Shown: positions 1-32,335 of the stretch, in pieces
Position numbering within the stretch: position 1 is the stretch's first letter
Layout: each line of letters opens with the position of its first letter
Assembly: GCA_937924755.1 (NCBI GenBank)
Contig: CALEVZ010000072.1
Span: 1 to 32,335 of the forward strand
Length of the DNA: 32,335 bases
Reading direction: 5' to 3'
From: an uncultured bacterium
GTDB taxonomy: Bacteria > Acidobacteriota > Thermoanaerobaculia > Thermoanaerobaculales > Thermoanaerobaculaceae
Program-made: the position numbers and the translations under genes
The notes under the pieces: model-generated
The model's database searches: none
Told to the model about the DNA's origin: nothing
The model's input: only the letters and a program-made list of their open reading frames with translations

Positions 1-11
1 GCCGCACGGCG

Positions 12-47
12 ACCGCCCGCTCGGCCGGCGCGGCTGGGGCGGGCGGT
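12..47. terminator. GC-rich hairpin downstream of the BLUF gene
   Basis: Perfect 9-bp inverted repeat ACCGCCCGC (12-20) / GCGGGCGGT (39-47) with an 18-nt GC-rich loop. It starts 3 bases past the stop of the leftward BLUF gene, where a terminator for the folE-BLUF operon would sit. There is no T-run after it on the minus strand, so intrinsic termination is uncertain. It may simply be a 3' mRNA-stabilising stem. Confidence 0.35.
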
Positions 48-49
48 GA

Positions 50-481
50 TCAGTCGCGGATGGTGATGGCGCCGGTGCTCAGCAGCTCCTCGAGCAGGGC
101 CAGGCAGGCGTGGCCGGTCATGGCGAAGGGGTCGAGGATGGCGCGTTCGGAAAAGCGCAGGATGACGCCGGTGTTGATGCGGTTCAAGTTGACGCAGCCC
201 ATCCGCCAGGAGGCGAAGCGCCGCTCGCTCACCTCGGCGTATTCGAGGAGGGTCACGTCACGGTGGCGCGGGTCGGCGACGATGGCGTTGTAGAGGGAGT
301 TGACGGCGGCGCGGCCGCCCTCGATGACCTGCAGGAACACGTTGCCCGGCGAGTAGGTGCAGAGCAGGCCGGTGATGCCGTGCTCCTGGTTGTGCTTCTG
401 GGAGTGTTGCAGGATGCCGCCGACCAGGGCGTCGTCGATCTCCTGGGTGGCGCGGCTCGCGTAGAGAAGTCGTACCAGCAT
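50..481 (-). CDS. BLUF-domain blue-light photoreceptor protein (143 aa)
   Basis: A short stand-alone BLUF (sensor of blue light using FAD) protein. The ATG at 481 is preceded by AGGAGG, and the protein begins MLVRLLYASRA. Flavin-pocket residues are where the family has them: Tyr7, Asn31 (within KHNQEHGITG), Gln51 (FLQVIEG) and Trp92/Met94 (SWRMG). The conserved DPRH loop lies near residue 70. BLUF domains sense blue light through a hydrogen-bond switch around Tyr and Gln. After the roughly 95-residue core only about 45 residues remain, so there is no attached EAL, cyclase or DNA-binding domain, and signalling must go through a protein partner. It lies 13 bp downstream of folE on the same strand, so the two are very probably co-transcribed, and it is divergent from a diguanylate cyclase gene. 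The family call is firm; the output is unknown. Confidence 0.9.
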   Translation of the reverse strand: MLVRLLYASRATQEIDDALVGGILQHSQKHNQEHGITGLLCTYSPGNVFLQVIEGGRAAVNSLYNAIVADPRHRDVTLLEYAEVSERRFASWRMGCVNLNRINTGVILRFSERAILDPFAMTGHACLALLEELLSTGAITIRD

Positions 482-494
482 GGCCCGGGTCCTC

Positions 495-1232
495 CTAGTC
501 GTGGCGGTCGGTGAGCAGCGACAGGAACTCGCGACGCAGCGTGGCGTTTTTGAGGAAGGCCCCACGCATGACGCTGTTGGTCATCTTGGAGTCCATGTCC
601 TTCACTCCGCGCCACTGCATGCAGTAGTGGTCGGCCTCCATGACGATGGCCAGGCCGTCGGGCTGCATCTTGTCCTGCAGCAGGTCGGCGAGCTGGATGA
701 TCGCCTCCTCCTGAATCTGCGGCCGGGTCATCACCCACTCCACCAGGCGGGCGTACTTGGAGAGTCCGATGAGGGCGGAGTGCTCGTTGGGCAGAACGCC
801 GACCCAGATGCGGCCGATGATCGGGCAAAGGTGGTGGGAACAGGCGCTGCGCACGGTGATCGGGCCGACGATCATCAACTCGTTGAGACGGCGGACGTTG
901 GGGAACTCGGTGATGGGCGGCGCGGGGGCGTAGCGGCCGGCGAAGACCTCCTGCAGGTACATCTTGGCGACCCGGCGGGCGGTGTCGCGGGTGTTGTGGT
1001 CGCTCGAGGTGTCGATGACCAGGGCCTGCAGGACTTCCTCCATCCGGGCAGCCACTTCCTCTTGCAGGGCCTCCAGCTCGCCCTCCTGGATGAAGGCGGA
1101 GATGTTGTCGTTGGCGTGGAAGCGGGCGCCGGCGGCGAGAATGCGGGCGCGGATTCGCTGGGCGACGAGGGGCGTCGAGTGGGGCTTTTGGGGGGATAGG
1201 TCCTCCTCCTGAGGCTGGGGCTGAAAGGCCAT
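495..1232 (-). CDS. folE: GTP cyclohydrolase I FolE (245 aa)
   Basis: Converts GTP to 7,8-dihydroneopterin triphosphate, the first step of folate/pterin synthesis, in the cytoplasm. The zinc ligands of the family are present: Cys131 and His134 in ACSHHLCP and Cys204 in HYCMQWRGV. The helical TARRVAKMYLQEVFAGRY segment (about residues 84-101) and the LSKYARLVEW segment (about 157-166) are typical. The N-terminal 55 or so residues are an extension beyond the catalytic core. The ATG at 1232 was chosen because GAGGAG stands just upstream; the reading frame runs 18 codons further back without another such site. The gene is followed after 13 bp by the BLUF gene, suggesting a common mRNA. Tetrahydropterin production next to a flavin photoreceptor is noteworthy, but a functional link is only inferred. 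Confidence 0.93.
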   Translation of the reverse strand: MAFQPQPQEEDLSPQKPHSTPLVAQRIRARILAAGARFHANDNISAFIQEGELEALQEEVAARMEEVLQALVIDTSSDHNTRDTARRVAKMYLQEVFAGRYAPAPPITEFPNVRRLNELMIVGPITVRSACSHHLCPIIGRIWVGVLPNEHSALIGLSKYARLVEWVMTRPQIQEEAIIQLADLLQDKMQPDGLAIVMEADHYCMQWRGVKDMDSKMTNSVMRGAFLKNATLRREFLSLLTDRHD

Positions 1233-1251
1233 GGCCAATCTCCTCAAAAAA

Positions 1252-1260
1252 AGCGTAGCA
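1252..1260 (-). promoter_or_regulatory. Probable extended -10 promoter of folE
   Basis: Read on the minus strand this is TGCTACGCT, an extended -10 (TGn + TACGCT), about 20 bases before the folE start. No clear -35 is seen at 17 bp. Transcription would begin near 1245, leaving a short leader that contains the GAGGAG site. Confidence 0.4.
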
Positions 1261-1298
1261 CGCGCCGGGGCAGGGGAGCCGGCCAAGGCGAACGCCGT

Positions 1299-1326
1299 TT
1301 GCGGCTTTGCACGTGCCCGGTATGAT
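1299..1326 (+). promoter_or_regulatory. Probable promoter of the diguanylate cyclase gene
   Basis: TTGCGG (1299-1304), a 16-bp spacer and TATGAT (1321-1326) resemble a sigma-70 promoter. It would start transcription near 1333, ahead of the ATG at 1379. This argues against the upstream in-frame TTG at 1307 and ATG at 1322 as translation starts. Confidence 0.45.
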
Positions 1327-1378
1327 ACGAGACGGGAACAGGCAATTGTTGGAGGCCAGGAGACCTCAGCCGCAAGGG

Positions 1379-4276
1379 ATGTCGGGCCGGCGACGGTGGG
1401 CGCTAGCCGCCGCCCTGATGACCGGGATAATCGCCGCGGCCCTGGCCGGTGAGCGCCAGTTTGCCGTGCGCCGCTGGACGGTCAACCAGGGGCTGCCCCA
1501 GAATTCGGTGACCGCCATCCTTCAGGATGAGGAGGGGTACCTCTGGATAGGCACCTTTGGCGGCCTGGCCCGCTTCGATGGGCGAACTTTCAAAGGTATC
1601 CCCACTCGCGGCCCCGGGACGCCCCCCCTAGCGCGGGTGCTGGCGCTGCATCAGGGGCCCGGCGGGCGTATTTGGGTGGGAACGGAAGGTGCCGGGCTGC
1701 TGGTGGTGGAGGGCGACTGCCTAGTGGTCCCTGCCGGGGTGCCGCCGCTCCCGGGTGAGACCGTCCATTCCCTCTGGGAGCGGGGGGAGGGGTCGCTCTG
1801 GCTGGGAACCGCGAGTTCGGGGCTCCTGCGGGTGGCTGGAGGGGAGGTGCGCCGGTGGGGGGATGCCGCCGGGGTGCGCGAGAACGTCGGCGCGGTGCTG
1901 CCCGTGGACGAGATGAACCTGGTGGTGGCCACCGGAGCGACCCTAATGGTGGTTTCCGAGACGCGGCCGGAGGGTTCCCGGATTCTGCTGGGCGACATCC
2001 TGGTTCACGCCCTCACCAAGGATCGGGACGGGTCGCTACTGGTCTCGACGATGGGCCAGGGTCTTCTCCGTGTACCCCACCAGGGCGAGGTGGAGCAGCT
2101 GCTGCCCCCGAAGATCCGGCACGGGGAGTACACCTGCGCCGCGCGGGATCCTTGGGGGAGGGTGTGGGCCGCCGTGGGGGGAAGCGGCGTGTTCAGCGTG
2201 GAAGACTCCACCCTGCGGCTGGTCGCTACCCCGGCCCGGCCGGGGGAGTCGTTCCGCGCCATGACCGCCGACCGGGAGGGGAACCTGTGGCTGGGCTCCG
2301 ACGGCGGCGGGCTGGTGCAGCTGGTGCCCGCCTCCTTCAGCATGATTGGTCGTGCCCAGGGGTTGCCGGAAGAGGTTATTCACCCGGTGGCAGAGGGGGC
2401 CGATGGCGCCCTGTGGGTGGGGGCGGGGTGCGCGGGCATCGTGAAGATCGCCGGCGATGACGTCACCGTGGTGGGGCGCGAGGCGGGGCTGGGCGCCGAC
2501 TCCTGCGTGTACTCCCTGTGGCCCCGGCGTGACGGCTCGATGCTGGCGGCGGAATACCGGGGGGAGGTGTGGACCGTCCGTGGGGAAAAAGTGATCCGGC
2601 ACCCCGCCTCTCCCATACCGCTGCCCACCGCGCTCCTGGAGGATCGGGCCGGGGCGGTGTGGGTGGCCACCCGGCACAGTGGGGTGCACCGCATCGAGGG
2701 TGGCCGGCGACGTGCCTTCACCGCCGCCGATGGGCTACCCACCAACGAAGTGGCCGCGCTCGTCGAGGATGAGGACGACAGCCTGCTGGTGGGCACCGCC
2801 CAGGGGGTTGGCGTCATCCGTGGAGAGCGGGCCTTTCCCCTGACCACCACCGGGGACCCCATGCCCCGGGCGGTGCGGGCTCTGCTGCGGGAGGGACCGC
2901 GGCTGTGGATCGGCAGCTACGGTGACGGCCTGGCGGTGGTGGAGCAGGGCAGGTTGTTTCGTTTCACTTCGCAGCACGGCCTCCCCGAGGGTGTGGTGTC
3001 GTTCCTGCACCGGGACGAGGTGGGGTTCTTGTGGTGGACGGGCAACCGCGGGGTGCACCGTGCCCGCGTGCGAGAGCTGGTCGAGGTGGCGAGGGGAGTG
3101 CGGCGGTCGGCCATCGTGCGCTCCTTCGGGGAGGAGGACGGCCTGGCCTCCGCCGAAACCAACGGCGGGTTCTCACCGGCGGGTTGGGTGTGCCGCAACG
3201 GCCGGCTGCTCATTCCCACCCCGCGCGGGCTTGCCGGGGTGGACCCGCGCCGGCTGGCAGCCACCCCTTCCCCTCCGCTGCCGCGTCTGGGGGAGGTCCT
3301 GCTGGACGGGGTCCCGGCTGCGGTGGTCGGCAGGGAGTTGAGAATCCCGCCGGGCACCCGTCGTATTCAGGTGACCGTGGAAGCACCCACCTTCCGTGCC
3401 CCAGAGCAGCTGCGCCACTTCACACGCTTGCAGGGGTTTGATGACGAGTGGGTGGACGGGGGAAATGACCCCGTCTCGACCTTCACCAACTTGCCCCGGG
3501 GTCGCTACATTTTCCAGGCTCGCACTGCCAACGAGGCAGGGGAGGCGAGTCCCGAGGTGAGCCTCCTCACCCTGCGGGCGCTGCCGCACTTCTACCAGCG
3601 ACGAGATGTAGGGGTGGCAGCCGTCGTGGCACTAGGGCTGCTCGTTGCCACGGGAATCGCCGGTCGCACGGCGTCGCTGCGGCGGCGGGCGCGCGATTTG
3701 GAGCGCCAGGTGGCCCAGCGCACCGAGGAGCTGCGCGTCGCCAACGCCCGCCTGGAAAAACTCGCCAGCACCGACCAGCTCACCGGTCTGCCCAACGCTC
3801 GCACCTTTCGTGAGCGACTGGAGGTGGCCTGGGCAGCGGCGCGACGGGAGCACAGCTGGGTTTCCCTCATCATGCTGGACGTGGATCACTTCAAGGCCTA
3901 TAACGACACCTTCGGCCACCCGTCGGGCGACCTGTGCCTGCGCCGCGTTGGCGCGCAGCTGGCCGCTTCCTTGTACCAGGCGAGCGACCTGGCGGCACGC
4001 TACGGAGGCGAGGAGTTTGCCATCCTGCTGGCGGGGGCGACAGAGCAGGCGACGGCCCCAGTGGCGGAACGGGTGCGGGCGGCCGTGGAGTCCTTGTTCA
4101 TCCCCCACCCCAGCTCGCCGGTGGCCGCCCATGTGACCATCAGCGCCGGGTGTGCCAGTGCGTATCCAGCGGCGGGGGGCAGCCCGGAGGAACTGATCGC
4201 CGCCGCCGACGCCGCCCTCTATGAGGCCAAGCGAAGCGGGCGCAACCGGGTTGTGGCGGCTGCCATCGGGGCTTGA
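1379..4276 (+). CDS. Membrane-anchored beta-propeller (Reg_prop/Y_Y_Y) diguanylate cyclase (965 aa)
   Basis: Predicted to make cyclic di-GMP from GTP in response to an extracytoplasmic signal. Order of parts: a signal peptide or N-terminal anchor (MSGRRRWALAAALMTGIIAA); many two-component-regulator propeller blades with the pattern GxLWxGTxxGGLxR (about residues 25-620); a Y_Y_Y immunoglobulin-like domain (about 670-740); one transmembrane helix (about 743-762); a short coiled coil (RARDLERQVAQRTEELRVANARLEKL); and a GGDEF domain. The active-site GGEEF is at residues 876-880, preceded by LDVDHFKAYND, so catalysis should be intact. The inhibitory I-site RxxD five residues before GGEEF reads QASD, so product inhibition at this site is probably lost. 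ATG 1379 starts directly at the signal peptide and lies downstream of the likely promoter; its Shine-Dalgarno (AGGAG at 1358) is rather far away, so the start is moderately sure. The gene is divergent from folE-BLUF. Confidence 0.88.
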   Translation: MSGRRRWALAAALMTGIIAAALAGERQFAVRRWTVNQGLPQNSVTAILQDEEGYLWIGTFGGLARFDGRTFKGIPTRGPGTPPLARVLALHQGPGGRIWVGTEGAGLLVVEGDCLVVPAGVPPLPGETVHSLWERGEGSLWLGTASSGLLRVAGGEVRRWGDAAGVRENVGAVLPVDEMNLVVATGATLMVVSETRPEGSRILLGDILVHALTKDRDGSLLVSTMGQGLLRVPHQGEVEQLLPPKIRHGEYTCAARDPWGRVWAAVGGSGVFSVEDSTLRLVATPARPGESFRAMTADREGNLWLGSDGGGLVQLVPASFSMIGRAQGLPEEVIHPVAEGADGALWVGAGCAGIVKIAGDDVTVVGREAGLGADSCVYSLWPRRDGSMLAAEYRGEVWTVRGEKVIRHPASPIPLPTALLEDRAGAVWVATRHSGVHRIEGGRRRAFTAADGLPTNEVAALVEDEDDSLLVGTAQGVGVIRGERAFPLTTTGDPMPRAVRALLREGPRLWIGSYGDGLAVVEQGRLFRFTSQHGLPEGVVSFLHRDEVGFLWWTGNRGVHRARVRELVEVARGVRRSAIVRSFGEEDGLASAETNGGFSPAGWVCRNGRLLIPTPRGLAGVDPRRLAATPSPPLPRLGEVLLDGVPAAVVGRELRIPPGTRRIQVTVEAPTFRAPEQLRHFTRLQGFDDEWVDGGNDPVSTFTNLPRGRYIFQARTANEAGEASPEVSLLTLRALPHFYQRRDVGVAAVVALGLLVATGIAGRTASLRRRARDLERQVAQRTEELRVANARLEKLASTDQLTGLPNARTFRERLEVAWAAARREHSWVSLIMLDVDHFKAYNDTFGHPSGDLCLRRVGAQLAASLYQASDLAARYGGEEFAILLAGATEQATAPVAERVRAAVESLFIPHPSSPVAAHVTISAGCASAYPAAGGSPEELIAAADAALYEAKRSGRNRVVAAAIGA

Positions 4277-4372
4277 CGGGGTGACGGAGCCCGATGAGAA
4301 CCCACCGAAATGGCCGTGGCGTTCTGTCTTCCGGACAGGCATGGCAGCGGTGAGAGAGGCGCAGGGAAGGTG

Positions 4373-5137
4373 TCACGGGGCAGGGCGAGGCAGTTTCGGC
4401 CGCAGGGTGGCCAGGCCGCCGTCCACCCCGAGAATCTGGCCGGTCACCCACGCCTGCTCGGGGTCGAGGAGCCACGCCAACGCCGCGGCCACATCTCGCG
4501 GGGTGCCGAGGCGGCCCAGGGGGTGCATGGCCAGGGAGGCTGCGCGGGCGGTTTCCGAGGCCAGCAGGCGCGTCGTCAGGGGCGTTTCCACGAGGCCCGG
4601 CGCCACCGCGTTGACCCGGATGCGGGAAGGAGCGTAGGTGGCCGCGGCGGCCAGGGTGAGGCCGATGACCCCCCCCTTGGCGGCGGCAATGGCCTCGTGG
4701 TTGGCGAAGCCGGTGCGGGCCGCCGCGGTGGACACCAGGGCGATGGATCCTCCCCTCGGGAGCATGGCGCGGGCAGCGGCCCGCACGCAGGCGAAGGCAG
4801 AGGTCAGGTTGGCGGCGAGGGTGGCCTGCCAGTCGGCTTCGGAGGTGACGTGGGCGGGCTTTAAGACCAGCGAGCCGACGCAGTTGGCAACGCCGTCCAG
4901 GCCTCCCAGGCGGGCGACCGCCTCGTCCACCACCCGATCCACCTCGGAAAACGAGGTGGCGTCGGCGACGGCGCTGGCCGCGTCCAGCTCGCCGGCCAGG
5001 GCGGCCAGCGCGTCAGCCCGGCGCCCGCAGAGGAACAGACGGGCGCCCGAAGCGGCCAGGCGCCGCGCCAGGGCGCTGCCGATGCCACCCGTGGCGCCGA
5101 GGACGAGAAAGGCAGGGATGAGAGATGTGCCGCTCAT
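4373..5137 (-). CDS. Short-chain dehydrogenase/reductase (SDR) family protein lacking the catalytic Tyr (254 aa)
   Basis: A Rossmann-fold SDR: the cofactor loop GATGGIG is at residues 14-20, Asn110 lies in LAANLTSAF, Ser136 in VSTAA, and the C-terminal NAVAPGLVETPLT and VTGQILGVDGG segments are typical. The usual Tyr of YxxxK is missing: the motif reads I150-A-A-A-K154 within NHEAIAAAKGG, so the Lys is kept but the proton-donating Tyr is Ile. The protein may therefore bind NAD(P)H without acting as a classical alcohol/carbonyl oxidoreductase, or it may use another residue. ATG 5137 has GAGGAG upstream. It appears to be a single-gene unit; its substrate cannot be told from sequence. Confidence 0.85.
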   Translation of the reverse strand: MSGTSLIPAFLVLGATGGIGSALARRLAASGARLFLCGRRADALAALAGELDAASAVADATSFSEVDRVVDEAVARLGGLDGVANCVGSLVLKPAHVTSEADWQATLAANLTSAFACVRAAARAMLPRGGSIALVSTAAARTGFANHEAIAAAKGGVIGLTLAAAATYAPSRIRVNAVAPGLVETPLTTRLLASETARAASLAMHPLGRLGTPRDVAAALAWLLDPEQAWVTGQILGVDGGLATLRPKLPRPAP

Positions 5138-5265
5138 GCCGTTACGCTCCTCGACCGCATCAACGTTGCTGCGTACCATCTATTCGCTGGACGGGCGGAC
5201 TCAGGGCGGGGGGTGAGCGCGGCTCCGGCGCGGCGAAGTGGCTTGGTGGGGTGCACACCCGTGCC

Positions 5266-5733
5266 TCACGGCTGGACTCTTTGCAGCAGCCGCACGTCCA
5301 GGAGGTCTCTGTCTCGGCCCGAGGCGAGCTTGTTGCGGATGAGGTCGTCCCGGCCCAGGAAGGGAACGGAGATGCCGGCTACCGGCATCTCCAGACGACG
5401 CTCCCACGCCTGCTCGAACCCCAGGCCCGAGACCGACGTCAAGAGGTCGATGCGCCGGGGGGGGAGCCCGATCTGGTAGACCGTTCCCGGGGTCTGCAGG
5501 TCGGCCACAGTGAGGCCGTGGTCGGCGACGGGGGCGCCGAACTCCCCGAGGGCAGCCCAGACCCGCGCCGCATTGCCCGCCGCGGGATCGATCCAGATGT
5601 CCAGGTCGCAGGTGGCCCGGGGCACCCCGTGCACCGCCATGGCGTGGGCGCCGACGATGAGGTAGCGGGCGTTGGTCGCCGCCAGGGCCCGGAGGAGGTC
5701 GAGGAAATCCTCGTGGAAGCCCTGGGCGGTCAT
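5266..5733 (-). CDS. Nucleotidyltransferase-fold protein, AbiEii/MNT-like (155 aa), toxin candidate
   Basis: A minimal nucleotidyltransferase fold. Near residues 24-46 it reads YLIVGAHAMAVHG, then PRATCDLDIWID, with the paired aspartates of DLD expected to bind metal. A later Asp lies in RRIDLLTSV, and the end is RDLLDVRLL. This matches small AbiEii/DUF6036-like nucleotidyltransferases, which often act as toxins or as NMP-transferring partners in two-gene modules. The start ATG (5733) overlaps the stop of the upstream small gene as ATGA, so the two are translationally coupled. Toxin identity is inferred from this arrangement. It could instead be a solitary housekeeping-type nucleotidyltransferase. 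Confidence 0.8.
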   Translation of the reverse strand: MTAQGFHEDFLDLLRALAATNARYLIVGAHAMAVHGVPRATCDLDIWIDPAAGNAARVWAALGEFGAPVADHGLTVADLQTPGTVYQIGLPPRRIDLLTSVSGLGFEQAWERRLEMPVAGISVPFLGRDDLIRNKLASGRDRDLLDVRLLQRVQP

Positions 5734-5957
5734 GGGCCGGGGCGCACCACGCGGCCGGGGGCGCGACGGCGATGGTAGGTGGGGATGGCGCGCCCGGAGA
5801 GCTCCCACGTTGTGGAGGCGAGCTCCCACATCATCGCCAGCCGCTGCTCCGCCGTGGTCACTCCCGAGAGATCCTCATCGGGCTCCTCTCCCAGTCGATA
5901 CCGGGCGATGGGCCACGAGCCCCGCGCCTGCGCCCTTCGCGCCGCCTCCTCGTTCAT
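5730..5957 (-). CDS. Small protein coupled to the nucleotidyltransferase, antitoxin candidate (75 aa)
   Basis: A small basic protein starting MNEEAARRAQARGSWP, with a middle segment TAEQRLAMMWELASTTWELSGRAI followed by an arginine-rich tail (YHRRRAPGRVVRPG). Its stop overlaps the next gene's ATG by 4 bp. Small proteins with a comparable RLxMxWELxxxxWELxGR segment commonly precede nucleotidyltransferases of this kind in my experience, and the order small gene then nucleotidyltransferase fits a toxin-antitoxin layout. The start at 5957 is supported by an extended -10 box ending only 7 nt upstream, which implies a leaderless mRNA. There is no recognised DNA-binding motif, so the role is inferred from context. 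Confidence 0.65.
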   Translation of the reverse strand: MNEEAARRAQARGSWPIARYRLGEEPDEDLSGVTTAEQRLAMMWELASTTWELSGRAIPTYHRRRAPGRVVRPGP

Positions 5958-5964
5958 ACGTGGA

Positions 5965-5973
5965 AGTATAGCA
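5965..5973 (-). promoter_or_regulatory. Extended -10 promoter giving a leaderless transcript
   Basis: On the minus strand this reads TGCTATACT, a strong extended -10 (TGn + TATACT). Only 7 nt separate it from the ATG of the 75-aa gene at 5957, so transcription would begin at or within one base of the start codon. No Shine-Dalgarno can fit. Confidence 0.6.
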
Positions 5974-6027
5974 AGGATATACGGGCAGCGCACCAAGCTG
6001 TCGGGCGACCGCAGGCGCCGGAGCGGC

Positions 6028-9000
6028 CTAGAGCCGCCCCGGGGTCCACGGCGCCCCCGCCTGGTCCATGGCCTTTTCCAGCGCCGCGAGATCCACCTCC
6101 ACCAGCTGCCGGAGCTGGGCGTGCACGGTGGCGAACTGCTCGCTGGCGACGCGGTACGACTCCCGTGCCGTGCCGGTGGGTGCCGAGGTGTTGCTCCAGA
6201 ACGCCGACACGACGGTCTGCACGCGGCCGGAGATGGAGGGTGGCGTGGGGTAGTTGCGCCGGTCGCCGACGCGGTCGCCGCGCAAGGTGAGGTTGATGGC
6301 CTCCAGCCGCCGACGCAGCTCCGCCGCCCGGTCGACCAGCTCGGGCGGGGCGGCGGGGGTATCGCGCAAGGCCTTGGCGATGGCATCCAACCGCTTGTCG
6401 GTGTCCTTGGTGACCTCCACGGCCCCCAGCACCCGCCGTTGCAGCTCCGCCACTTCCCTCTGGAAGGCCAGCAGGGCGGCCCGATCGGCAGCCGGGAGGG
6501 TGGCGAGGTTCAAGGGTTTCACCTCGAACCGCACGGGCCCGGCCAAGGTGGTGGTGACGCTGTTCACACGCTTGCTCAAGGTCACCGTGTACGCCCCCGG
6601 TACCACCATGGGTCCCCCGCCGCTGTTGTCCTCCTCATCGTCATCCTCCCGCGGGCGCTGGGCCGTGGGAGGGGTGACCGGCGGGTAGCGGAGGTTCCAC
6701 GCCACCCGCTGGAACCCCTTGCCGGTGGGCCCCGAGAGCTGCCGCACCACCTCCCCCTGGGCGTCCCGCACGGTGAGGATGATCTGCGGCTTCTCCTCCA
6801 GCTCCTCCTCCCGCAGCTCCTCCAGGGTGGGGTAGGGCGGGTCGAGCTTCTTCTTGATGGCCTCCTTCTCCCGCTCGTGGCGCAGTTCGGTCCTGGTTTT
6901 CAAGCCCTCTTTGAGGTAATAGGTAAAGGTGGCGCCGAAGGGGGGGTTGTCGGCGGTGAAGAAGGTCTCCCCCAGGGAGGCCTTCTTGCCCCACCCGAAG
7001 CGGCCTGACTCGATGTAGGCCAGGGCGTCCTTGACGGGGAACAGCAGCGCCTCCTTCTCCAGCATGGCGCGGGTGATCCCCCGCAGGGGGGTGTAGTCGT
7101 CCAGGACGTAGAACCCGCGGCCGAAGGTGGCCAGCACCAGGTCGTTCTCCTGTCGCTGGATGGCGATGTCGCGCACCGAAATCGTGGGCATTCCCTTGAG
7201 CTTGATCCAAATGGCGCCGCCGTCGGGGGAGAAGTGCACCCCGTACTCGGTACCCAGAAAAAGCAGGTTGGGGTCCTGGTGGTCCTCCACGATGTCGTAG
7301 CAGACCTCTGGCTCCTTGAGGTTGCCAACCAGGGAGGTCCAGGTACGCCCGCGATCCGAGCTTTTCAGCACGTAGGGGGCAAAGTCCGCCCGTTTGTGGT
7401 TGTCGAAGGTGGCGTAGACGGTATCCGGCCGGTGGCGGGAAGCCAGCACCGAGGAAACGTACGTGAGCTCGGGGACGCCGGGGAAGCGCTCGATCTTGCG
7501 CCAGCTCGCCCCGCCGTTCTCGCTCACCTGGATCAATCCGTCGTCGGTGCCCACGTAGAGCAGCCCCTCCACCAGGGGGGACTCGTCCAGCGCCACGATG
7601 TTGCCGTAGAACGAGGTGGAAGCGTTCTTGGCCACCGCATCGGCCGGCCACACCCGGTCCATCACCTTGAGGCGGTTGCGGTCGATCTGGCGAGTCAGAT
7701 CGCCGGAGATGGGCACCCAGGAGTCGCCCCGGTCCTCCGAGCGAAACAGCCGCTGGGCGGCGAAGTAGAGCCGTCTGGGGTTATGGGGTGAGATGATGAA
7801 CGGCGAATCCCAGTTCCACCGGTGCGGGTCGTCCCCCGGGGCTTCCTGGGGCTGGACGAAGACCCGCTCGCCCGAGGCGCGGTCGTAGCGCACGATCCAG
7901 CCGTGTTGCGCCTCGGAGTAAATGATGTTCGGGTTTTCCGGATCGATGGCCGGCACGAAGCCGTCTCCCCCTTGGGTGATGAACCAGTCGCCGTTGGTGA
8001 TGCCGTGGCGGGAGGTGGTGCGGGCGGGGCCGCACTGGGTGTTGTTGTCCTGGGTTCCGCCGCAGACGGTGTAGAAGGGGGCGTCGTTGCCCACCGCCAC
8101 CCGATAGAACTGGGTGACCGGCAGGTTGGGCTTGAACTGCCAGGTCTTGGCCCGGTCCCAGGTCTCGTAAATGCCGCCGTCGCTGCCGATGAGCAGGTGG
8201 TCGGTGTTGGCGGGATCGATCCAGAGGGCGTGGTTGTCCACGTGTTTGGCCTGCTCGCCGGCGCGCACCCAGGTCTTGCCGCCGTCCTCGCTGACCATGA
8301 AGTAGGTGTCCATGGAGTAAACCCGGTCGACGTTCTTGGGGTCGGCGAACAGCTCTGAGTAGTACTGACCCGAGGAGGACAAATAGCCGCTGCGGCGCTC
8401 CCAGCTCTCCCCGCGGTCGCGGGAACGGAAAATGCCGCCCTTGTCCTGCATGGCCTCGACGATGGCGTAGATCACGTCGGGGTTGGCGGGGGAGACGGCG
8501 AGGCCGATGCGCCCCAGGTCCACCTTGGGCAAGCCCTGGGTGATTTTGCGCCAGCTTCTGCCGGCGTCGGTGGACTTGTAAATCCCCGACTCGGGGCCGC
8601 CGTTGATCAGCGTCCACACGTGGCGCCGCCGCTGGTAGGCGGAGGCGTACAGCACGTCGGGGTTGCGGGGGTCGAAGTGCACCTCGCTCACCCCGGTGTG
8701 CTCGGAGATGTGCAGGATGCGCTCCCAGTTGGCGCCGCCGTCGGTGCTTTTGTACAGGCCCCGGTCCCCCCCCGGCCCCCACAGGGGCCCCTGGGCGGCC
8801 ACGTACACCACGTCGGAGTTACGGGGGTCGACGCGGATCATGCCGATGTGCTCGGATTTCTTCAAGCCCATGTTTTTCCAAGTCTTGCCGCCGTCCAGGG
8901 ATTTGTACACGCCGTCCCCCCAGGAGACCGAGCGTTGGGAGTTGTTTTCCCCCGTGCCCACCCAGATCACGTGGGGGTTGTTGGGGTCGATGGTGACGCA

Positions 9001-9354
9001 GCCGATCGAATACGACGCCTCGCCGTCGAACACCGGCTCGTAGGTGGTGCCGGCGTTTTCGGTTTTCCAAACCCCGCCGGAGGCCACCGCCACGAAGTAG
9101 CGGGCGGGGTTAGCGGGGTCCACCGCCAGGTCGCCCACCCGGCCGGACATCAGGGCCGGCCCCAGGGAGCGCAGCTTGAGGTTGGCAAAGGTGGCCGGGG
9201 AGAAGAGGTCCTTGCTCTCCTCGCCGCTGTCATCGGAGCCGGAAGCGGCGGGAGCGGCGGGGGGCTTGCCGACGCCACGAGCCGCCTGGGCGGCGGGCAG
9301 GGTCGTCGGCACGGCCAGTACGAGGGTCAGCACGAGGGGGACGAGGCGGGTCAT
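6028..9354 (-). CDS. Secreted BNR/Asp-box repeat protein, sortilin-like beta-propeller (1108 aa)
   Basis: Starts with a clear signal peptide (MTRLVPLVLTLVLAVPTTLPAAQA), so it is exported. Between roughly residues 95 and 715 it carries about eleven Asp-box (BNR) turns of the form SxDxGxxW, for example YKSLDGGKTW, YKSTDGGANW, FRSRDRGESW, FRSEDRGDSW and LKSSDRGRTW. This implies one or two large beta-propellers of the VPS10/sortilin or glycosyl-hydrolase-like type. The C-terminal third has a beta-rich segment (TVRDAQGEVVRQLSG), an acidic linker and a helical end. Such proteins are abundant in Acidobacteriota and related phyla and are often annotated glycosyl hydrolase, but I see no catalytic residues that prove hydrolysis. 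The start at 9354 has GGGAGGA just upstream. The 3' end lies 70 bp before the small-gene/nucleotidyltransferase pair. Confidence 0.88.
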   Translation of the reverse strand: MTRLVPLVLTLVLAVPTTLPAAQAARGVGKPPAAPAASGSDDSGEESKDLFSPATFANLKLRSLGPALMSGRVGDLAVDPANPARYFVAVASGGVWKTENAGTTYEPVFDGEASYSIGCVTIDPNNPHVIWVGTGENNSQRSVSWGDGVYKSLDGGKTWKNMGLKKSEHIGMIRVDPRNSDVVYVAAQGPLWGPGGDRGLYKSTDGGANWERILHISEHTGVSEVHFDPRNPDVLYASAYQRRRHVWTLINGGPESGIYKSTDAGRSWRKITQGLPKVDLGRIGLAVSPANPDVIYAIVEAMQDKGGIFRSRDRGESWERRSGYLSSSGQYYSELFADPKNVDRVYSMDTYFMVSEDGGKTWVRAGEQAKHVDNHALWIDPANTDHLLIGSDGGIYETWDRAKTWQFKPNLPVTQFYRVAVGNDAPFYTVCGGTQDNNTQCGPARTTSRHGITNGDWFITQGGDGFVPAIDPENPNIIYSEAQHGWIVRYDRASGERVFVQPQEAPGDDPHRWNWDSPFIISPHNPRRLYFAAQRLFRSEDRGDSWVPISGDLTRQIDRNRLKVMDRVWPADAVAKNASTSFYGNIVALDESPLVEGLLYVGTDDGLIQVSENGGASWRKIERFPGVPELTYVSSVLASRHRPDTVYATFDNHKRADFAPYVLKSSDRGRTWTSLVGNLKEPEVCYDIVEDHQDPNLLFLGTEYGVHFSPDGGAIWIKLKGMPTISVRDIAIQRQENDLVLATFGRGFYVLDDYTPLRGITRAMLEKEALLFPVKDALAYIESGRFGWGKKASLGETFFTADNPPFGATFTYYLKEGLKTRTELRHEREKEAIKKKLDPPYPTLEELREEELEEKPQIILTVRDAQGEVVRQLSGPTGKGFQRVAWNLRYPPVTPPTAQRPREDDDEEDNSGGGPMVVPGAYTVTLSKRVNSVTTTLAGPVRFEVKPLNLATLPAADRAALLAFQREVAELQRRVLGAVEVTKDTDKRLDAIAKALRDTPAAPPELVDRAAELRRRLEAINLTLRGDRVGDRRNYPTPPSISGRVQTVVSAFWSNTSAPTGTARESYRVASEQFATVHAQLRQLVEVDLAALEKAMDQAGAPWTPGRL

Positions 9355-9456
9355 GGTTCCTCCCTGGGGCATAGCCGGGGACGGGCGGCGGGCGCACCGT
9401 TTCCCAATGGTGGGCGAGAAGGCCGGAGATGGCGCCAACGCGAGGTGCGTCAAGGC

Positions 9457-10617
9457 CTAGCGACTCCAGTCGATGACGTACTGCTGGTCGCGCAGCAGCG
9501 GGACCGCTTTTCCTTTGGGCATGATGAGGTCCACTCGCTCCACCCGGACGTCGGGCTGGGTTTCGGGGATGAAGACGCGGTCGATATGGACCACCGCCTC
9601 CGCAGATGAGAAGTGAGCCGGCCCCACCTGCCCGCCGAAGTGATCCGAGCGGCCGAAGGCGATATGCAGTCCCAGCTTCTCGTCCAGCAGCAGCTCACCG
9701 ATGGGCTTGATGCCCAGCTCGGCCAGCACGCCCAGGCCCAGTTCGGCGAGGTTGGCGTAGGCCGGCTCGGCGACGATCGCCGCCGCCTCCCGGCAGGCGC
9801 GTTCGCCGTCGCCCAGCACCTCGACGGCGCGGTTGTGCTCGATGCGGTAGACCACCACCTCGCCGGTCTCGAACTGCACCGGCAGCTCCCCCTGGCTCGA
9901 GGACGGGTCGCCCTCCCGTTCCCCTTCGTAGGGAACGATGTACGCCTCACCCGAAGGCAGGTTCCCTGCGACTCCCGGGATGGGGAGCAACCCGCCGGAG
10001 GCGTGGGCGTGCCGATACCGCAGATCGAGCGTGAGCCGAGCAGGGCCGCCCGGGTGGCGAAAGTCGATCTCCGCCGCCTCGGCGCGGGTCAGAAGGTCGG
10101 CCAGGATCTCCACCCGGCGGTTGATCTCTCCCCAATCCAGGCGCAGGGCGGGGATCATGGCGGGGGTGAAGCCGGGCATGGTGGCGGCGCGAATGGGGTA
10201 GGAGCGGGCCGCCACCTTCAGCGGGGCGGTGGCGGAAAAACGTGTCATAGCGATGAGGATGGGGTGAGCGAGGTAGATCTCGGCAAAGGGCACGGCGGTG
10301 GCGGGATCCAGCTCGTCGGCGCTGGCGGGCAGCTCGCCGCCGCGGTGCAGCCATGCGGTGGCGGGCAGGTCACCGTTGTTGGTGCGCACGTTGCGGTAGA
10401 GCACCAGGTGGGTGTCGAGGCCGGTGGAGGCTTGGCGCGCGGCCAGCTCCGCCGCCCACTCCGCCGCAATCTCCCGGCGTTGCCGCCAGGAGGGTGTGTC
10501 GGGGACCTCCCGGTCTGGCAAGTCCACCAGAATGGCCAGGGCGCGCTCGTGGGGTGCCGGTCGGAACACCCGCCGGATAAGCGAGAAGAGCTCATCGCCA
10601 GAGAGTCGATCCGTCAT
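9457..10617 (-). CDS. M29 (aminopeptidase T)-like metallopeptidase (386 aa)
   Basis: Resembles the M29 leucyl aminopeptidase family, cobalt/zinc enzymes that remove N-terminal residues. The signature blocks occur in the expected order: NLPSGEAYIVPYEG, NLAELGLGVL, LLDEKLGLHIAFG and VVHIDRVFI. These supply the Glu, Glu, His and His-x-Asp positions used as metal ligands in that family. The N-terminal half is divergent from typical aminopeptidase T, so it may be a separate subfamily. The ATG at 10617 has GGGAGGATG upstream. It is divergent from the PilZ gene, with 176 bp between. It lies 102 bp upstream of the BNR-repeat gene on the same strand, so the two could share a message. There is no signal peptide, so it is probably cytoplasmic. 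Confidence 0.72.
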   Translation of the reverse strand: MTDRLSGDELFSLIRRVFRPAPHERALAILVDLPDREVPDTPSWRQRREIAAEWAAELAARQASTGLDTHLVLYRNVRTNNGDLPATAWLHRGGELPASADELDPATAVPFAEIYLAHPILIAMTRFSATAPLKVAARSYPIRAATMPGFTPAMIPALRLDWGEINRRVEILADLLTRAEAAEIDFRHPGGPARLTLDLRYRHAHASGGLLPIPGVAGNLPSGEAYIVPYEGEREGDPSSSQGELPVQFETGEVVVYRIEHNRAVEVLGDGERACREAAAIVAEPAYANLAELGLGVLAELGIKPIGELLLDEKLGLHIAFGRSDHFGGQVGPAHFSSAEAVVHIDRVFIPETQPDVRVERVDLIMPKGKAVPLLRDQQYVIDWSR

Positions 10618-10737
10618 CACATCCTCCCGTGGGCATGGTGACGTATCGGCGCCCCGGTGTCGAGAGACCGCTGCGGGACAAGTGTGAAATCCCCGCAAAC
10701 GTCATTTGATATCTAGCAATGAACTTTCTTGCAGCCT

Positions 10738-10765
10738 TGCGAGTTGACGCGTTTTGCTGGACAAT
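10738..10765 (+). promoter_or_regulatory. Possible promoter of the PilZ gene
   Basis: TTGCGA (10738-10743), a 16-bp spacer and GACAAT (10760-10765) form a weak sigma-70-like pair. If used, transcription starts near 10772, which favours the ATG at 10794 over in-frame starts further upstream. Confidence 0.3.
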
Positions 10766-10793
10766 GCCCGCCACCAGGAGGGTGGCTGGCGCG

Positions 10794-11129
10794 ATGATCA
10801 CCGGGCAACGAAGGTTCCCGCGGATTCCCTCGGAAAACACCGTGCTGGTCAAGAGCGCGGGTGAGGGGGCCGAGGAAGGGTTCGCCAAGACCACGGTTAT
10901 GGGGCTAGGTGGGTGCAGCTTCGTGACCGACACGCCACTGCAACCCGAAGAGCGAGTGGAAGTGTACATCGCCGTGCGCGGCAAGGTGGTCGTCGCCCTG
11001 GGTCGGGTGGTGTGGACCGCTGAGCGCCCGGGTGGCCGGCGCGAGGCAGGCATCGAGTTCCTGGAGATCACCGACGAAGATCGCCAGGTGGTTGAGGACC
11101 TTTTCAGGCCCGTCGAGGAACCCGTTTAG
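10794..11129 (+). CDS. PilZ-domain protein, possible c-di-GMP receptor (111 aa)
   Basis: A single PilZ domain. The N-terminal arginine motif appears as QRRFPRIPSENTVLVK, matching the RxxxR element that grips cyclic di-GMP. The second element, normally (D/N)xSxxG, is instead VMGLGGCSF, so the Asp/Asn and Ser are absent and binding may be weak or altered. The rest follows the fold: PLQPEERVEVYIAV, then VVVALGRVVWTAE and REAGIEFLEI. The ATG at 10794 has AGGAGGG 11 bp upstream. It converges with the yigZ-like gene; the two stops overlap. A diguanylate cyclase is encoded in the same window, but a direct pairing is not shown. Confidence 0.8.
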   Translation: MITGQRRFPRIPSENTVLVKSAGEGAEEGFAKTTVMGLGGCSFVTDTPLQPEERVEVYIAVRGKVVVALGRVVWTAERPGGRREAGIEFLEITDEDRQVVEDLFRPVEEPV

Positions 11130-11506
11130 GAGCCTGCTCGGGGGCCGGCGATCACCGCCGCGCCGGCGGCACGAAACGCCCGCACCACCCCGCCCACCCC
11201 CAGCTTCACCCCGCCGAAAACCCGGGAAACGAGGAGGCCCCCCTCCAGCTCGTGGTGGCGCAACAGCTCCAGCAACACCCGGCCGGGGTGGCCCACCTCG
11301 CCGTCGTCGCGGGAGGCCTCGACGATCCCTCCCGAGTGGTCTCGCCAGCGCGCCGCCCAGCAGTGGTGGCGGGCCCTGCGGTAAAGGGCCCTGTACTGGG
11401 CAACGGTGCGCTCCACGTCCGCTTCCGAAGTGACAGGGAAAAGGCGGGCGAAAAAGCGCGACCTCTCGACGGTGAGCTTCGCTTCGACGACGTCGGTGAC
11501 TCGCAC
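11126..11506 (-). CDS. YigZ/IMPACT (UPF0029) family protein, single-domain form (126 aa)
   Basis: Matches the N-terminal domain of the YigZ/IMPACT family: ERSRFFARLFPVTS, then a DA.H..wA-like stretch (RARHHCWAARW), the RDDGEVGHPG motif and VSRVFGGVKLGVGGVVRAF. The family is usually about 200 residues with a second C-terminal domain; here only the first domain is present and the gene ends at 11126. DDGEP.GTAG has become DDGEVGHPG. The start is a GTG at 11506. The function of the family is unclear; the eukaryotic IMPACT relative regulates translation. Its 5' end lies 60 bp from the displaced prs fragment on the same strand, so it was probably the direct downstream neighbour of prs before the island arrived. 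Confidence 0.72.
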   Translation of the reverse strand: MRVTDVVEAKLTVERSRFFARLFPVTSEADVERTVAQYRALYRRARHHCWAARWRDHSGGIVEASRDDGEVGHPGRVLLELLRHHELEGGLLVSRVFGGVKLGVGGVVRAFRAAGAAVIAGPRAGS

Positions 11507-11565
11507 CCTGGCATGGTAGAGGAGATTCGCTGAGGACGTCCGAGGGCAAATATGGAGCGCCCTGC

Positions 11566-11803
11566 TTCACCTGTACTCGGGGAAGAGCACGCTGATGCTC
11601 TCGCGGTGATGGATGCGGCGGATGGCCTCGGCGAACAGCGGCGCTACCGACACCACCCGCACCTTGGGCGAAAACTCCACCGGCTGGTTTTCCACCGTGT
11701 CGGTGACCACCAGCGTCTCGATGGGTCCGGCGTCGAGACGGGCCATGGAGGAGGGCGCGAACACGGCGTGCGTTACCGCCGCCAGCACCGCACGGGCGCC
11801 GCG
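11566..11803. repeat. Left 238-bp direct repeat (displaced prs 3' end)
   Basis: Aligns without gaps to 17668-17905 (constant offset 6102). I count 9 mismatches in 238 positions, all between 11573 and 11690; the 113 bp from 11691 to 11803 are identical. The similarity stops abruptly after the GCG at 11803. Only two mismatches change the protein (final W to Y); the other seven are silent. Confidence 0.95.
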
Positions 11804-11824
11804 GGCCAGAAACCACCTATCCAT
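11567..11824 (-). pseudogene. Truncated prs 3' fragment (ribose-phosphate pyrophosphokinase C-terminus)
   Basis: An 85-codon open frame whose last 77 or so residues equal the C-terminal quarter of the prs product encoded at 17669-18607, from RGARAVLAAVTHAVF to SISVLFPEYR. It lacks the N-terminal domain, the ATP-binding region and the PRPP loop, so it cannot be an active synthase. Its first eight residues (MDRWFLAR) come from island-side sequence, and the ATG at 11824 directly follows the stop of the actin-like ATPase gene, apparently by chance. I interpret it as the original host prs 3' end, pushed aside when the island inserted. It might still be translated by coupling. Confidence 0.9.
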
Positions 11825-13711
11825 CTATTGATCACGTAGTACGTGGGGAGGAAGCTCGTCCTCCTCCAGGCGTCGGCGTCGACGGTCCGAATAGTCCACA
11901 GGATCCACGGCTTCGGGCAGTTCGAACGTCGCGAAGTCGAGGCCGTAGCTCAAACCATAGGCCACGAGGGCGAGTCCAAGGTCGTCGAGGTCGTCAATCC
12001 CTTCCAGGTCCGAAGGGATGCCGGGATCAACCACTTCAAACGGCTTCAAAGCGTTTTTTCGCAAAACGTTACCAGTAAAGTGTCGCTTGATCGCCGAGAT
12101 TCGACATCCCCCGCCTACCAGAAACAGGCGGCAGTCTTGCCAGTTTGATAACTTCGCATCTTTGGGATAGGCCGCCTTGAAGGCATCGGACAGTACCTCA
12201 TAAATACTTTCTAGAAGTGGCCTTACGTCCTTCGGCATCCGCTTGGCCAGAAACACGTCCTCGAACCCTCGTACCTCGAGTTGGTTGGGTAGCCCGTGGG
12301 CCTTCGCAATGAGGCGATCCAGGGCATCTGCTCCGGGGGGTCGTGCGGCAGCGCCCCAAAAAGAGAACTTGGCCTTCCGCCATATCTGGAAATGTCTGTC
12401 GAATTCCTCCACGATGCGGAAGAAGCATGCGTCCGTGGACCCGGCTCCGACATCGACGGATGCGTACAGCCCCGGGGGAACCCGGGGCGACTGGAAGGCC
12501 CACATCAGACTGGCAGCGGCTTCCGGGAGAAGCCACTGGGCAACCTCGTTCGGCCGAGACTGGCCCACCGCTGAGGCCGAGGATACGGCCATCTCTCGAG
12601 CGGTGCTGATCGGAACCCCATTGGCCAGTTGTGGGGTCCCTTTCTGGTACAGCCATCGGGCGCGGGCGATCATGAGCCAGTAGGAGTTCAGGGGATCGCC
12701 GCTTGCCAGAGACGCCACCGGAACACCCATGGTCATCGTCAGGCGTGGATCGAAATCCAGGCTCGCCGCGTACTCCTCGATCGCCCGCCCGCCGAGCTGG
12801 ATGAGGTGAAGCACCGACAACATGGCCAGGTCAGCCACCGAGATGCCCTCAGGCGGGTGGGTGTCAGCCTGAAAATAGGCATCGCTTGGAAAAGCGGCGC
12901 GAATCTTGAGAGATGGATACACTCTCGCCCTCGGAACCTGCGCTCGCAGCCAGGCTTCGTCACCGAAGTAGAGCCGATCGTTTTCCCACACCACCAGCGC
13001 AGGCACCCGGAAATCCCCGTCGCGACCGTAAGGCCTGACGAGGAACGACTTCTGCTCGAGTCTCGACGAAGCGTCGCGAAACACCAGCTTGGAGGTACTC
13101 GTGCCGTAGTCGATCCCGAGCTGAATGATTCGGCGGGGCCGGGCCGGAGGAGGCTGCTGGACATCCACCCGCGGGGCAGCATCTGTTAGCGGCGCAGCGG
13201 GGTGAATGACTGGCGGTGGTGGCGCCGGGGAGGCAATCGGCACTCGTTGGTCCGGCGCTCCAGGGTCCGGAGCACGGTGATCGGGCGGCGAATCGACGGT
13301 GAACGCGGTGGCGACGATGCCGCGGGGGCACAGTGAGGTTGGCGCCGCCAGGGCCTCTCCGACTGGCGTGGACGTCGTTACCTGGTGAACCACCTCGCCA
13401 TTCCCAACCGCCAACGGAACGCCTGACGGCCGAGATGCCGGTGCCGATTCGACAACTGGATTCGCACCGACTTGCGGTTCCGGCGGTGTACACCTCACCA
13501 CCGCCTGTCTTTCGTCACCCTCTGGAGGTGGGGCAGAGGGGGATGGGGGTGGTGGACCCGCCGGGCGCTCGCCGGCTGCCTCCCTCGGCGCCACCGATGG
13601 CACCCATGGCGGCTCCGCCGCTGACCCGCTGGCAGCTCCACGTGGTGACGGCCCGCGCCGGCGCCATAGCCGAGCGGTGAGCATTTCGAGCCATCGCTTC
13701 AGCCAGCCCAT
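11825..13711 (-). CDS. Actin/Hsp70-like ATPase with long Pro-rich N-terminus (628 aa)
   Basis: The C-terminal 430 residues carry the three nucleotide-binding signatures of the actin-Hsp70 superfamily: phosphate-1 DYGTSTSK (201-208), phosphate-2 DVGAGSTD (420-427) and the adenosine motif LVGGGCR (531-537). A helical tail and an acidic/basic end follow (RRRRRLEEDELPP). The first 190 or so residues are low-complexity, rich in Pro, Ala and Ser, and start with a basic amphipathic segment (MGWLKRWLEMLTARLWRRR) that could touch membrane or nucleic acid. It lacks the canonical DnaK substrate-binding domain, so it is not a housekeeping chaperone. The gene begins 4 bp after the helicase stop, with AGGTGA inside the helicase end as ribosome site, implying co-translation. 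It ends 21 bp from the left repeat. It is probably an ATP-driven switch or scaffold working with the helicase. The superfamily call is firm; the function is unknown. Confidence 0.85.
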   Translation of the reverse strand: MGWLKRWLEMLTARLWRRRGPSPRGAASGSAAEPPWVPSVAPREAAGERPAGPPPPSPSAPPPEGDERQAVVRCTPPEPQVGANPVVESAPASRPSGVPLAVGNGEVVHQVTTSTPVGEALAAPTSLCPRGIVATAFTVDSPPDHRAPDPGAPDQRVPIASPAPPPPVIHPAAPLTDAAPRVDVQQPPPARPRRIIQLGIDYGTSTSKLVFRDASSRLEQKSFLVRPYGRDGDFRVPALVVWENDRLYFGDEAWLRAQVPRARVYPSLKIRAAFPSDAYFQADTHPPEGISVADLAMLSVLHLIQLGGRAIEEYAASLDFDPRLTMTMGVPVASLASGDPLNSYWLMIARARWLYQKGTPQLANGVPISTAREMAVSSASAVGQSRPNEVAQWLLPEAAASLMWAFQSPRVPPGLYASVDVGAGSTDACFFRIVEEFDRHFQIWRKAKFSFWGAAARPPGADALDRLIAKAHGLPNQLEVRGFEDVFLAKRMPKDVRPLLESIYEVLSDAFKAAYPKDAKLSNWQDCRLFLVGGGCRISAIKRHFTGNVLRKNALKPFEVVDPGIPSDLEGIDDLDDLGLALVAYGLSYGLDFATFELPEAVDPVDYSDRRRRRLEEDELPPHVLRDQ

Positions 13712-13715
13712 TGAC

Positions 13716-16700
13716 TCACCTCTCGCTCCCGCCGCCGGTCACCTGTACGAGAGCGAGCGCAAGCTCTTCGCTTTCCAGATGCACACGATCCATCGCTAGC
13801 GCCTCGTGCCGCAAACGCTCGATCTCCCGTGTGGCCTTCTCCAGACGAGTCTTCGCCATACGGATTGGAAACGCCGGTGCCTGTCCGCGTATCAGACTCG
13901 CCAGATTTCTCTGCGCCTGGGCGGCGCGATGCTGCCAGGCCGCCAGCTCAGTTGCCCTAACTCGGGTGACCCGAGCGCGCAGCAGCGCTGCCTCGCGCTC
14001 CTCGGCGACTGCCCGGAGACGCTCGAGTTGCTGCTCCAGGGTTACCCGGGCCAGCTCCACCGCATTCGGCTCCAGACGTGGCAAGCTCGCCACCTCTTGG
14101 CATTGCCCCAGGAGCTCAACCAAGAGGCCCTCGGCTTCGTCGGCCGAAACCAGGGAACCTCGTGCCAGCGAGAAAACGATTGGTACAAGCTCAGCTCGCC
14201 TGCGCGGTTCCGGGATTTCAAAGCGAACTATCTGCAACAAATAGAGACCAGATGGCAGCGCCGAGCAGGCAACCTTTAAAGCGTAGGTGTTCGTTGCCCG
14301 TATCGCCCCCTTGGAGACTTGTCGGCAGGCGAACTGCACCAGGGGATGGCGCCGATGAATGAACTCCAGCCGGCGCAGTGTTTCCGCGGTTTCAATGGAA
14401 ACCGTGGCGGAGAAAGGTCCCTGCCGGATGAGGGCCGCGACTTGCACCGCCTCCTGGGTGTTGGAAAGCTCCGCGAGGAGATCCGACGCCGCTTCGGGCG
14501 GCAAGTGAAGGCGGGCGACACCGTCGGCAATGCCCGCAGGAACCTCGGACCCGGGATAGCGTTGGCGGTAGAAATCCTGCAGAAGCCACGCGATATCGGA
14601 GGGTTGCGCCATCCTGCGACCGCCAACGAGGGCATTGATCTCATCCAGGTAAGCCTGGTCGGCCGCCACAAGAGCATCGGAAACCCGCTCGAGATGCCGG
14701 GCCTCTTCCCGTCGGCGTTCAATGGCTCCGGCTGCATCCTCGATTCTTCGCGCTTCCTCATCCGGTGAAAGCCCACCTGCCAGCGCTTCGATGGCAATTT
14801 CTTGGACCATCTCGCCGAGTATTGGGTCGAGATCGCCGATGCTCTCCTCGAAGAGGCGGATGCGTTCATACAAGCGGAGCAGGATTCTTTCCTCGACGGA
14901 GTTCTTGATTACCAGGTTGACGATGGAGATACGAGACGCGAGCTGCCCTATGCGATCCAGCCGGCCAATCCTCTGCTCCACCACCATCGGGTTCCAGGGC
15001 AGGTCATAGTTGATGAGGACGGAGGAGCACTGCAGGTCAAGGCCCTCGCTGCCGACCTCCGAAGAGAGCAGGACGCGAATCTGCGGATCGTCACGAAATG
15101 CTTCGATCCGGATCTCGCGTTCCTCCATGGGGATACCACCGTGGATCAGGCGGTGCCCGATGCCGAGCTTCTCCAGCTTCGCGTCGAGATACTCGAGGGT
15201 CGCGCGAAAAAAAGCAAAAACAACAGCCTTGCGCGGTGGTCGATGATGTCGAGCATCATCCCACCAGACGCTATCGAAAACTCCCAGCAGTTTCTTGAGT
15301 TTGGAGTCCCTCGTCAAAGCTCTGAACGTCTGCCACCTGGCGACGAGTCTGTGCTCCAGCTCGGCCCAGGTGCGGGGAACGGGATCTTCACCGTAGCCGT
15401 CCTTACTCGAGAGCTCCCAGCCCAGTTCCTCGAAGTCGTCCAGCTCGTCGCCGCGCCTCGAGGAGGTGCGGTGGCTCACACGAGCCAGTGCCGCGGGCAG
15501 ACAGCTGGCAGCCTGGCGATGGGCCGTGGCAAAGGCCATGCGAGCGCCCCACGAAGTCAGGTCGGGTAGAAGGGTCAGAGCCTCAAACGCCTCTTGCTCT
15601 TCCGCGGAGAGGGAGACGACGATGGACTGGGGGTCGCGCTTCGGGCGCAACGTTTGAGTGTCTCGTTTCAGCGTCCGGGTCAGCACCGCATTGGTAAACG
15701 AAAGGCTCGCCAGGTCCCGTTCCAGATCGATGCGCTCGCTGCGGGTGAGGGTTTCCAACTGGCGACACCTGCTCACGACCGAGATCACGAACGGATCCGC
15801 GCGGGATTGCTCCAGGTGGGGTTGGGAGAGGTATTGCTCGAGCTTTGCCACCGCGTCACCGCTTCCGCCCGACCCCGATCGAACCACTCGCAGAGCGTCC
15901 ATCAGCGGCGCGGTGCCCTGACGTTGCACCTCGAAGACATCGAAACTGGAGAAGCTGTCAGGGTCCAACAGGTGCAGGAGCCAGAAGAGGTCCTCCGGCC
16001 CCGTCTGCAGCGGTGTCGCGGTGAGAATGAGCATGGCCTCGCTGCACTCGGCGATGGTGCGGGTCATACGGTGCTGTAGCGTCCGCGGATTGCGAGCCCG
16101 GTGCCCTTCGTCGAAGATTGCCAGGTCCAGCGCCGGCCTCAAAACGTCGAACTTCTTCTGAATATCTTCGGGCCGCACCTGCTCGTAGGACATGATCCAG
16201 TTGAACTCGGCTTCCTTACCGCTCTCGAAATCGTCCAGGAACCTCCGAAGTTCTCGAGTACTGGGCAGGTCGAAGCGCTCATCAAAACGCCGTGCCAGTT
16301 CGGTCTTCCACTTGGTTCGAAGACGAGCCGGAACGACCACCAGGACCCTCGCCAGCCGCGTGCGTGCCCGCAACTCGCGCAACACGTAACCGGCCTCGAT
16401 GGTCTTTCCGAGCCCCACCTCGTCGGCGATGAGAATGCGCCAGCGAGGGTTATCAATCAGCTTGAGCAGGGGCTTGAACTGATAGGGCAGAAACTGAGCT
16501 CTCGCCGTCCCGAAGGACGTTGCAATGGCGGAGGGAGGGCGATTGAGGCGCTCCAGGGTCATCGCCATCCGAAAGTCCTGGGCGCGTGCCAGACTGCCGC
16601 GGGCCAGGTCGCGCCATGGGTCGGCCACCTCGGGCAAGAGCTCCAAGACCTCCGCCGCGAGAGTGACCAGGCGCGTGCCGAACTGAACCTGGCATTGAAA

Positions 16701-16805
16701 CTCCTGCAGCTGCTCGCTCCAGACGGTCTTGTGCACGCGTCCGACGTCAGCCGGCTGGTCCTTGCGGCGAACCACCGAACCATTGGGAAAAACTTGAGCT
16801 GTCAT
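13716..16805 (-). CDS. SNF2/RapA-type DNA helicase/translocase (1029 aa)
   Basis: A superfamily 2 ATPase. Motif I DEVGLGKT (128-135), motif II DEGH (232-235), motif III TATP (262-265), a motif IV-like AVVFAFFRATLEYL (about 527-540), motif V SSEVGSEGLDL (581-591) and motif VI QRIGRLDRIGQ (611-621) are all intact. The order and spacing resemble RapA/HepA and the SNF2 helicases of defence islands. The N-terminus (FPNGSVVRRKDQPADVGRVHK) resembles a small RapA-like beta domain. After residue 640 there is a roughly 380-residue C-terminal part that I cannot assign, ending in a long coiled coil (about 910-1010). I see no nuclease motif. Its start ATG (16805) overlaps an upstream stop as ATGA, and the downstream ATPase gene follows after 4 bp. 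Likely role: ATP-driven movement on DNA, perhaps remodelling or sensing foreign DNA (inference). Confidence 0.9.
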   Translation of the reverse strand: MTAQVFPNGSVVRRKDQPADVGRVHKTVWSEQLQEFQCQVQFGTRLVTLAAEVLELLPEVADPWRDLARGSLARAQDFRMAMTLERLNRPPSAIATSFGTARAQFLPYQFKPLLKLIDNPRWRILIADEVGLGKTIEAGYVLRELRARTRLARVLVVVPARLRTKWKTELARRFDERFDLPSTRELRRFLDDFESGKEAEFNWIMSYEQVRPEDIQKKFDVLRPALDLAIFDEGHRARNPRTLQHRMTRTIAECSEAMLILTATPLQTGPEDLFWLLHLLDPDSFSSFDVFEVQRQGTAPLMDALRVVRSGSGGSGDAVAKLEQYLSQPHLEQSRADPFVISVVSRCRQLETLTRSERIDLERDLASLSFTNAVLTRTLKRDTQTLRPKRDPQSIVVSLSAEEQEAFEALTLLPDLTSWGARMAFATAHRQAASCLPAALARVSHRTSSRRGDELDDFEELGWELSSKDGYGEDPVPRTWAELEHRLVARWQTFRALTRDSKLKKLLGVFDSVWWDDARHHRPPRKAVVFAFFRATLEYLDAKLEKLGIGHRLIHGGIPMEEREIRIEAFRDDPQIRVLLSSEVGSEGLDLQCSSVLINYDLPWNPMVVEQRIGRLDRIGQLASRISIVNLVIKNSVEERILLRLYERIRLFEESIGDLDPILGEMVQEIAIEALAGGLSPDEEARRIEDAAGAIERRREEARHLERVSDALVAADQAYLDEINALVGGRRMAQPSDIAWLLQDFYRQRYPGSEVPAGIADGVARLHLPPEAASDLLAELSNTQEAVQVAALIRQGPFSATVSIETAETLRRLEFIHRRHPLVQFACRQVSKGAIRATNTYALKVACSALPSGLYLLQIVRFEIPEPRRRAELVPIVFSLARGSLVSADEAEGLLVELLGQCQEVASLPRLEPNAVELARVTLEQQLERLRAVAEEREAALLRARVTRVRATELAAWQHRAAQAQRNLASLIRGQAPAFPIRMAKTRLEKATREIERLRHEALAMDRVHLESEELALALVQVTGGGSER

Positions 16806-17377
16806 ACCTGTCCCGCACCCGGTGCCGCAGCACGGTCCGTCTCAGGCTCAGGGTCCACGTGCGCCTCCCCACCAGGGACGGAGCGCAGATCGGCAAGGAA
16901 CTCGGAGGCGAGGGCGACGCCGTTTACCCGCAGGTGATCGCGGGTGCGGGTGGACGCTACACTCGAGAGGCGGCGCTCGATCTCGACAGAATTCTTGGTA
17001 TGTGGCCACCGCGTAGCGCTGCAGCTGTCCCGCAAGGGTGGCGAGGACTTACTGTGACCTGTGGCGGAAGCCGGCGGGTAGGCGGGGGACAAGCCGGCAT
17101 GATCCCCAGCTTTTCCGGGAGCCGCGTAACGTTGCGGCTCTGCCAGATCATTCATCTGGCAGAGCTGCAGCCTTCCCACGGGAGAGTAACGGGACAAGAG
17201 CATCATGAGTTGCCTCGATGGCTTTCGGGTCCACAGGTTTCCCTGCTCCAATTCAGGCAAGACGATGTTCCGTTTGGAGATGGTGAGGAGGGCTGCGGGT
17301 ACTCTCATGACCTCTCCAATCGCTTCGCCGCAAGGACGAGGATCGCTGACTGCTCGACAGCTTAGCTTTTCAACCAA
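16802..17377 (-). pseudogene. Degraded or uncharacterised ORF coupled to the helicase gene
   Basis: An open frame of 191 codons whose stop overlaps the helicase start (ATGA). Only its last 65 or so codons look coding: NSVEIERRLSSVAST through VNGVALASEFLADLRS uses mostly G/C third positions. Upstream the frame becomes Ser/Pro/Arg-rich and crosses a perfect hairpin. In an adjacent frame, about 17050-16990 reads VLATLAGQLQRYAVATYQ, which joins smoothly to NSVEIERR if one base is removed near 16990, but a stop lies just before that piece. I read this as the 3' remnant of a former third island gene, frameshifted and truncated. The alternative is a genuine short leader protein. I recognise no family. 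Confidence 0.35.
17137..17165. repeat. Perfect 12-bp inverted repeat (hairpin or operator)
   Basis: GCTCTGCCAGAT (17137-17148), loop CATTC, then ATCTGGCAGAGC (17154-17165): two perfect 12-bp arms with a 5-nt loop. There is no T-run after either arm. It lies about 330 bp upstream of the helicase start, where an operator, an attenuator or a recombination site could be. Confidence 0.7.
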
Positions 17378-17667
17378 CCTGGCGCCGCGGGCGTCCGAGT
17401 TGTAGCTGAGATGATTGTAGACGAGACGGCCGACCTGGGTGGCAAGGGCCTTGAACGGTCAATTCTCGAGGCCAGCATGGTGCGTTCCGGGTAGACAGCT
17501 CACCGGGACGCGCCGGCGTTTCACCTTCGTCGTTTCACCGCCGTTCAGATGAGGCGTCGCCTGGGCCCCCACGGCTTGAGTTGACAGTAGTGTGTAAACA
17601 TGGTGGCGAGAATTACAGCCCCATCGGTTCTCCGAGATTCCCAGGGCGAGGTGCCCCTGGCTCCTTT
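17378..17667. other. Non-coding right end of the island
   Basis: No convincing gene on either strand. TTGACA occurs on the plus strand at 17581-17586 without a good -10 at the right distance. The octamer GTTTCACC occurs at 17518 and 17532. I see no integrase fragment or clear promoter for the leftward island genes. Confidence 0.5.
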
Positions 17668-17905
17668 TTCACCTCCACTCGGGGAAGAGCACGCTGATGC
17701 TCTCGCGGTGATGGATGCGGCGGATGGCCTCGGCGAACAGCGGCGCCACGGAGACGACGCGCACCTTGGGCGAGAACTCCACCGGCTGGTTCTCCACCGT
17801 GTCGGTGACCACCAGCGTCTCGATGGGTCCGGCGTCGAGACGGGCCATGGAGGAGGGCGCGAACACGGCGTGCGTTACCGCCGCCAGCACCGCACGGGCG
17901 CCGCG
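17668..17905. repeat. Right 238-bp direct repeat (3' end of intact prs)
   Basis: Partner of 11566-11803. This copy is continuous with the rest of prs and supplies its last 78 or so codons and stop. Similarity ends at 17905 inside the prs reading frame. Confidence 0.95.
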
Positions 17906-18607
17906 CTCAAGCAGCGCCTCGGCGGCGGCGTTCAAGGTGCTGGCGGAAATGGTGAAGTCGTCGACGATCAGGGCGGTGCGGTCGCGCACCTCGCCGATGA
18001 TCTCCACCGAGGTGACCTTTTCCTCGTGCCCATCCCGCACCTTGTCGGCGATGACCAGGGGGGCGCCCAGGTGGGAGGCGTAGCGGCGGGCCTTTTTGGC
18101 GAAGCCGGCGTCGGGGGCGACCACCACGAAGCCCTCTGGGAGGAGGGGGCGCACGGCGTCGCAGAGGATGGGCAGGGCGTAGAGGTCGTCCACGGGGACG
18201 CGAAAGAAACCCTGGATCTGGGGGGCGTGCAGGTCCATGGTGACCAGGCGGTCAGCCCCCGCCGCCTCGATGGCGTCGGCGCACACCCGCGCCCGGATGG
18301 ACACCCGCGGCTCGTCCTTCTTGTCCCCCTTGGCGTAGGAGAAGTACGGCACCACCGCGGTGACCGAGGCGGCCGAGGCGCGCTTTAAGGCATCGATCCA
18401 GAAGAGCAGCTCCATGAAGGTGTCGTTGGCGGGGAAGGCGGTGGTTTGCACCACGTAGGTGTGGCGTCCGCGCACGTTGGTGAGCACCCGCACGAAGAGG
18501 TTGCCCTCGGAAAAGCGCAGCGTTTCGCCGGCGGCCACCGATATGCCGAGAGCTGCGGCGATGCGACCAGCCAGGCGCCGGCTGCCGGAGCCGGCGAAGA
18601 GCAGCAT
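17669..18607 (-). CDS. prs: Ribose-phosphate pyrophosphokinase (312 aa)
   Basis: Transfers pyrophosphate from ATP to ribose 5-phosphate, giving PRPP for nucleotide, His and Trp synthesis. Family blocks present: VVPYFSYAKGDKKDEPRVSI, TMDLHAPQIQGFF followed by VPVDDLYALPIL, VAPDAGFAKKARRYA, and the PRPP loop VDDFTISASTLN. The PRPP loop reads DDFTISAST rather than the commoner DDxxDTxGT, and the KDxP region is KKDEPR, so it belongs to a divergent prs branch. The start ATG at 18607 has AGGAAGGGGA upstream; the frame is open further but without a ribosome site. Its last 237 bases are duplicated at 11566-11803, across the island. The neighbour beyond the start is the divergent mlaE-type operon. Confidence 0.92.
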   Translation of the reverse strand: MLLFAGSGSRRLAGRIAAALGISVAAGETLRFSEGNLFVRVLTNVRGRHTYVVQTTAFPANDTFMELLFWIDALKRASAASVTAVVPYFSYAKGDKKDEPRVSIRARVCADAIEAAGADRLVTMDLHAPQIQGFFRVPVDDLYALPILCDAVRPLLPEGFVVVAPDAGFAKKARRYASHLGAPLVIADKVRDGHEEKVTSVEIIGEVRDRTALIVDDFTISASTLNAAAEALLERGARAVLAAVTHAVFAPSSMARLDAGPIETLVVTDTVENQPVEFSPKVRVVSVAPLFAEAIRRIHHRESISVLFPEWR

Positions 18608-18797
18608 CGCGTCCCCTTCCTGCCCGCGCCGGGACGCCTCGAATGCCGTGCGGAGTCCCACAGTGGGAGAGTGTAGCTGAAGCCAAGGTCCGCGGTGCGG
18701 GTCGGCGGTGCTAGGCTGCATCCATGGCTGTTCCCGGGCGTGGTGGGACAGGTCGTCGGCGCGGCGAATCCGCTGGGCGGCGGGGGCGGGAGGGGCA

Positions 18798-19616
18798 ATG
18801 CTGAGGGCCGTCGACCGTCTGGGCGCCCGGGTGCTGGCCGCCGGCCACTACGCGGGCTTTCTCCTGGCCTTCGTCTACCTGGCTTTCAAGATGCTGTGGG
18901 TGGGACGCCGTCAGGGGATGCCGGAGGTGGCGCGCCAGACGTTGCTCCAGGTGTACTTCACCGGCGTGCAGGGGATCGTGCCGGTGTGCGGGTTGGCGGT
19001 GGTCACGGGGGTGGTGGCGGTGGCGTACGGGCTGGGAGTGGTGCAGCCGCTGGCGGCGGTGGAGGGGCTGGGCCACCTGCTGGTCTTCCTCGTTCTCTGG
19101 GAGGTGGGCCCCCTGCTCACCGCCGGGGTAGTCATCGTGCGCTCGGTGACCGCCATCGCCGCGGAGCTGGGGGTGATGCGCGTGCAACGGGAGCTCGAGG
19201 CGCTGGAGGTGATGGGCATCTCCCCCATTCTGCACCTGGTGACGCCGCGGCTACTGGGTGGACTGGCTGCCCTGGCAGCGCTCAACGTGGTGTTTACCGC
19301 CCTCGCCCTGGCGGCCGGCGTGGCGACGGCGGCCTGGCTGGGGCCGGTGGCCCCCGAGGCGGTATGGCTGGCCGTGCTGTCGGCCCTGTCGCCCCAGCAG
19401 GTGGGGCTCCTGGCGGCGAAAGTCACGATCGGGGGCATGGCGGTGCTCGCCATGGCGTGCTACCACGGCATGGAGGTGGAGGCCTCCCCCACCGAGGTGC
19501 CGGTGGCGGTGTCCCGCGCGGCGCTGCGGTCGCTGGTGCTGCTGGTGATCTGGCACGCCGGCGTCTCTTTAGGGGTGCTGGCGAGCGGGGCGGCGTGGCC
19601 CTGGGGGGCGCGGTGA
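18798..19616 (+). CDS. MlaE-family ABC transporter permease (272 aa)
   Basis: Inner-membrane permease of an MCE/Mla-type lipid transporter. About five or six hydrophobic helices are visible. The family hallmark, a cytoplasmic loop coupling to the ATPase, appears as AAELGVMRVQRELEALEVMGISPILHLVTPRLLGGL (around residues 122-157). The C-terminus (GMEVEASPTEVPVAVSRAAL) matches the usual conserved G..a.gg..gVg.A...AV pattern in a divergent form. The ATG at 18798 has GGAGGGG upstream. Its stop overlaps the next gene's GTG (GTGA), so the cluster is a translationally coupled operon of permease, ATPase-like protein and MCE protein. It probably moves phospholipid between inner and outer membrane. Confidence 0.88.
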   Translation: MLRAVDRLGARVLAAGHYAGFLLAFVYLAFKMLWVGRRQGMPEVARQTLLQVYFTGVQGIVPVCGLAVVTGVVAVAYGLGVVQPLAAVEGLGHLLVFLVLWEVGPLLTAGVVIVRSVTAIAAELGVMRVQRELEALEVMGISPILHLVTPRLLGGLAALAALNVVFTALALAAGVATAAWLGPVAPEAVWLAVLSALSPQQVGLLAAKVTIGGMAVLAMACYHGMEVEASPTEVPVAVSRAALRSLVLLVIWHAGVSLGVLASGAAWPWGAR

Positions 19617-20338
19617 CCGCCCCGCCGGCGCCTGCGGCGGTGCTGCGGCTCTCCCCCCATGTGGCGGTGGCGGTGGAGGGCTCGCCCTGGGAAATCGAGG
19701 AGGTTGAGGCTTACGCCGGTCAGTGGCTGCTGTTTGCGCCGGCGGGGGACAGTGGGGGAGTGGATGTGGCCTCGGCGGTGGCCCGGGTGCTCGCCACCCT
19801 GGCGGCTCCTCTGCAGGGGGCGGTGGAAATCCTGGGGCAGGACCCGCAACGGCTGTCCTACGCGCAGATGCAAAAGCTGCGCCGGCGCCTCGGCCTGGTG
19901 CAGGGGTGGGGCGGTCTGCTGTCCAACCGCACTCTGCGGGAGAATGTGGCGTTGCCGGCGCTGGTGCATGGGCTGCCGGGCGGAGGCGAGGCCGGGGCGG
20001 CGGCGGACCGGTTGCTGGCCAAGCTCGGCCTCGCGCCCCTGGCGGAAGCGCGGCCGTACCAGGCGGATCGAACGTCGGCGTGGCGGGCGCGGCTGGCGCG
20101 GGCGCTGATGCTGGATCCCGGCTGGCTGGTGCTGGAGGGGATCGGAGACTGGACGCCGGGCGGTAGCGCCGCGTGGAGTTTGCTGGAACAGTCGGTGGAT
20201 CGAGGAGCGGCACTGGCCGTGTGCCTGTCTCGGCCGGCGCCGGCGTTCGAGCGGTGGCTGCGGGGCCGGGGAGGGCGGGTGGTGGGGTGCCGTCCGGTTG
20301 CCGCCGAGGTCACCGGGGAAGGGGAGGTGCAGCGGTGA
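19613..20338 (+). CDS. Degenerate ABC ATPase homologue (MlaF position), lacking catalytic motifs (241 aa)
   Basis: Position and overall alignment are those of MlaF, the ATPase of the Mla transporter, but every catalytic element is changed. The P-loop stretch reads LLFAPAGDSGGVDVASAV with no GK(S/T). The signature LSGGQ region reads QADRTSAWRARLARALMLD. Walker B plus the catalytic Glu (LLLLDEP) reads LVLEGIG. The switch His is absent (CLSRPAP). By contrast the Q-loop neighbourhood is well kept (RRRLGLVQGWGGLLSNRTLRENVALPAL). So this is a pseudo-ATPase that still folds and can probably dock to the permease. The GTG start at 19613 overlaps the permease stop, and the gene's own stop overlaps the MCE gene's GTG. 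ATP hydrolysis, if any, must come from another subunit. Confidence 0.8.
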   Translation: MTAPPAPAAVLRLSPHVAVAVEGSPWEIEEVEAYAGQWLLFAPAGDSGGVDVASAVARVLATLAAPLQGAVEILGQDPQRLSYAQMQKLRRRLGLVQGWGGLLSNRTLRENVALPALVHGLPGGGEAGAAADRLLAKLGLAPLAEARPYQADRTSAWRARLARALMLDPGWLVLEGIGDWTPGGSAAWSLLEQSVDRGAALAVCLSRPAPAFERWLRGRGGRVVGCRPVAAEVTGEGEVQR

Positions 20339-21441
20339 AGATTCTGCTCTCGCGGCGGGAGCGCCTGGCGGGGCTTTTCCTGCTCGCCACGGCGGCGTTG
20401 GCGCTGGCCTTAGTGCTGGCGGGGGCGGTGCAGCGGCGCTGGTTCGAGCCGCGCTGGCGCCTGTCCACGGTGCTCCAGCGGGGGGAGGGGCTGCGCCCGG
20501 GCTCCGCGGTGCTGCTTTCGGGGATCGACGTGGGACGCATCGGGACCGTCGAGCTGCGGGAGGACGGGCGAGTGGAGGTGGAGCTGGTGATCCTGGCGCG
20601 CCACGGCCGGCGCCTGGGCGAGGGGACGCGGGTGGTGGTGCGGCGGCAGGCGGGAATCGGCGAGAAGCGGGTGCATCTGCAGCCCGCCCCGCCCGAGGCG
20701 GCGCCCCTGAAGGAGGGCGCCGTACTCGCGGCCGAGGAGCCGGTGGATCTGCTGGACGCCCTGACCGCCATCGATGTGGGCCGGCACCTCCAGACGGTGG
20801 ACCGCGCCATGGTGAGCGTCGAGGGGCTGCTGGCCCGCGTCAGCGAGCAGGAGCGGGTGGATCGGCTGCTCGCAACCCTCGAGCGCGTACCAAACTTTAT
20901 GGAGAAGCTCGACCGTCTGCTCGGCGACCTCTATGCGCCGCTGGTGAGGATACTGAGAGAACCCGCCTTGACCGGCACCTTGCGCGGCGCGGATGCGCTG
21001 CTTGCCGACCCAGCCACCGCTGCTGCGGTGCACGGCGCCGCAGCGGCGCTGGAGCGGCAGCGGCTGGATCGGCTGCTGGCGCGCAGCGAGGCGGTGCTCG
21101 AGAGCTTGGAGGAGGTCCTGGCTCCCGGTGGGCACCTGCGGGGAACGCTGGCCAGCACCGATCGGGTGCTGGGGGACGAACGAATGGATCGGCTGCTCGC
21201 CTCTCTGCAACGGCTGGCCGCCGACGAGCGCCTGCCGCGCCTGCTGGAGGATCTGGCGGTGCTGGCCCGGCAGGGCGCCCGGGTGGGGCCGGAAATTCCG
21301 GTGCTAGCGCAGGAGCTGCTCACCACCCTGCGGGAAGCGGTCATCGTGCTCAAAGCGCTGCAGGCCTCCTGGCCGCTGGCGGAGAAGGCGCGCCGGGCGC
21401 GGGAGGAGATGGAGGTGCGACCGACGCCGGCTCGGCCGTAG
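20335..21441 (+). CDS. MCE/MlaD-family substrate-binding protein (368 aa)
   Basis: The membrane-anchored lipid-binding part of the Mla-type system. An N-terminal helix (LAGLFLLATAALALALVLAG) anchors it in the inner membrane. An MCE domain follows (about residues 40-118), with LRPGSAVLLSGIDVGRIGTVEL and RQAGIGEKRVHLQP as typical blocks. The periplasmic rest is helical and contains repeated xDRLLAxLxR segments: DRLL occurs four times between residues 176 and 290, with a PRLLEDL variant after, suggesting a coiled-coil needle or stalk as in longer MCE proteins. The GTG start at 20335 overlaps the upstream stop by 4 bp. Confidence 0.88.
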   Translation: MKILLSRRERLAGLFLLATAALALALVLAGAVQRRWFEPRWRLSTVLQRGEGLRPGSAVLLSGIDVGRIGTVELREDGRVEVELVILARHGRRLGEGTRVVVRRQAGIGEKRVHLQPAPPEAAPLKEGAVLAAEEPVDLLDALTAIDVGRHLQTVDRAMVSVEGLLARVSEQERVDRLLATLERVPNFMEKLDRLLGDLYAPLVRILREPALTGTLRGADALLADPATAAAVHGAAAALERQRLDRLLARSEAVLESLEEVLAPGGHLRGTLASTDRVLGDERMDRLLASLQRLAADERLPRLLEDLAVLARQGARVGPEIPVLAQELLTTLREAVIVLKALQASWPLAEKARRAREEMEVRPTPARP

Positions 21442-21525
21442 GAGGGTCAGCGACTCCCGCCCCTGGGCGGCTTCGCTCGGGACTGCAACTGCGGTACCTT
21501 TGACGGCAAGAAGGGAGGCTGCCCG

Positions 21526-21714
21526 ATGGATCCGAAACAGCGCGGCGTGGTCTTGCTGGTGGTAGGGGCGTTGCTGGTGCTAATCTCCGCCACGGCCGAT
21601 TCCCTCGGCCTGGGTGGGGCGCCGGGTTTTGGCTGGAAGCAGACGGCAGGGGTGGTGGCGGGGGTGGCTTTGCTGGTCGCCGGGGGTGCTTCCCTGCGGC
21701 GGGGGGGGGAGTGA
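21526..21714 (+). CDS. Small two-helix membrane protein, unknown function (62 aa)
   Basis: Starts with ATG after GGGAGG. Two hydrophobic helices (GVVLLVVGALLVLISATA and TAGVVAGVALLVAGGASL) flank a short Gly-rich loop (LGLGGAPGFGWKQ). It resembles the small DUF3185/DUF3098-like two-helix proteins, but I cannot name the family with certainty. It lies 84 bp after the MCE gene on the same strand and may belong to that operon. Confidence 0.7.
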   Translation: MDPKQRGVVLLVVGALLVLISATADSLGLGGAPGFGWKQTAGVVAGVALLVAGGASLRRGGE

Positions 21715-21821
21715 GGGCCTGGCAGGAGAGCTTCCCGCTATCTGATCTCCGCCGCCCCGTCGCCGGCGGCGCCGGTGGCGGAGGCAACGCGCCCGCGGGG
21801 GGCGAGTGAATCTCGCCCGTA

Positions 21822-21849
21822 TTGACAAAAAGGCTATACCAGGTACCAC
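21822..21849 (+). promoter_or_regulatory. Possible promoter of the C69 peptidase gene
   Basis: A perfect -35 TTGACA (21822-21827) is followed, 16 bp later, by a poor -10 (TACCAC, 21844-21849). The local sequence is markedly A/T-richer than its surroundings. The transcript would have a leader of about 65 nt before the ATG at 21919. Confidence 0.35.
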
Positions 21850-21918
21850 ATAAGAACTGCTACCATCGCAGCTCCCGTTGGCCCGAACGAGGTCGGCGGG
21901 GTCCAAGGAGAGCTGCCC

Positions 21919-23535
21919 ATGACTCGACGACTGGCGATCCTCTTGACCATCGCGGTGGCCGCCGCAGTTGTGGCCGGGCCGCCCGCCGCCGCCTGCACCA
22001 ACATCCTGGTGACCCGTGGAGCCTCGGCCGACGGCTCCACCATGATCACCTACGCAGCCGACTCCCACGATCTCTACGGCGAGCTGTACTTCGAGCCCGG
22101 GCGGGTGTTCGGCCCCGGCGCCATGCGCGACATCTACGAGTGGGACACCGGGAAGTTCCTCGGGCGCATACCCCAAGTGCCGGTGACCTACACGCGCGTG
22201 GGCAACATCAACGAGCATCAAGTGGCCATCGGCGAGACCACCTTCGGCGGCCGCAAGGAGCTCAAGGGGCCCGCCGGCATGATCGACTACGGGTCGCTGA
22301 TGTACATCGCCCTGGAGCGGGCGAAGACGGCCCGCGAGGCCATCAAGGTGATGACCGACCTGGTGGCCGAGTTCGGCTATCACTCCTCCGGCGAGTCGTT
22401 CTCCATCTCGGACCCCAACGAGGTGTGGTTACTGGAAATGATCGGCAAGGGGGAGGGCGAGAAGGGGGCGGTGTGGGTGGCCCGGCGCGTCCCGGAAGGG
22501 TTCATTTCGGCACACGCCAACCAGGCGCGCATCCGCCAGTTCCCCCTCAATGATCCGCAAAACACCCTGTATTCCAAGGACGTCATTTCCTTCGCCCGGC
22601 AAAAGGGGTGGTTCGAAGGCAAGGACGAGGAGTTTTCTTTCGCGGATGTCTATGCACCGCTGGATTTCGGCGGGGCTCGCTTCTGCGAGTCGCGGGTGTG
22701 GAGCGTCTTTCGCCGCGCCGCCCCCTCCCTCAACCTGGGGGTGGAGTACGCCGACGGCTACAACCTGGGGATGCGCTTGCCGCTGTGGATCAAGCCCGAC
22801 GCCAAGCTCTCCGTGGCCGACGTCATGGCTCTGATGCGTGACCACTTCGAGGGCACGCCCCTGGATTTGACCCAGGACGTGGGCGCGGGTCCCTTCGCCT
22901 GCCCCTACCGCTGGCGGCCCATGACCTGGGAGGTGGACGGCGGCAAGTACGTGCACGAGCGTGCCATCTCCACCCAGCAGACGGGGTTCTCTTTCGTCAC
23001 CCAGTCCCGCAGCTGGTTGCCCAACCCCATCGGCGGGATCCTCTGGTTCGGCGTGGATGACACGTACTCGACGGTGTACGTTCCCATGTACGCGGGCATC
23101 CGCGCCGTGCCTCGGACCTTCGCCGAGGGGGTGGCGTCCATGAGCACCTTTTCCTGGGAGAGCGCCTTCTGGGTGTTCAACTGGGTGGCCAACTACGCCT
23201 ACTCCCGCTACAAGGACATGATCGTGGACATCCAGACGGTGCAGCGGGAGCTGGAGGGGCAGTTCCTCGCCGACCAGAAGGCCATCGAAGAGAAGGCGCT
23301 GGCCCTCCACCGGCAGGCCCCGGAGCTGGCGAGGGAGTTTCTGACCCAGTACTCGGTGACGGCCGGCGACATGGTCACCGCGCGCTGGCGCAAGCTGGGC
23401 GAGGCCTTGCTGGTCAAGTACATGGACGGGAACGTCAAGAACGAGTACGGCAAACCCACCCACCCCCGCTACCCCGACGACTGGTACCGCCGCATCGTCC
23501 GCGAGCGGGGTGACGCCATCAGGCAGGCCCCTTAA
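21919..23535 (+). CDS. Secreted C69-family dipeptidase (538 aa)
   Basis: A peptidase C69 (PepD-like) enzyme of the Ntn-hydrolase fold. A signal sequence (MTRRLAILLTIAVAAAVVAG) ends just before Cys26 in AAACTNILVTRGASADGS; after cleavage this Cys becomes the N-terminal nucleophile. Other family blocks are YAADSHDLYGEL, NINEHQVAIGETTFGG, DYGSLMYIALERAKTAREAI and SFSISDPNEVWLLEMIGKG. The length is at the long end for C69, with a C-terminal helical extension. The ATG at 21919 has AAGGAG 8 bp upstream. The stop is 15 bp before the membrane-THEP1 fusion gene, so they probably share an mRNA. It likely cleaves dipeptides outside the cytoplasm. Confidence 0.92.
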   Translation: MTRRLAILLTIAVAAAVVAGPPAAACTNILVTRGASADGSTMITYAADSHDLYGELYFEPGRVFGPGAMRDIYEWDTGKFLGRIPQVPVTYTRVGNINEHQVAIGETTFGGRKELKGPAGMIDYGSLMYIALERAKTAREAIKVMTDLVAEFGYHSSGESFSISDPNEVWLLEMIGKGEGEKGAVWVARRVPEGFISAHANQARIRQFPLNDPQNTLYSKDVISFARQKGWFEGKDEEFSFADVYAPLDFGGARFCESRVWSVFRRAAPSLNLGVEYADGYNLGMRLPLWIKPDAKLSVADVMALMRDHFEGTPLDLTQDVGAGPFACPYRWRPMTWEVDGGKYVHERAISTQQTGFSFVTQSRSWLPNPIGGILWFGVDDTYSTVYVPMYAGIRAVPRTFAEGVASMSTFSWESAFWVFNWVANYAYSRYKDMIVDIQTVQRELEGQFLADQKAIEEKALALHRQAPELAREFLTQYSVTAGDMVTARWRKLGEALLVKYMDGNVKNEYGKPTHPRYPDDWYRRIVRERGDAIRQAP

Positions 23536-23550
23536 GGCGGCGAGGCGACG

Positions 23551-25347
23551 GTGGACGGTGCCCCCCGTGAGCCACCGCCCACACCGCTGGTGTGGCGCCA
23601 GGCGGCGGTGTTGGGCAGCCTGTGGGCAGCCTCCGAGATCCTGCTGGGCAGCTTCCTGCACAACCTGCGGGTGCCCCTGCGCGGGCATGTTCTCACCGCC
23701 ATCGCCATCGCCATCCTGGCGGGTGGGTCGCGGCTGTGGCGGCAGCGGGGGGTGGTGTGGCGCGCCGGCCTCATCGCCGCCGCCATGAAGTCGGTGTCCC
23801 CCTCCGCCGTGCTGCTGGGGCCGATGGTGGCCATCGCCATGGAGGGGTTCCTGTTCGAACTGGGCCTGGCGCTGGTCCGGGGCGGCCTCGGGGGCGCGGT
23901 ACTGGGCGGGGCGCTGGCCATGTCCTGGACCTTTGCCCATCAACTGGGCAGCCTTTTGATCACCTACGGCCTCAACCTGGTGGAGGTCTACACCCGCCTG
24001 GTGGCGCTGGCCGAGAGGCAGCTGGGGCCAATTCCCCTGGGCGCCTGGGGCCCACTGACCGCCCTGGCGGTGCTCAACCTGGTGGTTGGGGCGGTGGCCG
24101 CTGCCCTGGGGTGGCGGGCGGCGAGCCAGCCCGCGGCCGCCATGGCGCAGACGATGGGAGGGACACCCCAAGCGTTTCCGGCGCCGCGGGCCCGCACCCC
24201 CATCACCCCCCACCTGGGGGCGCTGGGAGCGGTGGCGGTGGCGTTGCCGCTGGGCTTGCTGGCACTGGCCCGGCTGCCCTTGCCCGCTGGCGCCGCGGTG
24301 TTGGCCGCGCTTTTGGGGCTGGGAGCGTTGCGCTGGGGCAAGGCGCTCCAACGGCTGGCGAGACCGCGCTTCTGGGTGGGCATCCTGCTGCTCACCGGGG
24401 TGACGGCGGTGGCGTTCCAGGTGGGGAGGGCGGGGCCAGAGGCGGCTCTCGAAGGGTTACGGGTGGCGGCGGCCATGACCCTGCGCGCCATGCTGGTCAC
24501 CGCAGGCTTCGCCGCCGTCGGGGTGGAGCTGGCCAACCCCCGCCTGCGCCGCTGGCTGGCGCGGTGGGGGGCCGGGCGGCTTCTGGCCGCCGGCGAGACG
24601 GCCTTCGCCACCTTACCGGCGATCATTGCAGCGATGCCGCCGGCCCGCACCATCCTGCGCCACCCCCTGCGCGCGGTGAGCGCCCAGGTGCAGCGTCTGG
24701 ATGCCTGGCTGCTCCAGCTGGATAAGCAAACTCCACCGGCCCGGGCGGTGATCATCACCGGGGAAACCGGCAGTGGCAAGACCACACTGCTGGCGGCGGT
24801 GGTGGAGGCGCTGCGGGCTCGTGGGGTGCGCCTGGGGGGGGTTTTGGCGCCGGGGAGCTGGCGCGACGGCCGGAGGTGGGGCTTCGAGGTGGTGGAGGTG
24901 GGGTCAGGTCGTCGGGAACCCCTGGCCGCCCGCGAGGGCCCACCCGATTGGCTGCCCGCCGGGCAGTTTCGGGTCAACCCGGCGGGGTTGGAGGTGGGGC
25001 GGGCGGCCCTGCGCGCCGCCCGGGAGGGCGGCGCGCAGGTGGTTATTGTGGACGAGGTGGGCCCCTGGGAGCTGGCCGGGCACGGCTGGGCGGCGGAGCT
25101 GGATACCCTGGTGGCGCAGCCGCCGCCCCTGCTGCTGCTGGTGGTGCGGCGGGCGAGCCTCGCGGCAGTGCTGGCCCGCTGGCCCCTGGTGGCGCTGGCG
25201 GTGTACCCGGCGGCGGGAAGCGACCCGGCGAAAGTGGCGGGAGAACTGGCAGGGCTGGTGGAGACCGAGGCCACCTTGGGGCGGGGCGAGCACCCGGGCA
25301 GGCAGCGCCCGAGAGGTGCCGTCGGCGCCGGTGGCGGGCAACCTTGA
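23551..25347 (+). CDS. Fusion of polytopic membrane domain with THEP1-like nucleoside-triphosphatase (598 aa)
   Basis: The first 195 or so residues hold about five membrane helices and look like an ECF-type S component (LWAASEILLGSFLHNLRVPLRG, SAVLLGPMVAIAMEGFLFELGLAL). Residues 220-390 hold more helices and end in a region resembling the T component/CbiQ coupling segment (ETAFATLPAIIAAMPPARTILRH). The C-terminal 200 residues are a THEP1/NTPase_1 domain: Walker A GETGSGKT (404-411), LGGVLAPGSWRDGRRWGFEVVEV, and Walker B VVIVDEVG with Asp501. THEP1 proteins are soluble NTPases; here one seems joined to a membrane module, suggesting a one-polypeptide energy-coupled uptake or sensing device. The GTG start at 23551 follows the C69 gene by 15 bp. 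The S/T-component likeness is by eye only; the THEP1 call is firm. Confidence 0.75.
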   Translation: MDGAPREPPPTPLVWRQAAVLGSLWAASEILLGSFLHNLRVPLRGHVLTAIAIAILAGGSRLWRQRGVVWRAGLIAAAMKSVSPSAVLLGPMVAIAMEGFLFELGLALVRGGLGGAVLGGALAMSWTFAHQLGSLLITYGLNLVEVYTRLVALAERQLGPIPLGAWGPLTALAVLNLVVGAVAAALGWRAASQPAAAMAQTMGGTPQAFPAPRARTPITPHLGALGAVAVALPLGLLALARLPLPAGAAVLAALLGLGALRWGKALQRLARPRFWVGILLLTGVTAVAFQVGRAGPEAALEGLRVAAAMTLRAMLVTAGFAAVGVELANPRLRRWLARWGAGRLLAAGETAFATLPAIIAAMPPARTILRHPLRAVSAQVQRLDAWLLQLDKQTPPARAVIITGETGSGKTTLLAAVVEALRARGVRLGGVLAPGSWRDGRRWGFEVVEVGSGRREPLAAREGPPDWLPAGQFRVNPAGLEVGRAALRAAREGGAQVVIVDEVGPWELAGHGWAAELDTLVAQPPPLLLLVVRRASLAAVLARWPLVALAVYPAAGSDPAKVAGELAGLVETEATLGRGEHPGRQRPRGAVGAGGGQP

Positions 25348-25372
25348 CAGTATTGGGGTGTTGGTTTAGCAT
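25344..25372 (+). promoter_or_regulatory. Promoter of the rplM-rpsI operon
   Basis: TTGACA (25344-25349), a 17-bp spacer and TAGCAT (25367-25372): a good sigma-70-type promoter, overlapping the end of the preceding gene. It gives a leader of about 60 nt before rplM that contains a small CCCC/GGGG stem (CCCCTCTGGGTGGGG). Confidence 0.6.
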
Positions 25373-25441
25373 TTGCGCCCCTCTGGGTGGGGTCTTCCCG
25401 CACGGGACTCTTCGCCATCTGGAAAGGGAAGCGGAGACACT

Positions 25442-25876
25442 ATGAAGACGTACGTGCCGAAAAAGGGTGAGGTACAGCACGACTGGTACGTCGTGGACGC
25501 CGCCGATGTGGTGTTGGGGCGCCTTTCTACCACGGTGGCGACGCTGTTGCGCGGCAAGCACAAGCCGGAATTCACCCCCGGCGATGACGTGGGTGATTAT
25601 GTCATCGTCCTCAACGCCGAGCGCGTCAAGCTCACCGGCAAGAAGTGGGACTCCAAGAGCTACTACCGCCACTCGGGTGACCCCGGTCACCTGAAGGAGG
25701 TGACCGCCCGCAGGATGCGTGACACGCATCCGGAGCGGATCGTCAAGTTCGCCGTGTGGGGCATGCTGCCGAAGAACCGACTCGGGCGCAAACTCCTGAA
25801 GAAGTTGAAGGTCTACGCCGGGCCCGAGCACCCCCACCAGGCGCAGCAGCCCCAGGCGATCAAGGTTCGAGGGTAA
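25442..25876 (+). CDS. rplM: 50S ribosomal protein L13 (144 aa)
   Basis: A large-subunit ribosomal protein. Typical blocks are WYVVDAADVVLGRLSTTVATLLRGKHK, VIVLNAERVKLTGKK, YYRHSGDPGHLKEVTARRM and AVWGMLPKNRLGRKLLKKLKVY. The length is normal. The ATG at 25442 follows a purine-rich site (GGGAAGCGGAG). It is the first gene of a long plus-strand housekeeping operon and is followed 12 bp later by rpsI, as in most bacteria. Confidence 0.97.
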   Translation: MKTYVPKKGEVQHDWYVVDAADVVLGRLSTTVATLLRGKHKPEFTPGDDVGDYVIVLNAERVKLTGKKWDSKSYYRHSGDPGHLKEVTARRMRDTHPERIVKFAVWGMLPKNRLGRKLLKKLKVYAGPEHPHQAQQPQAIKVRG

Positions 25877-25888
25877 GGAGGGCAGGTC

Positions 25889-26281
25889 GTGGCAACGATT
25901 CAGTACTACGGCACCGGTCGGCGCAAGACGGCGGTGGCGCGGGTCTATCTCCGACAGGGGAGTGGTCAGGTGACCGTCAATTCCCGCACCTTCGACGACT
26001 ACTTTCCCAATCGCGTGTTGAAGATGATCATCCGCCAGCCGCTTTTGATCACCGAGACCGCCGACAAGTTCGACATCTACATCAAAGTCAACGGCGGCGG
26101 GGCGGCGGGGCAGGCCGGCGCCATCCGCCACGGCCTGTCGCGGGCGCTTTTGGAGTTCAACCCCGAGCTGCGCGGTCGCCTGAAGAGCGCGGGATTTTTG
26201 ACCCGCGATGCCCGCGAGGTGGAGCGCAAGAAGTACGGCCGACCCAAGGCGCGGCGGCGCTTCCAGTTCTCCAAGCGCTAG
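25889..26281 (+). CDS. rpsI: 30S ribosomal protein S9 (130 aa)
   Basis: A small-subunit protein whose C-terminal tail reaches the decoding centre. It starts [21 protein letters not shown] and ends in the conserved [13 protein letters not shown], which contacts P-site t[23 protein letters not shown] is the standard core. The start is GTG at 25889, with TAAGGAGGG upstream overlapping the rplM stop region. Confidence 0.97.
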
Positions 26282-26318
26282 CTGTGCCCGGGAGAGAAGA
26301 AGGAAGGAGAAAGGTTTC

Positions 26319-27134
<816 letters not shown>

Positions 27135-27211
27135 CGAGTCAACCGCAGATGCGCGGTTGGCGGGCGGGCCAGGGGCGGTGAAGCATCCCGGCCCTTTCCA
27201 CGGAGGGTGCG

Positions 27212-28072
27212 ATGACGATCACGGCGCAGGCGGTGAAGGAACTGCGTGAGCGGACCGGGGCCGGCATGATGGACTGCCGGCGAGCCCTGGAAGAGGCCGG
27301 CGGCGACCTGGACGAGGCCGCCAAGGTATTGCGCAAGAAGGGCCTGGCGGCGGCGGCAAAGAAGGCCGGGCGGACTGCCAAGGACGGCTTGGTGGTGGTG
27401 CACAGGCAGCCGGACGGCTCGCGGGTGGCGGTGCTGGAGCTCAACTGCGAGACCGACTTCGTGGCCCGCACCGAGCGCTTCCAGGCCTTCGCCGCGGCCC
27501 TGGCGGCGCAGGCGGCGGCCGACGGCGCCGGCGACGCGGCGGCACTTTTGGCCCGGCCCAAGGCGGGCGACAGCGAGCACACCGTCGCCCAGGCGCTGGC
27601 CGGGGAAATTGCCACCATCGGCGAGAACATGCTGCTCTCCCGGGTCGCCCTGCTGGACGCCGAGCCGGGTTTCCAGCTGGGGTCCTACGTCCACATGGGG
27701 GGCAAGATCGGTGTGGCGGTGAAGATCTCCGACAATGCCGACGAGGAGACCGTCAAGGACGTGGCCATGCACATCGCCGCCGCCGAGCCGCGCTTTGTCA
27801 GCCGCGGGGACGTGCCCGAGGCAGTCCTGGCGGAGGAGCTGGAAGTCGCCAAGGCCCAGGCCGAGGCCACCGGCAAGCCCCCCCAGGTGGCGGAGAAGAT
27901 CGCCCAGGGCAAGCTGGGCAAGTTCTACGAGCAGGCCTGCCTCGTCGAACAGCCCTTCGTGAAGAACCCCGAGCAGAAGGTCGCCGATATGCTGAAAGAG
28001 CGGGGCGGGGTGACGGTGAAGTCCTTCGTGCGCTTTCGCCTCGGCGAAGGGGTGGCGGCGGAGGGGGCGTGA
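27212..28072 (+). CDS. tsf: Elongation factor Ts (286 aa)
   Basis: The nucleotide-exchange factor that recharges EF-Tu with GTP. The N-terminal UBA-like domain reads TAQAVKELRERTGAGMMDCRRALEE, and the TDFVARTERFQAFA block of the dimerisation/core domain follows. The C-terminal EQACLVEQPFVKNPEQKV segment is typical. The ATG at 27212 has GGAGGG upstream. The stop overlaps the pyrH GTG start (GTGA), so the two are coupled. EF-Tu itself is encoded at the right end of the window. Confidence 0.97.
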   Translation: MTITAQAVKELRERTGAGMMDCRRALEEAGGDLDEAAKVLRKKGLAAAAKKAGRTAKDGLVVVHRQPDGSRVAVLELNCETDFVARTERFQAFAAALAAQAAADGAGDAAALLARPKAGDSEHTVAQALAGEIATIGENMLLSRVALLDAEPGFQLGSYVHMGGKIGVAVKISDNADEETVKDVAMHIAAAEPRFVSRGDVPEAVLAEELEVAKAQAEATGKPPQVAEKIAQGKLGKFYEQACLVEQPFVKNPEQKVADMLKERGGVTVKSFVRFRLGEGVAAEGA

Positions 28073-28791
28073 GCGCCACTCCAATCTACCGGCGGGTATT
28101 GCTGAAGCTGTCGGGGGAGGTGATGATGGGCAACCAGCCCTTCGGCATCTCCTCCGAGGTCATCCCGCCGCTGGCCACGGAGCTCGCTGAAGTACATGGC
28201 CTGGGGGTGGAAACCGCCATCGTCATCGGCGGCGGCAACATCATCCGCGGCATTCAGGCCTCGGAGAAAGGGTTCGACCGGGTGACCGGCGATCTCATGG
28301 GGATGCTGGCCACGGTCATCAACGCGCTGGCGCTGCAGGACGCCCTGGAGCAGCGCGGCGTGGCGACGCGGGTGCAAACCGCCATCGAGATTCGCCAGGT
28401 CGCCGAGCCCTTCATCCGGCGGCGGGCCATTCGGCACCTGGAAAAGGGGCGGGTGGTGATTTTCGCCGCCGGCACCGGCAACCCCTTCTTCACCACCGAC
28501 TCGGCGGCGGCCCTGCGGGCCTCGGAAATCCACGCCGATGCCCTCTTAAAGGCCACCAAGGTGGACGGCCTCTACACCGCCGACCCCAACCGCGAGGCCG
28601 GCGCCACCCTGGTCAAGAAAGCCGACTACTCGTACCTTCTGCAGCACAGCCTGAAGATCATGGACGCGGCCGCCGTCTCCCTCTGCCAGAACTCCTCGAT
28701 CCCCATCCGCATCTTCAACATCCGTGTGCCGGGCAACATCAAGCGGGTGGTGCAAGGCGAGGACGTCGGGTCGCTGGTCAGCCGCGAATAG
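28069..28791 (+). CDS. pyrH: Uridylate kinase (240 aa)
   Basis: Phosphorylates UMP to UDP; amino-acid-kinase fold, hexameric in other bacteria. Markers are RVLLKLSGEVMMG, IVIGGGNIIRG, DLMGMLATVINALALQDALE, FAAGTGNPFFTTDSAAALRA and KVDGLYTADPN. The GTG start at 28069 overlaps the tsf stop. It is followed by 151 bp of non-coding DNA before frr, longer than the other gaps in this operon. Confidence 0.97.
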   Translation: MSATPIYRRVLLKLSGEVMMGNQPFGISSEVIPPLATELAEVHGLGVETAIVIGGGNIIRGIQASEKGFDRVTGDLMGMLATVINALALQDALEQRGVATRVQTAIEIRQVAEPFIRRRAIRHLEKGRVVIFAAGTGNPFFTTDSAAALRASEIHADALLKATKVDGLYTADPNREAGATLVKKADYSYLLQHSLKIMDAAAVSLCQNSSIPIRIFNIRVPGNIKRVVQGEDVGSLVSRE

Positions 28792-28942
28792 GGCGTCCGC
28801 CGTTCGGGGCCGGCGGCCGGGCTGGAGGGCCCATTTACCGCCGACACCCTTCGCCTCTTCCCGCACCGCGCCAGCTCGCCCATGGTCTCACGTACAATTC
28901 TATTTCTTGCAGCCGAGGGGCTGCCGTTGCAAGGGGGCGGTG

Positions 28943-29497
28943 ATGAAGGAGACGATCAAGGACGTCAAGCAGCGGATGGACAAGGCGGTGGGGGTGTTCC
29001 GAGAGGAGTTGAAGACGCTGCGCACGGGGCGGGCCTCGCTCGGGATTCTCGATCCGGTGCGGGTGGACTACTACGGGACGCCCACGCCGCTCAACCAGGT
29101 GGCCGGGCTGTCGGTGCCCGACCCGACGATGATCGTCATCGCGCCGTGGGACCCCTCTCTCATCGGCGCCATCGAGCACGCCATCCAGAAGGCCAACCTG
29201 GGCCTCAACCCCATGAACGACGGCAAGGTGATCAAGTTGCCGGTGCCGCCCCCGACCCAGGAGCGCCGCCGGGACCTGGTCAAGCTGGGCCACGAGTACG
29301 CCGAGAAGGCGCGCACGGCGGTGCGCAACGTGCGGCGGGAGGGAAACGAGGCGCTGAAGGCGCTGGAGAAGGACAAGAAGATCTCCGAAGACGACCTGCG
29401 GCGCGGGCTCGACGAGATTCAGAAGGCCACCGACGCGCACGTGGAGGAGATCAACAAGATCATGGCGGCCAAGGAGAAGGAGATTCTCGAGGTATAG
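28943..29497 (+). CDS. frr: Ribosome recycling factor (184 aa)
   Basis: Splits post-termination ribosomes together with EF-G. It is full-length and typical, with LKTLRTGRASLGILDPVRVDYYGTPTPLNQVA, LGLNPMNDGKVIKLPVPPPTQERR and VRNVRREGNEALKALEKDKKISEDD. The ATG at 28943 directly follows an in-frame GTG at 28940, with GGGGGCGG before both; either may be used. A TACAAT box at 28893 could be part of an internal promoter, but no matching -35 is seen. Confidence 0.97.
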   Translation: MKETIKDVKQRMDKAVGVFREELKTLRTGRASLGILDPVRVDYYGTPTPLNQVAGLSVPDPTMIVIAPWDPSLIGAIEHAIQKANLGLNPMNDGKVIKLPVPPPTQERRRDLVKLGHEYAEKARTAVRNVRREGNEALKALEKDKKISEDDLRRGLDEIQKATDAHVEEINKIMAAKEKEILEV

Positions 29498-29553
29498 CCG
29501 GGCGATGCCCCTCGCCGGTGGCGGGGGCAAAGGCCGGCGTGGGGCGGCAGCGT

Positions 29554-30693
29554 ATGGACAAGCTCGGCATGGTGGTGGTGGCCGCCGGGTCGTCGCAGCG
29601 TTTCGGCCGGGACAAACTGGCGCAACTCCTGGGTGGACGCAGCGTGCTGGAGCGGGCGGTGGCGGCGGTGCGCACGCCGTTGCCGGGAGTGCCCTGTGTG
29701 CTGGTGGTGGCACCCGAAAGGGTGGAGAGCACGAGACGGCAGTGGGAACCGGCGGGAGTGGCCGTTGTGGCCGGGGGACAGGCGCGTCAGGACTCGGTGC
29801 GTGCCGGCATCGAGGCCCTGGCTCTGGAGGACGGCGATGTGGCGGTGGTCCACGACGGCGCGCGGCCCTTCGTCCCCGCTGCGGATGTGCTGGCGGTAGT
29901 GGAGGCGGGGCGGCGGCACGGCGCGGCGGTGCTGGGGGCTCCGGTGGCGGACACCCTGAAGGAGGTGACCGACACGGGGTGGGTGGTGACGACGCGGGGG
30001 CGGGAGAGGGTGGTGCGGTCGCTCACTCCCCAGGTCTTCCGGGTAAGTTTGCTCCGTCGGGCGTGGGCAGAGGCGGGCGGTGGACATTGGACGGACGAGG
30101 CGGCTCTGCTGGAGGCGCAAGGTGTCCCGGTGCGCGTGGTGGCGGGTGACCCGCGCAACCTCAAGGTCACCACCCCCCACGACCTGGAGCTGCTGCGCGG
30201 CCTCTTCCCGCGGGTGGTGCGGGTGGGGCAGGGGGTTGACGTGCACCCCTTCGCCCGCGGCCGGGAGCTGTGGCTGTGCGGTGTTCGCCTGGATGGCGAG
30301 GAGGGCCTTGCTGGTCACTCGGATGCCGACGTGGTGCTGCACGCGGTGACCGACGCCATCCTCGGCGCCTGTGCGGCGGGTGACATCGGCGTGCACTTCC
30401 CACCCAGCGACGAGCGCTGGCGCGGGGCGGGCTCCGCCGCCTTCGTTCGCCACGCGCTGGAGCTCGCCGGCCGGCAGGGTCTGCGGCCGGCCCACTGCGA
30501 CGTCACCGTGCTGGCCGAGCGACCCCGCCTGACCCCGTGGCGGGAACGGTTGCTCACTTCTTTGGCGGCCATCCTGGGCGTGCCGGCGCACGCGGTGAGT
30601 CTCAAGGCCACCACCTGCGAGGGCCTGGGGTTCGTCGGGCGGGGCGAGGGGATCGAGGCGTTCGCCGTGGTGACCATGGAGGAGGGGGGGTGA
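29554..30693 (+). CDS. ispDF: Bifunctional IspD/IspF, MEP-pathway enzyme (379 aa)
   Basis: A fusion of 2-C-methyl-D-erythritol 4-phosphate cytidylyltransferase (residues 1-220) and 2-C-methyl-D-erythritol 2,4-cyclodiphosphate synthase (residues 222-379), two non-consecutive steps of isoprenoid synthesis. IspD signs: VVVAAGSSQRFGRDKL, VVHDGARPFV, RSLTPQVFR and NLKVTTPHDLEL. IspF signs: the metal-binding DVHPFARG, GHSDADVVLHAVTDAILGA, GDIGVHFPPSD, TVLAERPRL, and ATTCEGLGFVGRGEGIEA. The usual PKQ after the IspD loop is RDKL here. ATG 29554 is preferred; an in-frame GTG at 29539 is possible. The stop overlaps the GTG of the next gene. Confidence 0.95.
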   Translation: MDKLGMVVVAAGSSQRFGRDKLAQLLGGRSVLERAVAAVRTPLPGVPCVLVVAPERVESTRRQWEPAGVAVVAGGQARQDSVRAGIEALALEDGDVAVVHDGARPFVPAADVLAVVEAGRRHGAAVLGAPVADTLKEVTDTGWVVTTRGRERVVRSLTPQVFRVSLLRRAWAEAGGGHWTDEAALLEAQGVPVRVVAGDPRNLKVTTPHDLELLRGLFPRVVRVGQGVDVHPFARGRELWLCGVRLDGEEGLAGHSDADVVLHAVTDAILGACAAGDIGVHFPPSDERWRGAGSAAFVRHALELAGRQGLRPAHCDVTVLAERPRLTPWRERLLTSLAAILGVPAHAVSLKATTCEGLGFVGRGEGIEAFAVVTMEEGG

Positions 30694-31484
30694 GGGAACG
30701 CCGGCCACCCGGGCGCCACGGCAACGGGCATGGCCAGCGGCCGGAGGCGCGGCCTTACTGGGTGGTGGGCTTTCACGCCGTGCTGGCAGCGGTGGAGCGC
30801 AACCCCGAGCGGGTGGAGGTGGTGCTCCTCGCCGAAGGGGGTGGGGGCCGGGCGCGGCGCGTTCTCCAGGCGGCCGGCCGGCAGGGAGTGCGGGTGCGGC
30901 CGGCGGAGCGGCGCGAGCTGGAGGAACTGGCCGGCGGGCTAGCCCACAACGGTTTCGCGGCGCGGCTGGCGCCGGCCCCCTTAGCTGACCCCCTGGCGCT
31001 GCTGGCGGCCCCTGCTCCCGCCCTGCTCCTGGGGCTGGACGGCGTCGAGGACGGTCACAACGTGGGCGCGGCCATCCGGGTGGCGGCGGCCTTCGGGCTC
31101 GCCGGGATGGTGCTGGCCGGGCCTCACCCGCCGCCCCTGGGGGGCGCCGCGGCCAAGGTGGCGGCGGGCGCACTGCCGCTAGTGCAGGTGGCGCACGTGG
31201 GCTCGCTGGGAGATTACGCCCGCACGGCGCGGGACGCCGGCTGGTGGGTGTTCGGGGCGGACGCGCGGGGACGGCCGGTGAACGCCGTGGACCTGCCGGA
31301 TCGCCTGATGCTCTGCCTGGGCGCCGAGGGGGCGGGGCTGCGCGCCAAGACTCGCAGCGCCCTGGACGAGGTGGTGGCCATCCCCTTGGAGGCCGGGGTG
31401 GAGTCTCTGAACCTGGCGGTGGCTGCGGGGATCCTGAGCTTCGAGTGGCGCCGCCGGCATCCGGGCAGCGAGGGGCTGACGTGA
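30690..31484 (+). CDS. rlmB: SpoU/TrmH-family RNA 2'-O-methyltransferase, RlmB-like (264 aa)
   Basis: A SPOUT-class RNA ribose methyltransferase, closest in layout to RlmB, which modifies G2251 of 23S rRNA. There is an N-terminal substrate-binding domain (YWVVGFHAVLAAVERNPERVEVVLLAEGG). The catalytic domain has motif 1 DGHNVGAAIRVAAAFG, motif 2 LMLCLGAEGAGL and motif 3 IPLEAGVESLNLAVAAGI, which form the AdoMet knot. The GTG start at 30690 overlaps the ispDF stop and has AGGAGGGGGG upstream; the first 22 residues are Arg/Gly-rich. The exact RNA target (RlmB or a TrmH relative) is inferred from length. Confidence 0.88.
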   Translation: MRERRPPGRHGNGHGQRPEARPYWVVGFHAVLAAVERNPERVEVVLLAEGGGGRARRVLQAAGRQGVRVRPAERRELEELAGGLAHNGFAARLAPAPLADPLALLAAPAPALLLGLDGVEDGHNVGAAIRVAAAFGLAGMVLAGPHPPPLGGAAAKVAAGALPLVQVAHVGSLGDYARTARDAGWWVFGADARGRPVNAVDLPDRLMLCLGAEGAGLRAKTRSALDEVVAIPLEAGVESLNLAVAAGILSFEWRRRHPGSEGLT

Positions 31485-31496
31485 CGGCCCGGGGGG

Positions 31497-31525
31497 TTGC
31501 AATCGCCCCGGCTTCGTGGTAGTGT
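31497..31525 (+). promoter_or_regulatory. Probable promoter of the tRNA-tuf operon
   Basis: TTGCAA (31497-31502), a 17-bp spacer and TAGTGT (31520-31525), about 75 bp before the first tRNA. Correct spacing and position make it a fair candidate, though the -10 is weak. Confidence 0.4.
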
Positions 31526-31604
31526 CCCTATCCCCTTCCCGGGGTGGAGGTGCGCCGGGGGGGAGTTCTTTGGAAAGAGGGGCGACGGGGTGCAACCCAC
31601 CGAC

Positions 31605-31680
31605 GCTGGCGTAGCTCAATTGGCAGAGCAGCGGATTTGTAATCCGCAGGTTACGGGTTCGAGTCCCCTCGCCAGCTCCA
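31605..31680 (+). tRNA. tRNA-Thr (anticodon TGT)
   Basis: 76 nt including the encoded CCA. Acceptor GCTGGCG pairs with CGCCAGC; the anticodon arm is GCGGA-TTTGTAA-TCCGC; the T-arm has GTTCGAGTC. First of four tRNAs before tuf. Confidence 0.97.
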
Positions 31681-31730
31681 GCGATTGGTCGTACGGCAGG
31701 TTGTGTTCCACAGTGCGAGTCCAAGCGGGT

Positions 31731-31817
31731 GCGGGTGTGGCCGAGCGGTCAATGGCAGCAGACTGTAAATCTGCCGGCGGAATGCCTACGGTGGTTCGAA
31801 TCCATCCGCCCGCACCA
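31731..31817 (+). tRNA. tRNA-Tyr (anticodon GTA)
   Basis: 87 nt, class II with a long variable arm, CCA encoded. Acceptor GCGGGTG pairs with CGCCCGC (one G-T); anticodon arm GCAGA-CTGTAAA-TCTGC; T-arm GTTCGAATC. Confidence 0.97.
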
Positions 31818-31830
31818 TTTAGCCAGCTCG

Positions 31831-31905
31831 GCGGGAGTAACTCAGGGGTAGAGTCACAGCCTTCCAAGCTGTTGGTCGCGGGTTCGAATCCCGTCTCCCG
31901 CTCCA
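31831..31905 (+). tRNA. tRNA-Gly (anticodon TCC)
   Basis: 75 nt with encoded CCA. Acceptor GCGGGAG / CTCCCGC; anticodon arm ACAGC-CTTCCAA-GCTGT; T-arm GTTCGAATC. It lies 13 bp after tRNA-Tyr. Confidence 0.97.
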
Positions 31906-31931
31906 CTCGAAGTTTTGCGGTCGTATCGGAC

Positions 31932-32007
31932 GCCCACGTAGCTCAGCCGGTAGAGCACGTCCTTGGTAAGGACGGGGTCACCAGTTCAAGTCTGGTCGTG
32001 GGCTCCA
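31932..32007 (+). tRNA. tRNA-Thr (anticodon GGT)
   Basis: 76 nt with encoded CCA. Acceptor GCCCACG / CGTGGGC; anticodon arm CGTCC-TTGGTAA-GGACG; T-arm GTTCAAGTC. Last tRNA before tuf, as in the E. coli thrU-tyrU-glyT-thrT-tufB locus. Confidence 0.97.
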
Positions 32008-32108
32008 TGATTCCGCCAACGCGGATCCAGGGGGCGTCGGCGCAGCCGAAAAACCCCCGCGCACATTGCAAGGGCAGGACCCGCTTCGCGGTTGCGGGGC
32101 TGCCCGCC

Positions 32109-32144
32109 GCGGCGGCTCCGTTACCTCGCGGAGCGTAGCGCCGC
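32109..32144 (+). promoter_or_regulatory. Stable hairpin in the tuf leader
   Basis: Inner stem GCTCCG (32115-32120) / CGGAGC (32129-32134) and outer stem GCGGCG (32109-32114) / CGCCGC (32139-32144), separated by a GTAG bulge. It sits between tRNA-Thr and tuf and could mark an RNA processing or attenuation site. There is no T-run to make it a plain terminator. Confidence 0.4.
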
Positions 32145-32194
32145 TTGAGGGAGTTGGTGGCGAGGATCGACAGGAGAGGGAGGCTCGAAGAAGG

Positions 32195-32335
32195 ATGGCC
32201 AAGCAGAAGTTTGATCGGACGAAGCCGCACGTCAATGTGGGGACCATTGGGCACGTGGACCATGGCAAGACGACGTTGACGGCGGCGATTACCAAGGTGA
32301 TGTCGATGAAGGGCTTGGCTGAGTTCAAGTCCTAC
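32195..32335 (+). CDS. tuf: Elongation factor Tu, 5' part only (47 residues in window)
   Basis: The GTPase that delivers aminoacyl-tRNA to the ribosome. The visible start [20 protein letters not shown] is nearly invariant in the family, and the P-loop GHVDHGKT is at residues 19-26. The gene runs off the right end of the window. The ATG at 32195 follows GGAGAGGGAGG about 12 bp upstream and AAGAAGG immediately before. The linked tRNAs and its GDP-GTP exchange partner EF-Ts (27212-28072) are encoded nearby. Confidence 0.97.

What the first reader, a model, noticed from the sequence alone, without database searches (positions are those of the whole stretch)
11566..17905. Island inserted at the 3' end of prs, with a displaced prs tail as direct repeat
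238 bp of the prs 3' end occur twice in the same orientation, exactly 6102 bp apart with no gaps: once completing prs (17668-17905) and once as an orphan (11566-11803). Everything between belongs to neither prs nor the downstream yigZ-like gene. In known gene-3'-end integrations the incoming element restores the target gene and pushes the old end away; this fits exactly. It implies prs was once directly followed by the yigZ-like gene. A prs 3' end as an insertion site is unusual compared with tRNA genes, and I see no recombinase.
Basis: partly seen in the sequence, partly recalled or inferred. Interest (0 to 1): 0.85.

Follow-up and report, generated by a model that had tools for sequence, protein, structure and literature searches.

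The report
Defence-like islet inserted at prs 3' end
A 6.1-kb foreign DNA piece carrying two defence-like genes appears to have inserted into the end of a PRPP-synthase gene, supplying a replacement gene end and pushing the old end aside, much as the E. coli prophage remnant e14 does in the icd gene.

Summary
238 bp of the prs 3' end recur ungapped 6102 bp away (96.2% identical, 9 mismatches) and nowhere else in the genome. The two tails differ in 8 codons, 7 of them synonymous. Five of those are consecutive third-position changes between long identical tracts. Drift of a dead copy does not readily give this (P 0.0003-0.016), so the tails most likely descend from two functional, diverged prs genes. 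Joining the flanks restores a 350-aa prs ending 60 nt before yigZ. The islet holds a RapA/DrmD-like SNF2 helicase and a divergent actin/Hsp70-type ATPase. Their GC3 is 0.73 and 0.68, against 0.91 for prs.

The anatomy matches e14/icd, which I measured as a control (165 bp, 9 synonymous and 2 nonsynonymous codon changes). No integrase lies in the islet, and no empty site or second case was found, because no congeneric genome is held.

One correction: this prs is not the lineage's ordinary prs. It is a laterally acquired second copy (65-74% identical to prs of other phyla); the native prs is on another contig. Verdict: a new instance of known gene-3'-end-restoring insertion, at a site I did not find described, with a sporadic, defence-associated cargo pair. 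The recombinase is unknown.

The parts
17669..18721 (-). second, laterally acquired prs (ribose-phosphate pyrophosphokinase); ORF 350 aa, likely true start near 18607
   Evidence: Pfam/NCBIfam; 61-74% identity (the best matches) to prs of Hydrogenedentota, Myxococcales, Roseiflexus, Actinobacteria; 41-47% to family and class prs, which include the native C1 copy
17668..17905 (-). in-frame prs tail, copy 1 of the direct repeat (attL-like junction)
11566..11803 (-). orphan (displaced) prs tail, copy 2 of the direct repeat (attR-like junction), frame intact
11567..11824 (-). 85-aa open frame: ATG directly after the ATPase stop codon (TAGATG), 7 codons, then the orphan prs tail in frame
   Evidence: translation not shown
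11825..13711 (-). islet gene 2: ASKHA-type (actin/Hsp70-like) ATPase, 628 aa, proline-rich N-terminal part
   Evidence: no Pfam hit; motifs GIDYGTSTSK, VDVGAGSTD, LVGGG with core residues invariant in 7 homologues; weak profile hits to DnaK, ParM and actin-like chains
13716..16805 (-). islet gene 1: SNF2-family helicase, 1029 aa, RapA/DrmD-like
   Evidence: Pfam SNF2-rel_dom and Helicase_C; PADLOC DrmD E=1e-151; below NCBIfam DISARM_DrmD cut-off; PDB RapA E=1e-42
16806..17667 (.). 862 bp between prs and the helicase with no recognisable gene; where an integrase would be expected
   Evidence: ORFs in six frames without Pfam match up to E=10; unique in genome
17128..17174 (.). strong hairpin (21-nt arms, 5-nt loop) inside that gap
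   Evidence: RNA fold z = -4.05
11126..11506 (-). yigZ-like gene (UPF0029), original downstream neighbour of prs
   Evidence: 60 nt from the prs stop in the joined empty site

Best explanation
A circular or circularised 6.1-kb DNA segment carrying [prs tail - SNF2 helicase - ASKHA ATPase] inserted by one reciprocal recombination inside the last 79 codons of a resident prs. The incoming tail completed prs. The original tail was pushed 6.1 kb downstream, where it still sits 60 nt before its old neighbour yigZ. Shown: the repeat, the intact reconstructed empty site, and a codon pattern that points to two functional, diverged prs genes as sources of the two tails. Inferred: that the insert was a mobile element with its own att-like prs tail (as e14 has an icd tail), that crossover fell in one of the identical tracts (most simply the 113 bp at the inner end), and that its recombinase was lost or acted in trans. 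The cargo is most likely an anti-invader pair, inferred from gene neighbourhoods.
For: Repeat unique in genome and ungapped. Similarity ends at the stop codon on one side and abruptly inside prs on the other. 7 of 8 codon differences are synonymous; P(<=1 nonsynonymous) is 0.0003-0.0008 if all changes arose in an unselected copy and 0.006-0.016 if shared with a selected prs; clustering of the synonymous changes has P about 1e-4. Joined flanks give a 350-aa prs without stops, 60 nt from yigZ. GC3 0.68 and 0.73 for the cargo against 0.91-0.92 for prs and 0.77-0.92 for most flanking genes. Cargo is sporadic: helicase relatives at E<=1e-60 in 6 of 297 phylum genomes including its own. Control e14/icd in MG1655 shows the same anatomy: 165 bp, 9 synonymous and 2 nonsynonymous codons, homology ending at stop+4 (PMC11148124).
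Against: No integrase or relic in the islet. No empty site or second occupied site found. The target is a second prs, so restoring it need not have been essential. 113 bp of perfect identity at the inner end is longer than in e14 (11 bp) and needs low initial divergence or later gene conversion. One genus-singleton assembly; reads were not available.
Confidence: 0.68

Rival explanations
1. Same geometry but RecA-driven: a non-replicating circle that happened to hold a prs tail from a related organism integrated by ordinary single-crossover homologous recombination (Campbell type). No dedicated att site is involved.
For: No integrase. Long perfectly identical tracts (113 bp inner end, about 69 bp outer) suit RecA. 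The site is not recurrent.
Against: The shared segment ends at the stop codon; a random chromosomal fragment from a relative similar enough to recombine would be expected to continue past it. Needs a fortuitous circle with just a gene tail.
Confidence: 0.2
2. No import of a tail: prs (or its end) was duplicated within this lineage, and the helicase-ATPase pair arrived between the copies by another route, or a tandem prs pair was cut down.
For: Both copies are closest to each other; most of the 238 bp is identical.
Against: 7/8 synonymous with a five-codon block of third-position changes points to two selected genes, not a gene and a dead copy. No remains of a prs 5' part next to the orphan; the ATPase stop is 21 bp away.
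Confidence: 0.08
3. Assembly artefact: two strain variants of the prs end were chained into one contig.
For: Single draft assembly (86 contigs). Elsewhere contigs do break at such repeats: C85 starts exactly at a 46-bp tRNA-Pro repeat, and a class relative breaks inside prs from strain variation.
Against: Chaining needs reads across the unique ATPase-to-orphan junction, which itself implies the duplication; contig is otherwise coherent; completeness 96.9%, contamination 0.47%.
Confidence: 0.04

Closest known systems
Cryptic prophage e14 in icd, E. coli K-12 (Hill, Gray and Brody 1989, as cited in PMC11148124)
   Same: Insertion in the 3' end of a metabolic enzyme gene; element supplies a new C-terminus; displaced tail (icdC) as direct repeat; differences mostly synonymous; homology stops just after the stop codon; a restriction-type gene (mcrA) next to the displaced tail.
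   Different: e14 is 15.2 kb with integrase and excisionase; repeat 165 bp with differences spread along it and only 11 identical bp at the inner end; target icd is the host's own gene. Here 6.1 kb, no integrase, 238 bp, 113 identical bp, target a second prs.
Integrase element at tRNA-Pro on contig C85 of the same genome
   Same: Direct repeat of a gene 3' end (46 bp, 100%) flanking a small (about 4.4 kb) element.
   Different: Carries its own 419-aa tyrosine integrase; tRNA target; different cargo.
SNF2 helicase + ASKHA ATPase gene pairs in defence neighbourhoods
   Same: 1034-1077-aa SNF2 gene followed directly by a 504-680-aa ASKHA gene in G201, G320, G206, Shinella and Sphingobium plasmids.
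   Different: Those pairs sit with HmaA, BrxC, a DpdE-like helicase, or a PLD-domain protein, or near a large serine recombinase (Shinella); here the pair is alone. The nearest pair (G293, 43% helicase) has a second SNF2 gene in front.

Membership tests
gene-3'-end-restoring integrated elements (e14/icd type) | direct repeat of the target gene's 3' end flanking the insert | tested here: met
gene-3'-end-restoring integrated elements (e14/icd type) | element-borne tail keeps the target frame, mostly synonymous differences | tested here: met
   7 synonymous, 1 conservative (W/Y); control
gene-3'-end-restoring integrated elements (e14/icd type) | empty site exists in relatives | not testable with these tools
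   genus has one held genome; no class genome searched carries this prs
gene-3'-end-restoring integrated elements (e14/icd type) | integrase gene in the element | tested here: not met
   no Pfam match in the 862-bp gap or the two cargo genes; could have been lost or supplied in trans
gene-3'-end-restoring integrated elements (e14/icd type) | excision as a circle | not testable with these tools
   needs reads or PCR
DISARM (drmD) | DrmD at curated cut-off | tested here: not met
   328.8 bits against cut-off 610
DISARM (drmD) | drmA, drmB, drmC and methylase genes alongside | tested here: not met
   only two genes in the islet
Hsp70 (PF00012) | Pfam Hsp70 match | tested here: not met
   no match to E=5
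ASKHA superfamily (actin/Hsp70/sugar kinase) | phosphate-1, phosphate-2 and adenosine motifs | tested here: met
   invariant G199 D201 G203 T204, D420 G422, G533-G535; weak hits to sugar kinase, DnaK, ParM
CoCoNuT Hsp70-like proteins (CnuD) | association with McrB-type GTPase | tested here: not met
   no such gene in the islet

The most novel reading that the evidence does not exclude
The orphan tail is not debris but a third islet gene. Its ATG abuts the ATPase stop codon (TAGATG), so an 85-aa PRPP-synthase C-terminal peptide could be made by coupled translation and kept under selection, for instance to bind PRPP synthase subunits. That would make the islet a helicase-ATPase-PrsC system rather than a passive insertion.
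Probability: 0.05. Interest if true: 0.65.

Novelty: new member of a known kind. Interest (0 to 1): 0.36.

Why it matters
It adds an insertion site for gene-end-restoring elements (the 3' end of prs) for which I found no report in the papers searched. It shows the codon signature by which such events can be recognised without an empty site or an integrase: near-synonymous-only divergence between a gene end and its displaced copy. It also shows a sporadic SNF2-ASKHA pair, seen elsewhere beside BREX and Hma genes, carried as a two-gene islet.

Tried and rejected
Integrase relic in the gap: six-frame ORFs without Pfam hits; the C85 integrase gives no meaningful match in the islet (the two Xer queries of that call were taken in a wrong reading frame and say nothing).

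Second case of a displaced prs tail: G134 looked promising (tail with an 89-aa frame, prs body ending at residue 270), but it is a contig break from strain variation inside an intact prs. 80 relatives of this prs hold no displaced tail within the fetched flanks.

Mobile carriers: no prs relative in viral contigs. The prs-tail searches of phages and plasmids reported only matches under 60% identity; where the listed place carries an annotation it is a prs gene, but many listed records have none, so tail-only fragments were not excluded there.

Other copies of the gap in the genome: none meaningful. Empty site by MlaE or YigZ synteny: MlaE has one clear orthologue in the family (G004, 60%), in an unrelated setting; PilZ and YigZ are neighbours in some relatives but in other arrangements. 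Literature for prs as integration site: nothing relevant. Structure prediction was not run, because non-window homologues could not be used and a single sequence would be weak.

Full report
OBSERVATION. The direct repeat is real: 11566-11803 and 17668-17905, 238 bp, no gaps, spacing 6102, 96% identity. A search of the whole 3.35-Mb draft genome finds only these two places. Aligning them base by base shows 9 mismatches in 8 of 79 codons. Counting codons from 0 at the inner end, 37, 43 and 48-52 differ synonymously and 76 is W in prs and Y in the orphan. 113 bp at the inner end are identical. Similarity ends within about 5 nt of the stop codon and abruptly inside prs.

THE TWO TAILS PROBABLY COME FROM TWO WORKING GENES. 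If the orphan had drifted unselected, 9 substitutions should give about 6 nonsynonymous codons; one or none has P 0.0003-0.0008. If changes are shared between a selected prs and an unselected orphan, P is 0.006-0.016. The seven synonymous changes fall within 16 codons (P about 1e-4), five of them consecutive (P about 7e-5). The simplest reading (inference) is that the two tails were alleles from different lineages and that identical tracts around the patch reflect either little divergence there or later gene conversion.

THE EMPTY SITE. Joining the prs body (17906-18721) to the orphan tail (11567-11803) gives a 350-aa prs without stops, ending 60 nt before the yigZ frame. A natural empty site could not be found: the genus has one held genome, and the other class genomes searched hold only prs at 41-47% identity as their best matches.

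A CORRECTION ON prs. The window prs is not the lineage's usual gene. The genome has another prs on contig C1 (49651-50577), 78-83% identical to the prs of family mates. The window prs is 46% identical to it, but 65-74% identical to its closest relatives in Hydrogenedentota, Myxococcales, Roseiflexus, Actinobacteria and others. It was therefore most likely acquired laterally. Its GC3 (0.91) matches the region, while the cargo has 0.68 and 0.73, which fits prs being resident before the islet arrived (inference).

CARGO. The islet has two complete genes on the prs strand. 13716-16805 is a SNF2 helicase of the RapA/DrmD kind. 11825-13711 has no Pfam, NCBIfam or PDB sequence match on its own, but alignment with six homologues shows the ASKHA nucleotide-binding motifs, and the profile weakly finds sugar kinase, DnaK, ParM and actin-like chains. 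The pair recurs in the same order in G293, G201, G320 and G206 of the phylum and on Shinella and Sphingobium plasmids; a Leptolyngbya plasmid has an ATPase-like gene in front of the helicase instead. Neighbours include HmaA, BrxC, a DpdE-like helicase, UvrD and PD-(D/E)XK genes and a PLD-domain protein, and in Shinella a large serine recombinase 1.5 kb upstream. Helicase relatives at E<=1e-60 occur in 6 of 297 phylum genomes, the window's included. A defence role is inferred from these neighbourhoods; it was not tested.

MECHANISM. The geometry is that of one reciprocal crossover between a circle bearing a prs tail and the chromosomal prs. As a control I measured e14 in E. coli MG1655: a 165-bp icd tail duplicated 15204 bp apart, 9 synonymous and 2 nonsynonymous codon differences, homology ending 4 nt after the stop, in agreement with the literature (PMC11148124). 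The window case has the same anatomy but lacks an integrase. The 862-bp gap next to prs has no recognisable gene. Elsewhere in the genome Pfam Phage_integrase rings at two frames of about 300 aa (read as XerC/XerD by size) and at a 419-aa integrase on C85. The C85 integrase belongs to its own element at tRNA-Pro, with a 46-bp repeat. There is no large serine recombinase. The enzyme is therefore unknown, and RecA-mediated single-crossover integration remains possible.

RECURRENCE. No displaced prs tail was found in about 143 class genomes with a native prs tail or in 80 relatives of the window prs. One candidate, G134, was an assembly break. The prs 3' end is thus not a demonstrated hot spot, and the papers searched gave no report of it as an integration site.

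ONE ODD FEATURE. The ATPase stop codon is directly followed by an ATG (TAGATG) that opens an 85-aa frame of 7 codons plus the orphan prs tail. It is probably a coincidence of the junction, but a coupled, translated peptide is not excluded.

VERDICT. Observation confirmed; interpretation right in outline, corrected on the identity of prs and left open on the recombinase. A new member of a known kind.

Noticed in passing
L190:1-4523 (contig C85 of the same genome): A small element of about 4.4 kb at the 3' end of tRNA-Pro: 46-bp direct repeat at 1-46 and 4447-4492, 419-aa tyrosine integrase at 269-1528 (-), and a 118-bp perfect duplication at 1655-1945. The contig starts exactly at the displaced tRNA end.
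   Followed up: partly
window 17128-17174: Strong hairpin (12 perfect pairs at its core, z = -4.05) in the gene-less part of the islet; no Rfam match.
   Followed up: partly
window 17669-18721 and contig C1:49651-50577: Two prs genes in one genome, one native and one apparently acquired from another phylum. Family mates mostly have one.
   Followed up: partly
L164, L165, L166, L163, L175, L177: A recurring two-gene unit, SNF2 helicase followed by a divergent ASKHA ATPase, in defence neighbourhoods (HmaA, BrxC, DpdE-like) and on plasmids; no Pfam model matches these ATPases at a meaningful score, and the two tested against PADLOC (window, L165) had none either.
   Followed up: partly
window 24546-24641: ARAGORN reports a tRNA-Arg inside a coding NTPase gene, without an Rfam tRNA match; probably a false positive.
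   Followed up: no

What the first reader, a model, noticed from the sequence alone, without database searches (positions are those of the whole stretch)
11825..16805. Candidate undescribed system: SNF2/RapA helicase coupled to an actin/Hsp70-like ATPase
Two genes 4 bp apart encode a complete SNF2-type translocase with an unassigned 380-aa C-terminal part, and an actin-fold ATPase with a 190-aa disordered Pro-rich head. They are the only intact cargo of a horizontally acquired-looking island. SNF2 helicases are recurrent parts of anti-phage systems (for example DISARM and Zorya), but I do not recall a named system made of this pair, and the other components of those systems are absent here. 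An ATP-driven DNA motor plus an ATP-dependent switch is a plausible sensor/effector design.
Basis: partly seen in the sequence, partly recalled or inferred. Interest (0 to 1): 0.8.

Follow-up and report, generated by a model that had tools for sequence, protein, structure and literature searches.

The report
SNF2 motor plus Hsp70-fold ATPase pair
Two neighbouring genes make a DNA-walking motor and a nucleotide-driven switch protein; the pair travels together between very different bacteria, often into anti-virus gene islands, so it is probably an unnamed two-gene defence system.

Summary
Window 13716-16805 (-) encodes a complete 1029-aa SNF2 motor. Four bases later, 11825-13711 (-) encodes a 628-aa ATPase with an Hsp70/actin nucleotide-binding fold, no substrate-binding domain and a Pro-rich head. 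In a 21-row SNF2 clade, 19 rows have the ATPase as immediate neighbour; one more is a broken SNF2 with the ATPase beside it, one is cut by a contig edge. Starting from the ATPase, SNF2 is adjacent in all but one genome or record checked, and that one is a truncated remnant. The two proteins' distances correlate at r=0.94, unmatched in 5000 permutations. Flanks of 12 such loci match 179 PADLOC defence families at E<=1e-25; flanks of 11 control SNF2 loci match one. Neighbours include BREX, Hma, type I and III RM, Hachiman and a DISARM-like cluster. The SNF2 is RapA/DrmD-like, but DISARM membership fails. No profile or paper found describes the pair. Best reading: a mobile two-gene defence module in which an Hsp70-NBD-fold switch gates a SNF2 DNA translocase. 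Function and complex formation are untested.

The parts
13716..16805 (-). SNF2/RapA/DrmD-like translocase, 1029 aa: predicted small beta domain (residues 11-56), SNF2 motor (about 91-718), RapA-like C-terminal part with long helices 913-973 and 978-1004
11825..13711 (-). Hsp70-NBD/actin-fold ATPase, 628 aa; no substrate-binding domain
13151..13711 (-). Low-complexity Pro-rich N-terminal head of the ATPase (about 187 aa), beginning with a Trp/Leu/Arg-rich stretch
11561..11803 (-). Displaced 3' end of prs (about 81 codons, 96% identical protein), left boundary repeat of the island
17663..17905 (-). 3' end of the intact prs gene, right boundary repeat of the island
16806..17662 (.). Gene-poor part of the island; two ORFs tested without Pfam match; inverted repeat 17128-17148/17154-17174

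Best explanation
The pair is a self-contained, horizontally mobile two-gene module of anti-invader defence. The SNF2 protein is a double-stranded-DNA translocase of the RapA/DrmD/BrxHII layout without a recognisable nuclease. The partner is an ATPase with the Hsp70 nucleotide-binding fold, stripped of the chaperone's substrate-binding domain, which acts as a nucleotide-driven clamp on the motor. In the proposed cycle the ATPase holds the motor idle; engagement of foreign DNA, or of stalled replication or transcription on it, flips its nucleotide state and releases or couples translocation; the motor then runs along invading DNA and strips polymerases or replication proteins, or opens it to host or neighbouring-system nucleases. 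Shown: both genes and motifs, near-obligate linkage, co-inheritance, defence-island context; folds predicted. Inferred: complex formation, gating, DNA target, outcome for the phage.
For: Linkage: ATPase adjacent on the same strand in 19 of 21 rows of the SNF2 clade, the other two a broken SNF2 (L073, ATPase beside it) and a contig edge (L071). Reverse test: SNF2 adjacent in the 2 strong ATPase genomes of 337, in 5 of the 6 matching genomes of 345 in a second group, and in the 5 of 6 plasmid records that were fetched. Spacing is mostly an overlap of a few bases or a gap under 60. Co-inheritance: 18 pairs, r=0.939, 0 of 5000 permutations as high, highest 0.475. Rare and mobile: 1 of 99 relatives, the window's own genome; nearest pairs in a gammaproteobacterial and a Binatia MAG at 38-39% SNF2 identity; plasmids incl. 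conjugative pSF1 and pAA03. Defence context: BrxC/PglX (L055), HmaB/HmaC (L051), type I RM (L056, L058), type III (L077), PDC-S68 (L074), Hachiman/AbiEii (L162), MZB/DrmB-like gene (L175); 179 PADLOC families vs 1 in controls. Two related pairs (ATPases 58% identical) sit in different islands: TmtA-like in L059, Hachiman in L162. Active-site residues conserved in both proteins. The sister SNF2 clade has an Hsp90/sacsin-type ATPase in the same slot and L065 a true Hsp70 (PF00012, 7e-35): the motor looks constant, the switch exchangeable.
Against: No experiment. No nuclease or other effector recognised: beyond residue 660 only two acidic or Lys columns are conserved in 13 or more of 18 rows, so how phage would be stopped is a guess. 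The window's own island and several loci (L002, L003, L007, L050, L053, L054, L161, L174) show no strong defence gene among the neighbours looked at. Sphingobium (L004) has two further genes (ZacA/ZacB-like, weak), so two genes may not always suffice. Long-standing operon linkage alone would give a high mirror-tree correlation. Guilt by association can mislead. The complex was not modelled.
Confidence: 0.58

Rival explanations
1. An orphan or divergent DISARM/BREX-type helicase (DrmD/BrxHII) with an accessory ATPase; it serves as a helicase subunit of whatever RM/BREX/DISARM-like system is near, not as a system of its own.
For: PADLOC DrmD PDLC02623 504 bits over residues 9-903; RapA-like layout as reported for BrxHII (PMC12839542, passages); in L055 the pair lies inside a BrxC-PglX operon; DNA methyltransferases are near several copies.
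Against: NCBIfam DrmD 329 vs cut-off 610. No DrmMI match in the own genome, the DrmA profile hits only this SNF2 plus weak helicases, one MZB protein elsewhere. Neighbouring systems differ from locus to locus while the ATPase stays. Several copies have no such system nearby.
Confidence: 0.2
2. A non-defence RNA-polymerase recycling or DNA-repair factor: a RapA paralogue with an Hsp70-like helper.
For: Fold aligns with E. coli RapA over about 800 residues; an Hsp70-like partner could be a chaperone.
Against: RapA model 214 bits vs cut-off 576. Rare and patchy (1 of 99, 2 of 337, 6 of 345), on plasmids and a low-GC island, in defence islands unlike the SNF2 controls. The ATPase lacks a substrate-binding domain.
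Confidence: 0.1
3. A plasmid/mobile-element maintenance or competition module: an actin-fold segregation-type ATPase with a DNA motor that moves or destroys rival plasmids.
For: Six plasmid records carry it; weak hits to MreB-like_C, Alp7A and ALP_N; island flanked by long direct repeats.
Against: Most copies found are on chromosomal or unassigned contigs and many in anti-phage islands; no partition adaptor recognised beside it; nearest fold in the lists is Hsp70.
Confidence: 0.12

Closest known systems
DISARM class 1 helicase DrmD (PADLOC PDLC02623, NCBIfam NF038317)
   Same: Near full-length SNF2 similarity (504 bits)
   Different: Below NCBIfam's DrmD cut-off; no DrmMI in the genome; has a conserved Hsp70-fold partner
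BREX BrxHII and ARMADA ArmA (RapA-like SNF2 helicases; PMC12839542 and PMC12458937, passages read)
   Same: RapA-like SNF2 layout, defence setting; the L055 pair lies between BrxC and PglX
   Different: 'hsp70' has 0 hits in both papers and no actin-fold subunit was seen in the passages shown; no methyltransferase or YprA helicase in the pair
E. coli RapA
   Same: Fold along most of the chain (Z 25.4)
   Different: Below the RapA model cut-off; rare, mobile, with an ATPase partner
CoCoNuT CnuD Hsp70-like proteins (PMC11090510, passages)
   Same: Hsp70-like domain recruited to a predicted defence system
   Different: There linked to McrB GTPases and described with a substrate-binding domain; here NBD only, paired with SNF2
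Actin/Arp subunits of SWI/SNF, RSC and INO80 remodellers (PMC5969521, PMC6098158, abstracts in the listing)
   Same: An actin-superfamily ATPase fold as stable partner of a SNF2 motor
   Different: Works-like analogy only; here the nearest fold is Hsp70 NBD, and an HSA-like docking helix was not tested
PADLOC candidate PDC-M61
   Same: PDC-M61B is a distant relative of the ATPase (L070 7e-7; L164 54 bits)
   Different: No SNF2 in the one locus examined; PDC-M61A (482 positions) not found in 7 records or genomes, 6 of them loci with the pair plus the own genome
Zorya (ZorD) and Azaca (recalled)
   Same: SNF2-type helicases in defence; the Sphingobium variant has ZacA/ZacB-like genes (weak)
   Different: No ZorAB or ZacA/ZacB recognised beside most copies

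Membership tests
DISARM (class 1) | DrmD helicase by curated model | tested here: not met
   NF038317 328.8 bits vs cut-off 610, although PADLOC DrmD 504 bits
DISARM (class 1) | DrmMI methyltransferase present | tested here: not met
   0 matches in the own genome with PDLC02641; controls ring in 3 of 14. One profile only, genome 96.9% complete
DISARM (class 1) | DrmA and DrmB beside it | tested here: inconclusive
   PDLC02572 hits this SNF2 itself and two weak helicases; one MZB protein on another contig; no dedicated DrmB model was run
RapA | RapA equivalog model | tested here: not met
   PRK04914 214 vs cut-off 576
SNF2/RapA superfamily | SNF2 motor with intact motifs and RapA-like C-terminal part | tested here: met
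Hsp70/actin ATPase superfamily | Phosphate-1, phosphate-2 and adenosine motifs, NBD fold | tested here: met
   (motif names recalled)
Hsp70 chaperone | Substrate-binding domain | tested here: not met
   Protein ends shortly after the NBD; no Pfam HSP70 match; structural rows span model residues 7-415
BREX | BrxC, PglX, PglZ with the helicase | tested here: inconclusive
   None recognised among the 10 window ORFs scanned with Pfam; genome-wide not searched
PDC-M61 | PDC-M61A partner | tested here: inconclusive
   0 of 7, but no control rang
Anti-phage defence system | Protection against phage | not testable with these tools
   Only genomic context

The most novel reading that the evidence does not exclude
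Bacteria own a SNF2 remodeller that is obligately paired with an actin-superfamily (Hsp70-NBD-fold) ATPase, used in immunity: a prokaryotic counterpart, in logic, of the Arp/actin-bearing SWI/SNF and INO80 remodellers, with three separate choices of switch (Hsp70-fold without chaperone part, Hsp90/sacsin type, true Hsp70) plugged into the same kind of motor.
Probability: 0.3. Interest if true: 0.9.

Novelty: new variant of a known kind. Interest (0 to 1): 0.68.

Why it matters
SNF2 helicases recur in DISARM, BREX, ARMADA and Zorya, but what switches them on is unclear. Here is a minimal pair in which the presumed regulator is nearly always one gene away, in several phyla, with a sister clade that swaps the regulator for another chaperone-type ATPase. 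That makes gating of a defence translocase directly testable with two proteins, and offers a bacterial comparison for the actin/Arp subunits of eukaryotic remodellers.

Tried and rejected
Single-protein searches with P0002 found almost nothing (1 of 99 relatives; one plasmid), so the family was built from the SNF2 side. The ATPase alignment found nothing in viral contigs; one viral contig with the pair came from the SNF2 side (L007). PDC-M61 as the same system: rejected, no SNF2 beside the one PDC-M61B found. Membrane tethering by an N-terminal amphipathic helix: 8 of 20 ATPases pass D>=1.34 against 17% of 668 ORFs (rank test p=3e-4), but only 4 of 20 pass the strict test and several members have no head; kept as a side idea. 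A nuclease in the C-terminal part: no conserved PD-(D/E)XK-like set. Weak ATPase hits (11 genomes at 27-36 bits) were dropped from the linkage count as probable other actin-fold proteins; of these only L150 was looked at (no SNF2 in its 3.4 kb). G945 (L173) has an N-terminally cut ATPase without SNF2, just downstream of two ORFs that look like IS21 IstA/IstB (by eye, not profile-tested); counted as the one exception. The Foldseek/VIA lists for the ATPase were filled by Hsp70s, so actin and ParM were not compared directly; the best Foldseek TM-scores were only about 0.5. Literature: searches listed no paper recognisable as describing this pair; the library is open-access only. Not tested: the complex, phage or plasmid targets, genome-wide defence content of the own genome.

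Full report
What is there. The two ORFs are real, intact and 4 bases apart. The upstream gene encodes a complete SNF2 motor. Its predicted structure (18-row alignment, mean pLDDT 80.8) aligns with E. coli RapA over model residues 62-1025 (8spg: Z 25.4, 800 aligned, rmsd 10.0; three further RapA entries). An N-terminal beta domain (11-56) resembles the single Tudor domain described for BrxHII (PMC12839542, passages); that is inference. The downstream gene encodes an ATPase whose core model (15 rows, pLDDT 83.2, pTM 0.85) is nearest Hsp70 nucleotide-binding domains (Foldseek E 6.6e-12 with TM about 0.5; VIA Z 27.9, rmsd 3.3, 313 residues). The key active-site residues are invariant in 15 homologues. 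It has no substrate-binding domain. The Pro-rich head is present in many but not all homologues.

The island. The pair lies between two 243-nt direct repeats, 232 of 243 identical, that are the 3' end of prs. The intact prs is at 17669-18721 and the displaced end at 11561-11803, the pattern left by an element that brings its own copy of the end of its target gene (inference; no integrase was recognised). This prs is a second paralogue: the genome has another on C1 at 46% identity. GC is 62% (SNF2) and 63% (ATPase) against 69.5% for the rest of the window; third-position GC is 0.73 and 0.68 against 0.83-0.91 for five of six other ORFs tested (the sixth 0.66).

Do the genes belong together? With viral contigs and plasmids, a FastTree of 127 SNF2 rows shows a 21-row clade (support 99) that contains the window. 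In 19 of 21 rows the ATPase lies within 400 bases on the same strand; of the other two, L073 is the second fragment of a broken SNF2 whose ATPase lies beside the first fragment, and L071 is cut by the contig edge. Three of the 19 are imperfect copies: L056 and L057 have broken ATPase frames and L088 a SNF2 cut by the contig end. From the ATPase side, 2 of 337 genomes of the class of L059 have strong matches and both have the SNF2. In the phylum of L055, 6 of 345 genomes match and 5 of 6 have the SNF2; the sixth (L173) is a truncated remnant beside transposase-like ORFs. Two of these eight genomes are those of L059 and L055, and a third (G871) looks the same as that of L056, so they are not all independent of the first set. 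Six plasmid records match; in the five fetched the SNF2 is adjacent, and in the sixth the coordinates of two hits agree. Distances of the two proteins over 18 pairs correlate at 0.939, with 0 of 5000 permutations as high.

Where do the pairs live? Of the loci whose flanks were examined, strong defence neighbours were found in L051 (HmaB; HmaC at 5e-14), L055 (BrxC and PglX on either side of the pair, same strand), L056 (HsdR, HsdS), L058 (HsdR), L059 (TmtA), L070 (type II/IIG methyltransferase, PDC-S14), L074 (PDC-S68; a DrmD match at 6.8e-278 in the pooled set is probably its second SNF2) and L077 (type III methyltransferase), and in L162 (Hachiman HamA, AbiEii, restriction endonucleases; as annotated). 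L175 has a C5-methyltransferase-like and a Vsr-like ORF by eye and a 619-aa ORF with an MZB domain over cut-off, as in DrmB. Weaker: L088, L004 and L052. None strong: L050, L053, L054 and L007 among the proteins scanned, L002, L003, L161 and L174 by annotation or by eye, and the window. As a control, 80 flank proteins of 12 pair loci match 179 PADLOC families at E<=1e-25, whereas 79 flank proteins of 11 loci of other SNF2 relatives match one (mad3, 4 members). The number of families is inflated by redundant profiles, and the control set was trimmed by hand; the contrast is still large. That a separate defence system can sit inside a BREX locus is known from Salmonella, where PARIS is embedded in the BREX island (PMC11341690, passages), so the BrxC-PglX setting of L055 fits an independent module as well as a BREX accessory.

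A wider pattern. The neighbouring SNF2 clades have an Hsp90/sacsin-type ATPase in the same slot (16 rows; L067's partner matches PADLOC TmtA at 2.6e-72). Outside them, L065 pairs a SNF2 with a bona fide Hsp70 NBD (PF00012, 7.4e-35). The motor appears to be the constant part and the chaperone-type switch the exchangeable one (inference; the placement of L065 is weakly supported).

How it probably works. Steps shown by sequence: two predicted active ATPases, inherited as a unit, often in a defence setting. Steps inferred: the Hsp70-fold protein, lacking a chaperone's peptide-binding part, most economically serves as a nucleotide-dependent clamp or gate on the SNF2 motor. Actin and Arps regulate eukaryotic SNF2 remodellers in a comparable way (abstracts of PMC5969521 and PMC6098158 in the listing). 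Without a recognisable nuclease, the motor would act by stripping proteins from invading DNA or exposing it to other nucleases. This last step is the weakest.

Known or new? PADLOC, NCBIfam and Pfam gave no match for the window's ATPase beyond noise, and for ten homologues Pfam and PADLOC gave none or weak ones; PADLOC's PDC-M61B is a distant relative in another setting. Ten literature searches listed no paper recognisable as describing the pair; the library excludes most subscription journals. I therefore rate it a new variant of a known kind: a SNF2-based defence module with a new, conserved partner.

Noticed in passing
window 11561-11803 and 17663-17905: 243-nt direct repeats of the 3' end of a second prs paralogue bound the 6.1 kb island; recombination between them would remove the pair and leave prs intact. 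No integrase recognised.
   Followed up: partly
L005, L006, L008, L009, L011, L012, L060-L064, L066, L067, L087, L103, L122: Sister pair: a DrmD-like SNF2 followed at once by an Hsp90/sacsin-type ATPase (TmtA-like where tested, L067), also in archaea (Methanomethylovorans plasmid, Thorarchaeota). Seems equally unnamed.
   Followed up: partly
L065:3756-8512: SNF2 overlapping a 441-aa true Hsp70 NBD (PF00012) without substrate-binding domain: apparently an independent pairing.
   Followed up: partly
L055:6390-18661: The pair sits between BrxC and PglX on one strand, comparable to embedded second systems in other BREX loci.
   Followed up: partly
L004:13942-17989: Sphingobium plasmid copy has two further genes, weakly ZacA-like and ZacB/PLD-like: a possible four-gene variant.
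   Followed up: no
C-terminal ends of the ATPases: Many end in a tail of the type aromatic-x-x-x-Lys/Arg-Asp/Glu (SKDLV, TKDLT, SKDYC, GKEQT); a possible docking motif. The window copy ends HVLRDQ.
   Followed up: partly
L003:6641-8875: Leptolyngbya ATPase has a hydrophobic, membrane-like start and a long coiled-coil-like stretch in place of the Pro-rich head.
   Followed up: no
L176:5716-8899: PDC-M61B-type ATPase (553 aa) directly after a 495-aa gene and no SNF2: a related candidate system.
   Followed up: partly
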